A stretch of DNA of 64,000 bases, taken from positions 62,001-126,000 of the forward strand of contig NZ_JQKJ01000013.1 of the NCBI RefSeq assembly GCF_000745975.1, in the 5' to 3' direction. This stretch comes from Desulfobacter vibrioformis DSM 8776. Its GTDB lineage: Bacteria > Desulfobacterota > Desulfobacteria > Desulfobacterales > Desulfobacteraceae. Position 1 is the first letter of the stretch. Each line of letters opens with the position of its first letter. The translations under genes were made by a program, and so were the position numbers. Below, piece after piece: positions 1 through 64,000 of the stretch. Below the pieces are notes generated by a model, which saw nothing but the letters and a program-made list of their open reading frames with translations, was not told the origin of the DNA and did no database searches.

Positions 1-1473
1 AATATCCCCAAGTTTGCCGTCCGAAAGCGTGATGGCAGGGGCTGGCTTGGCTGCAACGATAAACCTTACCGGATTTAAGGTGTGGGCCGTATGGGGGGAC
101 CCGTCTTGGGCCAGCATCTGTTCGGCGTTGCCGTGGTCTGCCGTGACAAAAGCGGTGCCGCCTGTTTCCCAGATGGCTTCAACGACTTTTTTTACACAGA
201 TATCCACGGTTTCACATGCCTTTACCGCCGCTTCAAATATGCCGGTATGGCCCACCATGTCCATGTTGGCAAAGTTAAGCACCACAAACTGAAATTTGCC
301 TGATCTGATCTGCTTGCAGGCTGTATCCGCCACTTGGGCTGCACTCATTTCAGGTTTTTGGTCATAGGTGTCCACATCCCGGGGGGAGGGGATGAGTATG
401 CGCTCTTCTCCCTCAAAGACGGCCTCGTCACCACCGTTGAAAAAATAGGTGACATGGGCGTATTTTTCAGTCTCTGCAATGCGAAGCTGGGGGATTTCAT
501 GTTCGCTTAAGATCTGTCCTAAAATCTTGTCCAGGTGCTGGGGACCAAAGGCTGCGGGCAGATCAAAGTGCTCGTCATACTGGGTCATGCACACAAAATC
601 GGAAAGCGTGGGATTGACGGGCCGCTCAAATTCGTAAAAATCTTTTTGTGTAAATGCCCGGGTGATCTCCTTGGCCCGGTCAGCCCGGAAATTGAAAAAT
701 ATCACGCCGTCGCCTGGTTCAATTCTGCCTTCATTCCCCGGACAAAAGCATACCGGCTTGATGAATTCATCGGTTTCTTCCCGGTCATAGGCGGCCTGGA
801 TGGCCTGGACCGGGGTCTGTCCTGACGCATCAATCCCTTTGCCCTGGGTATAAAGCGCATAGGCCTTTTCTATCCGTTCCCAGCGGGTATCCCTGTCCAT
901 GGCCCAGAAACGGCCGGTCATGGTGGCCACTTTTCCTGTGCCAAGGTCCTGGAGTTTGTCCCCAAGCTGTTTTAGAAAATCAATGCCGGATGTGGGAGAG
1001 GTATCCCGGCCGTCCATAATGGGGTGGATATAAACCCGGGTAATGCCCTGATCCTTTGCCATTTTTATTAAGGCAAACAGGTGATTGATGTGGGAGTGGA
1101 CCCCGCCGTCGGAAAGCAGCCCTAACAGATGCAGGCTTTTATCGGCCTGTTTCACCTTATCCATAACTGAAACAAGGGCCGGGGTGGAAGAAAAACTGTT
1201 GTCCCGGATGGCCATGTTGATCCGGACAAAATCCTGGGCCACAATCCTGCCGGCCCCCATGTTCATGTGTCCCACTTCGGAGTTTCCCATGGTACCGTCG
1301 GGAAGACCCACGGCCTCGCCGCAGCATTTAAGGGTTGTGTTCGGACAGCCGGCCATCAGCGTGTCCAGAAACGGTGTGTTGGCCGCGGCCACGGCATTGC
1401 CTTTTTCCGATTCGTTGATGCCCCATCCGTCAAGTATCATCAAGATATTGACCGGCTGTTTTTCAAAATCCAT
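1..1473 (-). CDS. gpmI: 2,3-bisphosphoglycerate-independent phosphoglycerate mutase (C-terminus cut by window edge)
   Basis: Interconverts 3- and 2-phosphoglycerate in glycolysis and gluconeogenesis; a cytosolic Mn-dependent enzyme of the alkaline phosphatase superfamily. The translation from 1473 begins MDFEKQPVNILMILDGWGI and carries GNSEVGHMNMGAGR with the phosphorylated serine near residue 65, followed by the GGVHSHINHL and MDGRDTSP motifs typical of iPGM. The 491 codons visible end at SDGKLGDI, so roughly the last 20-30 residues lie outside the window. I chose ATG 1473 over ATG 1479 because a GGAGG lies six bases upstream of the former and touches the latter. It overlaps the end of rsfS by 11 bases and is the last visible gene of the rplU transcript. 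Confidence 0.95.
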   Translation of the reverse strand, partial: MDFEKQPVNILMILDGWGINESEKGNAVAAANTPFLDTLMAGCPNTTLKCCGEAVGLPDGTMGNSEVGHMNMGAGRIVAQDFVRINMAIRDNSFSSTPALVSVMDKVKQADKSLHLLGLLSDGGVHSHINHLFALIKMAKDQGITRVYIHPIMDGRDTSPTSGIDFLKQLGDKLQDLGTGKVATMTGRFWAMDRDTRWERIEKAYALYTQGKGIDASGQTPVQAIQAAYDREETDEFIKPVCFCPGNEGRIEPGDGVIFFNFRADRAKEITRAFTQKDFYEFERPVNPTLSDFVCMTQYDEHFDLPAAFGPQHLDKILGQILSEHEIPQLRIAETEKYAHVTYFFNGGDEAVFEGEERILIPSPRDVDTYDQKPEMSAAQVADTACKQIRSGKFQFVVLNFANMDMVGHTGIFEAAVKACETVDICVKKVVEAIWETGGTAFVTADHGNAEQMLAQDGSPHTAHTLNPVRFIVAAKPAPAITLSDGKLGDI

Positions 1474-1855
1474 CGTCATCCTCCATATCGGTTTCTGTCT
1501 GGGTACCAAATCCGGAGAGATCAACCCGTTTGGCATCACTCCACAGCCCTTCAAGGTCATAAAACGCCCTGGCATCGGATTCAAAGACATGGATGATCAG
1601 GTGCCCGAAATCCAGAAGCGCCCACAGGCCTTCTTTGACCCCTTCTGAACCGATTGCCTTTATTTTTGCGTCCTTAAGGGATGTTACAATATGTTCGGCC
1701 AAGGACGTTACCTGCCGGCTTGATCCGGCCTCCACAATGACCACCATGTCTGTGTAAGAGGTTAATTCACTGACCATCAGTGCAACCACGCTTTTGGGTT
1801 TTCGGTCAAATATCGGGGAAAAATAGGGGATATATTCCTCTTGGAGGGCGATCAT
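1463..1855 (-). CDS. rsfS: Ribosomal silencing factor RsfS
   Basis: Binds ribosomal protein L14 on the 50S subunit and blocks subunit joining when nutrients run low. The 130-residue protein has the DUF143/Iojap core (ALMVSELTSYTDMVVIVEAGSS, then GLWALLDFGHLIIHVF and DARAFYDLEGLW). It has the family's usual length, with a short acidic tail (TETDMEDDDG) that is probably disordered. Its start overlaps the nadD stop by four bases. The nadD-rsfS pairing is widespread in bacteria and supports the call. It shares the rplU operon, so it is probably co-transcribed with ribosomal protein genes. Confidence 0.95.
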   Translation of the reverse strand: MIALQEEYIPYFSPIFDRKPKSVVALMVSELTSYTDMVVIVEAGSSRQVTSLAEHIVTSLKDAKIKAIGSEGVKEGLWALLDFGHLIIHVFESDARAFYDLEGLWSDAKRVDLSGFGTQTETDMEDDDGF

Positions 1856-2496
1856 TTATATAAATCCTTTGTTCTGATAAAAGTCTCAACATATTCAGGT
1901 ACAAGTCCTGAAATGGATTTACCGGATTTAATCCGGTTCCGAATCTGTGTTGATGAAATATCAATTCTTGGAACATTGCAGATGCGGATGGCAAAAAGCC
2001 GGTCATGGACAAAAAGGTTATCGTTCTTAAGTTTGTAGCCTTTTGCGACGTGTTCGTCAATAAAGGATGCAAAAGGTGCCATCCCGGTTTTTTCCCCCCG
2101 CTGCATCACGATCACGGGCAGTGCCCCAAAAATTTGGCGGGCCTGTTTCCAGGAGGGCGTGTCAAAAAAAGCATCAGAGCCTAAAAGCAGATGAAAACGG
2201 GCGTCTTTACCAAAGATGGTTTTAAACTGGGATATGGTATCAATGGTAAATGACGGGCCTTGCCGCTGAAGCTCGATATCAGATACCTGGAAACCATTCA
2301 GATGCTTCACAGCACCTTTGACCATGGCCAGACGGTCCTGTGCGGAAGCCAGGTTATGGTTGGATTTGTGGGGGGGCAGGGCTGACGGGTAAATGATGAT
2401 TGTGTCAAAGGCGCACTGTGCCTTGACGTATTTGATGATGCCTAGGTGGCCGTTATGAATCGGATTGAATGTGCCGCCGAAAAGTCCTGCATTCAT
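1852..2496 (-). CDS. nadD: Nicotinate-nucleotide adenylyltransferase
   Basis: Transfers AMP from ATP to nicotinate mononucleotide, making deamido-NAD on the NAD synthesis route. The 214-residue protein has the nucleotidyltransferase signature GGTFNPIHNGH at residues 7-17, LLGSDAFFD in the middle, and ISSTQIRNRI near residue 180, the canonical NadD layout. It lies 14 bases after obgE and overlaps rsfS by four bases. The ATG at 2496 has only a weak ribosome binding site, so translational coupling to obgE is likely. Confidence 0.95.
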   Translation of the reverse strand: MNAGLFGGTFNPIHNGHLGIIKYVKAQCAFDTIIIYPSALPPHKSNHNLASAQDRLAMVKGAVKHLNGFQVSDIELQRQGPSFTIDTISQFKTIFGKDARFHLLLGSDAFFDTPSWKQARQIFGALPVIVMQRGEKTGMAPFASFIDEHVAKGYKLKNDNLFVHDRLFAIRICNVPRIDISSTQIRNRIKSGKSISGLVPEYVETFIRTKDLYK

Positions 2497-2510
2497 CTTG
2501 GCTGTGTCCG

Positions 2511-3551
2511 TTAAAGGTTGCCCGGCACGATCCCTTGTTTCCCCTTGTCTTCGGATGCTGTTGCTTGAAGCAGTTGAGCCAGGTGGTTGACCAGGGGTTT
2601 AACGCCATTGCCCGTGGCTGCGGAAATGGTAAAAACAGTCTGGTCAGGCAACGCATTTTTAAAGGCCTCAACCCGGTTTTCTGTGCCCGTAAGATCAATT
2701 TTATTGAGCACCACAACCTGGGTTTTGTTTGTCAGGGTATCGCTGTGCATTGCCAGTTCATTGTTTATAAGCTGAAACTGTGCCAGCGGATTTTCCGGAT
2801 CAATACCGCCCGCGTCAATGAGATGCACCAGAATGCCGGTACGTTCAATATGCTTAAGAAATTTTATTCCAAGCCCCACCCCTTCATGGGCCCCTTCAAT
2901 CAGTCCGGGGATGTCAGCTACGGCAAAGGGCTCGCCAAAGGGCGGCTCCACCATGCCGATGGTCGGGGTCAGTGTGGTAAAGGGATATTCGGCAATTTTG
3001 GGCCGGGCCGCGGAAATGCCTGAAATCAGGGTGGATTTGCCTGCGTTGGGCAGGCCCACAAGCCCGACATCTGCCATGAGTTTCAGCTCCAGGCGAAGTT
3101 TCATCTCAACACCCGGGATTCCGGGCTGGGCAAATCTGGGTACTCTGTTGGTGGATGTGGCAAATCGTTTATTGCCCCGTCCGCCCATGCCGCCCCGGGC
3201 TATAACGATTTCTTTGACAGGGTCGGTGAGGTCTGCAAGAACCTCGGAAGTTTCAGCATCAAAGACAATGGTACCGGGAGGCAGTGACAGATAGCAGTGG
3301 CTGCCGTTTTTGCCATGCTTCTGCTGTCCGAGGCCGGGAGATCCGTTCTTTGCGCTTAAGTGTTTTTGGCGGCGATATTCATACAGGGTCCGTTTTGAAG
3401 GATCCACCCGAAGGATGACATCTCCCCCATCGCCGCCGTCTCCGCCGTTGGGCCCGCCTTTTTCAATGAAACGTTCACGCCGAAAACTGACACAGCCTGC
3501 ACCGCCGCTTCCGGACCTGATCGTAACAATAGCTTCATCAACGAATTTCAC
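2511..3551 (-). CDS. obgE: GTPase ObgE/CgtA
   Basis: Essential ribosome-associated GTPase that acts in late 50S assembly and stress control. The 346 residues show the glycine-rich OBG fold ([13 protein letters not shown] near residue 32), G1 GLPNAGKS at 166-173, G3 [10 protein letters not shown]4 NKID and the SAATGNG loop. The C-terminal TGS-like extension of some Obg proteins is missing, which is normal for proteobacteria. It overlaps rpmA by four bases; rplU-rpmA-obgE is one of the most conserved bacterial gene orders. Confidence 0.97.
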
Positions 3552-3802
3552 GCGTCATATACACTAACTTTTTTCTTGTCACGACCTTTTCTTTCAAAGG
3601 TCACGACACCGTCAATCTTGGCAAAAAGGGTATAGTCTTTGCCCATCCCTACATTGTTGCCGGGATGGATTCTGGTGCCGCACTGTCTGATAATGATATT
3701 ACCTGCGGTGACTTTTTCTCCGCCGAATTTTTTTACGCCCCGCCGCTGGGCATTTGAATCCCGGCCGTTTTTTGAACTGCCTGCTGCTTTTTTATGTGAC
3801 AT
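3548..3802 (-). CDS. rpmA: 50S ribosomal protein L27
   Basis: Ribosomal protein near the peptidyl transferase centre. The 84 residues begin [16 protein letters not shown] and contain [20 protein letters not shown], the hallmark L27 core, at normal family length. The N-terminus is MSHKKA, the form that needs no Firmicutes-type processing. It lies 59 bases downstream of rplU, and its stop overlaps the obgE start in a four-base junction. Confidence 0.98.
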
Positions 3803-3861
3803 ATTTCTCTCTCTTTCATTATTAACACGCTACAAATTTAATATGCCTTAAGGACAAACAA

Positions 3862-4173
3862 TTAAGCTGAAATGGAATCGATTCTGATTTCAGTATAGTG
3901 CTGCCTGTGGCCTCTCATTTTCCGGTAGCCTTTGCGCCGTTTGTATTTGAATACAAGCTGTTTTTTACTCCGCCCCTGTTCTACGATAAAAGCTTTGACG
4001 CTTGCATTCTCAATCTGGGGCGCGCCTAAGGTTACGGTCTCGCCATCGGAGTATAAAAGGACATCATTAAACTCAATTGCAGCGCCTTGGCTGCCCTCAA
4101 GTTTTTCAACCTTTAAAACCTGATCCTCATGGACCTTGTATTGTTTGCCCCCGGTTCTGATTACTGCATACAT
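3862..4173 (-). CDS. rplU: 50S ribosomal protein L21
   Basis: Structural protein of the large ribosomal subunit that binds 23S rRNA. It has 103 residues, starts MYAVIRTGGKQYKVHEDQ and ends with the basic FKYKRRKGYRKMRGHRQHYT motif diagnostic of L21. A strong AAGGAG lies seven bases before the ATG. It is the first gene of the operon and is preceded by a near-consensus promoter. Confidence 0.98.
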   Translation of the reverse strand: MYAVIRTGGKQYKVHEDQVLKVEKLEGSQGAAIEFNDVLLYSDGETVTLGAPQIENASVKAFIVEQGRSKKQLVFKYKRRKGYRKMRGHRQHYTEIRIDSISA

Positions 4174-4228
4174 GGGTTTATCTCCTTACAATCTGACATC
4201 ATATATCTAGTATCTAAAAAAACTCTGC

Positions 4229-4257
4229 ATACTATAACTATTTGTCTGTATTGTCAA
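4229..4257 (-). promoter_or_regulatory. Sigma-70-type promoter of the rplU-rpmA-obgE operon
   Basis: On the minus strand the -35 hexamer TTGACA (4252-4257) is separated by 17 bases from TAGTAT (4229-4234), giving an untranslated leader of about 50 bases before rplU. The fit to consensus and the position suit a strongly expressed ribosomal operon. Confidence 0.7.
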
Positions 4258-4278
4258 TTAATTTTTAATTTCCATATT

Positions 4279-6120
4279 TTAGCCGGGCCGGTGCTTGAAC
4301 TGGCTTTGATACAGCTGGTAATAGCTGCCCTGCATGGCCAGAAGTTCCCGGGGGGAGCCTTTTTCGATAATTCTGCCTTTGTCAATGACAATGACTTGGT
4401 CGGCATTGGCAATGGTGGAAAGACGGTGGGCAATGACAAAGCTTGTGCGGCCGCGCATCAGCTGGTCAAGTGCCTGCTGGATGAGTGCCTCCGTACGGGT
4501 GTCCACGGAACTTGTGGCTTCGTCCAGGACCAGGATGGCCGGATCGGCCAGGATGGCCCGGGCAATGGCCAGAAGCTGGCGCTGGCCCTGGGACAGATTT
4601 GATCCCCGCTCGGAAAGCAGCGTGTGGTAGCCCTGGGGCAGGCGGCGGATAAAACCGTCTGCCCGGGCAGTGCGGGCTGCGGCAAACACCTCTTCATCCG
4701 TGGCGTTAAGCCGGCCGTAACGGATATTTTCCAGCACAGACTCACTGAACAAAAAAGTCTGCTGCAGGACTACGCCCAACTGTCGCCGCAGGCTTTCACG
4801 GGTTGCACTGCGGATATCAATGCCGTCAATGCGGATCTCTCCCTGATCGTTATCGTAAAACCGGGACAACAGATTGATCAGTGTTGTTTTTCCGGCACCC
4901 GTGTGCCCCACCAGGGCGATGCGCTGTCCGGGCCGGGCATGCAGGCTTATATCATACAGCACCGGAATCCCCGGGATATACGAGAAGGTGACGTGGTCAA
5001 ACCGGACCTCTCCGGCCACTTGTTCGAATCTACAGGCATCGGGCGGGTCTGGTGAATCCGGGACCATGTCCATAATTTCGAAAATCCGTTCAGCCCCGGC
5101 CAGGGCTGCCTGGATCTGGTTGTAAATATTGCCCAGCTGGCGCAACGGTTCTGCAAAGCGCCTGGAATAGGAGATAAACGCGGCAATGGTTCCCACGGAC
5201 ACCATGCCGCGGACAGCCAGCCACCCCCCCAGGCCGCAGACCACCGCGATGTTGAGATTGGACAGGATGCCCATCATGGGCATGACCAGAAGCGACAGGG
5301 TCATGGCTGCGATGCCGGTGGTCCGGGCTGCTTCGTTGGCCTGATCAAACTTTTCCAGGGCGCTTTGCTCCTGCCCGAAAGCCAGCACCACCCGCTGTCC
5401 GCTGTAAGTTTCCTCAAGGGATGCGTTCAGATTGCCTAAATTTTTCTGATAACCCTGGAATTTTTTCCGGGTTTTTTTTCCCACCAGCCCCACCAGACCG
5501 ATCATCAAAGGAAAGGCCAGCATTGAGCCCGCAGCCAGCCACGGATCTATAAAAAATATAATAATCACAATGCCGGCCAAGGTAAAAAGCCCGGTGAATA
5601 ACTGGGCCGCATGGTTGGTGAGCACCTGGTTGACGGCATCCATGTCATTGGTCAGCCGGCTCATCAGGTCCCCCTGGGCCTGGGTGTCAAAAAATTTGAG
5701 CGGCAGGGTCTGCATATGGTTAAACAGATCCGCACGCAGGATCTGCATGGCCTTTTGGGACACATGGGCAATTAAAACGCCCTGCACTAACTGGGCCCCG
5801 GAGGAAATCAGGTAGGCGGCCAGCATGAGCAGGAGGGGCAGACGCAGCGCATCGGTCTGGCGGTTGCCCAGAAGATCAATGGTCTGGCCGACCAGGTAGG
5901 GGGTGGACAGGGCCATGCCTGTGCCTGTAATTGCTGCGGCAATGATTATTACAAGGGTGCTTCGATACGGGTAAAGATAACGCGAAAGACGGCGCAGGGT
6001 TCCGCCTGCATTTTTGGCCCGTCGGATATCCCGCACCAGCAGGGCCCCGCTGCCCCTTCCCGGACCGGTCATCCCGGTGAAATCTGATTTGCCGGATTTC
6101 AGGTTTTGCTTATTTGTCAT
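4279..6120 (-). CDS. ABC exporter half-transporter, subunit with the canonical catalytic glutamate
   Basis: A fused membrane/ATPase half of a type IV ABC exporter (MsbA/multidrug family), about 613 residues. Six membrane segments occupy roughly residues 50-330. The nucleotide-binding domain has Walker A GHTGAGKT, Walker B LVLDEATSSVD with the catalytic glutamate, and the variant signature LSQGQ instead of LSGGQ. The partner upstream has the opposite asymmetry (LSGGQ but LILDD), as in TM287/288- and BmrCD-type heterodimers with one degenerate ATP site, so the two probably form one pump. A GTG at 6147 overlapping the upstream stop could also start it; ATG 6120 has an AAGGGG at good spacing. The substrate cannot be read from sequence. 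Confidence 0.9.
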   Translation of the reverse strand: MTNKQNLKSGKSDFTGMTGPGRGSGALLVRDIRRAKNAGGTLRRLSRYLYPYRSTLVIIIAAAITGTGMALSTPYLVGQTIDLLGNRQTDALRLPLLLMLAAYLISSGAQLVQGVLIAHVSQKAMQILRADLFNHMQTLPLKFFDTQAQGDLMSRLTNDMDAVNQVLTNHAAQLFTGLFTLAGIVIIIFFIDPWLAAGSMLAFPLMIGLVGLVGKKTRKKFQGYQKNLGNLNASLEETYSGQRVVLAFGQEQSALEKFDQANEAARTTGIAAMTLSLLVMPMMGILSNLNIAVVCGLGGWLAVRGMVSVGTIAAFISYSRRFAEPLRQLGNIYNQIQAALAGAERIFEIMDMVPDSPDPPDACRFEQVAGEVRFDHVTFSYIPGIPVLYDISLHARPGQRIALVGHTGAGKTTLINLLSRFYDNDQGEIRIDGIDIRSATRESLRRQLGVVLQQTFLFSESVLENIRYGRLNATDEEVFAAARTARADGFIRRLPQGYHTLLSERGSNLSQGQRQLLAIARAILADPAILVLDEATSSVDTRTEALIQQALDQLMRGRTSFVIAHRLSTIANADQVIVIDKGRIIEKGSPRELLAMQGSYYQLYQSQFKHRPG

Positions 6121-6143
6121 GGTTTCCCCTTCCACCACCGCGG

Positions 6144-7880
6144 TCACTGAAGCTGGGAGCGGTAAATATCCTGGTAAATAGGGCTTGAGGCCAGCAGTTC
6201 AGCATGGGTGCCGGCGGCTGAAATCCGGCCCTGGTCAAGGAGCAGGATTTTGTCGGCATGAATCACGGTGCTGATGCGCTGGGCCACGATCAGCCGGGTG
6301 ACCGGGGGGCGGCAGCTTCCGGCCCACTGGTCCAGGGCCTTTTGAAGCCGGGTTTCCGTCTCCGCATCCAGGGCACTGGTGGCATCGTCCAGGATCAGCA
6401 CCCTGGGCCTGACCACCAGGGCCCGGGCAATGGCAATGCGCTGCTGCTGGCCCCCGGAGAGCGTGCCCCCGCGCGAACCGATCGGGGTGTCAAAGCCCTG
6501 GGGCAGGCGGTCAATAAACGCTGTGGCCTGGGCCGTGTCTGCGGCGGCTTGGACCTCTTCCCGGGTGGCCGCCATCCGGCCGTAACGGATGTTGTCCTGT
6601 ATGGTCCCGCTGAACAGAACGGTTTCCTGGAGCACCATGCCCACAGTGCTGCGCAGCCGGCCTATGTCCATGTCCTTTACGTCAATGCCGTCAAGGGTGA
6701 CCCGGCCGGCGGTTACGTCGTAAAACCGCGGGATCAGGTGAACCAGGGAAGATTTGCCGGCACCGGTGGCACCAAGTACTGCCACGGTTTCTCCTGGCTC
6801 AGCAATAAAAGAGATCTCTTTGAGAACCGGCTCGGTGCAATCTGTGCCGTAGCTGAAACAGACCTTTTCAAAGGCGATCCGTCCCCGGACCTGGTCCGGG
6901 TACACCGGACTGGCCGGGGGCGTGACCTGGGGCGTTGCATCCAGCACTTCCAGGATACGGCCGGCCGAGGCATCTGCCGCAGCCAGCGGACCGAGCATGA
7001 TCCCCAGCAACAGGATCGGAAACAGGGCAAATCCAAGATAATTAATGGACGCCACCATATGGCCCAGGGTCATGCCCCCGGATAATACAAGCCCGCTGCC
7101 AAGCCAGATGGCACCGACCAACGCCAGGTTCAGCGCAAAAAGCATGAGCGGCATGAACACCGCCGAAAGCCGGGAGACCTGGACAGCCTGGTCCATCAGT
7201 GCCTGGTTGGCGTGATCAAACCGGGTGATTTCATGGGCCGTGCGCACAAAGGCCTTGACCAGCCGGATACCGGCCAGGTTTTCCTGCAGGATGGTGTTCA
7301 GCCGGTCAAGGCGTTGCTGCATCTCCAGGAATAACCGGCGGGATCTGCGGGCGAACATCCACATCATACCAATGATAAAGGGCACAAAACAGGCAGCCAT
7401 CAGGGCCAGGCGCGGACTGGTCAGGGCCAGCATGATAATGGCACCGGCGGCCCAGACCGGGGCTTTGGTCATGATGCGCAACTGAAGGATCACAATGGTC
7501 TGTACGGTGTTGACGTCACTGGTGGAACGGACAATAAGATTGCCGGTCTTAAGATGGTCGAGATTGCCGAATGAAAGGGACTGGACCTTGCGCATGAGCG
7601 CGCTCCGCAGGTTGGCCCCGAATCCCAGGGCCGCAACCACCGAAAGCCGGTTGTTGGCCAGGGCAAAGATCATGGAAATCAGGGCCGCACCCGCCATATA
7701 AAGGGCTGTGGTCACCACAACATGCAGGTCATTGACCAGGATGCCTTTGTCAATGATTCGCTGGGTTAAGCGGGGAATGGCAAGGTCGGCTGCCACCATG
7801 AAAAAGAGCAGGACCAGGGCGGTTACGGCCTGGACCCCATAAGGACGAAGGAACCGGTATAACCGGGGAAGGGAATTCAT
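6144..7880 (-). CDS. ABC exporter half-transporter, subunit with the degenerate catalytic site
   Basis: Partner half of the exporter, about 578 residues, with an N-terminal six-helix membrane domain (about 10-310) and a C-terminal ATPase. The ATPase shows Walker A GATGAGKS, signature LSGGQQQRIAIARAL, and Walker B LILDDATSALD in which aspartate replaces the catalytic glutamate. This is the mark of the non-hydrolysing site in heterodimeric exporters. ATG 7880 sits within the four-base overlap with the marR-type gene and has AGGAGGG upstream, so I prefer it to the earlier TTG-type start at 7904. It is cotranscribed with the regulator, which probably senses a pump substrate. Confidence 0.92.
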   Translation of the reverse strand: MNSLPRLYRFLRPYGVQAVTALVLLFFMVAADLAIPRLTQRIIDKGILVNDLHVVVTTALYMAGAALISMIFALANNRLSVVAALGFGANLRSALMRKVQSLSFGNLDHLKTGNLIVRSTSDVNTVQTIVILQLRIMTKAPVWAAGAIIMLALTSPRLALMAACFVPFIIGMMWMFARRSRRLFLEMQQRLDRLNTILQENLAGIRLVKAFVRTAHEITRFDHANQALMDQAVQVSRLSAVFMPLMLFALNLALVGAIWLGSGLVLSGGMTLGHMVASINYLGFALFPILLLGIMLGPLAAADASAGRILEVLDATPQVTPPASPVYPDQVRGRIAFEKVCFSYGTDCTEPVLKEISFIAEPGETVAVLGATGAGKSSLVHLIPRFYDVTAGRVTLDGIDVKDMDIGRLRSTVGMVLQETVLFSGTIQDNIRYGRMAATREEVQAAADTAQATAFIDRLPQGFDTPIGSRGGTLSGGQQQRIAIARALVVRPRVLILDDATSALDAETETRLQKALDQWAGSCRPPVTRLIVAQRISTVIHADKILLLDQGRISAAGTHAELLASSPIYQDIYRSQLQ

Positions 7881-8386
7881 CGGCCCTCCTGACACGGCTT
7901 GCAAGCGTGTTCCGGTTCGCTGGGATCTGTGGCCCGGGCTGTTCGGGACAAATGCTGCTGGACTTTGATCAGTGAAGAAAACAAGGCTTTTTGTTCCCTT
8001 TGACTCAGTACCGAGGTTAATTCCCGGTCCAGGTCTTCAAACGTGGTGCGGATCTCCCGGCCCAGAACGTTGGACTTTTCAGTTAACTGCACCTGGACAG
8101 TCCGCTGGTCGGTTGCCATTCGCTGGCGTTGGATCCATCCGTTTCTTTCCATTCGCTGCAAAGCGCTGGTGGTTGTGGCCGGGGTGATGTTCAGTGCCTG
8201 GGCAAGGGTGGTCTGGGCCACACCATCTTTTCGCCAAAGACGGCCCAGGATCATTCCCTGGGTGTGTGACAGCCCGAACTCATGCAGTTTTGCCCGCATG
8301 CGCATTCCCACAAGCCGGCTGACATGCGCCAGCAAAAGCCCTAATGTCTGTTTTTGGAAATCTGAATTTGAATCGGTCATATTCAT
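7877..8386 (-). CDS. MarR-family transcriptional repressor of the ABC exporter operon
   Basis: A 169-residue winged-helix protein with the MarR layout: a dimerisation helix (LLLAHVSRLVGMRMRAKLHEFGLSH is one run split over helices 1-2), recognition region TLAQALNITPATTTSALQRME and wing IQRQRMATDQRTVQVQLT. MarR proteins bind palindromes as dimers and release DNA on binding a small ligand. It is the first gene of a three-gene operon with both exporter halves. A perfect 9+9 palindrome overlies the -10 box just upstream, which points to autorepression. The C-terminus (SEPEHACKPCQEGR) has two cysteines that could be redox-sensitive, though this is speculative. Confidence 0.92.
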   Translation of the reverse strand: MNMTDSNSDFQKQTLGLLLAHVSRLVGMRMRAKLHEFGLSHTQGMILGRLWRKDGVAQTTLAQALNITPATTTSALQRMERNGWIQRQRMATDQRTVQVQLTEKSNVLGREIRTTFEDLDRELTSVLSQREQKALFSSLIKVQQHLSRTARATDPSEPEHACKPCQEGR

Positions 8387-8398
8387 TTAGCTATCTAA

Positions 8399-8420
8399 TT
8401 ATTAGTTATCAAACTAATAA
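8399..8420. promoter_or_regulatory. Palindromic operator for the MarR-type repressor
   Basis: TTATTAGTT (8399-8407) and AACTAATAA (8412-8420) form a perfect 9-base inverted repeat around the spacer ATCA. It begins 13 bases upstream of the repressor start codon and covers the -10 hexamer. Site, size and AT-richness match known MarR operators; that this repressor binds it is inferred. Confidence 0.65.
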
Positions 8421-8442
8421 ATGGGCCGAATATTATTGTCAA
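8414..8442 (-). promoter_or_regulatory. Promoter of the marR-ABC exporter operon
   Basis: Minus-strand TTGACA (8437-8442), 17 bases, then TATTAG (8414-8419). The -10 lies inside the palindromic operator, so repressor binding would block RNA polymerase directly. Confidence 0.65.
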
Positions 8443-8504
8443 CGAAAAAATGTTGGCCTGGCTTTTTTAGCTCATCGCGGTATTCCAAAGAACAGATATC
8501 GAGC

Positions 8505-10652
8505 TTCACAATCCCTCATGGGGATAGATAACTCCAATGAAGTCATCATTGAGCCAAATGCGAACCCCATTCACAATCCCTCATGGGGATAGAGAACGAC
8601 TCCACGGCCATGCTGCTCATGATGCTTGAGCGGTTCACAATCCCTCATGGGGATAGATAACGATACTCAACGCTTTCCGTCATCTCTGAAATATCAATTC
8701 ACAATCCCTCATGGGGATAGATAACGATACTCAACGCTTTCCGTCATCTCTGAAATATCAATTCACAATCCCTCATGGGGATAGATAACGCACCAAAACT
8801 TACAATAGCAGAAACATCATTTATTGTTCACAATCCCTCATGGGGATAGATAACCCAGTTTTGACGTTTACCTGACCACAACGCTTGACCTTCACAATCC
8901 CTCATGGGGATAGATAACTGAGATAATTGGACAAGATGCTGTAACGTACATTGACTTCACAATCCCTCATGGGGATAGATAACCCAATAAAAGACAAGAT
9001 CGTTTGCCGCCCGCTCCCGTTCACAATCCCTCATGGGGATAGATAACGGCCGGTTCTATCTGTTTTAGCCAGGCTGATAAGATTTCACAATCCCTCATGG
9101 GGATAGATAACGATAAGTTTATTTACCAGGCCCATGACATAATCAATTTCACAATCCCTCATGGGGATAGATAACATAGAGCCATGCATCTTGGCCGGCT
9201 GCCCCCGGGGATTCACAATCCCTCATGGGGATAGATAACTCTTTGGTGTAAGCTTTGATTTTGGACTAATCAGCGTTTCACAATCCCTCATGGGGATAGA
9301 TAACTTGTTGCAGGTGCCGCAATTGCCGCGTTAATCGGATTTCACAATCCCTCATGGGGATAGATAACTGTTTTTAATCGCCTGCCGGGATCTTCCCCTG
9401 AGCGTTTCACAATCCCTCATGGGGATAGATAACAAATATCAAAAAGATTATCTGCTGATATAATTTTGAGTTCACAATCCCTCATGGGGATAGATAACCG
9501 GTAACCAAGGCTCCACAGTGTGCTGGAATACTTGATTCACAATCCCTCATGGGGATAGATAACCATTGCCGTCAACCTTAAGGCCGTAATAATTACCGAT
9601 TTCACAATCCCTCATGGGGATAGATAACGATCGCGCAATACCCGGATGCCATAACGGTCAACGATTTCACAATCCCTCATGGGGATAGATAACATCCATC
9701 CAGGTTAAAATCTGTCGAGTTAAAAAAGATTCACAATCCCTCATGGGGATAGATAACCCCGTTATTCTGTTCTTCTCGTTTAACGAGCATATTTTCACAA
9801 TCCCTCATGGGGATAGATAACGCATGCAGCTTTAGCGTCATCAAAATCATTAGGAGCTTCACAATCCCTCATGGGGATAGATAACCCGGATACGGTTATG
9901 GTCCCCCCTGTGGCCAAATTATTTCACAATCCCTCATGGGGATAGATAACCGGTATAACGGATGCCTTCAATCGCGTCCAGGATACTTTCACAATCCCTC
10001 ATGGGGATAGATAACCCGTGCCGCTGAAAGTTATTTTGCTCAAAATACCGTTTCACAATCCCTCATGGGGATAGATAACATCTGGACCGACTGAGGCAGA
10101 CAGCACTATCGAAACTTCACAATCCCTCATGGGGATAGATAACACGGTTTGTTCGGGTCGCTGACATCATTGACAAACTTCACAATCCCTCATGGGGATA
10201 GATAACGAGCCAAACCACTGTCCGGGTCAAACTCCTCAAGTTTCACAATCCCTCATGGGGATAGATAACCAAGATCCTTTGTTCATGCGGTTTTTGCTCA
10301 GTCTTTTCACAATCCCTCATGGGGATAGATAACTAAAACTAAAGGTTTGTTCAACGGCAAGGGGAACGATTCACAATCCCTCATGGGGATAGATAACTTA
10401 TATCGAACAAAAGTTATATCAAACAAAAGTTGCTTCACAATCCCTCATGGGGATAGATAACCTGTTTTGCCGATCTGGGCCGGAGCGCAAAGATACTTTC
10501 ACAATCCCTCATGGGGATAGATAACCCTCAAGGTTAAACCCGGCCCAGGCCCGTTCCCATTTCACAATCCCTCATGGGGATAGATAACGTCAGCAGGAGT
10601 TTGCCCCGATGTGGTCACAACCTGTTCACAATCCCTCATGGGGATAGATAAC
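8505..10652 (-). CRISPR. Type I-D CRISPR array, 34 repeats and 33 spacers
   Basis: Repeats are 28 bases, reading TTCACAATCC then CTCATGGGG then ATAGATAAC on the plus strand. I counted 34 from 8505-8532 to 10625-10652, with spacers of 35-37 bases. All repeats look identical except the second from the left (8570-8597), which ends AGAGAAC instead of AGATAAC. On the minus strand the repeat holds the stem ATCCC-CATGA-GGGAT; cleavage by Cas6 at its 3' base would leave an 8-base 5' handle ATTGTGAA, the usual type I form. This orientation, the AT-rich flank beside cas2, and the variant repeat at the far left all place the leader on the right. Spacers 8662-8697 and 8726-8761 are identical. Confidence 0.98.
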
Positions 10653-10783
10653 CGCCGAATCTTATAACAATATCATTACCACGATAATTCAAATTATAAT
10701 AAAACAACCTGTAGATAAGTATGCCCTCGCTTCATTCTTCTGAAACAAATACTTCACCCGGCATCGAAGTTCACCTCTTCTTG
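10653..10783 (-). promoter_or_regulatory. CRISPR leader with array promoter
   Basis: The 131 bases between the array and the cas2 stop are AT-rich next to the first repeat. A consensus -10 box TATAAT lies on the minus strand at 10693-10698, about 40 bases before the leader-proximal repeat; no good -35 is evident. New spacers should be added at 10652. I saw no ORF here. Confidence 0.6.
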
Positions 10784-11086
10784 CTACAGTACATAAAAAT
10801 CTGATGAATGAGAAGTGTCTTCATTTCGTTTAGCCTCACCTTTTCCGCACGCAGGTTTTGTATAATGAGCCACTTTTACATTTTTCCGGTTAGCAGCGCT
10901 AATTTCTGTCACGCGCTCGTTCGGCCTTAAAAGGCGGCTGATTTCCCGCCGGAGTTCAATCACCTTTGCTTCAGATAGGTCCCCGCTAAAAACAGAATAT
11001 TGAATATGCTCTAAATATTTCTGGAGCAGCTTTTTAAATTTTTCAGTTCGGCGAGCTTCCACATCATACGTCATCAGTATATACAT
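10784..11086 (-). CDS. cas2: CRISPR-associated endoribonuclease-fold protein Cas2
   Basis: Small ferredoxin-fold protein that bridges two Cas1 dimers in the spacer-integration complex. It starts MYILMTYDV with the conserved aspartate at residue 8 and has YSVFSGDLSEAKVIEL, the usual second strand-helix unit. At 100 residues it is slightly longer than typical because of a polar tail (KGEAKRNEDTSHSSDF). Its start lies two bases after the cas1 stop, and it is the last cas gene before the leader. Confidence 0.95.
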   Translation of the reverse strand: MYILMTYDVEARRTEKFKKLLQKYLEHIQYSVFSGDLSEAKVIELRREISRLLRPNERVTEISAANRKNVKVAHYTKPACGKGEAKRNEDTSHSSDFYVL

Positions 11087-11088
11087 GC

Positions 11089-12057
11089 CTAAATCTTTCG
11101 TTTAAACGATTCATATTCATAAATTCCCATTACATGACGTTCAAGATTAAGGGCTTCCTTATACATCCACTCACGATAGGTCCGCCCTTTCAATGTCTCC
11201 TCCAATCGTGTAGAAAACTGCATTGCTACATGTTTTCTGCCCGTTTCGGAAAGAAGACAGACACCGTCTTTTTGATCAAACCAGTTTTCCCGGAGCATCC
11301 CTTTCCTGACCATTTTGAAAATTAAGGCGTCTGTAAGAATCGGCTTAAAAAGTTCCGCTAAATCCAGACTCAAAGACGCCCGATTTGATGAAGGTGAATG
11401 GAGCCAACTAAGACTTTGATCCAGGTGAGTTTTAAAAATTTCATGTCGTACCACCGTATATGTCATCTGGTTTAAAAATGAAATCAGACAATTTACTGGA
11501 TTGTTGGGTGGCCGACGTATTCGCCTGCCAAAATCCAAGGCAGGATCAATTAGCTTCCAAGCTCCGTAATAAATTTGATGAAGGTTTCCTTCAACCCCCA
11601 TAAGTTCCTCACAGGAAGCTGTCTTGTCGATTTTATCGATATGACGGTCCATCTGACAGATAGGCATATTCAACTCATCAACACCTCGATACTTATAATA
11701 AAGCAGGTTGGCTTGCATATTGTGGGCGGCGCCGCGAACGATCTCCCGGGCAATCACCATTTTTAGTTTATCATCCAATATGCAGCGAGACTGTTCCAGC
11801 TTCACCCGGCCGGACGGACTTTGATCCACCGGTTCAAAAGCGCCCTTAAAATATCCATAATAATCAAAAAAAGAGATTCGGATACCGTGCATCCCGCACA
11901 GGCACAGGATCCTGGAATTCATCTTTGCTTCTGAGAGCATCACAATATGCCGGATTTTTTCCACCGGATAGGGCTTTGACATTCCATTTACCGTTAAGAA
12001 AAGTGTGTTCTCACGGCGTTTCAACTGTGCATCTTTTGAAACGAAAAGAGTTTCCAT
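11089..12057 (-). CDS. cas1: CRISPR-associated integrase Cas1 (type I-D)
   Basis: Metal-dependent integrase that inserts new spacers at the leader end. The 322 residues show the N-terminal beta domain (NTLFLTVNGMSKPYPVEKI) and the alpha-helical catalytic domain. Its three metal ligands are the glutamate of GVEGNLHQIYYG (about residue 155), the histidine of SWLHSPSSNRASLSLDL, and the aspartate of LDLAELFKP. Length and motifs are normal for subtype I-B/I-D Cas1. It sits between cas4 and cas2, the standard adaptation cassette. Confidence 0.97.
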   Translation of the reverse strand: METLFVSKDAQLKRRENTLFLTVNGMSKPYPVEKIRHIVMLSEAKMNSRILCLCGMHGIRISFFDYYGYFKGAFEPVDQSPSGRVKLEQSRCILDDKLKMVIAREIVRGAAHNMQANLLYYKYRGVDELNMPICQMDRHIDKIDKTASCEELMGVEGNLHQIYYGAWKLIDPALDFGRRIRRPPNNPVNCLISFLNQMTYTVVRHEIFKTHLDQSLSWLHSPSSNRASLSLDLAELFKPILTDALIFKMVRKGMLRENWFDQKDGVCLLSETGRKHVAMQFSTRLEETLKGRTYREWMYKEALNLERHVMGIYEYESFKRKI

Positions 12058-12065
12058 AGATCAGC

Positions 12066-12608
12066 CTAATCAAATCCGCAAAAACCGGCCAGGGAGCATG
12101 CGGCACACAGCCGGATGCGCCTTGCTTCAGGCGGTTTTTCCATTGAGGTCAATAATTTTAACCGTTCTAAAGAGGTGCGAAGGCGCTTTAATTGCCTGGC
12201 ATCCAGAGGAACTTCGCGCCGCCTGCGGGTAGACAAAATGTGGGTTACGGCCCGCCATTCCAGGTTGGTTGTTAATGAAAGCATCACCGCATAGAAGGCA
12301 GTCTGGTCGTTGGAGGCATCAACTGCACCGGCAGTTCCCTTGTTTTCATAAACAACCCGGTTTTCCCAGTCTATTCTGTCCGGAGCCAGACCGAAAAGAC
12401 TCTGAGTGGTCCGATCCCGTGAATAGCTGGCCGCGTGCTTTGCCGATCCTGTCTGAACCTTTCCGTACCACTGGGCAAAATTGATGTGATGCAGGTACAT
12501 CCATGCCCGCCTTTCGCACAATGCAATATGTTGAAAATGAAGGCCGTGAAGGTTCAGTCGGTCTACCTCTTCATAAAATTCAGTTGCATGGGGCCAATTT
12601 TTCAGCAT
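12066..12608 (-). CDS. cas4: CRISPR-associated exonuclease Cas4 (PAM-selecting adaptation factor)
   Basis: RecB-like iron-sulfur nuclease that trims prespacers and helps choose the PAM during adaptation. From ATG 12608 it has about 180 residues. One cluster cysteine sits near the N-terminus (HIALCERRAWMYLHH) and three at the C-terminus (CAACSLAGFC), the classic four-Cys arrangement. The nuclease core includes VVYENKG (E-x-K motif) and NDQTAFYAVML. ATG 12608 lies directly after the cas3' stop with AGGTG upstream. An in-frame ATG at 12659 would add 17 residues and overlap cas3' by 50 bases; I think it less likely. Confidence 0.93.
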   Translation of the reverse strand: MLKNWPHATEFYEEVDRLNLHGLHFQHIALCERRAWMYLHHINFAQWYGKVQTGSAKHAASYSRDRTTQSLFGLAPDRIDWENRVVYENKGTAGAVDASNDQTAFYAVMLSLTTNLEWRAVTHILSTRRRREVPLDARQLKRLRTSLERLKLLTSMEKPPEARRIRLCAACSLAGFCGFD

Positions 12609-12609
12609 T

Positions 12610-14601
12610 TTATAAAACACCTGCCGCTGAAAGCGGTTCTGCATCATCCCGAACAACAAGGCCGGTAAGTTGTACCAACTTCAGGGCGGAATTCATGGCC
12701 TGGGGATAAAGGCGCCAGACCAAAGATTCTGATCCTTCTTTTTTACAAAACTCACTGCACCAGGCCTTTATCAGAAAAGCGTCGTCGTTCAGCAAAACCG
12801 TTTGCTGGGTATGGGGAAAACAGGCTTTGCATGTTGCTTTGACAAACTGAACGTCATCCAGTAAATGGTCGGGAAGGCGTCCCGGAATAACGACCTCTTC
12901 ATTGCCATCTTCTGCTACCAGCAATGGATACCGGTCCAGGATATCCGTATTGCGTTGCAACCATATCTCAGTTGCGCAAAAGCAGTCGCCATTGCCGTTT
13001 TTCTCAATCACCCTTATCCCTTTGGCGATATCCCGAAGCATCCGGGTCTCCAACTCGAACCGGTCGCACCAGGATTTTGCTGCCTCGCCCATAAACTGAT
13101 CCCTTTCCATTTCCCGGACATTGCCAAGCAAGCTGAAAATGGTTTTTGCAGGGGTGGGTTGACAGGTTCTCAGGTGTTTCCAACGATGCCCTCTGTTGCT
13201 GAAGTGATTCATCAAAACATTCCAGTAGAGACCTGTTGCATAGGCAGCGCGGTTCGGCATTTTTCCAAAATGTTTTTTCTCGTCTTCCGGACAATCTTTA
13301 AACTGTTTTTTTGTTTTTTTGCATAACACATCTGCCATTTCATTGATTTGAACTGTTTGCCCGCGATGTTCTTCAATCCATTTTACAAGCTGCCTGAGCC
13401 AACTGTTTTTAGTAACAATCATATCGTCATAGCGAACAAATACGAAGCCATCATGATCCCCCCGGGCCGCCCTTCCATAGCGTTGGAGAAAATTCATTGC
13501 CTCAAACCCCGGCTCCATAAATAATAGGTCAGCCCGAAACGTCACGCCCATTTCAACACTGGCCGTTGCGATCAGAATCTCAAACAGTTCCGGGTTCTGC
13601 TGTCTGCCTGATGCAAAATAGCCGCTGTCATCCCTGCCGGACCTGGAATCATCAATACTGTCGATAACCAGGCCTTTTTTCGATTCTATCCCGGCTTTCT
13701 GACAGATTTTTCCAAGTTCTGGTTTATCCCGTTGCAAATCAGACAATTTGTCGTAAATCACCACGACTTGCCGGCCTTTTTCTCTTTCCTTGCGAATTAA
13801 ATCTGCATTGTAATAAAGAAGGGGAGCCATACCATCACAACGGCAGAATGAAAGATGAACATCTCCATGAACGGCCCGACCTTCGGGCGTCAGCTTTTCC
13901 TCAATTTCCATAATCCGGTCTTCTGCAATTTCCAGCCGTTTTAAAACCGGCTTGATATCAATCGGGGTTGCTGAAAGAAAACTGACCTTTGCACGGGCAC
14001 CGCTACATTCTGAGGCTAACTTGGCAAAAAGTCCTGCCAGTCCGAATCCTCGCGGGGAAATCGTGTGAAACTCGTCAAACACGATGTGATCAAAGGCCAT
14101 CAGAATATCGAATACGCCTTTATCAGACAACCCCTTTTCAGGGGTGTGCCTTAGCAGCACACAGCTGACCACTTCCGGCACTGCAATGACCATCTCCCCG
14201 CCGTCAACGGCATCATTTATATCAGTAATTTCCCGTACCCGGCGGGTGCTGATACGGTTTTCACCTGCCTCTCTGAGCCGCTGGCTTTCATCTGAGTTCC
14301 AAAGGGCAATCTTTGACCCGGCTTTTGATACATCCCAGCCATGTTCTTTTATCAGGGCGTCCCGGAGGTCTGCTGCCAGATTCTGACAAAGCCTTCGGGT
14401 TGGAACGATAAAGAGTATCCGTTCCCCCCTGTCAATCATGGCCCGTTCAAAGGCATAGCTTTTTCCAGCCCCGGTGGGGGCATGGGCAATACGGATTTTT
14501 GCCGGGTCGTCCACCAGACGCTGTTGTAGTGGAGACAAGCCGGAGTCCGGCATCTGCCCCACGCAGTGCCGGGCTATAGTCAGTTCCGTTGTTATCTCCA
14601 T
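12610..14601 (-). CDS. cas3: CRISPR-associated helicase Cas3' (type I-D, no HD domain)
   Basis: Superfamily 2 helicase recruited to target DNA by the I-D Cascade. The 663 residues show Walker A APTGAGKS at 41-48, the DEAD-type box FDEFH (about 170), motif III FLSATP and motif VI QRYGRAARGD (about 375). The N-terminus begins directly with the helicase, with no HD nuclease, as known for subtype I-D where HD sits in Cas10d. It overlaps csc1 by 10 bases. The C-terminal 230 residues beyond motif VI match no domain I can name. Confidence 0.94.
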   Translation of the reverse strand: MEITTELTIARHCVGQMPDSGLSPLQQRLVDDPAKIRIAHAPTGAGKSYAFERAMIDRGERILFIVPTRRLCQNLAADLRDALIKEHGWDVSKAGSKIALWNSDESQRLREAGENRISTRRVREITDINDAVDGGEMVIAVPEVVSCVLLRHTPEKGLSDKGVFDILMAFDHIVFDEFHTISPRGFGLAGLFAKLASECSGARAKVSFLSATPIDIKPVLKRLEIAEDRIMEIEEKLTPEGRAVHGDVHLSFCRCDGMAPLLYYNADLIRKEREKGRQVVVIYDKLSDLQRDKPELGKICQKAGIESKKGLVIDSIDDSRSGRDDSGYFASGRQQNPELFEILIATASVEMGVTFRADLLFMEPGFEAMNFLQRYGRAARGDHDGFVFVRYDDMIVTKNSWLRQLVKWIEEHRGQTVQINEMADVLCKKTKKQFKDCPEDEKKHFGKMPNRAAYATGLYWNVLMNHFSNRGHRWKHLRTCQPTPAKTIFSLLGNVREMERDQFMGEAAKSWCDRFELETRMLRDIAKGIRVIEKNGNGDCFCATEIWLQRNTDILDRYPLLVAEDGNEEVVIPGRLPDHLLDDVQFVKATCKACFPHTQQTVLLNDDAFLIKAWCSEFCKKEGSESLVWRLYPQAMNSALKLVQLTGLVVRDDAEPLSAAGVL

Positions 14602-15236
14602 TGTATTAACCTTCCGGCTGCCTCTGAAAGTGACATAAAAGGGGACAATTGCAGACTATGAAGACAATAACGATCCACCGGAAGTTCCTGATCAAACAAA
14701 GCTGCCGTGGATGCGTTCAACCGCACAGCGCGTAAATTATTCTCCTCTTTTTTTAATTTAACCATCCCGTTTCTATGCAGGCCGATACGAATGACCAGTT
14801 CATCTTCTCCGGCATATTCAAATGGATCAAATCCCTCCAAGCCAAGAATAATACCTGTAAATTTTTGGTATGGCGGTACTTCCTGGGTGTGAAAAAAATC
14901 TTTGAGGTTGCCCTTTTTAGCCACATCCTGGGTCTTTTTTTGAAAACCACCCTCTGCATCCAGGTTTAAGCGGCGGGTGACCGGCGGCAGTAACCGGGGC
15001 GAATCTGTTAAAAATACCGATGTACGCCAAGGCATGGACGCCATATGCAGTCGATAATTTTTGGCGGGCAGTCCCACCCGTGCTGCTGTCATCCCCAAGG
15101 CCGCCGCCAGTCCGAAGGCCACGGCCCTGTCGCTGATCAGTTCCGGCAGGGTCGCTGTGCCGCTTTGAACCATCAGGCTGTGGTAGGCAAAAGGTGTCAA
15201 TGTTTCTGCGGTTACGTCGATAGGATCTGCTTTCAT
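14592..15236 (-). CDS. csc1: Type I-D Cascade subunit Csc1 (Cas5 family)
   Basis: RAMP-fold subunit that caps the 5' handle of the crRNA in the I-D effector, the Cas5 role. The 214 residues match Csc1 in length and position: immediately after csc2 and before cas3'. The glycine-bearing LGLEGFDPFEYAGEDELVIRIGLHR region resembles Csc1 proteins. The identification leans on locus order as well as sequence, because Csc1 is poorly conserved. Its ATG follows the csc2 stop by two bases with GGAAAA upstream. Confidence 0.88.
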   Translation of the reverse strand: MKADPIDVTAETLTPFAYHSLMVQSGTATLPELISDRAVAFGLAAALGMTAARVGLPAKNYRLHMASMPWRTSVFLTDSPRLLPPVTRRLNLDAEGGFQKKTQDVAKKGNLKDFFHTQEVPPYQKFTGIILGLEGFDPFEYAGEDELVIRIGLHRNGMVKLKKEENNLRAVRLNASTAALFDQELPVDRYCLHSLQLSPFMSLSEAAGRLIQWR

Positions 15237-15238
15237 GG

Positions 15239-16243
15239 TTATTTTCCTGTTCCGAACCAGCTGTCAAAAAGTTCCGCAATTTTTGGCTCGGCATTTTTAT
15301 ACTGGGTTTCAAGGGCGGCGTCTTCGGTTTCAAATTTATGGATCAGGTCTTGCTGGTATTTGTTCAATGCGTCTGAATCCATATGGGTCTCATGAATACC
15401 TGACATAATTTCATGCAGGGCTTGTATTACGGCATCAGCGTCTTTTTTATTTATATCTTTTTTCGATAGAGCCTTGACAATCTCGTAAGGTGAGGATTGT
15501 GGACGTTCAAATTGTGAGCCGTACAGCCCTGCAAAACGTGAGCGGATATTGACGCCTGTGGTGGATGTCTGGCCGCCATATGCACCAGCCAGCCCCATGG
15601 AAAGCAGGAGATGATCCAGCCCTTCAGGCGGAAGCACCTTCCCCCTTGTGGAGAGGACCTGGATCATGAGGGTTTCGGGGAGGATAAAAAACCGGGTGAA
15701 CAGATTATCGCTGTTTTTTTTGCTTTCCGCGTCAAACAGGGTGCCATCTTCCATTGCCCTGTTGTGGAAACTTTCATCCACACACAGTTGCTTGGGCAAA
15801 AGGCTGAGACCGTCTGAGTAATTGACTGCGGTCCGTACCGGGAGAATGCGGTTATCCTGAACCGCAGAATCCCCGAACACCAGTGTATTCATGTCGTAGG
15901 CTTCAGATGGCTTCTGATTTTTTCTCAGCACGGTTTTGTTCTGGGGCAATTTCCCACCGACCTGGTATGCCCTGAGAATCTGAAGCCCTCGTCCTTTTTC
16001 AATGAACTTGAATTTGTTGGGAACTGCCCGGATATACGTTTCATCATTAAATTCAATATCTGTTATTTCCTGCTCCGCATTTCTAAAAATCACCGGAGCT
16101 ATGGCCTCACGAATCATAACCAGCGTCAGGCATCCGGTATTTTTCAATGCCGGGTGGATGTAAAAATCATTCTTTTTATCACCGGTTATGGTGGTGCCAG
16201 TCAAGGTTTCAAGAGTGCCAAGGTATTTATGAAATCGTTTCAT
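15239..16243 (-). CDS. csc2: Type I-D Cascade backbone subunit Csc2 (Cas7 family)
   Basis: Forms the helical backbone along the crRNA in the I-D effector. It has 334 residues from ATG 16243, which has AAGGAG at good spacing; an earlier in-frame start at 16261 would overlap cas10d and lacks such a site. Supporting regions are VMIREAIAPVIFRNAEQEITD at the N-terminus (split here), ILPVRTAVNYSDGLSLLPKQ, and a GGQTSTTGVNIRSRFAGLYG loop. Length and place between cas10d and csc1 fit the subtype. Confidence 0.92.
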   Translation of the reverse strand: MKRFHKYLGTLETLTGTTITGDKKNDFYIHPALKNTGCLTLVMIREAIAPVIFRNAEQEITDIEFNDETYIRAVPNKFKFIEKGRGLQILRAYQVGGKLPQNKTVLRKNQKPSEAYDMNTLVFGDSAVQDNRILPVRTAVNYSDGLSLLPKQLCVDESFHNRAMEDGTLFDAESKKNSDNLFTRFFILPETLMIQVLSTRGKVLPPEGLDHLLLSMGLAGAYGGQTSTTGVNIRSRFAGLYGSQFERPQSSPYEIVKALSKKDINKKDADAVIQALHEIMSGIHETHMDSDALNKYQQDLIHKFETEDAALETQYKNAEPKIAELFDSWFGTGK

Positions 16244-16257
16244 GTTGCATATCTCCT

Positions 16258-19143
16258 TCATTGTTTATCTGTTTGGTTCTGCGCTTCTCTTATTTCTTTA
16301 TGGGCTTTGATAAATGCCACCCGGTAAATGCTCGACATCACCCGCCTGCTTTTCTGGCTGGGATACTTATTTTTAAATACCCCTTTCCATACGTCATTGA
16401 CGAAAATTCCTGCAACCTCTTCACACCCTTCCATCAAGGTCCTCCCCTGCCTGTTCTGTCTTTTTCCTGCCTTCTCACGCCGGACTAAGTTGGTTTCTAA
16501 CTCACCAGCAACGGCATAAATCATTGAGATAGAATCTATCTGGCTATCTTTTTGTGCTGCACTGATTGCATCCAGACAAATTTTAAACACCAGTAGTTCA
16601 TCACTGCTTGAGGCTCTTGCTCCCGGATTTTTCTGGATACCGGCGGCAGCTGTTCCCAATTTAACCAAAGCGCCTTCCTGTTCACCCATGGCTTTTTCTC
16701 CTTTTAGATATTTGGTATATTCTGTTTGTAATTCCTTTATTAAATCCGGCTTTTTTTCCTTTTTTTCCTCTTTTTTATCTCTGATATGGCACCAAGCCAT
16801 GCAAGCAGCACCAAACCGCGTCTGGGGTGCCGCATATCGCTTTAGCACGTCATAACCCAGGCCGTTTGTTTCCATCAGGTCGCCCGCAATATGCAGTTGA
16901 TAGAGGGCCTCGGGGAGTTGTTCAAGGCAGAGGGCATTTCCGCCTATCAGATCGGCCAGTACACGGGGCATGGCATCATAAAAGAAAAATTCTTTTTTAA
17001 GGACAGGAAGGCCGCGAAATAGATGAAAAGGCCTGCCCGTCCGACGGCAGGCGGTTAAGAGCAGGCGGAGCATATTGATCTGATCTTCCAGTTTTTCGGG
17101 CATTCGCTCAAGCCTGGCGATCCGGTATCGGGCCTGATACATTTCCATGCCTTTGAGTACTTTCCCTTTTTTTATTTCAAGTCTGCTTAGATCATAAGCA
17201 GACATGGCAACCATAGCTTTATCATCCCGCAGCGCCAGACCTCCGAATAATCCGCTGGTAACAGGGGAAGAAATCAAAGTAGGGACACCGTTATCCCGCC
17301 CGCCCTGGAGACCGTGTGCCCGGGCACGAAGTTTATGTTCAGCAAGACTTGAGGCACCGACATTGGTGTGGGAACTGTCCATTGTCACTGACTCAGGCCG
17401 TCCCTCACGACCGGAAAAAGCCGAGACTTTTACACCGTACAATCCAGTGGCCTGTTTGATGGTGTTGGAAAACTGAACAGGTTCATCTGTAAAAATACAC
17501 CGGCCCTTTGCATTCTCATCAGACACTGAAACCCGCCTGCCGGAAAGCATCTGTTTCAACCTCATTTTTACGCCTTGAATTACTTGTGCGCCTTCACCAC
17601 TAAAAAATTGATTAAATCCCGGACTATCTTCAGTGCCCTCCAGCCATTGTTTTAAAAGTCCTTTGTCTTCACCCCAAACAGATTCCTCAATATCCTCATT
17701 TTCATTTGCCAAGGCCGTGACCCACAAACCGGTTAATGTTCTTCGGGAGGCGTCATCCTCAATGGAAACAAGCCATTCAGGCGGTGCCTTTTCGACAACG
17801 TCTAAAAGCTTTTTTTCACGGTCACAGCTTTGGGGCACGGCGTTTTTAGGTTTGGCGTCTACCTTCAGATTTAAAAGCATGACAAGAATAGCTGCATGAT
17901 ACATCCATTCCATCGCTTCTGAATCAAATCCACTGAAACTTGCATAAACCGGTAGTAACTGCCCGGTGAATTTGGACGGCCATGCCGGCTGTAAACCTAT
18001 TTCCGAAAGAAGTTCGTCCAATGGGTTTTCAACATCATGTTTTAAGTCCTGTTTGATTTTGAAAAGATCGCTTAGCTTTTTTGAGGTCAAGGTTTCAATA
18101 TAATTCTCCAGGTCACCAAAAGTTGGTGATCCATTATAGAGACAGGGAATTCCCCTATTGGAAACATCCAGGCTTAGGTTAAAAGGTAGCCCTTCAGCCA
18201 ATGCATTCAGTCCGCTATGCAGAATTGCATCATACCGGGATCGGGGCAACAGCATAAACAGGTGTCCGTCCTGGTGGACCTCAATCAGAGGAGGGATGCC
18301 TGACAAATGAATACTCAGTCGGGACAGATACCGCTGAAGTTCGTCCAGCAAAAACGGATGCAGGGGATCGAATAAATGGATTTCCTTCCACGCCTTGATG
18401 AAATCGCTTCTAAGGGCGCCTTGATCTTTTTGCAAACATTGTATTACCCCATGTAGACCACCGGATTCGGGATTGTTTAAAACCCAGGTGCTGTCCAGTT
18501 GATCTGCCAGCCGGACATAGCGTGTGAGATTTTCAAATTCTCTGGGGGGAGGTATATCCGGCAGATGGCGGTGAGCCTGGCTTGCTTCTGCTTTCTCAAT
18601 CAAATACCGAAGCTGGGCCGGAGAAAGGGAGAGACCGAACCGGCTCAAAAAATCGGAGATGCCGTAACGGTTCATTCGCTCTGCAAGATCATCAAGGGAG
18701 ATTGACTCATCTCTTGCAAGCTGCAAATCCTTATCAATATCGTGCATAAAACCGACAACCGCGATAACCACAAGCCTTTGTTCCAAACCTGTGTCATCCA
18801 TTTCAGGATTCCGGGCAAGCCAGTCCACTGCTGCCAGCAACATTGCCCCCCGCATGACAGACAAAAGATGTTCCAGAAGCGTGATATTAAAGTATTGGCT
18901 GTACTGCTGTCGTTTTTGGGGATCGGATGAATACCCGCCCTTGCCGCTGATGGTCATCAAACGGAGAACACGGCGATCAATATGGGTTTTATTTTTTAAA
19001 ATTTGTTCCCGGGCTTTTTCACTGAGAGGAATATTTTCCCGGTCTTTTTTCATCAAATGCGTTTCAAGTACGTCTGAAAGAAAAGATTGATAAACTTTTG
19101 AGACGGTATTGGTGGCTTTTGGCATCCATTCAGATTCACTCAT
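16258..19143 (-). CDS. cas10d: Type I-D large subunit Cas10d (Csc3) with HD nuclease domain
   Basis: Signature protein of subtype I-D: a Cas10-like large subunit carrying the HD nuclease that cuts target DNA. The 961 residues begin MSESEWMPKATNTVS at an ATGA overlap with the cas6 stop. The HD motif FMHDIDKD is at H134-D135, with a further histidine at 92 (LLEHLLSV). The middle has GRCIFTDEPVQFSN near residue 545, where a zinc-binding knuckle is expected, but only one cysteine is visible there. The C-terminal helical part contains a lysine-rich insert (DKKEEKKEKKPDL). No intact GGDD cyclase motif was seen, as expected for Cas10d. Confidence 0.94.
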   Translation of the reverse strand: MSESEWMPKATNTVSKVYQSFLSDVLETHLMKKDRENIPLSEKAREQILKNKTHIDRRVLRLMTISGKGGYSSDPQKRQQYSQYFNITLLEHLLSVMRGAMLLAAVDWLARNPEMDDTGLEQRLVVIAVVGFMHDIDKDLQLARDESISLDDLAERMNRYGISDFLSRFGLSLSPAQLRYLIEKAEASQAHRHLPDIPPPREFENLTRYVRLADQLDSTWVLNNPESGGLHGVIQCLQKDQGALRSDFIKAWKEIHLFDPLHPFLLDELQRYLSRLSIHLSGIPPLIEVHQDGHLFMLLPRSRYDAILHSGLNALAEGLPFNLSLDVSNRGIPCLYNGSPTFGDLENYIETLTSKKLSDLFKIKQDLKHDVENPLDELLSEIGLQPAWPSKFTGQLLPVYASFSGFDSEAMEWMYHAAILVMLLNLKVDAKPKNAVPQSCDREKKLLDVVEKAPPEWLVSIEDDASRRTLTGLWVTALANENEDIEESVWGEDKGLLKQWLEGTEDSPGFNQFFSGEGAQVIQGVKMRLKQMLSGRRVSVSDENAKGRCIFTDEPVQFSNTIKQATGLYGVKVSAFSGREGRPESVTMDSSHTNVGASSLAEHKLRARAHGLQGGRDNGVPTLISSPVTSGLFGGLALRDDKAMVAMSAYDLSRLEIKKGKVLKGMEMYQARYRIARLERMPEKLEDQINMLRLLLTACRRTGRPFHLFRGLPVLKKEFFFYDAMPRVLADLIGGNALCLEQLPEALYQLHIAGDLMETNGLGYDVLKRYAAPQTRFGAACMAWCHIRDKKEEKKEKKPDLIKELQTEYTKYLKGEKAMGEQEGALVKLGTAAAGIQKNPGARASSSDELLVFKICLDAISAAQKDSQIDSISMIYAVAGELETNLVRREKAGKRQNRQGRTLMEGCEEVAGIFVNDVWKGVFKNKYPSQKSRRVMSSIYRVAFIKAHKEIREAQNQTDKQ

Positions 19144-19874
19144 CGCCCAATCCCCCGTTCTGCCAATCCGATGCATCCAAATCCGCTCCGGTTTTTTTCG
19201 CCGATGCCGGCATACCAGGCCAGACGCAAGTCCTCTTCGCTGCCCTGTATTACCAACGGCGCACGCATACCAATGACAAAGGCACGCCTGCCATTTTTCA
19301 TTTCTTTGGTCTGGATAAGGGTGTCGTGTTTGGGATGGGCGCGCAAATAGAGATGGTCTGGCGATATCTTCAGATCAACATCTCTTCCCGTCAGACGGCT
19401 GAGGCGATGACTTACCGCCCGGCTCAAATCGGCTTCTAACAATTGGGTATGCCAGCGAGGGGTATTTTTTCCCCTTGCCTGACGTGAGATGGCTAAAGGA
19501 GAGAGCAGCACCAGCCCCAGTGCAGACTGTCCAGGCCCGACAGGGTCAGAGTCTTCGAGAATCTGACCCTGTGAAAAATCAATCTGTTCTGCGGTTAAGG
19601 CCCGGCTGTAGCAGACTGCAGATGGATCAAATTTTTTCAGAACTCCGGACAGGTCATCATCCGGGGAACCCACCACCAGGGTATGGACATGATTCTCTCG
19701 TTTGCTGTTCCATCCCAGAACTCCAAAATGCCAGATGCCGGCCTGCTGTCCCACCACGGATTCCGGCAGCGCTCCGGCGTCTATCCAGGCATGTACCAGA
19801 GAATCGTGAATGATATCCAAATTTCGATAGGTTGCGGAAACCCTTTTAGGTAAAGTTAATCTAATTCTATACAT
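19140..19874 (-). CDS. cas6: crRNA-processing endoribonuclease Cas6
   Basis: Cleaves the repeat RNA at the base of its stem to make mature crRNAs. The 244 residues start MYRIRLTLPKRV and end with the glycine-rich loop GIGEKNRSGFGCIGL, the most diagnostic Cas6 motif. Candidate catalytic histidines lie in the N-terminal half (NHVHTLVVG and the HDSLVHAW helix). It is the first gene of the operon, unlike many I-D loci where cas6 follows csc1. The ATG has AAGGA ten bases upstream and lies about 50 bases from a good promoter. Confidence 0.94.
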   Translation of the reverse strand: MYRIRLTLPKRVSATYRNLDIIHDSLVHAWIDAGALPESVVGQQAGIWHFGVLGWNSKRENHVHTLVVGSPDDDLSGVLKKFDPSAVCYSRALTAEQIDFSQGQILEDSDPVGPGQSALGLVLLSPLAISRQARGKNTPRWHTQLLEADLSRAVSHRLSRLTGRDVDLKISPDHLYLRAHPKHDTLIQTKEMKNGRRAFVIGMRAPLVIQGSEEDLRLAWYAGIGEKNRSGFGCIGLAERGIGR

Positions 19875-19923
19875 TGGCAGATCCTTCTTGAGTTTGACGT
19901 CGATTCTGATTTTTGATATTTCC

Positions 19924-19952
19924 TATATACACAAACTAATCCAACCTAACAA
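19924..19952 (-). promoter_or_regulatory. Promoter of the cas operon, possible WYL operator
   Basis: Minus-strand TTGTTA (19947-19952), 17 bases, then TATATA (19924-19929), about 50 bases before cas6. The -35 lies within the plus-strand direct repeat CAACC-TAA-CAACC (19942-19954), and a related GGTTAG occurs at 19980-19985 next to the WYL gene start. These could be regulator sites; that is inference from position only. Confidence 0.5.
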
Positions 19953-19986
19953 CCCATCAATATGATATAAAACTTTACAGGTTAGC

Positions 19987-20805
19987 ATGAAGAAATTTGA
20001 ACAAGAACGAATTGAGTATATTGAAACCCGACTTTTGTGGGGAGAGGGATTGACTGCCGGCGGACTGGGAAACGCTTTTGATATCAGCCGGCCCGTGGCC
20101 CAAAAAGCAATAGACAACTATCGAAATATGTTTCCTGATCAAATGGAGTATGATAGCTCCCTGAGATGCCATGTCGCAACCGCCGGTTTTCAATCAAAAT
20201 TTATAAAACCAGACCCATTAAAATTCTTAGATTACCTCAGGGGCCAAACCCTTGTCGGATACTACAAAGAGGAAATAGACTGGAGTGATTTTGAAGTTGA
20301 AGATGTCAGCAGGAAATTGAGACACAAATTGGACTTCAAAATTGTTAAACAAGTTTTCACAGCCCTGAGACGGAAACAGACGCTTTTAATAGAATATAAA
20401 AAAAAGGAGCTTGAATCGGAGGAACGTACCGAGAGAATTATTTCACCCAACCACTTAGTGTTTGCAGAAAACAGGTATCATGTAAGGTCATATTGCCACT
20501 TGAGACGTCAATTTCGTGATTTTGTACTGTCCAGAATTTTATGTGCTGAGATATCATATGAAGACTGGACTCCCTCTGACGAGGATTGGGAGTGGAATGA
20601 AAGGGTGACCCTATCTTTCAGGCCGAATCCCGAGTTGCCGGAAAATATTCAACAGGCGATTCTCCGTAATTATGATGCTGAAAAATTAGGCGTATTGCAT
20701 ATAAAATGCCGAAAAGCCATGGCCTATTACATAAAAAAAAATTTTATGACGCCTGATAAAAATTTATCAAAACCGCTTTGGGTTAATGCGATTCAAGAAA
20801 AATAG
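19987..20805 (+). CDS. WYL-domain transcriptional regulator divergent from the cas operon
   Basis: Predicted DNA-binding regulator with a C-terminal WYL ligand-sensing domain. The N-terminal 65 residues fit a winged helix (LTAGGLGNAFDISRPVAQKAI). The WYL core spans about 125-205, with RIISPNHLVFAENRYHVRSY and LRRQFRDFVLSRIL; the name-giving W-Y-L is RYH here, a common variant. It is transcribed away from cas6 across a 112-base shared region. WYL proteins repress or activate CRISPR-Cas loci in other bacteria, including a type I-D locus in Synechocystis, so control of this operon is likely. The direction of control is unknown. Confidence 0.88.
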   Translation: MKKFEQERIEYIETRLLWGEGLTAGGLGNAFDISRPVAQKAIDNYRNMFPDQMEYDSSLRCHVATAGFQSKFIKPDPLKFLDYLRGQTLVGYYKEEIDWSDFEVEDVSRKLRHKLDFKIVKQVFTALRRKQTLLIEYKKKELESEERTERIISPNHLVFAENRYHVRSYCHLRRQFRDFVLSRILCAEISYEDWTPSDEDWEWNERVTLSFRPNPELPENIQQAILRNYDAEKLGVLHIKCRKAMAYYIKKNFMTPDKNLSKPLWVNAIQEK

Positions 20806-20955
20806 TCAAGTAAATCTGGAAAACAGAAACAGGTGAAACAAACAATGATAAATGAAAACCAGCAAGCAGCGCTTAAAAATAAAAACTTGCAATATCTTAG
20901 GCAATGGCTGATACCATTTGGTACAAATTTTTACATCTGATGCCAAGGAGTTAAT

Positions 20956-22194
20956 ATGTTTCAAAGTATTCTGGGACTGTTTGCGTTTTCCGGTGTTGCT
21001 GTTTTATTAAGTGAAAATAGAAAAAAAATTTCTGCCAGGCTGATTATTTCAGCGATATTTTTGCAACTTGTTCTTGGCGTGGTGACGCTGAAATTTGCAT
21101 GGATACGCCAGGGCTTTCTTTATTTAAACGGTTTAGTGACCGCTATTTCAACGGCAACCGGCGAGGGCACAGCCATGGTGTTCGGATACATTGGCGGCGG
21201 GGCCCTTCCTTTCCAGGAATCCTATCCCGGAGCTTCGTTTATTCTTGCGTTTCAATCTTTGCCCCTGGTTCTGGTGATGAGCGCACTGTCTGCGCTGTTG
21301 TTTTATTGGAAAATTATCCCTGCAGTGGTGCGTTTCTTCAGTGTGATTCTCAATAAAACACTGGGTACCGGCGGAGCTGAAGGCATCGGGATTTCAGCCA
21401 ATATTTTTGTGGGCATGGTGGAGGCGCCTTTGCTGGTCAAACCGTATTTATCCGCCATGACCCGCAGTGAGTTATTTACTTTAATGACATGCGGTATGGC
21501 CACCATTGCAGGTACTGTCATGGTACTTTACGCCACGATTCTTACGCCTGTGATCCCCGGTATTTTAGGGCATATTCTTACCGCCTCCATTATCAGTGCC
21601 CCGGCTGCGATTCTGATTTCAAAAATCATGATTCCTGAAACTAAAGATGTAACAGAGGGAAGCCTGTCCGCGCCAACGGTTTACAAAAGCGTCATGGATG
21701 CAATTACCAAGGGCACGGTGTCCGGTATTGATCTTCTGATCAATATTGTGGCCATGATCATTGTTCTTGTGGCCATGGTGAGCCTGGTCAATATGGCGCT
21801 TGGACTTATGCCATTGTTAAAAGGGCAGCCGTTCACGCTGCAGCGGATTTTAGGCTGGATCATGGCACCTGCAACATGGTTGATGGGCATCCCCTGGTCC
21901 GAAGCCCCGGTCACCGGTGCTTTGATGGGGACCAAAACCATTCTTAACGAATTCATCGCATACCTTGATTTGACCCGCATTCCGGCAGGCGAAATAAGTG
22001 AACGCAGCCGCATCATTATTTCATATGCCATGTGCGGTTTTGCAAATCCGGGCAGCCTGGGTATTATGATCGGCGGCATGGGCGCTATGGTTCCGGAAAG
22101 AAGGGATGAAATCGTATCTTTAGGATTTCGTTCCATTATTGCAGGCACCTTAGCCACATGTATGACCGGAGCTGTTGCCGGGATATTTTTATGA
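20956..22194 (+). CDS. Concentrative nucleoside transporter (NupC/CNT family)
   Basis: Sodium- or proton-coupled inner-membrane importer of nucleosides. The 412 residues follow the CNT pattern: hydrophobic N-terminus (FQSILGLFAFSGVAVLLSENR), a GEGTAMVFGYIGGGALP re-entrant region, GISANIFVGMVEAPLLVKPY with the conserved glutamate of the substrate site, and a second repeat with SEAPVTGALMGTKTILNEF. About ten membrane segments are visible. An AAGGAG lies seven bases before the ATG. It ends 28 bases before the convergent nucleotidyltransferase gene. Nucleoside specificity cannot be assigned. Confidence 0.9.
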   Translation: MFQSILGLFAFSGVAVLLSENRKKISARLIISAIFLQLVLGVVTLKFAWIRQGFLYLNGLVTAISTATGEGTAMVFGYIGGGALPFQESYPGASFILAFQSLPLVLVMSALSALLFYWKIIPAVVRFFSVILNKTLGTGGAEGIGISANIFVGMVEAPLLVKPYLSAMTRSELFTLMTCGMATIAGTVMVLYATILTPVIPGILGHILTASIISAPAAILISKIMIPETKDVTEGSLSAPTVYKSVMDAITKGTVSGIDLLINIVAMIIVLVAMVSLVNMALGLMPLLKGQPFTLQRILGWIMAPATWLMGIPWSEAPVTGALMGTKTILNEFIAYLDLTRIPAGEISERSRIIISYAMCGFANPGSLGIMIGGMGAMVPERRDEIVSLGFRSIIAGTLATCMTGAVAGIFL

Positions 22195-22222
22195 AAAGAA
22201 AAATGACTTCCGCCACCTGTGA

Positions 22223-24895
22223 TCAAATCAGCTTGTGTTCAGAGGCGTAATGTTTAGCAAATTCGATTTCTTCGTCCATGGTATTTAATTTGCCGTCCAG
22301 CTTTTGCTCAATAATTTTATTGAGAATCGTGGTGTAAACCGGTCCCGGCTTTATACCGGCGGATTTAAGATCTTTTCCCCCCATCAACGGTTGAGTTTTT
22401 CTCTGGTGTGTATAAAAATGGGAGATGGCTTTGCGCACCGGTTCATTTTTAGTCAATGCCAGCATAAACAAAAGGCATTCGGTTTTAAAATAGATCAGCC
22501 ACCAGTACATCTGCTGATTTGAGACCGGATAGCTTCTTTCAATAAGCCGGATCGTTTGTTCGGCTTTGATACGCTGTTCAAGCAGCAACTCTCTTTCCTT
22601 TACAGGGAACATCAGCCTGTCCGCGATCTGGGTACTCATCGTAAAGGCGTACCCGTGAAGCCAGGCCATGAAGTACACCGCCCATTTGGGATACGCATCC
22701 TCTTCATACAAAAGATCATGCCATGCCAGGGTTTTTCCCACGGACTCAAACAAGGCGCAGGTGGCATCAGTTAATTTCAGATCATGATGAATCACCTTGT
22801 CCAGGCCGTAATCAGCCATGGTCTGCACGGCAGGCAAAGGATTGTCTTCCCCGAAAATCTGTTTGAGTTCCGAAAGCACCCGCAGTCCGCTTAAATGTTT
22901 GACTGCACCGACATTTAAAGCGTTTCCGATAAGATTGGAGGTCACTTTTCCAATCCTGAACCCAAACCTGTTGGAGAATTTGATGGCCCTGAAAATCCGG
23001 GTGGGGTCTTCAATAAAGCTTAGATTATGGATAATCCGGACAATTTTATCCTTAACATCCCTGACACCGCCAAAATAATCAATGAGCGTGCCAAAGGTCT
23101 CCGTGTTCAGGGAAATGGCCAGGGTATTGATGGTAAAATCCCTTCTGGCAAGGTCCATCTTTATGGAGGAGTTCTCCACCACAGGCAGTGCTGCGGGGGT
23201 TGCGTAATATTCAAGCCGGGCAGAGGCCACGTCAACCTTATACCCGTCCTCAAAAATGATCACTGCTGTATTGAACTTGCGGTGCTGGTGAAATCTGCAG
23301 TTATGCATTGAGGCAAAATAGCTGGCAAAGGCGATGCCGTCTCCTTCCACCACAATATCCACATCTTCAATGGGCCGTTCCAGCATCAGGTCCCGGACAA
23401 AACCGCCCACCACAAAGACCTCCACACCCAGGGTGTCACCGGCATTGCCAATGTCGGAAAGCAGGGTGAGTACACGCTTGTCCAAACGGCGGTTCAGAAG
23501 CTTGCCTACGTATTTTGTCCGGGGTTTCAGGCCGGAAATATCTGTTTTCTCGCCCAGGACAACTTCCCGGTTATGTTCCACCAGAAAATTTAAAAGGTCG
23601 GTGCGTGTGATAACGCCGACAATGACCCGGTTCTCCATGACCGGAACGACCCGCTGCTTTAAATCAATAATTTTGTGTTCAATGTCAGCCAGGTCACAGG
23701 AGAGGCTGACACTTTGGGTCCCCGGTTCAATATAATCAACAACAGGCTGGTGCCCAAGCTTATGATGCAGGATCTTTTCGGCCACATGGCGGGTAATAAA
23801 CCCTAGGTATTCATTTGTGTGTAAATCAAGGACAAGCAGGGTGTTGACATTGTACCGGATTATTTTCTTCGCTGCATCCAGACACGATTTATCAGCGGTG
23901 ATGGTGATGGCCGGGCTGGACATTAATTTTTTTGCCACACGCACATGCCTGACCTGCTGTTCGATAAGTTCCATCAAACGCATTTCAACCTGGGGAAGTG
24001 TCTGGTTTGCCACTTTGGCAGATGCCGCATAAAAATGGCCTCCTCCGCCAAGGCCCCCCATGATTTTCCCCACATCCAGTTCATGAAGACGGTTTCTGGC
24101 AATGACATGCACTTTGGCCCCCATGAGCACCAGGGCAAAAAAACAGTCCAGATTCTCCATTCTGACAATTTTCTGCACAATGGCAGCAAGATCCGGAATG
24201 TAATGGGATGCCGCAATGGCGGACAGATGGATCTGGATACCGTTGACGGCAACGGTTGTCATTTCATTGATCAATTCATTGAGCCAGGTGACCTGTTCGG
24301 TCTTCATCTCCTTGACCACAAGGCTTGAAATGGTGGAAAGGCATGCCCCGCAGGAGACCAGAAAACCGGCCTGTTCAAAATCCGCCCGGGTTGTGGAAGA
24401 ATAGGTAAAGCTGCCGGTATCCTCGTAAATCCCAAGGGCCATCACCGTTGCCTCATCACTGCTGATGTGGATCTTTTTTTCACGCAGGAGTTCACACATG
24501 ATGGTGGTCGTGGCCCCGTAGGGCTTTGACAGGTCATAGGTGCCTTTGATTTCGCCGGGCAAAGAGGGATGGTGATCGTAAATGTCAATGATAAGATCCT
24601 GTTTTTCCAGCAGCGGTTCAACACCGGACAGGCGGCTTTTTTTCCGGGTATCCACAATCACCAGCCGCTGGGTCAAGGAGAAGTCGATCGTGTCAGGATT
24701 TGCCATATTAAACAAGTATCCCATGGAGTGAATGAAAAAATCCCTGAGATTTTTTTCCTGGGACCCGGGAAAAATAATGACACTTTCCGGGTACAGCTTT
24801 TGAGCGGCCAGCATGGCCCCAATGGCATCAAAGTCAGAATTTACATGGCTGGTTATGACCGTTCTGGGAGATATTGTCTGTTTTTTTAGGGACAC
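22223..24895 (-). CDS. DHH-CBS-poly(A) polymerase fusion, CCA- or A-adding tRNA nucleotidyltransferase
   Basis: About 890 residues in three blocks. Residues 1-310 are a DHH/DHHA1 phosphoesterase (NSDFDAIGA, IVDTRKK, YDHHPSLPG, GGGGHFYAASA). Residues 310-430 hold two CBS domains. The rest is a class II nucleotidyltransferase with VVGGFVRDLMLERPIEDVDI (GG and D-x-D metal site), RRDFTINTLA, and the tRNA-binding DPTRIFRAIKFSNRFGF helix. Such fusions in deltaproteobacteria and Aquifex finish tRNA 3' ends, sometimes adding only the terminal A while a second enzyme adds CC. GTG 24895 has AGGAG seven bases upstream; a further upstream GTG at 24919 is less likely. Confidence 0.9.
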   Translation of the reverse strand: MSLKKQTISPRTVITSHVNSDFDAIGAMLAAQKLYPESVIIFPGSQEKNLRDFFIHSMGYLFNMANPDTIDFSLTQRLVIVDTRKKSRLSGVEPLLEKQDLIIDIYDHHPSLPGEIKGTYDLSKPYGATTTIMCELLREKKIHISSDEATVMALGIYEDTGSFTYSSTTRADFEQAGFLVSCGACLSTISSLVVKEMKTEQVTWLNELINEMTTVAVNGIQIHLSAIAASHYIPDLAAIVQKIVRMENLDCFFALVLMGAKVHVIARNRLHELDVGKIMGGLGGGGHFYAASAKVANQTLPQVEMRLMELIEQQVRHVRVAKKLMSSPAITITADKSCLDAAKKIIRYNVNTLLVLDLHTNEYLGFITRHVAEKILHHKLGHQPVVDYIEPGTQSVSLSCDLADIEHKIIDLKQRVVPVMENRVIVGVITRTDLLNFLVEHNREVVLGEKTDISGLKPRTKYVGKLLNRRLDKRVLTLLSDIGNAGDTLGVEVFVVGGFVRDLMLERPIEDVDIVVEGDGIAFASYFASMHNCRFHQHRKFNTAVIIFEDGYKVDVASARLEYYATPAALPVVENSSIKMDLARRDFTINTLAISLNTETFGTLIDYFGGVRDVKDKIVRIIHNLSFIEDPTRIFRAIKFSNRFGFRIGKVTSNLIGNALNVGAVKHLSGLRVLSELKQIFGEDNPLPAVQTMADYGLDKVIHHDLKLTDATCALFESVGKTLAWHDLLYEEDAYPKWAVYFMAWLHGYAFTMSTQIADRLMFPVKERELLLEQRIKAEQTIRLIERSYPVSNQQMYWWLIYFKTECLLFMLALTKNEPVRKAISHFYTHQRKTQPLMGGKDLKSAGIKPGPVYTTILNKIIEQKLDGKLNTMDEEIEFAKHYASEHKLI

Positions 24896-25042
24896 CGGAT
24901 AACTCCTGTTGAAATGCACTTTGCAAATTCATATAGTATATCTGCATTGAATTTACAATGTTCAGACAAGTCCTGGGGTATACATCGCAAAATAATGGTC
25001 GGCACTGAACGGACACTATCTTAAAAACATGAAGGAATGATC

Positions 25043-26254
25043 ATGACAGTCATTTACGAGTGGAAGGGCAAGAATCCCAAAGGCCGAAAAATCAAAGGGG
25101 AGATGGAAGCTGAGACGCCGGAACAGGTAAGGGCCAGTCTGGAACGCCGCAAAATAACCCCGACAAGGGTCAGGAAAAAGCCCAAAGATTTATTTGAAGA
25201 TATTTCCTTTCTTGCGCCTAAAGTAAAAGAGAGCGACGTCATTATTTTCGCACGACAGTTTTCCACCATGATTGATGCGGGCCTGCCGCTTCTGCAATGC
25301 CTGGATATTTTGTATTCCCAGCAGGAAAATCCCACATTTAAAAAGCAGCTTAAGCATATTAAAGAGTCTGTCGAATCCGGTGAGACCTTTGCCGATGCAC
25401 TGAAAAAATATCCGAAAACCTTTAACGAACTTTTTGTCAACATGATCTCGGCCGGGGAGGCCGGCGGTATTCTTGATGTCATTTTACAGCGTTTATCCGC
25501 CTATGCCGAAAAAATGGCAAAACTCAAAAAGCAGGTCAAGGGAGCCATGACCTATCCCGGTATTACCCTGGCCGTGGCAGTTATTGTGGTGGGCGTTATC
25601 CTTGTTTTTGTTATACCGGTATTTGAAAAAATGTTTTCCGACATGGGCTCGGCCCTGCCCATCCCCACCCAGATGGTTGTGACGTTAAGTAATTTTGTGG
25701 TGGGGAACATCGGATTGATGATCCTGGGATTGATCGGCGCGGTTTTTCTTTTCAAACAAACGTATAAATCAAAAAAGGGCCGGATTTTTCTCGATGACAT
25801 GTTTTTACGCCTGCCGGTTGTCGGCATTTTGATTCGAAAGGTGGCTGTTGCAAAATTTACCCGTACGACAGCCACCATGATTTCATCCGGGGTGTCTATT
25901 CTTGATGCCCTGGATATTGTGGGCAAAACCGCCGGCAATAAAATCATTGAATTTGCCATATCAGATGTCAAGATCGGCATTTCCGAAGGCCGGTCCATGG
26001 CGGATCCGTTGCTGGAGAGCGGGGTTTTTCCATCCATGGTCTGCTCAATGATCGCAGTGGGTGAATCCACAGGTGCCCTGGATATCATGATGACTAAAAT
26101 AGCAGATTTTTATGATGATGAAGTGGACCAGGCCGTAAAAAACCTGACTGACATGATCGAGCCTTTCATGCTTGTCTTTTTAGGTGTCGTGGTCGGCGGC
26201 CTTGTTATCGCCATGTACTTGCCGATCTTTTCAATGGCCAGCGCCATTGGATAG
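25043..26254 (+). CDS. pilC: Type IV pilus inner-membrane assembly protein PilC / type II secretion GspF family
   Basis: Polytopic platform protein on which the pilus motor ATPases act. The 403 residues contain two tandem GspF domains: FARQFSTMIDAGLPLLQCLDIL (about 75) and FTRTTATMISSGVSILDALDIV (about 280). Three main membrane spans follow PGITLAVAVIVVGVILVFV and, at the C-terminus, FMLVFLGVVVGGLVIAMYL. ATG 25043 is chosen over 25037 for AAGGA spacing. It is followed by pilS with overlapping ends. pilB and pilT, usual neighbours, are not in the window. Confidence 0.92.
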   Translation: MTVIYEWKGKNPKGRKIKGEMEAETPEQVRASLERRKITPTRVRKKPKDLFEDISFLAPKVKESDVIIFARQFSTMIDAGLPLLQCLDILYSQQENPTFKKQLKHIKESVESGETFADALKKYPKTFNELFVNMISAGEAGGILDVILQRLSAYAEKMAKLKKQVKGAMTYPGITLAVAVIVVGVILVFVIPVFEKMFSDMGSALPIPTQMVVTLSNFVVGNIGLMILGLIGAVFLFKQTYKSKKGRIFLDDMFLRLPVVGILIRKVAVAKFTRTTATMISSGVSILDALDIVGKTAGNKIIEFAISDVKIGISEGRSMADPLLESGVFPSMVCSMIAVGESTGALDIMMTKIADFYDDEVDQAVKNLTDMIEPFMLVFLGVVVGGLVIAMYLPIFSMASAIG

Positions 26255-27551
26255 CCCGGATTTTTTATTCCGACGGATCCGGGAGCTGTATCGTCAGATC
26301 AAGTGGGTTGTCCTGGCCAGGGCTGTATTTGCCCTGATACTGATATTTTCCACCCTTTTTTTTTCCGATACAGACCTGACCGGACAACGGGATCAATCCT
26401 TTCTGTCCCTTTACAAAATTTCCGGCACCATCCTTGGTCTGTCCCTGGTTTATTTTGCCTGGCTGTGCAAAAAGAAATATCTGTATGCCCTTGCCTATAC
26501 CCAGATACTTATTGATACTGTTATCGTCACAGCCATTGTTTTTGTCACCGGGTGCTTTCACAGTATTTTCACGTTCTTATATCTGCTGGTCATCATCTAT
26601 GCCGCCATGCTGCTGCTTGTCCAGGGCAGTTTTGCAGTGGCTTTGGCATCAAGTATTCAATATGGTTTTCTCATTGAGCTTGAGTATCTTAAAATCATTA
26701 TCCCCTTGCCTGAAAACCCGGACCTTGCTCTGGTCGTGGACCAGCACCATATCCTGTACCGGATTGTGATCACTGTTTCAGCCTGTTTTGCCACGGCTGC
26801 GTTAAGCGGCATTCTTTCCCTGCAGCTTAAGACAGCCAGAAAAGACCTTAAAATCGCCCAGGAGCATTTAAAGCGCGTGGAAAAAATGGCGGCTGTGGAT
26901 GAAATCGTGTCAGGCATTGCCCATGAGATTAAAAACCCTTTGGCCTCTTTGTCCGGCTCCATACAGATGCTGAGGGAGGAGATGGCGCCAACAGGGGAAA
27001 GTGATAAACTGATGCAGATTATTTTAAGGGAAACAGAACGCCTCAAACAGATTGCAACCGATATTCGGCTGATTTCAAAACCCGGCCGGACCAACGCAGA
27101 ATTGATAGATCTGGCCAAGGCAATTGATGATGTAAAAACCCTGTTTGACAATACACCGGACTGGTATGCCAGAATCAATATTGTTACCCGGCTTGAAAGG
27201 GATCTGTATATCAATATGGACGCGGTTCATCTGCAGCAGATTTTATGGAATCTGATAAAAAACGCAGCAGAATCCATTGAAGGCAAAGGAAAAATTAAAA
27301 TATCCCTGTATTCCCCCAGACACAAACGCATTTACCTGACGATCCAGGACACAGGCCTGGGCATTGACAAAAAAAATGCCCCCCATATTTTTGATCCGTT
27401 CTTCACCACTAAAGGTGATGGAACAGGACTTGGGCTGTCAATTATCCACAGAATTGTTGATGCCTATGAGGGCATGATTGATTTTGAATCCATTCCCGGA
27501 AAAGGCACGGTGTTTACACTGATTTTTCAAAATCCCAATTTCAAAGAGTAA
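26247..27551 (+). CDS. pilS: PilS-like membrane sensor histidine kinase
   Basis: About 434 residues: an N-terminal membrane domain with five or six helices (residues about 15-185), then a HisKA/HATPase kinase. The phosphorylated histidine lies in GIAHEIKNPLASLSGSIQML, nearly the PilS/NtrB signature. The ATPase has N-box LIKNAAES, GLGIDKKN, and GTGLGLSIIHRIV. In the PilS-PilR family this kinase activates sigma-54-dependent pilin transcription. No ATG lies near the expected N-terminus; TTG 26247 overlaps the pilC stop and gives the right length, while a GTG at 26184 would overlap pilC by 71 bases. No response regulator gene follows. Confidence 0.87.
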   Translation: MDSPDFLFRRIRELYRQIKWVVLARAVFALILIFSTLFFSDTDLTGQRDQSFLSLYKISGTILGLSLVYFAWLCKKKYLYALAYTQILIDTVIVTAIVFVTGCFHSIFTFLYLLVIIYAAMLLLVQGSFAVALASSIQYGFLIELEYLKIIIPLPENPDLALVVDQHHILYRIVITVSACFATAALSGILSLQLKTARKDLKIAQEHLKRVEKMAAVDEIVSGIAHEIKNPLASLSGSIQMLREEMAPTGESDKLMQIILRETERLKQIATDIRLISKPGRTNAELIDLAKAIDDVKTLFDNTPDWYARINIVTRLERDLYINMDAVHLQQILWNLIKNAAESIEGKGKIKISLYSPRHKRIYLTIQDTGLGIDKKNAPHIFDPFFTTKGDGTGLGLSIIHRIVDAYEGMIDFESIPGKGTVFTLIFQNPNFKE

Positions 27552-27576
27552 ACCGGCGTCTCCCGGGTAATGGTTG

Positions 27577-27592
27577 ACCCCAACGTTGGGGT
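27577..27592. terminator. Hairpin between convergent pilS and sulP genes
   Basis: ACCCCAACGTTGGGGT is a perfect 16-base palindrome directly beside the stop codon of the minus-strand gene. On the plus strand it is followed by a T-rich run (GTTATTCTTCTTTT). Its position between converging genes fits a terminator, mainly for the plus strand. Confidence 0.5.
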
Positions 27593-27593
27593 G

Positions 27594-27815
27594 TTATTCT
27601 TCTTTTCGAAATTCATTTTTATATTCCCCGCATACAGGACAAATCCAATCCTGGGGCAGGTCTTCAAAGGCAGTGCCGGGGGCAATGCCGTTGTCGGGAT
27701 CGCCCTTTGCCGGGTCATACACGTAGTCACAGGGCCGGCATGCGCCTGGGCTTCCATCACATCCAGGCGCATCGTCATACACGTAGCCATTGGGGCCGCA
27801 TACATATTTATCCAT
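27594..27815 (-). CDS. Possible separately translated rubredoxin (internal start in the SulP fusion)
   Basis: Small electron carrier with one iron held by four cysteines. ATG 27815 is preceded on the minus strand by AAAGGAGAAAAAT, a near-ideal ribosome binding site that is out of place inside a continuous ORF. The product would be 73 residues. CRPC and CPVC supply the ligands, flanking the hallmark [12 protein letters not shown]. Before them, [15 protein letters not shown] looks like a degenerate partial copy of the first knuckle. The gene probably began as a free-standing rubredoxin downstream of sulP whose stop codon was lost. Whether fusion, free protein or both are made is open. Confidence 0.55.
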
Positions 27816-29612
27816 ATTTTTCTCCTTTAATTCTCTCAGGTTGTGGGGTGCCGGGCATTCGCTAAAAATGCGCGTTTGGCAGGTGTGGCATATCCTTGGG
27901 TCCAGTCCTTTGTATATGATACTGATGGCCTGGTTTTCCCGGTCAAAAAGATGGGCCTTCCCGATTTTTTCCATAAATCCGCCGTGGATTAAAAAATGCT
28001 CCACATCCCGGTTGATCCTGCAAAGATAGAGGCGTTTGCCCAACTGTTGTCTGCGCTGGGCCTCCTGGACCAGCACCATGGCACCGGAGACATCAATGAA
28101 GTTGATGCCGTATCCCACAATCAGCAGGTGTTTGGGATTGTGTTCATCTATCTCTTCCAGGGCCTGGGCAACATGGTTGGCAGCCCCGAAAAAAAGCGAG
28201 CCATGAATCCGGACCATTGTGAGCTGGGGGCAGGGGGCACTGTTGCTCTGCCGGGCATTGATCAAGGTTCTGCGGTCGTCCAGGGGGTCCGGCATCAGCG
28301 GGGTGACATGGGGATGGGAGGTCCGTGTCAGGTAGATGGCCATGGAGAGAAGGACACCTGCATAGATGGCAAACTCAATGGCAAAAAACAGGGTTCCGGC
28401 AAAGGTGGCCAAAAGAACCATGGTATCCGGCCGGCTGCTTTTAAGGATCTCTTTGATATGATGCACATCAATGAGTTTGAAGGCCACAAAAAAAATTACA
28501 CCACCCATGGCTGGCAAAGGCAAAAAAGCTGTCAGAGGCGCCACCAGCAAAACAATAATGGCCAGGAACAGGGCGGAAAAAATGGAGGCCAGAGGAGAGG
28601 CGGCACCGGCATCATAATTCACCCCGGACCGGGTAAAGGAGCCGGAGCTTGCATACCCTGAAAAAAAACTTCCTGCAATGTTTGACAGCCCCTGCCCGAT
28701 AAACTCCTGGTTGCCGTTGATGTGCTGGCCCGATTTAACGGCAATGGACCTTACAATAGATAACGCCTCAATCAGGCCCAGGAAGGCCACGGCCAGGGCG
28801 CCGGGAGCCATGAGCCTCAATGTATCCAGGGTGAAATCCGGGGCTGAGACCGGGGGGAGCTGACCGCTCAGCTCGCCTAAGAATCTGACGCCATGGGCCT
28901 GGCCGTTTAGAACGATGCTGAACAGGGAGCCGGCAACCAGGGCAAAAAGCAGTGCCGGCCACCGGGGTTTCCAGGCCTTGATGACAATGGCACAGCCAAG
29001 GGCAACAAGCGCAATCCACAATTCATAATAGTTGATCTGACCTGTTGATTTTAGCAGAAACGCCCACGAGGTTAAAAACGAAGATCCGCTGGGCACAGGC
29101 ACCCCCAGGGCATGTTTGAGCTGGGAGGTGGCAATGAGCAATGCGGCCCCTGCTGAAAATCCCACAATAACCGAGTGGGAGACAAAGTTGATCAAAGTGC
29201 CCAGGCGGACCAGGCCAAATCCAAGCTGGAAAAGGCCGGCCATAAAGGTCAGGGTCAAAGCCAGGCGGATGTAATCTGCGGATCCGGGTTCAGCCAGAGG
29301 GCTCAATGTGGAGAAGACAATAATGGAGATCGCGGTGGTGGGACCGGAGACCAGATGCCTGGAGGAGCCAAACAGGGCCGCGATCACCGGCGGAACGATG
29401 GCGGCGTAGAGACCATACTGGGCCGGAAGCCCCGCAATCATGGCAAAGGAGACCCCTTGGGGTAATACAATAAAGGCTCCGGTGAGCCCTGCCAGCACAT
29501 CTGCGCGCAACGACGCCTTATTAAGCTGGCCCAGCCATGCCAGAAAGGGAAAAAGTTGAATCCCGGCGGGTACCGGGCGAACAGGCGCGGCTTTTCTGAA
29601 AACAGTGCTCAT
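27594..29612 (-). CDS. SulP-family anion transporter with STAS domain fused to a C-terminal rubredoxin
   Basis: 672 residues. Residues 1-420 form the SulP membrane domain ([20 protein letters not shown], then [19 protein letters not shown]), residues about 455-570 a STAS domain ([23 protein letters not shown]). A cysteine patch [12 protein letters not shown] near 580 resembles the end of many bacterial SulP proteins. The frame then continues without a stop into a rubredoxin-like module (600-672) with CRPCDYVYD and [10 protein letters not shown] iron ligands. SulP proteins import sulfate or other anions, or bicarbonate; which one is unknown. An internal ATG at 27815 with a strong AAAGGAG could make the rubredoxin alone. 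Divergent from lysS. Confidence 0.9.
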
Positions 29613-30000
29613 ACTTAAGATATCGTCTATCGGCTTGTTATGTTTCTGACATTAATTTTTCAATTATGTGCAGATGAAACGGTACCGGCTTGGATCATAT
29701 AAGTCAAGTCCGGCTTTCCCGTGCCGAACGGTTATCCCGGAATCTTGGCCCACCACGATTTCGACTTATATCAGGCATGCTAATCAAGGAGCATTCTGAA
29801 TTTTTTTTCGCTATAATCAGATTTTTTTCATGCACTTGCATTGTTGGGTCCTGCGCCGTCATTGACAAGGCAATACAAAAACGCTATTTTACCATGTTTT
29901 ATGCACGGATTTACCGTGCCTTAAAGTGTTAAATCAAACCGAAACGGCCATTTTTATTAATAAATTCGGATCTTAAATATAAACGAAAGCAGCTATTTTT
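29613..30000. other. Divergent 388-base intergenic region between sulP and lysS
   Basis: No credible ORF. It contains a 75-base segment bounded by the perfect inverted repeat ATATAAGTC (29697-29705) and GACTTATAT (29763-29771), the lysS promoter (29862-29890), and a small hairpin GCACGG-ATTTA-CCGTGC (29903-29919) close to the expected transcript start. No convincing sulP promoter was found. Confidence 0.6.
29862..29890 (+). promoter_or_regulatory. Promoter of the lysS-lol-bam-lpx operon
   Basis: TTGACA (29862-29867), 17 bases, TATTTT (29885-29890). The transcript would begin near 29897, six bases before a 6-base-pair hairpin, leaving a leader of about 100 bases before lysS. Confidence 0.65.
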
Positions 30001-31479
30001 ATGGATAACAAAACAAGCAAACTTCTTGATCTTCGCAAGGAAAAGATAAACGAGCTGAAAACCGAAGGCATCAGCCTGTATCCCAATGATTTCAAACCAG
30101 GCCACAGTGTTCATGAAGTAAAGGGAATCATAGAGAAAAATGCGGAAACCCTGGGCGAAAACGGAACCCGGTTCCGTCTGGCCGGCCGTATGATGGCCAT
30201 TAATAAAATGGGAAAATCCTCATTTGTCAGATTCCAGGATGCTGGTGAGCAGATGCAGGTATATATCCAGAAAGACAAGGTGGGCGACGATGTGTATGCC
30301 CTGTTCAAAAAACTGGATATCGGAGACTTTGTCGGTGTTGAAGGCCCGTTGTTCCAGACAAGAACCGGTGAATGGACCCTGCTTGCCCAAAGTTTTAAGC
30401 TTTTATCCAAGTCTGTAAGGCCCCTGCCTGAAAAATTTCACGGGATCAAGGACCCTGAAAAAAGATACCGCCAGCGGTACCTTGATTTGATCATGAATGA
30501 CAACACCCGGCAGATTTTTAAAAAACGAAGTGCCATTGTGGCTGCCATGAGACGTTTTTTTGATGAAAACGGATTCATGGAGGTGGAAACACCCATGATG
30601 CAGACATTGCCCGGCGGAGCCGAGGCCACACCGTTTAAAACCTGGCACAATGCCCTGGGTATGGAGTTGTACCTGCGTATCGCGCCGGAGCTGTATCTCA
30701 AACGGCTGGTGGTGGGCGGATTTGAAAAGGTGTTTGAAATCAACCGGAATTTCAGGAACGAAGGGGTCTCCACCCGGCATAATCCGGAGTTCACCATGGT
30801 CGAGTTCTACCAGGCCTATGCCACCTATGAAGACCTGATGAACCTGACCGAAGAGATGTTTTACACCATTGTCACCCAGATTGCCGGGGACAGCAGCATT
30901 GAATACCAGGGGCAGACCATTGATTTTTCAAAGGGATGGAAACGCATCTCCATGATAGAGTCCTTATCGGAAATCGGCGGGATTGATCCGGCCATTGTCA
31001 ATGACACCCAGGCGTTGCTTTTGTACGCTGAAAAGGAAAATATTCAAATCGCCAAAAAGGACCGGCACGGTAAAGTACTGACCAAACTTTTTGATGCCCT
31101 TGTGGAACCCAAACTCATCCAGCCCACATTTATTACCGGATATCCGGTGGAAGTGTCCCCCCTGTCCAGGAAAAGCGATTCAGATCAGGAACTGACTGAC
31201 AGGTTTGAATTATTCATTGCCGGAAGGGAGATCGCCAACGGATTTTCCGAAATCAATGATCCCGAAGACCAGTATAACCGTTTTACCATGCAGGTGCGTC
31301 AACGTGACGAAGGAAATGATGAAGCCCATATCATGGATGCGGAGTATGTCGAGGCGTTGGAGTACGGAATGCCGCCCACGGCAGGTCAGGGGATCGGCAT
31401 TGACCGTTTTGTCATGCTGCTGACAGATGCGGCCTCCATACGAGAGGTGATTCTTTTTCCACATATGAAAAATGCATAA
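30001..31479 (+). CDS. lysS: Lysyl-tRNA synthetase, class II
   Basis: Charges tRNA-Lys with lysine. The 492 residues have an N-terminal OB-fold anticodon domain (RLAGRMMAINKMGKSSFVRF, about 57-150), class II motif 2 FRNEGVSTRHNPEFTMVEFY near 255, and motif 3 GIGIDRFVMLL near the C-terminus, with GGAEATPF between. Length and motifs are standard. The ribosome binding site is weak. It heads an operon with lolC nine bases downstream; the lysS-lolC-lolD link recurs in deltaproteobacteria. Confidence 0.97.
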   Translation: MDNKTSKLLDLRKEKINELKTEGISLYPNDFKPGHSVHEVKGIIEKNAETLGENGTRFRLAGRMMAINKMGKSSFVRFQDAGEQMQVYIQKDKVGDDVYALFKKLDIGDFVGVEGPLFQTRTGEWTLLAQSFKLLSKSVRPLPEKFHGIKDPEKRYRQRYLDLIMNDNTRQIFKKRSAIVAAMRRFFDENGFMEVETPMMQTLPGGAEATPFKTWHNALGMELYLRIAPELYLKRLVVGGFEKVFEINRNFRNEGVSTRHNPEFTMVEFYQAYATYEDLMNLTEEMFYTIVTQIAGDSSIEYQGQTIDFSKGWKRISMIESLSEIGGIDPAIVNDTQALLLYAEKENIQIAKKDRHGKVLTKLFDALVEPKLIQPTFITGYPVEVSPLSRKSDSDQELTDRFELFIAGREIANGFSEINDPEDQYNRFTMQVRQRDEGNDEAHIMDAEYVEALEYGMPPTAGQGIGIDRFVMLLTDAASIREVILFPHMKNA

Positions 31480-31488
31480 AAGGGATCT

Positions 31489-32712
31489 GTGGGGGTAGAA
31501 CTTTTCATAGCCGGAAAATATCTGCGGGCTAAACGCAAAGAGGGATTTATCTCTCTGATCACCCTTTTGTCCGTGTCAGGTGTTATCCTCGGCGTGATGG
31601 CTCTGGTGGTGGTTATTGCTGTCATGAGCGGATCGGAAACAGAGTTTCGCAACAGGATTCTTGGACTGGAACCGCATATTCTGGCCATGAATTATTCCGG
31701 CCACTTTATCCCTGATCCGGACATGGAAGATAAAATCAGGCAGACCCCCGGGGTCACCGCCGTATCTCCCGTCTTATTCGGCCAGGCCATGATACGCACG
31801 GCCAACTCTTTTTCCGGCATTATTATCCGGGGAATTGAGCCGGCAAAAGGAGCTGCGCTGGTCAAAGGATACACACCTGAAGACCTTGAAAACGCATTGA
31901 ACCCCACACCGGTTACAAAAGGCCTTCCCGGTATTATTCTTGGCCAGTCCCTGGCCCATGCCGTCAGGGTGGTTAAAGGCGACCGCGTGATTCTCATGTC
32001 AGCGGCGGGCATTATCTCGCCCATGGGGCAAATTCCGTCCATGAAGCAGTTTGTGGTCACCGGCACCTTTAAATCCGGCATGTCGGAGTATGATTCCAGC
32101 CTGGCCTACGCCCGGCTGGATCAGGTCCAGGCCCTGGTATCGGCCAAGGGCAAAATTTCGGCTTTCGGCATCTGGACCGATCAGATATTCAAGGTAAAAG
32201 ACTTAAGTCAGAACGAACTTGGATTCATCAAATATCCGTATTACCTGCGCAACTGGATGGATATCAACCACAGCCTTTTTTCAGCGCTTAAACTTGAAAA
32301 AACCGCCATGTTTGTCATTTTAACGCTGATTATTCTTGTGGCGGCATTTAATATTGCATCGGCACTGATCATGATGGTCATGGAAAAGACCCGTGATATC
32401 GCCGTATTAAAAGCCATGGGCGCCACAAATGCCATGATCCGGCGTATATTTATAATAAAAGGGATGATTATCGGCATAATCGGCACGGGTATCGGAACAA
32501 CGCTTGGGGTGGTGATCTGTTACATTCTTAAACGATACGAGTTTATCAAGCTGCCCGAGGCATATCCTTTTTCCACGCTTCCGGTTCAGCTTGAATATCC
32601 GGATGTCATTTTAACCGCTGTATCTGCTCTGGTCATCTGTTTTCTGGCCACCTTGTATCCCTCTTTCAAGGCGTCACGAATGAATCCGGTAGAGGCCATA
32701 AGATATGGATGA
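31489..32712 (+). CDS. lolC: Lipoprotein-releasing ABC transporter permease LolC/LolE
   Basis: Inner-membrane subunit that extracts outer-membrane lipoproteins and hands them to LolA. The 407 residues start at GTG 31489 with AAAAGGG upstream. They show the N-terminal helix (FISLITLLSVSGVILGVMALV), a large periplasmic domain (about 50-265), and three C-terminal FtsX-type helices with MEKTRDIAVLKAMGATNAMI. Only one permease is encoded, suggesting a LolF-type homodimer rather than LolC plus LolE. It overlaps lolD by eight bases. Confidence 0.93.
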   Translation: MGVELFIAGKYLRAKRKEGFISLITLLSVSGVILGVMALVVVIAVMSGSETEFRNRILGLEPHILAMNYSGHFIPDPDMEDKIRQTPGVTAVSPVLFGQAMIRTANSFSGIIIRGIEPAKGAALVKGYTPEDLENALNPTPVTKGLPGIILGQSLAHAVRVVKGDRVILMSAAGIISPMGQIPSMKQFVVTGTFKSGMSEYDSSLAYARLDQVQALVSAKGKISAFGIWTDQIFKVKDLSQNELGFIKYPYYLRNWMDINHSLFSALKLEKTAMFVILTLIILVAAFNIASALIMMVMEKTRDIAVLKAMGATNAMIRRIFIIKGMIIGIIGTGIGTTLGVVICYILKRYEFIKLPEAYPFSTLPVQLEYPDVILTAVSALVICFLATLYPSFKASRMNPVEAIRYG

Positions 32713-33400
32713 CACGCCGCTGATTCAACTGAACGGGGTTTCACGGTTTTTTGGTTCTAAAACAGCTGCGCTGGATATTCTCCGCCAGGCAGATCTAACC
32801 ATACAACAAGGTGAGACCATTGCCATTGTGGGGGCTTCGGGTATTGGAAAATCCACCCTGCTGAACATTATCGGCACCCTTGATAAACCCGATGAGGGAA
32901 GTCTGCTGTTCAGCGGTGAACAGATTCTGGGGTACAATGATGAAAAGCTTGCAGCCTTTCGAAACGAAAATATTGGTTTTGTTTTTCAATTTCACTATTT
33001 GCTCCAGGGATTTACAGCCGTTGAAAATGTAATGCTGCCCGGGCTGATCAGTCGTAAATATAGGGGTAAATCGAAAAAAACTATTGAAAAACATGCAGTA
33101 AATATGCTTGAACGGGTAGAACTAGGTGCCCGGATCGAATACAGGGTGGAAGACCTGTCCGGCGGTGAGCAGCAGCGTGTGGCCATTGCCCGGGCTCTTG
33201 CCATGTCACCGGCCCTGCTGCTGGCTGATGAGCCCACCGGCAATCTGGATCAGAAAAACAGCAGTGCGGTTCACCAACTCTTGAAAGAACTTAACCGGGA
33301 AATGGGGATGACTATTATCGTGGTCACCCACAATTCAGATCTGGCCGGTTTAATGGACAGAAAACTGACGTTTAAAGACGGGAAAATCGTACCGGTATGA
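32705..33400 (+). CDS. lolD: Lipoprotein-releasing ATPase LolD
   Basis: ATPase of the lipoprotein release complex, cytosolic face of the inner membrane. In 231 residues it has Walker A GASGIGKS, the LolD/MacB-type Q-loop [16 protein letters not shown], signature [15 protein letters not shown] and Walker [13 protein letters not shown]. The FHYLL motif after the Q-loop is typical of LolD. Its start lies within the end of lolC, so the two are translationally coupled. Confidence 0.95.
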
Positions 33401-33411
33401 AAAGTAATAAT

Positions 33412-33431
33412 TAAGTAACATAAATTACTTA
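33412..33431 (+). repeat. Short inverted repeat just before bamA
   Basis: TAAGTAA (33412-33418) and TTACTTA (33425-33431) flank CATAAA. The hairpin ends ten bases before the bamA ATG and abuts the AGGA of its ribosome binding site, so it could modulate translation or act as a protein site. Function unproven. Confidence 0.4.
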
Positions 33432-33440
33432 GGACGGATT

Positions 33441-36077
33441 ATGAAAACTATTAAGTTCGGTGTGGTGCTTGCAGCGGTTTTTTACCTTTTGGGAGCAGGC
33501 ATTTTGTCTGCAGAGGAGGGGGTTGCAGTGGCACTTTTTCCCTTCCATGTCCAGGCAGAGCAGCCCGATGAAAAAATTGCGCCTGCCCTGTCAAAAATAT
33601 TGAAGGAAAAACTTGAAAAAGACGGCGCAACCGTAGTGCTCACCGATACCGTTGTGGACACAACTGACTGGAGATATGACCAATTCCGCCAGGAGGGCAT
33701 CCGTTTAGGTGTTGACTGGATCATTACCGGTGATATTTTTATAGCCGGGCAGGCGGTGAGCATTGATTCGCAGATGCACAATGTGTATGAAAAACAGGCC
33801 CCCTTAACCTTTTTCTCACAATCTCCAAGCCTGGCGGAGTTGTATGCAGGCGCAACCTCCCTGGAAAAAGATATTATCGGCGAACTGTTTCAGCAGAAAA
33901 TCATTTCAGCTATAACCATTAAAGGCAATGTGCGTGTTGACGCAGATGCAATCCAAAGGGTCATCTCATCCCAAAAAGGCGATCTTCTCAATCGAACCGC
34001 TTTAGATAAAGATCTGAACAGCGTGTATAAAATGGGTTATTTTGATGATGTGGTCATCAAAAAGCAGAACATGGATAAAGGGGTTGAAGTCATTTTTGAA
34101 GTCCGGGAAAAACCCAGTGTCCGTAATATCCGCTTTGAAAATAATAATGTTTATAAGGACGAAGAATTATTTGAGGTTGTAGGGACATCCACCGGGTCCA
34201 TTCTTAATGCATTTAAGCTGAACAATGATGTGGATAAACTCAAGCGCCTCTATTATGAAAAAAATTATCACAACTGCCGGATTTCCTATGACGTCAAACC
34301 ATTGAAAAATCACCAGGCAGATGTTGTCTTCAATATCGAAGAAGGTTTAAAAGTAAGAATTTCATCCATTGAATTTGAGGGCAATAAATATTTTGACGAC
34401 GATGATATCAAAGATGAAATACAGACCCGGGAAAAGGGATTCTGGTCATTTATAACATCCTCGGGAGAACTTGACGAAACCGAACTTGACAATGATGTGC
34501 TTCGCATCGAAGCCCTTTATAAGAACAACGGATTTATCAATGTCAAAGTATCCGACCCTGTGGTGAATATGGGAACCAAAGAGATTACCATCCAGTTTAA
34601 AATTGATGAGGGAAATCAATATAAAAATGGTGTGGTCAGCATTAAAGGCGACATTCTTACCTCTGAAGAAGAACTTTTAGCGCTTCTGGTGTCTCAAAAA
34701 TCCGAATTGTATAACAGGGAACTTATCCGTAAGGATATGATTACCCTTAACGATTTTTATGCCAACCAGGGGTACGCCAATGTCAGGGTCATTCCACGGG
34801 TGGACAGGAATGATGCAGAATCAATTGTCAATATAAGCTTTGACATTGATAAAGGGCCGCTTGTCTACTTCAACCGGATCATTATTACCGGCAACGAAAA
34901 AACCAGGGACAAGGTGATCAGAAGAGAACTTGCCATTGAAGAGCAGGGCCTTTACAGCATGAAAAAAATCCAGCGCTCCAACAGGAACCTGGTGTTCAAA
35001 GACTATTTCCAGAATATCGACATCAAACCGGTTGAAACCAAAGAAGAAAACAAACGGGACGTTCTGATCAACGTTGAAGAAAAATCCACTGGCAACTTTT
35101 CATTTGGCGGCGGTTTTTCCAGTGATGACGGACCCTTCGGTCAGTTCTCCGTTGAGGAGCGTAACCTTTTCGGCAAAGGGCAGACAGGTAAATTCACCAT
35201 TCGGATGTCAGGCCAAAATGCGTTGTATAATATCGGATTCACCGAACCCTGGCTGTTTGACAAGCCCATTTCAGCCGGGTTTGACATTTATAAATTTGAA
35301 AACGAATACGATCATTATGAAAAGGACGCCATGGGGCTCACCCTGCGGGCTGCCACCCGGAGCCTCTGGGACTACACCACCGTTGGGTTGATTTACAACA
35401 TTGAGCACTTCGATATCGGGGATGTGGAATCCGCCAATACATCGGTGGTCGAAGGCTCTTATCTGACCTCAAGTATCACGCCCTATATCAGCTATGATTC
35501 AAGAAACCACAGTTTTCTGCCCACAAGCGGCATGTACCATAAACTGTCCATTGAGTATGCGGGAGAATTTATAGGCGGAGAGATTGATTTTACCAAGTAT
35601 CTTGCGGAATCTGCGGTGTTTTGTCCTTTGTTCTGGAAACTTTCAGCCGGTTTCTATGCCAAGTGGGGATACCTTGATGACAGGACCAATGGGGATCTGG
35701 ACATAGACTGGGAGCGCTTTTATCTTGGCGGAATTAACTCCATCAGGGGGTTTGACGACACAGATATTAACGGTACCAGAAATGGTTCCTCCATTGAGGT
35801 GGGCGGCGAGAGATATTTCCAGTTCAATATTGAGATGGTGTTTCCCATTGCAGAGGAACAGGCGGTTTACGGCGTTTTGTTCTATGACAGAGGTGATGTA
35901 TATAACCACGGTGAAGATATTGACTTTGGCGATCAGTTTTCCAGCTCAGGCTTTGAACTTAGATGGAATTCTCCCATGGGACCCATCAGGCTGGCCTATG
36001 GTATAGTTATAGACGGAAAAGATGTTAAGAGTACCGGTGATGGCCAGTTTGACTTTTCAATTGGTGCATTTTTCTAA
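33441..36077 (+). CDS. bamA: Outer membrane protein assembly factor BamA
   Basis: Inserts beta-barrel proteins into the outer membrane. The 878 residues start with a signal peptide (about 1-24, cleaved near LSA-EE). A TolB-N-like alpha/beta domain follows (VAVALFPFHVQAEQ, about 28-150), an addition not present in E. coli BamA. Five POTRA repeats cover about 160-550 (for example ITIKGNVRVDADAI, IEFEGNKYFDDDDI, IIITGNEKTRDKVI). The Omp85 barrel fills the rest, with GGINSIRGFDD, the VRGF-type motif of strand-16 loop L6, and a terminal phenylalanine pair. Expected order bamA-skp-lpxD follows. Confidence 0.96.
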   Translation: MKTIKFGVVLAAVFYLLGAGILSAEEGVAVALFPFHVQAEQPDEKIAPALSKILKEKLEKDGATVVLTDTVVDTTDWRYDQFRQEGIRLGVDWIITGDIFIAGQAVSIDSQMHNVYEKQAPLTFFSQSPSLAELYAGATSLEKDIIGELFQQKIISAITIKGNVRVDADAIQRVISSQKGDLLNRTALDKDLNSVYKMGYFDDVVIKKQNMDKGVEVIFEVREKPSVRNIRFENNNVYKDEELFEVVGTSTGSILNAFKLNNDVDKLKRLYYEKNYHNCRISYDVKPLKNHQADVVFNIEEGLKVRISSIEFEGNKYFDDDDIKDEIQTREKGFWSFITSSGELDETELDNDVLRIEALYKNNGFINVKVSDPVVNMGTKEITIQFKIDEGNQYKNGVVSIKGDILTSEEELLALLVSQKSELYNRELIRKDMITLNDFYANQGYANVRVIPRVDRNDAESIVNISFDIDKGPLVYFNRIIITGNEKTRDKVIRRELAIEEQGLYSMKKIQRSNRNLVFKDYFQNIDIKPVETKEENKRDVLINVEEKSTGNFSFGGGFSSDDGPFGQFSVEERNLFGKGQTGKFTIRMSGQNALYNIGFTEPWLFDKPISAGFDIYKFENEYDHYEKDAMGLTLRAATRSLWDYTTVGLIYNIEHFDIGDVESANTSVVEGSYLTSSITPYISYDSRNHSFLPTSGMYHKLSIEYAGEFIGGEIDFTKYLAESAVFCPLFWKLSAGFYAKWGYLDDRTNGDLDIDWERFYLGGINSIRGFDDTDINGTRNGSSIEVGGERYFQFNIEMVFPIAEEQAVYGVLFYDRGDVYNHGEDIDFGDQFSSSGFELRWNSPMGPIRLAYGIVIDGKDVKSTGDGQFDFSIGAFF

Positions 36078-36107
36078 AAAAATAAAATTTTATCTTCGGA
36101 GGCATAA

Positions 36108-36641
36108 ATGAAAAAAAGTTATCTAATTCCGGTGGGTTTGATTATTGCCGCAATGTTCACCTGTAGTGCATTGGCAGCGGATGCAACTAAAATAGGTATG
36201 GTAAACTTTGAAAAAATAGTAAAAGAATCCAGTGCTGGCAAAGTGATGCAGAAAGACCTCAAGGCAAAACTTGAACAACTTCAGGCAAAACTTGAGGCTG
36301 AGGAAAAAAAAGTTCAAGACATGAAAACCGCGTTAGACCGTGAAGCCCTTGTGCTCAGCGCTGAAAAAAAACTTGAGCGGCAAAGGGAACTGCGGGACAG
36401 AGCGGACGACCTGAAAAAAATGAATGCCGACTATACCCAGGAAATGCAGATTCTGCAAAACAAGCGGATGAATGAAATACAAAAAGATATCTTTGACATT
36501 AGCAACAAGATAGGAACGGCAAAGGGATATCTTTTGATCATTGAAAAAAAAGTCGCCGGTGTTATCTATGCTGCAGATAAGGTGGATATCACTGATGAGG
36601 TAATTAAAGAATACAATTCAATATACGCTAAGAAAAAATAA
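36108..36641 (+). CDS. skp: Periplasmic chaperone Skp/OmpH
   Basis: Holds unfolded outer-membrane proteins on their way to BamA. The 177 residues have a signal peptide ending ALAADA (about residue 24), then KIGMVNFEKIV, the conserved Skp/OmpH start of the mature chain. A long coiled coil covers about 45-145, rich in K, E and Q (KLEQLQAKLEAEEKKVQDMK). A GGAGG lies eight bases before the ATG. Placement between bamA and lpxD is universal in Gram-negatives. Confidence 0.94.
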   Translation: MKKSYLIPVGLIIAAMFTCSALAADATKIGMVNFEKIVKESSAGKVMQKDLKAKLEQLQAKLEAEEKKVQDMKTALDREALVLSAEKKLERQRELRDRADDLKKMNADYTQEMQILQNKRMNEIQKDIFDISNKIGTAKGYLLIIEKKVAGVIYAADKVDITDEVIKEYNSIYAKKK

Positions 36642-36644
36642 TTC

Positions 36645-37682
36645 ATGCTTACAGCAGACCAAATAGCAGCCATGGTTAACGCCCGGATACATGGGGATCC
36701 GGGCACAGCCATTTCCGGGGTATCCTCCTTTGACGATGCAGGACCCAATGACCTGACTTTTGCGGTGGAACCTTCTTTTTTCTCCCGGCTGGATGAAACA
36801 AAGGCAGGCATCATCCTTGTTCCCAACCAAGCCCCTGCGGTTTCCGGTATAACACTTCTTTACAGCGATAATCCGAAACTGGCATTTTTTAAGATTGTGG
36901 AACATCTGATGCCGGCGGCGCCCTTAAAAGAATTTATCCACCCTTCGGCTGTGATATCAAATGACGTTATCATTGGTGACGGTACACGCATTGAAGCCCA
37001 TGTCAGCATCGGGCAGGGCTGTACCATTGGCAGTCATGTCCATATCATGGCCAATTCGGTGATCGGAAAACAATGCCGGATCAATGATTCCTGCCGGATC
37101 TGCCCCAATGTCACCCTGGCAGATAAAACACACATAGGCAGGCAGGCCATTATTCATCCCAATTGCGTCATCGGTTCTGACGGATTTGGATTTGTCCAGG
37201 ATGGTCATGCCCATGCCAAGTTAGTCCATACAGGGTACGTCCATATCGGTGATTTCTGTGAAATCGGGGCCTGCACTACCATTGACAGGGGAACCTTGGG
37301 CATAACCCGCATCGGCAACGGCGTTAAAACGGATAATCAGGTCCATATCGCCCACAATGTTAAAATCGGTGACAATACACTGGTCGTGGCCCAGGTGGGG
37401 ATTGCCGGGAGTACCACCATCGGCAGGGACGTCATTATTGCAGGCAAAGCCGGTATTTCCGGCCACCTGAATATCGGGGACGGGGCCATTGTCGGCCCCT
37501 ATGCCGGCGTCTCCAGTGATGTTCCTGCCGGCGATGTTGTGTCAGGCATCCCCCACATGTCCCATAAACTCTGGATGAAAGCATCCCGTATCATACCCCG
37601 GCTACCCAGTTTAAGAACACGACTGCTTTCCATTGAAAAACGGATAAAAAAGCTGGAAAGCAGTTCAACGGAGCAACCATGA
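36645..37682 (+). CDS. lpxD: UDP-3-O-acylglucosamine N-acyltransferase LpxD
   Basis: Adds the N-linked hydroxyacyl chain in step three of lipid A synthesis. The 345 residues have an N-terminal uridine-binding domain (ISGVSSFDDAGPNDLTFAV) and a left-handed beta-helix of hexapeptide repeats from about 105 to 305. The catalytic histidine is in VHIAHNVKIGDNTLV (about 240). The C-terminal helix is normal. It overlaps lpxA by four bases. fabZ, which often separates the two, is absent here. Confidence 0.96.
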   Translation: MLTADQIAAMVNARIHGDPGTAISGVSSFDDAGPNDLTFAVEPSFFSRLDETKAGIILVPNQAPAVSGITLLYSDNPKLAFFKIVEHLMPAAPLKEFIHPSAVISNDVIIGDGTRIEAHVSIGQGCTIGSHVHIMANSVIGKQCRINDSCRICPNVTLADKTHIGRQAIIHPNCVIGSDGFGFVQDGHAHAKLVHTGYVHIGDFCEIGACTTIDRGTLGITRIGNGVKTDNQVHIAHNVKIGDNTLVVAQVGIAGSTTIGRDVIIAGKAGISGHLNIGDGAIVGPYAGVSSDVPAGDVVSGIPHMSHKLWMKASRIIPRLPSLRTRLLSIEKRIKKLESSSTEQP

Positions 37683-38467
37683 TTCAACCGATTCAACCGA
37701 TTCATCCAACGGCAATTATTGATTCGTCTGCCAGGATAGGTGAGAATGTCACCATTGGCCCTTATGCCATTGTCAAAGGAGATGTTACCATTGGATCCGG
37801 CACAACCATAGGGCCTTACTGTACCATTGACGACCATGTCACCATCGGCCCGGACTGTAATATTTTTCAGTATGCCTCCATTGGCGGGGCTCCCCAGGAT
37901 CTCAAATTTCATGGTGAGACCACCTACCTTACCATTGGCAGGGGGACTATTATTCGTGAATTTGTCACCATTAACCGGGGTACGGGGTTTGGCGGAGGGC
38001 TGACTGAAGTCGGTGAAGATAACTATCTGATGGCCTACACCCACGTTGCCCATGACTGCAAAACCGGTAAAGGCGTCATCCTTGCCAATAACGCAACCCT
38101 TGCAGGACACATTGAAATCGGAAATTATGCCACTGTAGGCGGCCTTGTGGCCGTTCATCAGTTCGTCAAAATCGGAGACTATGCCTATATCGGCGGGAAA
38201 TCCGCTGTGGTCAAAGACATTCCGCCCTATGTCATTGCCGCAGGTGACCGGGCCACCCTGCATGGACTGAATAATGTGGGGCTCCAACGCCATAATTTTG
38301 AGCCCTGTGTCATCCGGCAGTTGAAAAAAGCGTACCGGATATTTTTCCGGATCGGACTGACAGTGACCCAGGCCGTGGAAAGAACCAAGGCAGAAGTTGA
38401 ACAACTCCCTGAAATCGTGTTCTTCACGGAATTTATAAAAAACTCCAACCGTGGGGTGACACGTTAA
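37679..38467 (+). CDS. lpxA: Acyl-ACP:UDP-N-acetylglucosamine O-acyltransferase LpxA
   Basis: First enzyme of lipid A synthesis, moving a hydroxyacyl chain from ACP to UDP-GlcNAc. The 262 residues consist of a hexapeptide beta-helix (HPTAIIDSSARIGENVTIG onward) and a C-terminal helical cap. The catalytic histidine is in YTHVAHDCKTGKG (about 122), and GDRATLHGLNNVGLQR is the LpxA-specific motif that separates it from LpxD. It starts inside the lpxD stop. Confidence 0.97.
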   Translation: MIQPIQPIHPTAIIDSSARIGENVTIGPYAIVKGDVTIGSGTTIGPYCTIDDHVTIGPDCNIFQYASIGGAPQDLKFHGETTYLTIGRGTIIREFVTINRGTGFGGGLTEVGEDNYLMAYTHVAHDCKTGKGVILANNATLAGHIEIGNYATVGGLVAVHQFVKIGDYAYIGGKSAVVKDIPPYVIAAGDRATLHGLNNVGLQRHNFEPCVIRQLKKAYRIFFRIGLTVTQAVERTKAEVEQLPEIVFFTEFIKNSNRGVTR

Positions 38468-38472
38468 ATTTC

Positions 38473-39324
38473 ATGAACGCCCCTGAAGGCAATAGTTATT
38501 CTTCCCGCATCGGTCTGATTGCCGGCGGCGGCCAGTTTCCGATGCTTTTCACCCAAAAGGCACGTGCAAACGGTTATAAAATTATTGGGGCAGGATTCCA
38601 CAGTGAAACTGACCCTCAACTTGCCGAACTGACCCACCGGTTTGAATGGCTCTATCTTGGTCAGCTCAGCAAACTGATCCGCTATTTTAAATCCCATGGT
38701 GTCACCCGGGCCTTGCTCATGGGCTCCATCAGCAAGGCCAATATTTTCAAAGATATAAGACCGGATTTCAAAGCCCTTGCCTTTATCGCTAAAACCGCAG
38801 GCACACACGATGACAATATTCTGTCATCTTTTGCGGATCTTTTGGAAAAACAGGGCATTACCCTGGTTTCCTCCACCTTTCTTCTGCCCGAGCTGATCAG
38901 TCCCAAAGGATGCTGGACAAAGCGAAAACCTGACAGGTCGGAAAAAAAAGATATCCAGCAGGGATGGAAACTTGCCAAGGCCATCGGCCGTCTTGATATC
39001 GGCCAGTGCCTTGTTATTTCCAATGGTACGGTCCTTGCCGTGGAAGCCATTGACGGCACGGACGCCACCATAGAACGGGGAGGGCGTCTGAGCCGGGGTA
39101 ATGGGGCCACGATTGTAAAATTATCCAAACCCAACCAGGACTTACGCTTTGATCTGCCCGCATCCGGGTGTGCCACCATTGAAACCATGCACCGGTCAGG
39201 TGCCAGCGTGCTTGTGCTTGAAGCTGAAAAATCAATTTCATTTGACCGTGAAAAAATGATTGCCCTTGCCGATAATTACAATATCTGCATAATCGCTATG
39301 ACCGAGGATGAAATCCATGAATAA
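38473..39324 (+). CDS. lpxI: UDP-2,3-diacylglucosamine pyrophosphatase LpxI
   Basis: Cleaves UDP-2,3-diacylglucosamine to lipid X, replacing LpxH in organisms that lack it. The 283 residues fit the DUF1009/LpxI family: N-terminal IGLIAGGGQFPMLF, GVTRALLMGSISKANIF in the middle, then the C-terminal domain with AIGRLDIGQCLVISNGTVLA, EAIDGTDATIERGG and the SGCATIETMHRSGASVLVLE catalytic region. Position between lpxA and lpxB agrees. It overlaps lpxB by a few bases. Confidence 0.95.
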   Translation: MNAPEGNSYSSRIGLIAGGGQFPMLFTQKARANGYKIIGAGFHSETDPQLAELTHRFEWLYLGQLSKLIRYFKSHGVTRALLMGSISKANIFKDIRPDFKALAFIAKTAGTHDDNILSSFADLLEKQGITLVSSTFLLPELISPKGCWTKRKPDRSEKKDIQQGWKLAKAIGRLDIGQCLVISNGTVLAVEAIDGTDATIERGGRLSRGNGATIVKLSKPNQDLRFDLPASGCATIETMHRSGASVLVLEAEKSISFDREKMIALADNYNICIIAMTEDEIHE

Positions 39325-40474
39325 ACCTGGCCGGCATATCATGATCCTTGCCGGTGAACCGTCAGGTGATTTCCACGGGGCCGCCCTGGTGCGGTCATTA
39401 AAACAACTTTGTCCCGGTATCCGGATCACGGGCATTGGCGGTAAAGCCATGGCAGGGCAGGGGGCAGACATTTTTTTTCCCATTGACAAGCTGTCTGCCA
39501 TGGGGCTTGTTCAGGTGATCAAGCAAATAGGCACCATTAAACAGGCTTTTTCCCTTGTTAAGCGACGATTAAAAACAGATCCCCCTGATGCGGTTGTGCT
39601 CATTGACTATCCGGGCTTTAATCTGAAAATCGCTGGGTTTATCAAACAGCATTATGATATTCCGGTCTGTTATTATATTGCACCCAAGGTCTGGGCCTGG
39701 AATGCCAACCGCCTGGATACCATTGCAAAAGTCACGGACCATGTGGCACTGATCTTTCCCTTTGAAATCCCCATTTATAAAGCCAGAAAAATTTCATCCA
39801 CCTATGTGGGAAATCCCCTGGTGGATGAATACCCCCAACGCCTGCCGGTTTTAAACGAAGACAAGAAAACCCCCCTGTCAGATGATTTGGTTATCGGCAT
39901 GCTTCCCGGTTCAAGATCCGCTGAAATTGATAAACTGCTTCCTGTCATGCTGGATGCAGCCGGTATGATTGCAAAAAATATTGCAAAAAAATGTCCCAAT
40001 GTAAAATTCTTGATTTCATCCGGCATTAAACAATATGAAGAACGCATTCAACATATTGTTTTCCACCACCCAAACGGCTGTTTATGCCGGATTGTAACCG
40101 GACGGCCAAAACAGATTTTTGACAGGGCCGATCTTTTGATTGCAGCATCGGGAACCGTCACGCTGGAAGCTGCTTTAAATCTTGTGCCCACGGTCATTAT
40201 TTATAAAATGTCCTTTGTGGCCTACACGCTTGCACAGCTGCTTGTAAAAACCAAATACATCGGGCTTGCCAATTTGGTTGTCGGCAGCCAGGTGATGCCT
40301 GAACTGATCCAGGACAACGCCAATGCCGGAACTATCAGTGAGACTGTATTCTCAATGATACCCGAACTTGAGCATCATAAACGGCAGCTTCACCAAGTCC
40401 GCAGGCGGTTGGGCCTGCCGGGCGCCCCGAAACGTACGGCGGCTATTATACTTAACCTGATTCACAACCATTAG
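39317..40474 (+). CDS. lpxB: Lipid-A-disaccharide synthase LpxB
   Basis: Glycosyltransferase of family 19 that joins lipid X to UDP-2,3-diacylglucosamine at the inner membrane. About 385 residues from ATG 39317, which has GAGG nine bases upstream; an ATG at 39308 has no spacing to it. Motifs are AGEPSGDFHGA, FFPIDKLSAMGLVQV, YYIAPKVWAWNANR, GMLPGSRSAEI and KYIGLANLVVG, all standard. It lies after lpxI and before the CorC-type gene in the same direction. Confidence 0.97.
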   Translation: MNKPGRHIMILAGEPSGDFHGAALVRSLKQLCPGIRITGIGGKAMAGQGADIFFPIDKLSAMGLVQVIKQIGTIKQAFSLVKRRLKTDPPDAVVLIDYPGFNLKIAGFIKQHYDIPVCYYIAPKVWAWNANRLDTIAKVTDHVALIFPFEIPIYKARKISSTYVGNPLVDEYPQRLPVLNEDKKTPLSDDLVIGMLPGSRSAEIDKLLPVMLDAAGMIAKNIAKKCPNVKFLISSGIKQYEERIQHIVFHHPNGCLCRIVTGRPKQIFDRADLLIAASGTVTLEAALNLVPTVIIYKMSFVAYTLAQLLVKTKYIGLANLVVGSQVMPELIQDNANAGTISETVFSMIPELEHHKRQLHQVRRRLGLPGAPKRTAAIILNLIHNH

Positions 40475-40489
40475 GAAATATTGTCGCTT

Positions 40490-41737
40490 ATGAGTTTTGA
40501 ACCGGCCCTGTTATGTATCTGCCTTTTTCTTTCAGGTTTTTTTTCAATGTCTGAAACAGCGCTTTTCTCCATTTCGAAAATTAAAGCCCTTCATATTGCC
40601 AAGGATGGTTCAAAATCCGGCCGGCTTATCCTGGAGATGAAAGAGGACTCCCACACCCTTTTGACCACTATTCTCATTGGCAATAACCTGGTCAACATAG
40701 GTGCATCAGCCCTTGCCACCTCCCTTGCCATGGTTCATTTTCAGTCCAATGCCGTGGGTATTGCCACCGGCACCATGACGCTTCTGATACTTATTTTTGG
40801 GGAAATTTTTCCAAAATCCTTTGCCAACCACAACAATGTGGTGGTTTCAAGGATGGTCATATATCCCCTGTACTGGCTGTCAAAATTTTTATGGCCTTTG
40901 ATCTTTATCCTTAATTTTATTCCAAAACTGCACGGCACCATAAACAATTCCCAGGATACCGTGACCGAAGATGAATTGATGACCATGGTGGAGGTGGTTG
41001 AAGGGGAAGGCGAAATCAAGGAAGAAGAAAAGGAATATATCACCAATATCTTTGAGTTTGATGATACCTGCTGTTCTGAAATCATGACGCCCCGGGCAGA
41101 TATGTTTGTGGTGGATGCGGCCGAGGGTGTGGATATCCAAACCATTCTGAAAACAGGATTTTCACGTATCCCGGTGATTGAGGATACCATCGATAATGTT
41201 GTGGGGATTCTGCATATCAAGGACCTGTTTGCCGGATACCTGGAAACGGTCGGTTCCGGAAAAAATCCGGGCAGCATTGATGTAACAGGGATTATGAAAA
41301 ATCCGTATTTCATACCGGAATCAAAAAAACTGGATTCCCTGCTTAAAGCCTTTAAGGCAAAAAAGAGCCATATGGCGGTTGTGGTTGATGAATATGGTGG
41401 CGTGTCCGGTATCGTAACCCTTGAGGATGTGGTTGAGGAAATTTTTGGAGAAATTGCCGACGAGTCCGATAAAAATACACCGGATATTGTCCAGATCAAA
41501 GGGAACAAGTGGCTGGTGTCCGGCAAAACAGATATATATCATCTTAACAAAGCGCTGAACCTGGGCATTCCTGAATCTGCCAACTACGATACAATCTCGG
41601 GATTTTTTCTGGAACTTGTGGAGCGCATCCCAAATCCCGGGGAATCCATTCTCATGAATAACTGGGTTTTTTCGGTAAAAGACATGGACGCCAACCGGAT
41701 TCAGTCTTTTATCATTAAACCTTCCGAAGAACCCTGA
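40490..41737 (+). CDS. CNNM/CorC-type transmembrane protein with CBS domains
   Basis: About 415 residues in the HlyC/CorC order: a DUF21 membrane domain (residues 1-190, LLCICLFLSGFFSMSETALFS is its first segment, split here), two CBS domains (about 205-335, with MTPRADMFVVDA and VVVDEYGGVSGIVTLEDVVEE), and a C-terminal CorC_HlyC fold. Family members export or control magnesium and cobalt; this one's ion is unknown. TTG 40481 is an alternative start closer to the AGGAA. It is the last gene of the lpx run, converging on ppc. Confidence 0.87.
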   Translation: MSFEPALLCICLFLSGFFSMSETALFSISKIKALHIAKDGSKSGRLILEMKEDSHTLLTTILIGNNLVNIGASALATSLAMVHFQSNAVGIATGTMTLLILIFGEIFPKSFANHNNVVVSRMVIYPLYWLSKFLWPLIFILNFIPKLHGTINNSQDTVTEDELMTMVEVVEGEGEIKEEEKEYITNIFEFDDTCCSEIMTPRADMFVVDAAEGVDIQTILKTGFSRIPVIEDTIDNVVGILHIKDLFAGYLETVGSGKNPGSIDVTGIMKNPYFIPESKKLDSLLKAFKAKKSHMAVVVDEYGGVSGIVTLEDVVEEIFGEIADESDKNTPDIVQIKGNKWLVSGKTDIYHLNKALNLGIPESANYDTISGFFLELVERIPNPGESILMNNWVFSVKDMDANRIQSFIIKPSEEP

Positions 41738-41751
41738 TTTGCTTTGCATCC

Positions 41752-44520
41752 TTAACCGGTTGCGCCGAGCGCGTTGGCAATTGCATTAACACACTGCAAA
41801 AGGGCAAACAGATAATGGTCTTCTTCCTTTGAGTTCGCCTTTTTCGCCTTTCGCCATTTCTGCAGCAATTCAACCTGTGCGTCGTGTAAATTATCAAGGG
41901 CCTCTGCCCTGAGCATGGTTGAATAATAGTGATTCATGCGTCGTTCGTTAATTGGCCGTTTCAACACATTCCCCACCATCTTACGCGTCAAGTCCAGCTC
42001 TTTTTTAATCATCTCCATGATTCGGTCGCGAATCTGAACCTCTTCAACCAACGAAGCATACTTCTCCATAATCCGCACATCGGTCGATGCCAGGCTGCTA
42101 TCCATATTTGTCATCACATAACGTACAAAAGGATCGTATTCAACGAATTGAAGCAAATTCTTGTACGCCGCCTGGTTTTTGTTTTTCAGCTCATTCAACG
42201 TGGAGCCAACACCGTACCAACTGGTTATATTGAAGCGCGATTGCGACCAACTGAACACCCAGGGAATTGCCCGAAGGTCTTCCATGCTGCGCTTTCCGGT
42301 GCGGCGTGCCGGGCGGGAACCAATTTTACTCGACTCGATCACATCAATGGGGGTTGCCTGGGAAAAGAAAGTGATAAAATCAGGATCAAGAATCAGCTGT
42401 CGGTAATAATGACGCCCCCGATCACCTAATCCACGGAATAAGTTTTCAACTTCTTCGCACCTGTCTTTTGTATTTTCGTGCAACACGGTTTGTGCTGTAA
42501 CACTCGAAACCATCAGCTCCAGGTTATATGCGGCATTCACCAGGTTGGCATATTTTCGCTCAATCGTCTCGCCTTGCTCTGTAACACGAAACTTACCATT
42601 GATTGATCCGTGCGGCAATGATTTGATGAACCAATGACTTGGGCCTGCACCACGACTGATGCTGCCACCGGTACCGTGGAAAAAACGGATTTTCACACCG
42701 TGTTTATTGCCTGTTTCTGTCAATTGCTTCTGTGCCTCATGCAAGAACCAGGCGCTGGCCAGGATTCCGCCGTCCTTGTTACTGTCGGAATAACCGACCA
42801 TCACGTCCTGAATCAATTCGCCATCGGGATTCTCCCATGACTGCATCTGCAAACTGTTTTTCACAATCGGATGGTTCAGGTAATCGTCCAGAATGGCTGG
42901 GCTCAACTTCAAGTCTTCAATCGTTTCAAAAAGTGGCACAACAGGAAGAACCGCCCCAAGCTGATCGTTTTTCTTCACAATTAAACCCACTTCGCGCATG
43001 AACAGGTAAACCGTCAGCAGGTCCTCTGTATTTCGGGTCATACTCACAATCAGCTTTCCAAACGCCTTCGTGCTGTAGCGTTGAACATGATCACTGACGA
43101 CCTGCAAGGCCCCGATCACATTTTGTCCTTCCAACTCCAGGCTTTTATGCTGCACCAAAAACGGACGGTTGATTTTCAGTTCCTGATCCAGGAAGGCGCG
43201 CCTGGCGTCCTGGGAATATTCAATCTGCGCGGCTGCCTGCGCCCCCAGGGATGCGGCAACCAACTGTTTCAATGCCTTGTCATGATACGCACTGTTTTGG
43301 CGAATATCCAACTTTGCCAAATGGAAACCGAAGATCTTTAAAATCCGCTTCATCCGCTCAACATCAACATGGGCTACCTCGCCGATGCCGCATTTTTCCA
43401 ACTCGTTGTAAAGCAAGCTTAGGTCAGCAATCAAATCAATGGAACTTTGGTAACTATTGGGCTTATTTTCTAATTCAAGATTGAACTCCCGGCTCAGATC
43501 AATGGGAATTTTCTGAATCAACACCAGTACATAAGCCTTAAATATCTCCTGGGCATGTTCTTGGAACTCAACTTCGGCATTGATGCCAACTTCCGTTCGC
43601 AGTTCTTTAATCCGCGCAGCAAAATTTTTGCTCACGTTCGAGATATTGTGATAAATACTCAGCTTTTGCGCCAAGTTTTTCAATTCGTTTTTAATGATAT
43701 AAAACGCGTGAATACGCAGCTTTTCGAGCGTCTGCCTGGTAATTTCAGGGGTCACCAGCGGGTGGCCGTCACGGTCTCCGCCAACCCAGTTTCCAAACGA
43801 CAGCACCGGAAGTAAATCCGAATTATTCAGCACCTTCGGATCAAATCCGGATTCTTTCCAGGCTTGACGCAAACGCTTATCCAAAATCATAATCACACCG
43901 GGAAAAACATGGGTCAGATAGTGCAGAATATTGTCCAACTCCGACGCCAACCGCGGCTTTTCAATATAGATCTCTCCGACATGCCACAAGCGGTGCAAAA
44001 TATGTTTGATCTCCTGCCGGATGTCCGCTTGTTCAACCCGGGTGTACATCTGGTTCTCGCGCTTAACCAGCAACAGGTATAACTTGCGGTATTCCTGTAA
44101 CACCACAGTGCGTTTGGCTTCTGTCGGATGTGCCGTTAAAACCGGTTCGACCAGAACGTTCGGCAATACCTTGAGAATCTGGGACTGGGTGATACCCTTG
44201 GACGTCAAATATCGGAACTGATTCGCCCACAGTCCGTTCACCTGGGCCATATCCTCATTTTCTTTATGGCGACGGCTTTGTACCGCGCCATTTACCTCGA
44301 CCAGATTTAACAGTTGAAAACACATCGACATCATATGGATGTATTCATTGCTCGTGAGGTCCGGATCTGACGGAATTGTAGAATTCAGCCACGGAAGCAA
44401 ACCAACCAGCTTGTGCTGATTATTTTCCTCCAATACTTCTTTAAGGCAATGCAATAGAAAGTGAAGATCGTCATAGGGTTTGCCCAATGCATTTTTGACT
44501 TGGGTAAAAACTGTGTTCAT
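41752..44520 (-). CDS. ppc: Phosphoenolpyruvate carboxylase
   Basis: Carboxylates PEP to oxaloacetate to refill the TCA cycle. The 922 residues carry all family motifs: VLTAHPTEAKR with the catalytic histidine (about 134), FGNWVGGDRDGHP, GYSDSNKDGGILASAW, FHGTGGSISRGAGPSH, and the C-terminal RAIPWVFSWSQSR. The very C-terminus ends NAIANALGATG, close to the usual NTG. It stands alone between two plus-strand operons, with its own promoter. Its N-terminus (KNALGKPYDDLHFLLHCLKE) seems closer to Bacteroidetes enzymes than to enterobacterial ones, from memory, so transfer is possible but untested. Confidence 0.96.
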   Translation of the reverse strand: MNTVFTQVKNALGKPYDDLHFLLHCLKEVLEENNQHKLVGLLPWLNSTIPSDPDLTSNEYIHMMSMCFQLLNLVEVNGAVQSRRHKENEDMAQVNGLWANQFRYLTSKGITQSQILKVLPNVLVEPVLTAHPTEAKRTVVLQEYRKLYLLLVKRENQMYTRVEQADIRQEIKHILHRLWHVGEIYIEKPRLASELDNILHYLTHVFPGVIMILDKRLRQAWKESGFDPKVLNNSDLLPVLSFGNWVGGDRDGHPLVTPEITRQTLEKLRIHAFYIIKNELKNLAQKLSIYHNISNVSKNFAARIKELRTEVGINAEVEFQEHAQEIFKAYVLVLIQKIPIDLSREFNLELENKPNSYQSSIDLIADLSLLYNELEKCGIGEVAHVDVERMKRILKIFGFHLAKLDIRQNSAYHDKALKQLVAASLGAQAAAQIEYSQDARRAFLDQELKINRPFLVQHKSLELEGQNVIGALQVVSDHVQRYSTKAFGKLIVSMTRNTEDLLTVYLFMREVGLIVKKNDQLGAVLPVVPLFETIEDLKLSPAILDDYLNHPIVKNSLQMQSWENPDGELIQDVMVGYSDSNKDGGILASAWFLHEAQKQLTETGNKHGVKIRFFHGTGGSISRGAGPSHWFIKSLPHGSINGKFRVTEQGETIERKYANLVNAAYNLELMVSSVTAQTVLHENTKDRCEEVENLFRGLGDRGRHYYRQLILDPDFITFFSQATPIDVIESSKIGSRPARRTGKRSMEDLRAIPWVFSWSQSRFNITSWYGVGSTLNELKNKNQAAYKNLLQFVEYDPFVRYVMTNMDSSLASTDVRIMEKYASLVEEVQIRDRIMEMIKKELDLTRKMVGNVLKRPINERRMNHYYSTMLRAEALDNLHDAQVELLQKWRKAKKANSKEEDHYLFALLQCVNAIANALGATG

Positions 44521-44555
44521 AGTATTATCAGCTTATTGGTTTAGAAAATACCTGA

Positions 44556-44584
44556 ATTATGTATCAGGGCACGACGATTGTCAA
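44556..44584 (-). promoter_or_regulatory. Promoter of ppc
   Basis: Minus-strand TTGACA (44579-44584), 17 bases, CATAAT (44556-44561). This lies about 36 bases before the ppc start codon and supports ppc being its own transcription unit. Confidence 0.65.
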
Positions 44585-44726
44585 ATTTGTAGAGGTATGA
44601 ACGTTTCTGCCACATCACCGCAGGTTATAGAAAAAAATCAAAAGATCATTCTGATAGTAATACGACTCATTGTGTGATACTTATCAGCAAAATTTTTAAA
44701 TTGAATTTTAAGGACAGGAGGAAGGC

Positions 44727-45614
44727 TTGAGCATTATACCCGGAACAGAATATGAAGGTCTGCCATTGATCAGACAAGGAAAGGTCAGGGACATTTTTGA
44801 TACGGGAGATGCCCTGCTCATGGTTACAACCGACCGGCTTTCCGCGTTTGACGTAGTGTTGCCAGACGCCATTCCGGACAAAGGCAAGGTATTGAACCAG
44901 ATTTCTGTGTTCTGGTTTAAACAGATGGAAAGCATCGTTAAAAACCATATTATCAGTACGGATGTCAATGATTATCCGGTGCAGTTTCATAAATACAGAG
45001 ACAAGCTTGAAGGCCGCAGCATGCTGGTGAAAAAAGCCCAACCCATGGCTGTGGAGTGTATCGTAAGAGGCTATATTTCAGGATCAGGCTGGAAATCCTA
45101 TCAAGCCGAAGGTCATGTATGCAATATCAGGCTGCCCCAGGGCCTCAGGGAGTCTGACAAGCTTGAAACGCCTTTGTTTACCCCGTCCACCAAGGCGCAA
45201 ATCGGTGATCATGACATCAACATCGGTTTTGATGAGGCGGTGAATATTATAGGGAAGGAAACCGCTGAAAAACTGCGGGACCTGAGCCTTGAAATTTATA
45301 ACCGCGGTTCTGCCCTTGCCCTGGAAAAAGGCATTATTATTGCGGACACAAAATTTGAGTTTGGCCTGCTTGATGGTGAAATTATCCTTATTGATGAAAT
45401 CATGACCCCGGATTCATCCAGGTTCTGGCCCCTGGACGATTATACCCCCGGCAGGGGACAGAAAAGTTTTGACAAACAGACTGTCAGGGATTGGCTGACC
45501 AATTCAGGCTGGGACAAAACCCCGCCAGGCCCCGAACTGCCCCGGGAAATCATTGAAAATACCAGTAGAACCTACAAGGAAATCTTTACCCGGCTGACCG
45601 GAGAATCCATCTGA
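44727..45614 (+). CDS. purC: Phosphoribosylaminoimidazole-succinocarboxamide synthase
   Basis: Joins aspartate to CAIR in purine synthesis, using ATP. The 295 residues show the SAICAR synthetase motifs [50 protein letters not shown] and [19 protein letters not shown]. Length suits the longer bacterial/eukaryal-like form. Translation starts at TTG 44727 with an AGGAGG upstream; no nearby ATG fits. The ParB-like gene begins three bases after its stop. Confidence 0.96.
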
Positions 45615-45617
45615 TCC

Positions 45618-46604
45618 ATGCCGGTAATGACTTTTACAGATATCCCGGTGTCCGAGGTTGATCTTTCAGACACCGGGTTTCGCATTACAGGACCCCACCA
45701 TGATAGCGAACATCTCAAGTCATCCATATCCCAATATGGCATCATGGTTCCGCCCCTGGTGTTGCGCGGACAGGATAAATACATTGTGGTGTCCGGGTTC
45801 AGGCGGATTGAAGGGGCCAGGCATGCAGGCCTGTCCCGGATAACCTGCCGTGTCATGCCGGCCGGAGAAACCCTTGATGCTGCCATGGCTGCTGTAACCG
45901 AAAATTCATTTTCAAGGGAGCTGACCCCTGCAGAACTTATCCGGGCAACCGTTCTTTTATTACGTTTCATGGATGCCCAAAGTATTGCAGAAAACGCAAC
46001 GTCCATTTTCAACATGCCGCTGAATTCAGGATATATTAATACGCTGGCGCGTATCCATGCCCTGCCCGATCCTGTTCTCGATCTTCTGGATCAAGGTCAA
46101 ATATCCATTAAGGCGTGTAAACATCTTGTGTCCATGAATGCAGAGACCCGGGCTGGGTTTTTACATCTTTTTTCCCAAATCAAAGCGTCCTCGGGCATCC
46201 AGATGGAAATCATTGCATGGGCAAAGGAGATATGCGCCCTTGAAAAAATAAGCGTGTCAAAACTCATCCAGGAAAGTCCTTTGGGGATCACGAATGGAGA
46301 TGGGACAGGGCAGGGGGGCAGCCGTTTGGGCCACAGGGATATGGGTGCCCTTGGAAAGCAGTTCAAGGCGTTTCTTGCCCAGAGACGTTTTCCTGCACTT
46401 ACGGCAGCTAAAAAACAGGCCCGGGAACAGATCAAGGCCCTTGAACTGGATTCCGGACTTCAACTGGCTGTTCCTGAAAATTTTGAGGGAATAATCTATG
46501 CCATGCAAATGGAATTTAAAAATATGGATGAGTTTAAAACACGCCTCAACCGCCTGGCCGAACTTGCAGACCTCAACGACTTCAAATCCCTTGTGGACAG
46601 ATAA
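45618..46604 (+). CDS. ParB-like nuclease-domain protein
   Basis: 328 residues. The N-terminal ParB/Srx CTPase-like fold (about 1-110) has HLKSSISQYGIMVPPLVL and VVSGFRRIEGARHAGL, matching the GxRR box. A helix-turn-helix-like middle (LTPAELIRATVLLL through YINTLARIHALPDPVLDLL) follows, then a basic C-terminal segment. It lacks parA beside it and sits between purC and the SPL-like gene, two bases from the latter, so it is unlikely to be the chromosome partition ParB. The pairing with an SPL-like radical SAM gene suggests a joint function, perhaps in DNA handling; the substrate is unknown. Confidence 0.8.
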   Translation: MPVMTFTDIPVSEVDLSDTGFRITGPHHDSEHLKSSISQYGIMVPPLVLRGQDKYIVVSGFRRIEGARHAGLSRITCRVMPAGETLDAAMAAVTENSFSRELTPAELIRATVLLLRFMDAQSIAENATSIFNMPLNSGYINTLARIHALPDPVLDLLDQGQISIKACKHLVSMNAETRAGFLHLFSQIKASSGIQMEIIAWAKEICALEKISVSKLIQESPLGITNGDGTGQGGSRLGHRDMGALGKQFKAFLAQRRFPALTAAKKQAREQIKALELDSGLQLAVPENFEGIIYAMQMEFKNMDEFKTRLNRLAELADLNDFKSLVDR

Positions 46605-46606
46605 AT

Positions 46607-47716
46607 ATGATCAATCCAATCCGGGTATTCATGGACAAGGATCTGGATCAGACGCCGGAAATTGAGTACCTGATCTCAAAACTCAAACCCACCCCGGAAA
46701 AGGTCGCGGACCCAAGACCTGTATATGACCTGATCAACCAGTCCGATGATCCCGTGGGCTTTGCCAAAAAAGTGCTTTACATCACCCGCAACAAGGGCGC
46801 CCTGATCCGTCAATGCCCGGGCACCAGCTACTACACCTGCTGTGATTACACCATTTTGCACTGCGGTACCTATTGCACCATGGATTGTTCCTACTGCATC
46901 CTGCAAGCCTATTTTCATCCTCCCGTGCTCCAGTATTTTGCAGGTTTTGACCAGTACACTGCCGCACTGGACCCGGTTTTTCAAGGGGATCACATTGTAC
47001 GCATCGGCACCGGCGAGTACACAGATTCCCTGATCTGGGAACCGGTCAGCCTGATGCCCGGATTCCTGGTTGAAAAATTCGCGACCCAGGACCGGGCGAT
47101 TCTTGAACTGAAAACCAAAACCGTCAATATAGACTCCCTTCTGGACCTGGACCATAACCGGAAAACCATTCTGTCCTGGTCATTGAATACCCCTGAAATG
47201 ATAGCATCCCAGGAGCGGGGCACAGCCAGCCTTTCCGCACGGCTTAAGGCGGCAGCCAAAGCTGTGTCAAAGGGATTTCGGGTGGCATTTCATTTTGACC
47301 CTATTTTCCTGTATCCCGGATGCGAAGGTGCTTATGAAAAGGTGGTTGAGGCCATCTTTGCCCATGTCAGCCCTGAAGATGTTGTATGGATTTCCATCGG
47401 CACATTCAGGTTTATGCCCCATTTAAAATCCATCATTGAAGCGCGGTTTCCGGACTCAACCATCCCCTACGGTGAATTCATCACCGGGCTTGACAATAAA
47501 ATGCGCTATTTCAAGCCATTACGCATCGCCATGTATCAGCGCCTTGGTGCCCTGTTCCGGCAGCTTGCCCCTGGTGTTGCTGTCTATTTTTGCATGGAAG
47601 ATGAAGAGGTATGGATGAAGACCTTTGGGTTTTTTCCGGGCAAGCCCAAAGCGCTCGCCCACATGCTGGACCGGGCTGCCGCAGACCGGTGCGGACTTGA
47701 CAGCCGCCTAGTTTAG
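46607..47716 (+). CDS. Spore photoproduct lyase-like radical SAM protein
   Basis: 369 residues with a CxxxCxxC iron-sulfur motif at C90, C94 and C97 (CTMDCSYC), followed by ILQAYFHPP as in SPL-family proteins (CYLQ-type). Further SPL-like elements are IGTGEYTDSLIWEP, ILELKTKTVNIDSLL, FRVAFHFDPIFLYPG and WISIGTFRF. True SPL repairs thymine spore photoproduct, but this is a non-sporeforming lineage by context, so the reaction may differ. It follows the ParB-like gene by two bases. The stop codon lies inside a 14-base tandem repeat. Confidence 0.85.
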   Translation: MINPIRVFMDKDLDQTPEIEYLISKLKPTPEKVADPRPVYDLINQSDDPVGFAKKVLYITRNKGALIRQCPGTSYYTCCDYTILHCGTYCTMDCSYCILQAYFHPPVLQYFAGFDQYTAALDPVFQGDHIVRIGTGEYTDSLIWEPVSLMPGFLVEKFATQDRAILELKTKTVNIDSLLDLDHNRKTILSWSLNTPEMIASQERGTASLSARLKAAAKAVSKGFRVAFHFDPIFLYPGCEGAYEKVVEAIFAHVSPEDVVWISIGTFRFMPHLKSIIEARFPDSTIPYGEFITGLDNKMRYFKPLRIAMYQRLGALFRQLAPGVAVYFCMEDEEVWMKTFGFFPGKPKALAHMLDRAAADRCGLDSRLV

Positions 47717-47764
47717 CCCAATTGGTTTAGCCCGATTGGTTTAGCCCGATTGGTTTAGCCCGGT
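47711..47764. repeat. 14-base tandem repeat at the end of the SPL-like gene
   Basis: GTTTAGCCC(A/G)ATTG is present three times in full (47711-47752) followed by a partial fourth copy (47753-47764). The first copy contains the stop codon TAG. Each copy carries an in-frame or near-frame TAG, so expansion would not extend the protein much. Likely replication slippage. Confidence 0.85.
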
Positions 47765-47768
47765 CATT

Positions 47769-48251
47769 TTAATATGCGTCAAATTTTGATTTTGTTATCA
47801 TTGATAACAGACGATTGGCCGTCACCGTTGATGCGATCCGGCTTCGGGTGTCATCAGTGGTGTCAAGACTTCCTGTCTGTTCCAGCGGCGGGTGTGCATA
47901 AACCATGCACACTTTTTTTTCGTACTCTTCTCGAAGTTTTTCAAAGGATGATACCACTTCGGGATATTGCCCCGACTCTTTAAACGGCAGACGGATAAAT
48001 CCATCAATATACCCGTCTTTAAAATACGGGACCTGAAGCACATGATATCTGTCCGGCTTCCATGACATGCTTCTTTCGTGTTCACCCGGCAGACAATAAC
48101 TTAAATGAGAACCCGGAATCATGGGGATATGGCTTTCAACCTGAACAGCGTGAATGGCCAGCTTTTTTTCATATGCGTCCAGGCTTATTGTATATGTAAG
48201 CCTGGGCCTGAAATTTCCTCGTTTTTTTCTGATCTTCCAATTGACTTTCAT
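47769..48251 (-). CDS. Hypothetical protein, 160 residues, with MoxR/DUF2201 genes
   Basis: Not recognised. Soluble, no signal or membrane segment. The N-terminus is very basic (MKVNWKIRKKRGNFRPRL) and followed by alternating strands (TYTISLDAYEKKLAIHAVQVES), suggesting a small beta-rich fold. GSHLSYCLPGEHER and a middle aromatic part (YHVLQVPYFKDGYIDGFIRL) stand out. A GGAGATAATCAT precedes the ATG at good spacing, so it is probably real. It begins 18 bases after the DUF2201 gene stop and is the last gene of that operon. It may be a substrate or partner of the ATPase/VWA pair. Confidence 0.7.
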   Translation of the reverse strand: MKVNWKIRKKRGNFRPRLTYTISLDAYEKKLAIHAVQVESHIPMIPGSHLSYCLPGEHERSMSWKPDRYHVLQVPYFKDGYIDGFIRLPFKESGQYPEVVSSFEKLREEYEKKVCMVYAHPPLEQTGSLDTTDDTRSRIASTVTANRLLSMITKSKFDAY

Positions 48252-48269
48252 ATGATTATCTCCAATCAG

Positions 48270-49544
48270 CTATAGCCAATCAGGCAACATCTCTATTATC
48301 TGGCCAAATGGCGGCGTATAACCGCTCTGCCCGGTCCTGATCCAGAGCACCGGATATGGCGGTGTAAATGAGGGGAACCGCCGGCACTCCATATCTGTGA
48401 AAAAAAGAAGGCAGCACGGATTTATGCCCTGGCTTTGGACAAAGTCAAACACCACGGTAAAATCGGTACCCCCGCCGCCTTTGGGTGCAAAGGCCAGGTT
48501 TAAATCCTGATCGCTGATCATTTCGTATCCCGTGACAGCCATATCCGCATAGACCAGATGTATAAGACTTGGATTCATGGACAAAATGGCCTGGAGTTCG
48601 GCCCCGAACCGCTCGAGTTCTACAGGTTTTATGCTGCCCGAGGTATCTATGGCAAGCACAAGCTGTGGCAGTTGATCCGACACTAAACTTGGAAAATAAA
48701 GGCCCTGGTGGATATATCTGCGATTGGGTCTTGTCCAGCTGTAATCATGGCGGGCAGACTGCTGAATAAATCTGGAAAGCAAGGATGCCCAGGGCAGTGT
48801 GGGGCTGAATCGTTCTTTGACCAGAAGCTCTATCCCCTTTGGCAGGCTTCCCATGCTCCTGGCATTGGATGCTGCCTGAACCAAGGCCTGGTCCCAGTTT
48901 GTATCCGTATCGTTCTGCCCTGAAGGTGGCGTGGTTTCAGACGTTTGACCGTCCCTGACCTCACCGCTTCCCCCGGGATCCATGTCATCATCCGGGTCAG
49001 GACGTTTTTCATCGCCATTTTCCGAATCATCTGTGGATGAGCTCTCATCCTCCTTGTTTTTTTGTTCTTTATCAGGGGCGCTTTTTTGTGCTGCCGGATC
49101 AGGCTCGCTATTCTCTTCATCCCCCGAATCTTCAATTAAGCGTTCGTAAACCTGCTCTGCGGTTTTTCCAATATATGTATCATCCCAGAGGAAACCATCG
49201 GGGAGGACTAAACCGGCATCCAGCAAAATAGGATTAATGACATAGTCACAGGCTTTGTTCCAGGCTTCGGGTTCCTTGTCTTTTCTGCGCAAATGGTGAT
49301 TGCAGGCAGGATGCATGACCGTATGGGCAGACAGGCCCACAAGTTTGTCCCGGGGAAGAATATTAATGTAATCCGGATTGTAGCCAAAGGTTTTACCGTC
49401 GGTCCAGGCTGTCCTGCAGGTCCGGTCCTCTTTGAGTGTCAAACGCATGGCAAGGGAGGCAAAAAAAGGATGGTTCAACACCATGTCAGCCCTTGCTTTA
49501 AGCAAGCGGTCTTTGGCCTGTTTATCTTCTATTGCCAATGTCAC
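48270..49544 (-). CDS. DUF2201 putative metallopeptidase / VWA-like protein
   Basis: 424 residues. The N-terminal half follows the DUF2201 pattern, with LVGLSAHTVMHPACNHHLRR where relatives have HExxH; here H74-T-V-M-H78 lacks the glutamate, so peptidase activity is doubtful. An acidic, low-complexity linker fills about 140-220. The C-terminal VWA-like domain has the metal-site motif LVLAIDTSGSI (about 300) and GGGGTDFTVVFDFV. It starts at GTG 49544, four bases overlapping the MoxR gene. MoxR-VWA pairs act as chaperone-like systems that assemble or activate metalloenzymes or other complexes. Confidence 0.85.
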   Translation of the reverse strand: MTLAIEDKQAKDRLLKARADMVLNHPFFASLAMRLTLKEDRTCRTAWTDGKTFGYNPDYINILPRDKLVGLSAHTVMHPACNHHLRRKDKEPEAWNKACDYVINPILLDAGLVLPDGFLWDDTYIGKTAEQVYERLIEDSGDEENSEPDPAAQKSAPDKEQKNKEDESSSTDDSENGDEKRPDPDDDMDPGGSGEVRDGQTSETTPPSGQNDTDTNWDQALVQAASNARSMGSLPKGIELLVKERFSPTLPWASLLSRFIQQSARHDYSWTRPNRRYIHQGLYFPSLVSDQLPQLVLAIDTSGSIKPVELERFGAELQAILSMNPSLIHLVYADMAVTGYEMISDQDLNLAFAPKGGGGTDFTVVFDFVQSQGINPCCLLFFTDMECRRFPSFTPPYPVLWIRTGQSGYTPPFGQIIEMLPDWL

Positions 49545-50524
49545 ACCAGAATTTGAGCGTTCATGGATGCCCAGTCAGCAAAATCAGCCGTTTCAACGAC
49601 CCGGGGTGTTTTTCGCACAGCTTCACGCATCAGAAGAACAGAGAATTCAGGGGGCAGTCGCCGGGCCCAGGCCATGACAAGGGTGATATTTTCAAGGGTC
49701 ATGGCCGCACCCATCATTTCACTTAATGCAAAAAGTACCGCAGGGTTATCCGGAACAGGTATGCCCTCGGGATCAGAAATGATATCCAAAGGCAAGGGCA
49801 GCTGGTCCCATAAGTCAAGAAACCCTGTGAATTCAGCAGCAGCCCCTTTTCCCACAGCCCCGGCAACAAGTTCGGGAATCATTTCCGGTTCAGGATCTGA
49901 TTCCAAAAGTCTTGACACAAATTCCCAGGACCGGGGAGAGGCAAAGGCCCGGGTTTCTCTTTTGGGGTCAAAGTCGTGTAACAGCGAGGGCCGAAACCTT
50001 ATAAAAGCCCGTACCTGCCGGGATATACCATATCCTTGGGCCCATTCAAGCCACTGGTCAGTGTTCACCTCAAAATCAATATGGACAAAACGGTTGGCAA
50101 GTGCAGACGGCATCCTGTGTGACACAGCCCGGTCCTGTTCCCGGTTGCCTGCGGCCACAACAGACCAGTTGTCAGGCAACTGGTACTCGCCAAGTTTTCG
50201 ATCAAGAACCAGCTGGTAGCATGCGGCCTGAACCAGAGGCGGGGCAGCATTTAGCTCATCAAGAAAAAGAACGCCTGAGCCTGTGGTGGGCAAAAAGGCC
50301 GGGGCACACCAGTGGGACAGGCCATCCTGGCTGATCCTGGGAAGGCCTCGAAGATCCACCGGATCCAAAAGAACCGCCCTGATATCAACAATATCCAGAT
50401 CAAGTGACGCCGCTGTCTGCCGGACAATCTGGCTTTTGCCGATGCCGGGCGGCCCCCATATGAACACAGGCTGAGAGATGGATAAAAGAGAAGTCAGGGC
50501 TGATTTGATCTTGGATGATTTCAT
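49541..50524 (-). CDS. MoxR-type AAA+ ATPase
   Basis: About 327 residues. AAA+ motifs are Walker A WGPPGIGKS (about 23-31), Walker B GVLFLDELNAAPP, sensor 1 WSVVAAGNRE and an arginine-finger region FVHIDFEVNTDQWLEWA. ATG 50524 has AAGGTG at proper spacing, better than the longer reading from 50554. First gene of a three-gene operon with the DUF2201/VWA-like protein and the 160-residue protein. By family precedent the ATPase and VWA proteins work together on a client; the client is not evident. Confidence 0.9.
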   Translation of the reverse strand: MKSSKIKSALTSLLSISQPVFIWGPPGIGKSQIVRQTAASLDLDIVDIRAVLLDPVDLRGLPRISQDGLSHWCAPAFLPTTGSGVLFLDELNAAPPLVQAACYQLVLDRKLGEYQLPDNWSVVAAGNREQDRAVSHRMPSALANRFVHIDFEVNTDQWLEWAQGYGISRQVRAFIRFRPSLLHDFDPKRETRAFASPRSWEFVSRLLESDPEPEMIPELVAGAVGKGAAAEFTGFLDLWDQLPLPLDIISDPEGIPVPDNPAVLFALSEMMGAAMTLENITLVMAWARRLPPEFSVLLMREAVRKTPRVVETADFADWASMNAQILV

Positions 50525-50654
50525 TTTACACCTTAAATATAATTCAAATGACAACTTTTATTAACGTAATTTTTTTTTCGTGTCAATATTTTATTAGTTA
50601 TATAGAACTTTTTTCGGATAGAAAAAAAAAGGGGGGCAGGAAAAAGAGTCTTTA

Positions 50655-50677
50655 TCAAAAACCTGTCAGGACAGGTT
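50655..50677 (-). terminator. Intrinsic terminator of the pfa operon, overlapping its stop codon
   Basis: On the minus strand, AACCTGTC-CT-GACAGGTT forms a perfect 8-base-pair stem (50660-50677) and runs straight into TTTT. The stop codon of the last pfa gene is within the stem. Confidence 0.65.
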
Positions 50678-53600
50678 GGATATTTTTTTAGCCGTTTTCG
50701 AATCCGTTGTAATGGTTAAGGCCTGCAAAGAAAAACAAAAATTTTTCATTTCATAGATACAGATCCCATCCACACACAGGGTACCGTCCGCCATTGCCCT
50801 GCAACCTGTTTCATCCATGGAACACGCACTTATATGGGCCTGGACAACAATGTTTGCGTTCGAGCGGATAATCTGTCCCCGGTATATCCATTCATGTTCA
50901 TGGTTTTCATCAATTGCCGGTGTAAACTGTTCCGGGTCAAGATCGAATTTTTTGACCATGAAAAATCGGATCAACTGGAGGAATGATTCTATGCCCAGGG
51001 AACCCGGGCAGACCGGATCCTGATAAAAATGGGCATGGAAGAACCACTCATCGGGGTCCACTTGTTTTTCACCCTGGATCAGCCCCTGGCCGTGCAATCC
51101 TGCGTTGAAATCAAGGAAGGTGATTTTGTCTATCATTCTCAAGGCTTTTCCCGGCATTCCCGTATTGGGGCCGATATTTTGATCTTCCGGGGTTAAAGGC
51201 GCATGATCTTCAAGTGCGATTTCAGATTGCGGGCTGTTTTTTGCAAGGCTCAAAAACGCCTCGGGTTTCCTGATTCCCACTTGTTTGGATAAGGCATCAG
51301 CCGTAAAAAATCCAAAATTGGTGAAGCCTGTGTAAACGGACTCTCCCTTGTGTTGCACATCCATATCAAATTTTTGGATGATCATGCCACCGGCCTTGGA
51401 CACGTCGGTCATTCTGACACGGATTTTCACCCACCCGGATGTCCGGGTCAGGTTTTTGACCAGTCTGGCTTTTCCCCCAAGGTTTCTGAAATGAAGGCGG
51501 TCTTCACAGGTCAGGGCTGCGCCGCCATAGGCTGCAAGCCAGCCACAGGGTTGAAGGGCCACTTCAAGGAGAATACAAAACGGCATGGTGTCGCTATGGT
51601 TGGCTGCGAAATACCATGCGTCTTTATCAATTTTATACCTGCTTTCTATCCACCCGCCGGGCGCGGTTTGCCAGGCGGGGTGGTCTGCTTTTGTCACCGC
51701 GTCCATAAAAAAGTAGGGCGGTCTTGGCAATCTTGCAATTTCACGCGCGTGATCAAAAATTTTATAGGGTTCTCCAAACGCTTCGGATGGATTGCCCTGG
51801 GCAAAGGCTAAAATTTTATCCCGGTCAAACAGGGGGCTGGATTTAAATTTATCAAGCAGCCCCGGGTCCATGATAGCTTCAAATCCCATCATGCTTGCAA
51901 TGATCGTTTTGTTTTCATCAAGGAATGTAAAATATCCCTTAATTTTGTGCTGATCCTGGTGGTTGACCGTAAATAATATCCGGATCTTATGTCCGCTTTG
52001 TCTGGGAAAGGAGTGAAATATTCGTAAATTGGCAAAGCTTGCGGGCAGGCAGACCTGTCCGCAATTATGGAAGGTCCACAAAATCGCCGCCTGGAAGGCT
52101 GCATCCAGAACCATGGGGTCCATGACCCATTGCCTTGCATGGGGTGTTTTATACCATGTGCCGATGTCCGGTGCTGTGGTTGTCATCACCTCAATTCCCT
52201 TGGGCGACACGCCGGTAATGTCAGTAATGCATTGAAGGGCGCCTTCGTGGAAAAGAATGGTTTCATAGGCCTGATCCATGCTCATTCCAAAGGGTTCAAG
52301 GTCCATGGATGCTGATTTTGATAATACCGGCGGCTGGGGAAGCTTATCCGCTAATAACACCTGGGCCCTGGCATGGTGGATTGTTAATCCGTTTTTACCC
52401 GAAGAGGTAATACGGCCGGGTGTAAAGAGCTGATGATCAATGGTGACGCACTTTCCAATGTCCACCTGGACTTCTGTTTTGCCATTGCCCGGCACAATCC
52501 CTTTGAGCAGCTGCACCTTTTCCATTCCGGCAAAAGTCAGGCCCGGATTGTTTTTTTCAGCACCGCAGGCCAGCAGATCCACCATTAAAGCCAGGGGAAC
52601 AACCGGTGCATTGTCAATTTTATGGTCTTCAATAATGCAACTGTCCTGGCTGCTGAAGGTCTGGGTCAGGGCTTTATTCATCACGGAAGCTGGGTCCGGC
52701 ACCTCTGGAGATATGGTGCCCCCCACAACGACCTCAACGCAGGCTCTATCGGCATTGCCCATTTCCGCCACCATCTGGTGTGCGCCTGCCTGGATGGGGA
52801 TCAGCTCAATATGGCGTTTTTCAAATTCCCGTTTCAGGGCGTCCGTGACCATGCCGCCGTCCCAGGGGCCCCAATTGATGGCTAACGCCCTGCAATGGGG
52901 AAGGGTAAGTTGTCTGGCCTGGCCAATTTTATTGAGCACTTCGTTGGCCATGGCGTAGTCGCATTGTCCGGTATTTCCAAATCTTGCCGCAACCGATGAG
53001 AACATGACCAGATATTTCAGTTTGTCCTGATCCACTGACGAAAGAAGTGCAAAAAGTCCGTTGATTTTGGTTTCAAATACATTTCTGAATTGGTCGGGTG
53101 TTTTTTCACAGATCAATTTATCTTCAAGCACACCTGCCCCATGGATCAAGGCGGTTACAGGACCTAACTGCCGGGTCACTTTTTTCATGGCCCCGTTGAC
53201 AAGGTCTTTATCCCGGATGTCTACGCAAAAGTAGGCCACCTCATCGGTCCATTTTTGTATACGTTCCAGATTGGCTTTAATGTCCCGGTTTGAAGCAAAA
53301 AGGCGATACTGGGCCTCCACCCTGGCAGGTGTTGGTTTTTCTTTTTCAAAGGCATTGGCAAAGATGGCTGTTTTCATTTGGGCGGGTGTATCCATACCTT
53401 TAAGCCATGCGGGTTCGTCAAAGGGCGGTTTGGATCTGCCGAAAAGCGCTATTTTAGGGTGGCACTGCTTGGCAAGGGCAAGGGCACACGCCGCTGTAAC
53501 GCCCCGGGCACCGCCGGAAATCACCACAACATCGGATTTGTCCAGGCAAATTTCCAGGGGGGCGCTGACCGGTTTGGATACAAGTTCGGGGATGTAACAT

Positions 53601-54178
53601 TGCTCACCGTCAAGCCCCATTTCCACGGCGCCCCGGGTCATCATCAGCCCCACGGCGGCTTCAGCGTTCTTTTTTATGGCTTTTTTATCAAATGGCAGGT
53701 CAAGGGCCCGGCACAGGACCGGTTTCCATTCAAGGGCCGCTGTTTTGGCAAGGCCTGCCATGCCCCCGTAAACAGGGCTGATTTGCGGGTCAAGATTTTT
53801 AAAGCCAAAGCCGCCGCCAAGAAAGCTGATACAGGCCATGAAGCTGCTGCCTTGCCTGGCACTTGCCGCCAGGTATGGCCCGTTTTTTGATGCCATGCGG
53901 AACGCCGTTAAAAGAAACTGAGTGGCCAACGCGTCGTCGCCGGGTTGACAAAAGGCGTCCGGTATCAGGACAAGGCCTGCTGCATCGGGCAGATCCGGGA
54001 TGTTATCCGGGGTGGCATCGATAATCCGGGCGGCAAGTTTGAGTTTTTTAAACTCTTTTTCAAAAGCGATGGCAATGCCTGCACTATCCCTTGTCAGGTA
54101 AATGGTTTTATCCGAAGGCATGTGAATTCTTGCCCCATTATAAAAACGGATCTGATGGGTGGGGAAGGCTGTGAGCAC
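50666..54178 (-). CDS. Pfa-type PUFA synthase subunit: ketoreductase, hotdog and two FabA-like dehydratase domains
   Basis: 1170 residues. A KR domain with a degenerate N-terminal half occupies about 25-500: NADP-binding SGGARGVTAACALAL at 221-235, FSSVAARFGNTGQCDYAMAN with the catalytic Ser/Tyr. A hotdog/PS-DH-like part follows (EDHKIDNAPVVPLALMVDLL, about 530-790). Two FabA/PfaC-type dehydratases come last (GWIESRYKIDKDAWYF near 880, and DEWFFHAHFYQDPVCPGSLG near 1070). These would reduce and dehydrate the growing acyl chain. GTG 54178 follows AGGAAG; 65 bases separate it from the KS gene. In marine gamma-proteobacteria the same domains are split differently between PfaA and PfaC. Confidence 0.87.
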   Translation of the reverse strand: MLTAFPTHQIRFYNGARIHMPSDKTIYLTRDSAGIAIAFEKEFKKLKLAARIIDATPDNIPDLPDAAGLVLIPDAFCQPGDDALATQFLLTAFRMASKNGPYLAASARQGSSFMACISFLGGGFGFKNLDPQISPVYGGMAGLAKTAALEWKPVLCRALDLPFDKKAIKKNAEAAVGLMMTRGAVEMGLDGEQCYIPELVSKPVSAPLEICLDKSDVVVISGGARGVTAACALALAKQCHPKIALFGRSKPPFDEPAWLKGMDTPAQMKTAIFANAFEKEKPTPARVEAQYRLFASNRDIKANLERIQKWTDEVAYFCVDIRDKDLVNGAMKKVTRQLGPVTALIHGAGVLEDKLICEKTPDQFRNVFETKINGLFALLSSVDQDKLKYLVMFSSVAARFGNTGQCDYAMANEVLNKIGQARQLTLPHCRALAINWGPWDGGMVTDALKREFEKRHIELIPIQAGAHQMVAEMGNADRACVEVVVGGTISPEVPDPASVMNKALTQTFSSQDSCIIEDHKIDNAPVVPLALMVDLLACGAEKNNPGLTFAGMEKVQLLKGIVPGNGKTEVQVDIGKCVTIDHQLFTPGRITSSGKNGLTIHHARAQVLLADKLPQPPVLSKSASMDLEPFGMSMDQAYETILFHEGALQCITDITGVSPKGIEVMTTTAPDIGTWYKTPHARQWVMDPMVLDAAFQAAILWTFHNCGQVCLPASFANLRIFHSFPRQSGHKIRILFTVNHQDQHKIKGYFTFLDENKTIIASMMGFEAIMDPGLLDKFKSSPLFDRDKILAFAQGNPSEAFGEPYKIFDHAREIARLPRPPYFFMDAVTKADHPAWQTAPGGWIESRYKIDKDAWYFAANHSDTMPFCILLEVALQPCGWLAAYGGAALTCEDRLHFRNLGGKARLVKNLTRTSGWVKIRVRMTDVSKAGGMIIQKFDMDVQHKGESVYTGFTNFGFFTADALSKQVGIRKPEAFLSLAKNSPQSEIALEDHAPLTPEDQNIGPNTGMPGKALRMIDKITFLDFNAGLHGQGLIQGEKQVDPDEWFFHAHFYQDPVCPGSLGIESFLQLIRFFMVKKFDLDPEQFTPAIDENHEHEWIYRGQIIRSNANIVVQAHISACSMDETGCRAMADGTLCVDGICIYEMKNFCFSLQALTITTDSKTAKKISNLS

Positions 54179-54243
54179 AACTTCCTGCCTGGCAGGCCCC
54201 TTTAATTTTGTTTCTTTGGCCTGCCCGGCCTGGTTCTGGTCAC

Positions 54244-57200
54244 TTATGGGGTCATGCGAAGTTTTTTTTTTGTGGCTTCTTTGGAAATCGGTGTTTGTTC
54301 CGGCGTTAAGTATTTTACGATATCGGACAGGGTTTTCAAGCTGCCCATGTCATCCGGCGATAATGCCCTGGATTCAGGTTGTTCCTGTTCGAGGCGGGAT
54401 AAAATTTCAACCCGTTTGATGGAGTCAACGCCAAGATCCGATTCAAGGTTCATTCCGGGTTCGAGCATCTCCTGGGGGAACCCTGTTAATTCACTGATAA
54501 TGTTCACCAGAATGCCAAGGGTATCTTTAGCCGGCGGGTTATTTTTTTGCTTATTTTGCGCATTGGCAATGGGGGCGGCTGTTTGCCCAGATGCCGGGGT
54601 ATTTCCCGGGTCTGTTTCAACCGCCGTGCAGATATCTGCCAGGGTTTTGACTGAACCCAGGCGTTGGGCGGATAGATCCTCTTTGTCAGGAAATGCTTTT
54701 TCAAGTTCTGAAATGATCTCAACTTTTTTAATGGAATCAACGCCAAGGTCTGATTCAATATTCATTTCAGGTTCCAACATCTCCACCGGGAAACCTGTTA
54801 AACGGCTGACAATGTCAAACAGGACATTTTTAACTCCCGGGGCAGGGGCTGCCGCCGGTGCTGCTGCTGTCGGTTGGGGCTGCCGGATCTGGGGAGGCAC
54901 AGGCTTGGGGGTTGTCTGTTGCATTGTTTTTTGAATTGATGGTAATGGGGCTGGCTCAGACATCCGGGGCTGCTGGTAAGGCATGGCCTGTGCCGGGACC
55001 GGAGGCTGAATCACAGGGGCTGCCGGGGCCGGGGGGAACACCTGTCCACGGGTTTGTGACATCAGTGCGGCCAGGGCCTGGCTGGCCTGGGCCTGGGTTT
55101 CCAAAAACTTTTCGTGGGCCCGGGCGGTCTGGGCCTGGAGCTGCTGCATGGCATTGAGACCCTGGACAAGGATATCCGGGTTTGCCGGAACCTGATTTGC
55201 AGTCACGGGTTGGATTGGATTTGACATTGAATTTGACGTTGTCTGGACGTGTGAATCGTTAAATTCAGGGTGTGGAAAAGATGTCATGGCATTTCCTTGT
55301 GTGGTGGATGTCTGTTGGGGTGAAACCGTCGTATAAACAGATGAATCCTGGGCAATGTTTTCGTTTTTGGGGGGATGAATGGGAGCTTCTTCAACCGGAT
55401 TCATTTCAGGCTGGCTTGTTTCAGGTGGTCTTGTTTCAGATGGCGGGGGTTTGGGATTGGCTCCGTTGAGCATGATGACAAGTTTTTTAGACTCAGGGGG
55501 GGGCACATCCTCTTCCCAGGCAGAAAGATCCACAGGATGACCCATGGCTGCAAGGGCGCATAATCCCATCCCCAAATCCCGGATACCGTAATTTTTCCCG
55601 GCTGATTTTCCAGCTGAGTTATCTGCTGATTTATCTGATTTATCCAGGGCAATGGTCTGCACATCCCGGTCTTTTAAAATGGATTTAATCAGCCCGCACA
55701 GAACAGACTTGGGACCGACCTCCACAAAGGTGTCAACCCCTTGTTCATGCATCTGTCTGATGTTGCCAATGAAGTCAACGGGGTGCATCAACTGCTGTCC
55801 TAAAAGATCCTGGGCCCGGGTCAAATCTTCAGGGTAGGGTGATCCGGTTGTATTGGATAACACCTTGATTTGCGTCGGGGTAATGGCTGCTTTCCGGGTC
55901 AATGCATTGAACGGGGCTGCGGCGTCGGCCACCAGGCGGCTGTGAAACGCTGCGGCCACAGGCAGTCTGATGGCCCGCATTCTGCGGGTTTTACAGATCT
56001 TTTCAGCGTTGAGAATGTGTCGGGTCTCCCCGGATAACACGCCCTGGGACGGGCCGTTCCTGTTGGCCAAGACAAGGTCGAGTTTCTCGGCTTCAATGAG
56101 GGACTCGATCTGTTCAATGGGGGCCTGGATCGCAAGCATGCTGCCGGGATCACCTGCTTTTTGGCCGGCCCTGGCCATGAAGTTGCCCCGGGCCGCCGAA
56201 AGTTCAAGACAGGTTTGGGCATCAATCCAGCCGGCTGCATATAATGCGCACAATTCTCCGTAACTGTGGCCGCAGGTCATCTGGGGCACCACCTTGAACC
56301 GGGAGAGAATTTTGAGCATGGACAAAGAGACCGCACCAATGGCTGGCTGGGCGATGCGGGTCTGGCGCAGGGCTGCCTCGGCCGATGTTTTATCCATGGC
56401 ATATTCCGGCGGCGGATACATATAGGCGGACAGCAGCCCATGATCCTGTTGGCCTGCATCTGTATTACCGACACAGGACTGGGCCATATCAAGAATCTCA
56501 AGGCTTTCCGGAAAAACAGACATAAGCTGGCCGCCCATGCCGGTGTACTGGCTTCCCTGGCCCGGGAAAACAAAGCCCAGTTTTCCTGATGCTGCACCTT
56601 TGCCGAAGAATACAGGCGGTTTGGCCGGTTGACCGTCATTGACCACACCTTTTGCCAGGGTCATCCGTTCAAAAACATCATCCTGGTCAGTCATCAAAAT
56701 CAATAACCGCAGATCATGGTCTGAACAGAATGATTTTCTGGATTGCGCTGCCTGCCAGGCAATGGCCTGGGTAACGGCGGCCTTGTCCCGAATATCATAG
56801 GTTTTTATGGTTTCGGAAATGGTATCCAGCTTTTCAACAATCTCTTCTTTGGTCTCACCGGAAAAAGCCATAATCTGCACTGTACCGTCCCAGGAGATAT
56901 TGGTTTTTTCAGCAGAGTACTCTTCAAGCACGGCATGAAAGTTTGATCCGCCGAACCCAAAGGCGGAAACCCCGGAACATCTCAGGGAATTCAGCGTATT
57001 GTTGCCAATCCAAGGTCTTGAGACCTGGTTGAGATAAAAGGGGGAGTTTTGTATATCCAGATCCGGGTCAGGGGCCTGGGCTTTCAGTGTGGGGGGAATG
57101 ACCTTGTGGTGCAGGGCCAGGGCAGCCTTGATAATGCCTGCAGCACCTGCTGCGGCTTTGGTGTGCCCGATCATGGATTTTACGGATCCCAGGGCTGTGG

Positions 57201-58341
57201 ATGCCGCGGCGTTGTCCTTGAAAAAATTTTTCAGGGCAGTGAATTCAACCTTGTCACCCACCCGGGTCCCTGTTCCGTGTGCTTCAATCAGCCCCACGGA
57301 TTCGGGCAAAACACCTGCGCTGCCATAGGCGTTTTCCAGGGCCTTGATCTGTCCTTTGGCCTCGGGGGCATATATGGCGGAGGTGCGCCCGTCACTGGAG
57401 GTGCCCATGCCTTTGATGACCGCATAAATCCGGTCCTGGTCACGCTGGGCATCGGCCAGCCGCTTGAGCACCAGCAGACCGATGCCTTCGCCAAGCACGG
57501 TACCGTCGGCATTTTTTGAAAATGGCCGGGCGTCACTGGTGTGGGACAATACACCGGTTTTGGCAAAGCACATGTGCATGAAAATGTCATTGAGGGTGTC
57601 CACCCCGCCGGTGATGGACATATCGCACCGTCCGGTTTCAAGTTCCATCATGGCCGTATGAATGGCGGAAAAGGAGCTGGCACATGCCGCATCACACACG
57701 GTGTTGGTGCCGGACAGGTCCAGGCGGTTGGCGATTCTTCCGGCCACTACATTGCCCAGAAGACCTGGGAATGAATTTTCCTGCCAACTGACATAGGAGT
57801 CGCTGATCCGTTTTAATATGCGTTCCTTTTTATCCGGGGCAATACCGGCTGCATCCAGGGCATTTTTCCAAAATGGATGTCCCAGCCTTGCGCCAAGGGG
57901 GATGACCAGTTCCTGGGTGCCGGTTACCCCGAGGATGACATTCACCCGTTTTTCTTTCAGATGGGCATGGCCCACAGGGTAGCCTGCATCGGCAAGTGCC
58001 ATGCGGACCACTTCCAGACCGAGAAGCTGGGAGGTGTCCGTGGCCTCAATATTTTTGGGGGGAATGCCATAGGTGAGAGGGTCAAAGGCAATGTCCGGTA
58101 AAAACCCCCCCCTGCTGCAATAGGTATGGTCAGGACAGTCCGGGTCCTCATTGAAATAATCTTTCAGACGCCAGTGCGAGTCTTCAGGCACTTGTGTGAT
58201 GGCATCAATGCCGTTGAATACCAATCTCCAGAATTCCTTAAGGTTTCTGGATTCAGGAAAAATACAGCCCATGCCGATGATGGCAATGGGCGTCCTGGGG
58301 GGATAAGGCGTCTGTGTTTCAGTTGCGGCTTTGGGTGTCAT
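54244..58341 (-). CDS. Pfa-type PUFA synthase subunit: KS-AT-ACP-ACP
   Basis: Core iterative synthase of 1365 residues. The ketosynthase (about 15-470) has its active cysteine in VCDAACASSFS at residue 220, with EAHGTGT and GHTKAAAGAAG for the two histidines. The acyltransferase (about 570-880) has FPGQGSQYTGMG and the nucleophile in GHSYGE. A proline- and glutamine-rich linker spans about 950-1130. Two ACPs follow, with phosphopantetheine serines in LGVDSIKKVEI (about 1203) and LGVDSIKRVEI (about 1305). Marine PfaA often carries five or more ACPs and also a KR. A phosphopantetheinyl transferase must be encoded elsewhere. Confidence 0.92.
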   Translation of the reverse strand: MTPKAATETQTPYPPRTPIAIIGMGCIFPESRNLKEFWRLVFNGIDAITQVPEDSHWRLKDYFNEDPDCPDHTYCSRGGFLPDIAFDPLTYGIPPKNIEATDTSQLLGLEVVRMALADAGYPVGHAHLKEKRVNVILGVTGTQELVIPLGARLGHPFWKNALDAAGIAPDKKERILKRISDSYVSWQENSFPGLLGNVVAGRIANRLDLSGTNTVCDAACASSFSAIHTAMMELETGRCDMSITGGVDTLNDIFMHMCFAKTGVLSHTSDARPFSKNADGTVLGEGIGLLVLKRLADAQRDQDRIYAVIKGMGTSSDGRTSAIYAPEAKGQIKALENAYGSAGVLPESVGLIEAHGTGTRVGDKVEFTALKNFFKDNAAASTALGSVKSMIGHTKAAAGAAGIIKAALALHHKVIPPTLKAQAPDPDLDIQNSPFYLNQVSRPWIGNNTLNSLRCSGVSAFGFGGSNFHAVLEEYSAEKTNISWDGTVQIMAFSGETKEEIVEKLDTISETIKTYDIRDKAAVTQAIAWQAAQSRKSFCSDHDLRLLILMTDQDDVFERMTLAKGVVNDGQPAKPPVFFGKGAASGKLGFVFPGQGSQYTGMGGQLMSVFPESLEILDMAQSCVGNTDAGQQDHGLLSAYMYPPPEYAMDKTSAEAALRQTRIAQPAIGAVSLSMLKILSRFKVVPQMTCGHSYGELCALYAAGWIDAQTCLELSAARGNFMARAGQKAGDPGSMLAIQAPIEQIESLIEAEKLDLVLANRNGPSQGVLSGETRHILNAEKICKTRRMRAIRLPVAAAFHSRLVADAAAPFNALTRKAAITPTQIKVLSNTTGSPYPEDLTRAQDLLGQQLMHPVDFIGNIRQMHEQGVDTFVEVGPKSVLCGLIKSILKDRDVQTIALDKSDKSADNSAGKSAGKNYGIRDLGMGLCALAAMGHPVDLSAWEEDVPPPESKKLVIMLNGANPKPPPSETRPPETSQPEMNPVEEAPIHPPKNENIAQDSSVYTTVSPQQTSTTQGNAMTSFPHPEFNDSHVQTTSNSMSNPIQPVTANQVPANPDILVQGLNAMQQLQAQTARAHEKFLETQAQASQALAALMSQTRGQVFPPAPAAPVIQPPVPAQAMPYQQPRMSEPAPLPSIQKTMQQTTPKPVPPQIRQPQPTAAAPAAAPAPGVKNVLFDIVSRLTGFPVEMLEPEMNIESDLGVDSIKKVEIISELEKAFPDKEDLSAQRLGSVKTLADICTAVETDPGNTPASGQTAAPIANAQNKQKNNPPAKDTLGILVNIISELTGFPQEMLEPGMNLESDLGVDSIKRVEILSRLEQEQPESRALSPDDMGSLKTLSDIVKYLTPEQTPISKEATKKKLRMTP

Positions 58342-58447
58342 GTATGAAATATAATTATGGTTGCTGGGTTAAAATATATTTTATCAAAACCTATATATAC
58401 GGCACAGGGGCTCGAATCACCTGCAGGCAGGGATATTGACAAAAGTT

Positions 58448-60034
58448 TTACATAGATTCTTCCATGGATTCGGAAGCGATCAGTTTTGTTATTTCACTGG
58501 ATTTCATGGGCGAAAAAACTCCTGCACCAGGGGGCAGTTCAATGCCCTGGGCCCTTGCAAATGCGGCCCGGGTGACAACACAGGCCCCGGTGAGCAGATT
58601 CATGGCGATTTCTGCTGCAAACCGGTTGGTATGAGGTTCAAGAAAGCTGCCTTTGACCCATTGGTTGAATGCGCCCATGGCCGGGCCGCACCAGACCTGA
58701 TAGTCCATTTTACGCTGGGTATTGCCCTGGATTGCCCACCTGGAAGACTGCCCGAGATAGGATCTGAAAACCAGGGCCATCTTATGCGCAGGGTTCTGCT
58801 CTGCACGGTCCACCTCCTGTTGATTTCCCCGGGACAGAAAAAAATCCCGGGTGGACTGCCATGCCAACTCAAATGAGGTGAATAAAAATTTATCCTCGAT
58901 CTCCTTTTGGGCTGCCTGGGGAAGGTCTGAAAAACAGGTATAATTTTTGTAAAACTGATACAGCTTTTCTGCGCGGACAGGAAACAAAGTCCCGCGTTTA
59001 AGCACCTGAACCCGTGCGCCGATTTCAAACATGTCTGCGGAAGGAGCCATGGCAACGTCCGCCTGTTCGGCCTGGCTGAGCAGTTTTTTAACTTCCTCGC
59101 AGATGCCGGCTTCCACACATGCTTGATTAATGGATCCGGTAAGGATATATGCAGCACCCATGCTGAAAGCGGCAGATGCGGATTCCGGCGTGGCAATGCC
59201 GCCGCCAAGCCCTACGCAAAGCGGGTGTTGAAAATTATATGTTGCCATGGCTTCGTTCTTCAGGGCAATTAACGTCGGTAACAGCGTCAGGGCAGGGCGG
59301 TTATCCGTATGTCCGCCGGAATCGGCCTCGGCGGTAAGATCCTGGGCCATGGGGATTTGCGAGGCAAGCATGGCTTCATCTGCAGTGATCATCTGCCGGT
59401 CAACCAACTGGTTGAGCAGTTTTTCCGGCGGCGGTGCAAAAAACTGCCGGGCCACTTCAATGCGGGACACCTTTGCAATGATGCGGTTGGGGGTGACAAT
59501 GGCACCCTGGTTGTCTCTATGGATACCTTTGATACGATAATAGACTAAAGGCAGGGTGATCCGCAGGAATGCGGCAGCAGATATCAGGGTCACCCCATGG
59601 TGAATATAGAGATTTACCGTTGCCATTTCATGGTCCGGGTCTGCCAGGTTGTGGATCAGATTGAATCCAAAGGGTTTGTCCCCAAGGCCGGCCTTAAGTT
59701 CAAGGATGGCTGATTCAATGTGTGACAGGCCCAATCCGCCGGCACCGAAAAAACCGACCATCCCGTTTTCACCCATGGTTTTTACCAGTGCTGTGGATGC
59801 GATGCCGTTGGCCATGGCACCGGCCACATAGGCATATTTTAAACCATGGCGCCGCTTAAATTCTGAATTCCCAAGGCTTTCCGGACGTATGGCCGGCACA
59901 TAGATCTGGTCTGACAGCGAAGCCATATTGCTTTGTGACGGCCGGCTGATATGTATACCGTCAAAACTTTTTATGAGCAGTTGCGGCCGGCTGATATTGT
60001 GAATGGCTCTGACTAAATCAAGTTGCGATGTCAT
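58448..60034 (-). CDS. pfaD: PfaD-like enoyl reductase / 2-nitropropane dioxygenase-fold protein
   Basis: FMN-dependent TIM-barrel enoyl reductase that saturates selected double bonds during PUFA synthesis. The 528 residues show MGENGMVGFFGAGGLG, GFNLIHNLADPDHE, SEADSGGHTDNRP in the form EADSGGHTDNRPAL, and the C-terminal QVWCGPAMGAFNQWVKG and FLEPHTNR segments typical of PfaD. First gene of the three-gene Pfa operon, 106 bases upstream of the KS gene. Family assignment is firm; whether the product is EPA/DHA-like or another lipid cannot be told. Confidence 0.92.
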   Translation of the reverse strand: MTSQLDLVRAIHNISRPQLLIKSFDGIHISRPSQSNMASLSDQIYVPAIRPESLGNSEFKRRHGLKYAYVAGAMANGIASTALVKTMGENGMVGFFGAGGLGLSHIESAILELKAGLGDKPFGFNLIHNLADPDHEMATVNLYIHHGVTLISAAAFLRITLPLVYYRIKGIHRDNQGAIVTPNRIIAKVSRIEVARQFFAPPPEKLLNQLVDRQMITADEAMLASQIPMAQDLTAEADSGGHTDNRPALTLLPTLIALKNEAMATYNFQHPLCVGLGGGIATPESASAAFSMGAAYILTGSINQACVEAGICEEVKKLLSQAEQADVAMAPSADMFEIGARVQVLKRGTLFPVRAEKLYQFYKNYTCFSDLPQAAQKEIEDKFLFTSFELAWQSTRDFFLSRGNQQEVDRAEQNPAHKMALVFRSYLGQSSRWAIQGNTQRKMDYQVWCGPAMGAFNQWVKGSFLEPHTNRFAAEIAMNLLTGACVVTRAAFARAQGIELPPGAGVFSPMKSSEITKLIASESMEESM

Positions 60035-60110
60035 AGTATTGTATTATTCCTGCTGGATGCTGTGCAATATGTTATTTATTTACAAACTGTACAATTTTCA
60101 TGGCTGGCGT

Positions 60111-60139
60111 CTAATAGCATACCCAATGCCTGTAATCAA
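60111..60139 (-). promoter_or_regulatory. Candidate promoter of the pfa operon
   Basis: Minus-strand TTGATT (60134-60139), 17 bases, TATTAG (60111-60116), about 76 bases before the pfaD-like ATG. The 15-base tandem repeat at 60141-60170 abuts the -35 on its upstream side, where an activator could bind. Confidence 0.45.
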
Positions 60140-60140
60140 T

Positions 60141-60170
60141 ATATGCTGTATCTGGATATGCTGTATCTGG
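60141..60170. repeat. Perfect 15-base tandem duplication upstream of the pfa promoter
   Basis: ATATGCTGTATCTGG occurs twice without a gap or mismatch. It lies in the 226-base region between the large membrane protein gene and pfaD, which holds no ORF. It may be a regulatory site pair or a chance slippage product. Confidence 0.85.
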
Positions 60171-60245
60171 TGGTGATCAGGGAATGGCCGTGATTTCGCT
60201 GGTACACCATCAAGTTGCCTGGGTTATCTCTCTATCCCTATAGCC

Positions 60246-60266
60246 GATTAGGATACTAGCCTAATC
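60246..60266 (-). terminator. Possible hairpin at the end of the large membrane protein gene
   Basis: GATTAGG (60246-60252) and CCTAATC (60260-60266) pair perfectly around seven bases. The stop codon (60261-60263) lies in the stem. No T-run follows on the minus strand, so any termination would be weak or Rho-dependent. Confidence 0.3.
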
Positions 60267-63200
60267 CGGCGCATTGCTTTTATCGGCATCTGTTTCAGGA
60301 TCAGGGGCAGCCTGCTCCCGGGTTTGGTCTGCCGGGGTCCAGTGCGCCTTTTGATGGGATTTGGGCTTGCGCAGTTGCACTTTGGACCACAGTATCGGGG
60401 TGCAAAATCTGGCCCATCCCCATTTCAGAACATTGATGAGCCAGAAGGAGACCCAAAGCGCCCAGGCCAGCATGGCAACCCGGTAGGCCCACATGGGGAT
60501 GGACACCATCCAGGTCCGGGGCAGGGCAGGTCCTGACACATCATGGTACCAGCGCATCAGAAGGGCACTGGAACCGTTTCCCCGGATGTTCATATCCGGA
60601 TGGCCTAAAAGTCCGTTGGAGATGCTGAAAACCAGACATACACCCGATGCCAGGGTCAATGCCACGATACCCAGCTGGATCAGGTTGAATTTCATGCCGG
60701 TGAACTGATCGGCTTTGGGCCTTAAATCCAGGGCAATGAGCCAGCCCGCCACAATGATGGCGGCTGCCGGATGATTCATGGTGATACCGATGAACAGCAG
60801 GAACCACTGCAACAGATTCAACGGTGTCCATCCGGTTTTGGACAGGATAAAGGCAATGATCAGGATCACGATCAGTTCGGACCAGAACAGCACGGCCGGG
60901 CCTATCGCCGGTTCCCCGCCCAGGAACAGGGTCCACCGGCTGCTGCCGGGTTTAATGTCCACACAGGTGTTGGCGCTGTCCATGCCTAAATCCACGGCTG
61001 GTGTTTTATAAAAGGGGGTAATCCCGCTGGACGACACCCATTGGAGTGCAATGTCCTGGTGCCCGGGAACAATGGGCAGGGTCACCTGGTTCTGATCCTG
61101 ACGGATGGGGCTGATTTTGCCTTGAATTTTCACCTCCTGCAGCCTGGCGTCTTTGGGCAGGGTAATGGTGTGGCGTCCGCCCTGGCTGCTGTTGATGGTA
61201 AGATCCAGCCGGGCCGTGGTGGCTGCCCTGCCTGGTGAAAAGGTCAGCAGGCTTTTTTCAATGGTCATTGTCTGCCCCTCGATACCCTGGGGCCGTGTGA
61301 TGGTCAGTACCAGGGTCTCCCCGGGCCAGGGGTGCCAGGTGGGATACCAGCGGGTGCCGGTTTTATGAAAGATCACAGGGGTGCCCTGGTATTCCATGTG
61401 GAAAACAGGGCTGATATCCACCTTCCATATTTCGGTCCAGTCCCGGGTATCCGCGTGTTTTAACTCTATTTTATCCGAGGGTGCCAGAAAGGATTCCCAG
61501 GTCAGTATTTTCTGTCCGGACCGGAAATTGACCTTTGCCGTATTCCCCTGTACCCGGATGCCTTCGGTGGTGATGGATTCGCCGGGAAGCAAGGGAATGT
61601 CAAGGACCATGCCTGACTTGGCTTCGCCTTCACGGATCACCCGGGTGTTTACTTTCCAGACAAGCCCGAGCAGCAGGGTGCGTTCAACCCTGGCAAAGGC
61701 GGGCAAGACACCTGTCTCAAGCACCTGCTGATTTTTATCATCTGCCCGGGCGTTTCGTTTAAACTGGAGCTGGGCATCAAAGCTGCCGTCGGGATGACTG
61801 CCTTGAACGGTCCAGCCGTCCATGGCAATATCCAGGTGCCGGGGTTTTAGAGGAAAGAAAAGCTGGAAACCGCTCTGCTGGCGTATGGCGCCGTCAAGGT
61901 CTATTTTGTGGCGGCCTTTGGGGACCATTACCCAGAATTGTCCCTCTTTTTTAAAGATACCGGCAGCAGTTCGGTCATCCACGGTTACCTGGGACGGCAG
62001 CCACTGGCTGTCATTTCCGGGAAGGGGAATTGCCGTGTCAATGGCTGCGTGAACCGACACGCTGACCTTCATCACATCTTCTTTCAGATCAATGGACGCC
62101 TGGGGCAGATTTGCGCAGTTATTAAAACATTTATCCGTTTCAAGCAGCCGCTTTTCCAGTTCTTCCAGCATGGCCTTTGGCGGGAATTGTGTTGCATGGG
62201 ACAATGCCGGCGTAAGGCACAGAACAAGTGCAAAGAACGCAGGAAGTATCTGTCTGATGCCGGTTGCACCGGCCTTTTTAATGCCGCCTTTGCCAATGCC
62301 GAGCATGCCCGCACCTAAAAGCACCACCAGGGCGACCCGCAAAAAGGCCAGGGCCAGATTGATTTTTGGCCCGATCAGGAAAAAACCGATGGACTGGTCT
62401 TTACTCACAGGACCGGACCAGGAAAAGGGGATGGTTTTATAGGCTGGCCACAGGGGCAAACCCGGGCCTGTCTGGGTTCTGGCTTTGGGATCGTACTGCA
62501 TAACTTGATCGGACCCGCCGGCTTTTGCCGGCGCACTGGTCGTGGACATGGTTTTGACCATGCTTCCCAGGCGCATCGACTCCTTTCGGGCCGGGGCCGG
62601 GGGGGCCGTTTCTGCTACGATCTGGTCTTGGATTTCGTTTGCCATTATTCTTACCTGGTCCCGGACCCCGGACCGGATCACGGTATTTGAGGTGTCGGTC
62701 CATGTTCTGGCCAGTTCCGGGTATATGCCGATGCGAAGGGTCTGGATGGCAAACGGGATCACAATGGCGGCAAAGCTGACCAGCGCCAGGCCCTGGCAAA
62801 GTTTGACAAAGGCACGCATCCTTCCCCCGGGCAGATGTTTGAGCAAGGTGAACCCCACCAGGAGTACCAGCCAGATGTACTTGGGTGCCTGGTCTTCATG
62901 GAAGATCAGCACCAGGGTGGCAAAGGCCAGAATCGCTAAAGGTTTTGAGTAGACCCGGGCCAGGGCAATGGTAAAAATCAGGACCACAAAAAAATCCAGC
63001 AGGGTCCATCTGCCCACCCAGGTGCCGGGGATGCGGTCCACGCCCCGGGCATTTATCAAGTTCCAGCCCGCAGGCAGGTTAAGCGTACCTTTTACGTCAT
63101 TGAAATCATGGTCCCAGCCCGTTGCCGGAACCTTGGCAATCCCTTTTTCAAAGGTGGCATCAGCCAAAATATTAATCCTGCCGTTTCTCAGCTCAATGCC

Positions 63201-64000
63201 GGCCTTGTCGCTATCTTCTCTTTTGGTGATCAACTGCTCTTTACCATCCACAAGAACCTGGCCTAGCTGGATGGCCGGATCCAGTTCCAGGCGCCAGTTG
63301 GTGTTTTTTTTGCCCGTGATTTTATCCTGGAGAAAATAGCCTGCACCGTTAAAACGCAACCACAGGGTCCGGTCCAGGGAGAGCTGGTCCGGGGCCGGTT
63401 CGGGATCTCCCCGTTTGATTTGCTTAAAAACCAGTGTGGTGGCCGGTGCCATCAGGTACGACGGAAAGGATCGCCATTTTGCCGGCATGGCCGTTTGTTT
63501 GGGGTCAACGGGTTCTGCCCCTGAAATCTGCACCCGCCTCAGGTCGGTCCTGGCACTGAAGGACCAGATCTCCTTATCCGGCCAGAATGCCTGGTCCGGA
63601 CGGATGAACCGGACGGTCTCCAAAGGCCCTGAATGGCGCAGATTAAGGTTAATGTTATAGCGTCCGGGCCGGACCTGGATGGTGATCCGGCCGTCGGATT
63701 CCAGACGGGCGGGCAGCGGGCTTTCAAAGGATACCGGGGTGAACGTATCGCTTGGGTATACCGGTCCCAGCACCATTTGCCGGGCCTGACCCGATACTTC
63801 CAGGGTAAGATCAATTGACATCCGGGCCGGAATATCATCTTCAATCAGCCGGAAACATTCAATTTTCAACCGGTCTTCCATCCGTTTTTCAGAGGTCCTG
63901 TGTTTCAGCCACAACCGGCCCTTGTCGTCCAGGTCCGGGAACTTTACGGGCTGATTATTAACTTTTAAGCTTACCAGGCCGGTTGATGCCGGGATGTTGA
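60261..64000 (-). CDS. Very large membrane protein of unknown function (N-terminus cut by window edge)
   Basis: The frame is open to the end of the window, beyond the apparent TTG start at 63914, so at least 1245 residues are encoded and the N-terminus is missing. The visible part alternates beta-rich soluble domains with membrane clusters: soluble (about 1-330 of the visible part), four to five helices (LLDFFVVLIFTIALARVY and after), a link, one or two helices, a second soluble region (about 600-1000) that starts after an apparent signal-like cleavage (LCLTPALSHA), and six C-terminal helices. GRYNINLNLRH and GRHKIDLDGA in the two soluble parts look like equivalent positions of a repeated domain. 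I recognise no family. Confidence 0.75.
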   Translation of the reverse strand, partial: NIPASTGLVSLKVNNQPVKFPDLDDKGRLWLKHRTSEKRMEDRLKIECFRLIEDDIPARMSIDLTLEVSGQARQMVLGPVYPSDTFTPVSFESPLPARLESDGRITIQVRPGRYNINLNLRHSGPLETVRFIRPDQAFWPDKEIWSFSARTDLRRVQISGAEPVDPKQTAMPAKWRSFPSYLMAPATTLVFKQIKRGDPEPAPDQLSLDRTLWLRFNGAGYFLQDKITGKKNTNWRLELDPAIQLGQVLVDGKEQLITKREDSDKAGIELRNGRINILADATFEKGIAKVPATGWDHDFNDVKGTLNLPAGWNLINARGVDRIPGTWVGRWTLLDFFVVLIFTIALARVYSKPLAILAFATLVLIFHEDQAPKYIWLVLLVGFTLLKHLPGGRMRAFVKLCQGLALVSFAAIVIPFAIQTLRIGIYPELARTWTDTSNTVIRSGVRDQVRIMANEIQDQIVAETAPPAPARKESMRLGSMVKTMSTTSAPAKAGGSDQVMQYDPKARTQTGPGLPLWPAYKTIPFSWSGPVSKDQSIGFFLIGPKINLALAFLRVALVVLLGAGMLGIGKGGIKKAGATGIRQILPAFFALVLCLTPALSHATQFPPKAMLEELEKRLLETDKCFNNCANLPQASIDLKEDVMKVSVSVHAAIDTAIPLPGNDSQWLPSQVTVDDRTAAGIFKKEGQFWVMVPKGRHKIDLDGAIRQQSGFQLFFPLKPRHLDIAMDGWTVQGSHPDGSFDAQLQFKRNARADDKNQQVLETGVLPAFARVERTLLLGLVWKVNTRVIREGEAKSGMVLDIPLLPGESITTEGIRVQGNTAKVNFRSGQKILTWESFLAPSDKIELKHADTRDWTEIWKVDISPVFHMEYQGTPVIFHKTGTRWYPTWHPWPGETLVLTITRPQGIEGQTMTIEKSLLTFSPGRAATTARLDLTINSSQGGRHTITLPKDARLQEVKIQGKISPIRQDQNQVTLPIVPGHQDIALQWVSSSGITPFYKTPAVDLGMDSANTCVDIKPGSSRWTLFLGGEPAIGPAVLFWSELIVILIIAFILSKTGWTPLNLLQWFLLFIGITMNHPAAAIIVAGWLIALDLRPKADQFTGMKFNLIQLGIVALTLASGVCLVFSISNGLLGHPDMNIRGNGSSALLMRWYHDVSGPALPRTWMVSIPMWAYRVAMLAWALWVSFWLINVLKWGWARFCTPILWSKVQLRKPKSHQKAHWTPADQTREQAAPDPETDADKSNAPD

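Follow-up and report, generated by a model that had tools for sequence, protein, structure and literature searches.

The described systems closest to this locus are the SulP anion transporters (PF00916 plus PF01740; TIGR00815) and the rubredoxins (PF00301; NF045768), together with two kinds of frame in which one of these domains is joined to something else. Within the SulP subfamily considered here, a cysteine pattern, C-x2-C-x3-[IV]-F-x2-C, closes the transporter in 41 of 45 loci (a set in which the locus described here is counted and L004/L077 form a duplicate pair); the four loci that lack it (L033, L038, L039 and L082) are only 33-45% identical. At 11 of the 45 loci (L017, L019, L020, L022, L024, L027, L029, L030, L031, L032 and L037) the frame runs 203-215 residues beyond this tail, and in all three that were tested the C-terminal part is a cobalamin adenosyltransferase (Cob_adeno_trans, PF01923). 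A transporter-adenosyltransferase fusion thus recurs within the subfamily (e.g., L017, L020, L032); no paper describing it was found among the titles and abstract openings covered by our literature search. Rubredoxin also occurs inside long frames, in fusions of the rubredoxin-oxidoreductase type (e.g., L116, L119; the oxidoreductase label comes from reading the sequence rather than from a domain search).

The locus described here lies in a 64,000-nucleotide stretch of DNA from Desulfobacter vibrioformis DSM 8776 (the window), flanked by lysS and by a gene for a PilS-like histidine kinase. It has the full SulP domain set and the same cysteine tail, but differs from the SulP family in that its frame reads 86 residues past the tail, into a rubredoxin. 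It also differs from the SulP-adenosyltransferase frames, with which it shares subfamily, tail and a further C-terminal domain, in that those recur and the rubredoxin case is confined to a single genome. Its features are as follows.

27594..29612, minus strand: the whole open frame, SulP read through into rubredoxin (672 aa)
28404..29510, minus strand: Sulfate_transp domain (PF00916), residues 35-403, from a Pfam search
27927..28226, minus strand: STAS domain (PF01740), residues 463-562, from a Pfam search
27855..27890, minus strand: C-terminal cysteine tail, residues 575-586, a pattern common to the SulP subfamily
27849..27850, minus strand: site of a 2-base gap when aligned with the SulP genes of five relatives (L075-L079)
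27836..27838, minus strand: TGA, out of frame, aligned with the stop codon region of the SulP relatives (alignment, blastn)
27816..27835, minus strand: rbx2 leader retained from the stand-alone form, with the ribosome binding site AAAGGAG at 27828-27822 (alignment, blastn)
27594..27815, minus strand: rbx2, a 73-aa rubredoxin from its native ATG (open reading frame and relatives)
29613..29723, minus strand: SulP upstream region, homologous with G005, G003 and G008; probable promoter

The original prediction described one frame passing from STAS through a cysteine patch into rubredoxin without a stop, and on this point translation and domain search agree: the 672 codons contain no internal stop, and Pfam places Sulfate_transp (E 1.2e-96), STAS (E 2e-11) and Rubredoxin (residues 625-668, E 5e-20) within them. 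Judged by its domains, the first part is a member of the SulP family with a predicted role in anion transport: Sulfate_transp (324.3 bits) and STAS (44 bits) both exceed their curated cut-offs, and TIGR00815 scores 392.6 bits, above its cut-off of 380.45. The patch, which had been taken for three added cysteines, is the usual tail of the subfamily, and we discard the idea that it is new. Among the 19 genomes of the genus (its own included), seven others have an orthologue of this SulP, at 72-89% identity; a 35% match in G010 (L082) is a paralogue and was left out of the count. Every one of the seven orthologues stops on its own codon, after 589, 592 (five of them) or 601 residues. In G009, where a search at E 1e-100 found no full-length SulP, there is a 50-residue SulP remnant of 70% identity (L106, 7260-7409).

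The second part, which we call rubredoxin-2 (rbx2), is an open frame of its own, of 74-112 aa, in at least 13 of the 18 other genomes of the genus; an in-frame stop lies upstream of its start in all 13 of these and in L040 (‘Desulfobacter sp.’), whose rubredoxin is identical, letter for letter, to that of G012. The free 73-aa form scores above the cut-offs of both PF00301 (79.4 bits) and NF045768 (92.6 bits); when scored as part of the fused frame it reaches 83.4 bits with NF045768, below the cut-off of 90. Rbx2 has the CPVC motif and a core typical of the rubredoxin fold, and is set apart from other rubredoxins by some 20 extra residues in its first cysteine knuckle, which resemble a repeat of the stretch that follows. 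This long form was found only in the window’s own genus among the matches listed (L045-L057 and the window itself); all 14 long forms have C6, C19, C29, C59 and C62, but only four of the 14 have C26 and with it the CRPC motif (26-29) seen in the window, so that of the two CxxC knuckles expected to supply the four iron ligands of a rubredoxin only CPVC is of the usual kind throughout. The rubredoxin of the relatives starts at the same ATG as that at 27815, and AAAGGAG precedes this codon; the ribosome binding site and internal start of the original prediction are therefore both present, though separated by six bases and not seven. By comparison with the relatives, we read the internal ribosome binding site as rbx2’s own. 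Because this start and ribosome binding site are those of the stand-alone gene in relatives, it is very likely that free rubredoxin is made from the internal ATG. The proposal that one gene yields two products is thus very plausible for the free rubredoxin; for an evolved transporter with a redox tail it found no support.

Instructive detail comes from the junction. Aligned with the 3' ends of the SulP genes at L075-L079, the window has a 2-base gap between 27850 and 27849, about five codons before the SulP stop; beyond the gap it matches these relatives again, through to their stop codon, which corresponds to the TGA at 27838-27836. It is this gap that puts the TGA out of frame. The original prediction had named a stop hidden near 27820 by a sequencing error as evidence against itself, and this surviving TGA comes close to it. 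In blastn, the best SulP matches span 27835/27838 to 29723 and rbx2 homology spans 27594 to 27834, so that the two blocks meet at about 27835. Taken together, the homology blocks and the realigned stop describe two complete genes, SulP and rbx2, that have come to lie in frame with each other; the linker of the fused frame is the SulP 3' end in a new frame followed by the rbx2 leader. One blastn match, in G016, extends to 27813, and the next gene in G016 has a similar ribosome binding site (GGAGAAAAACATG); we can only speculate that this likeness offered microhomology for the join. An upstream extension of the G006 match into the junction was judged to be chance: it is interrupted by a TAG, and in blastn the likeness to G006 goes no further than 27826. 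Programmed +1 slippage ahead of the TGA is an idea that nothing in the data supports.

We consider it highly probable that the locus comprises two neighbouring genes, the first with a run-through frame, rather than an evolved fusion. The run-through would have arisen from either a recent indel or an assembly error. If the 2-base difference were an error of sequencing or assembly, the real SulP would stop at the TGA at 27838-27836 and rbx2 would be an ordinary gene 20 nt downstream. We regard this version as a real possibility but the less likely one: the stop codon and its surroundings show no decay after the gap and the other orthologues found are two separate genes, as an error would predict, but read errors more commonly take forms other than the loss of 2 bases, and 13 other genes of the window show no frameshift. 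When these genes were compared with proteins of G009 and G016 (24 comparisons), each comparison gave a single unbroken match, a few of them leaving gene ends uncovered, and so an assembly riddled with indels is unsupported. The indel may therefore well be real and the fused protein made.

Both halves are kept by selection: dN/dS is 0.08-0.13 for SulP and 0.09-0.20 for rbx2 (five relatives each), values that were measured against unfused relatives and so mostly reflect the time before any fusion. These low values, the open frame, the strong internal start and the occurrence of extra C-terminal domains elsewhere in the subfamily (the 11 loci above, adenosyltransferase in the three tested) are all consistent with a selected, redox-tailed transporter, in which the rubredoxin tail would exchange electrons with the SulP cysteine tail and gate anion uptake while free rubredoxin is also produced. 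We nevertheless think this very improbable, since the SulP stop persists out of frame, the linker is made of a reframed 3' end plus the rbx2 leader, and the fused frame is known from one genome among the matches listed in the sampled genomes.

This last point rests on searches with a query composed of the STAS tail, the linker and the rubredoxin. In two overlapping samples, one of 395 genomes of its phylum and one of 389 genomes of its order, the window’s genome was the only one with a listed match spanning SulP and rubredoxin in one long frame; among the matches listed for 398 genomes from G779’s phylum, none spans the two parts with the frame unbroken. Several other matches reach the tail region: that in G709 (query 55-145) lies in a short frame of 110 aa, those in G006, G153, G069 and G704 contain stops, and that in G865 (query 3-105) crosses two stops. 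Ten long rubredoxin frames of 505-933 aa from the sample of G779’s phylum (listed frames of about 480-490 aa were left out) gave no SulP match; in this respect the oxidoreductase-type fusions are unlike the frame described here. A SulP-rubredoxin fusion in more than one genome was thus not encountered among the matches listed in the sampled genomes, and on that basis we reject a conserved fusion. Nor is such a fusion reported in the literature searched (titles, abstract openings and one article searched by term); in that article, PMC5840216, the terms rubredoxin, fused and fusion do not occur. The comparison with relatives that the original prediction called for consequently goes against it: none of those examined has the fusion, and SulP (seven of seven) and rbx2 (at least 13 of 18 genomes) are separate genes. 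A redox-controlled transporter as an evolved design is not supported, in view of these separate orthologues, of the fused frame being seen in one genome only and of the SulP stop that survives out of frame. No relative examined has the fusion, which is therefore probably an accident of this one locus rather than a novel type of transporter.

The usual position of rbx2 is informative. Rbx1 and rbx2 are near each other in 10 of the 14 genomes that have rbx2. The order in G009 is cydA-cydB-rbx1-rbx2; G005 and G017 resemble it (their cyd genes being recognised by sequence likeness only), and in G002 another gene precedes rbx1-rbx2. The window’s own genome has cytochrome bd genes (identified by Pfam) and rbx1, with no rbx2 behind them; one rubredoxin gene follows the cytochrome bd genes here and two follow in G009 (L107, 7450-10038, and L108, 6248-9167, respectively). 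Bearing in mind that G016 has about 780 unrelated bases between the kinase gene and lysS, where the window has SulP-rbx2, and that our genome’s cydAB-rbx1 lacks rbx2, we infer that the SulP-rbx2 pair was relocated in the window.

Rbx2 stands apart from rbx1 in four genomes (G000, G004, G006 and G013). Where it does so and SulP is also present, which is the case in two genomes, it adjoins SulP in both, on opposite sides: in the window it lies downstream, and in G013 directly upstream with an ATGA overlap (L090, 9143-11127), the SulP of G013 lacking the upstream region common to its relatives. Chance would rarely give adjacency in both, on the same strand each time, but these are two cases noticed afterwards, for which shared ancestry is possible. 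They raise the question of whether rubredoxin-2 and SulP, fused or not, work together and are co-expressed, perhaps under oxygen stress; the rubredoxin genes that follow cytochrome bd genes, in G009 among other genomes, would fit such a role. We find this partnership doubtful: at least five genomes with both genes (G003, G005, G008, G015 and G016) keep them apart, G004 and G006 (the latter a draft) have rbx2 without such a SulP, and rubredoxin was seen in the flanks (mostly up to 4 kb) of none of 36 SulP loci. A functional link between rbx2 and SulP is possible; its fullest form, in which the two are coupled in this genus (by an overlapping operon in one species, as a fused protein alongside free rubredoxin from the internal start in another), rubredoxin reduces the cysteine tail and transport activity follows oxygen exposure, we hold to be a remote conjecture.

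Returning to two neighbouring genes with a run-through first frame, we hypothesize that rbx2 left its usual place beside rbx1 and brought along no more than about 19 nt of its leader, ribosome binding site included; with so little of its own leader kept, it is probably now co-transcribed from the SulP promoter. The 2-base difference would then shift the SulP frame past the surviving TGA, and the shifted frame happens to be that of rbx2. Two products are expected: free rubredoxin-2, begun at its native ATG, and, provided the indel is genuine, SulP carrying a 12-residue linker and a rubredoxin tail. The scheme presumes that rbx2 moved in this direction, that a genuine indel occurred recently, and that selection has given the tail no role; the fused transporter is possible, probably without a selected function. 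Two facts count against this reading: the frame is open over the whole junction, and rbx2 adjoins SulP in G013 in the other order, which a pure accident does not predict.

The locus suggests how a small gene, moved behind another, together with a tiny indel before the first stop, may give rise to a plausible and probably accidental multidomain protein, and is in that sense a caution for the prediction of function from gene fusions. It is the proximity of rbx2 and SulP in two species that merits testing. If the fusion were both real and functional, it would represent a transporter equipped with an electron carrier of its own, and would offer a means of studying how redox state controls anion uptake in oxygen-exposed sulfate reducers.
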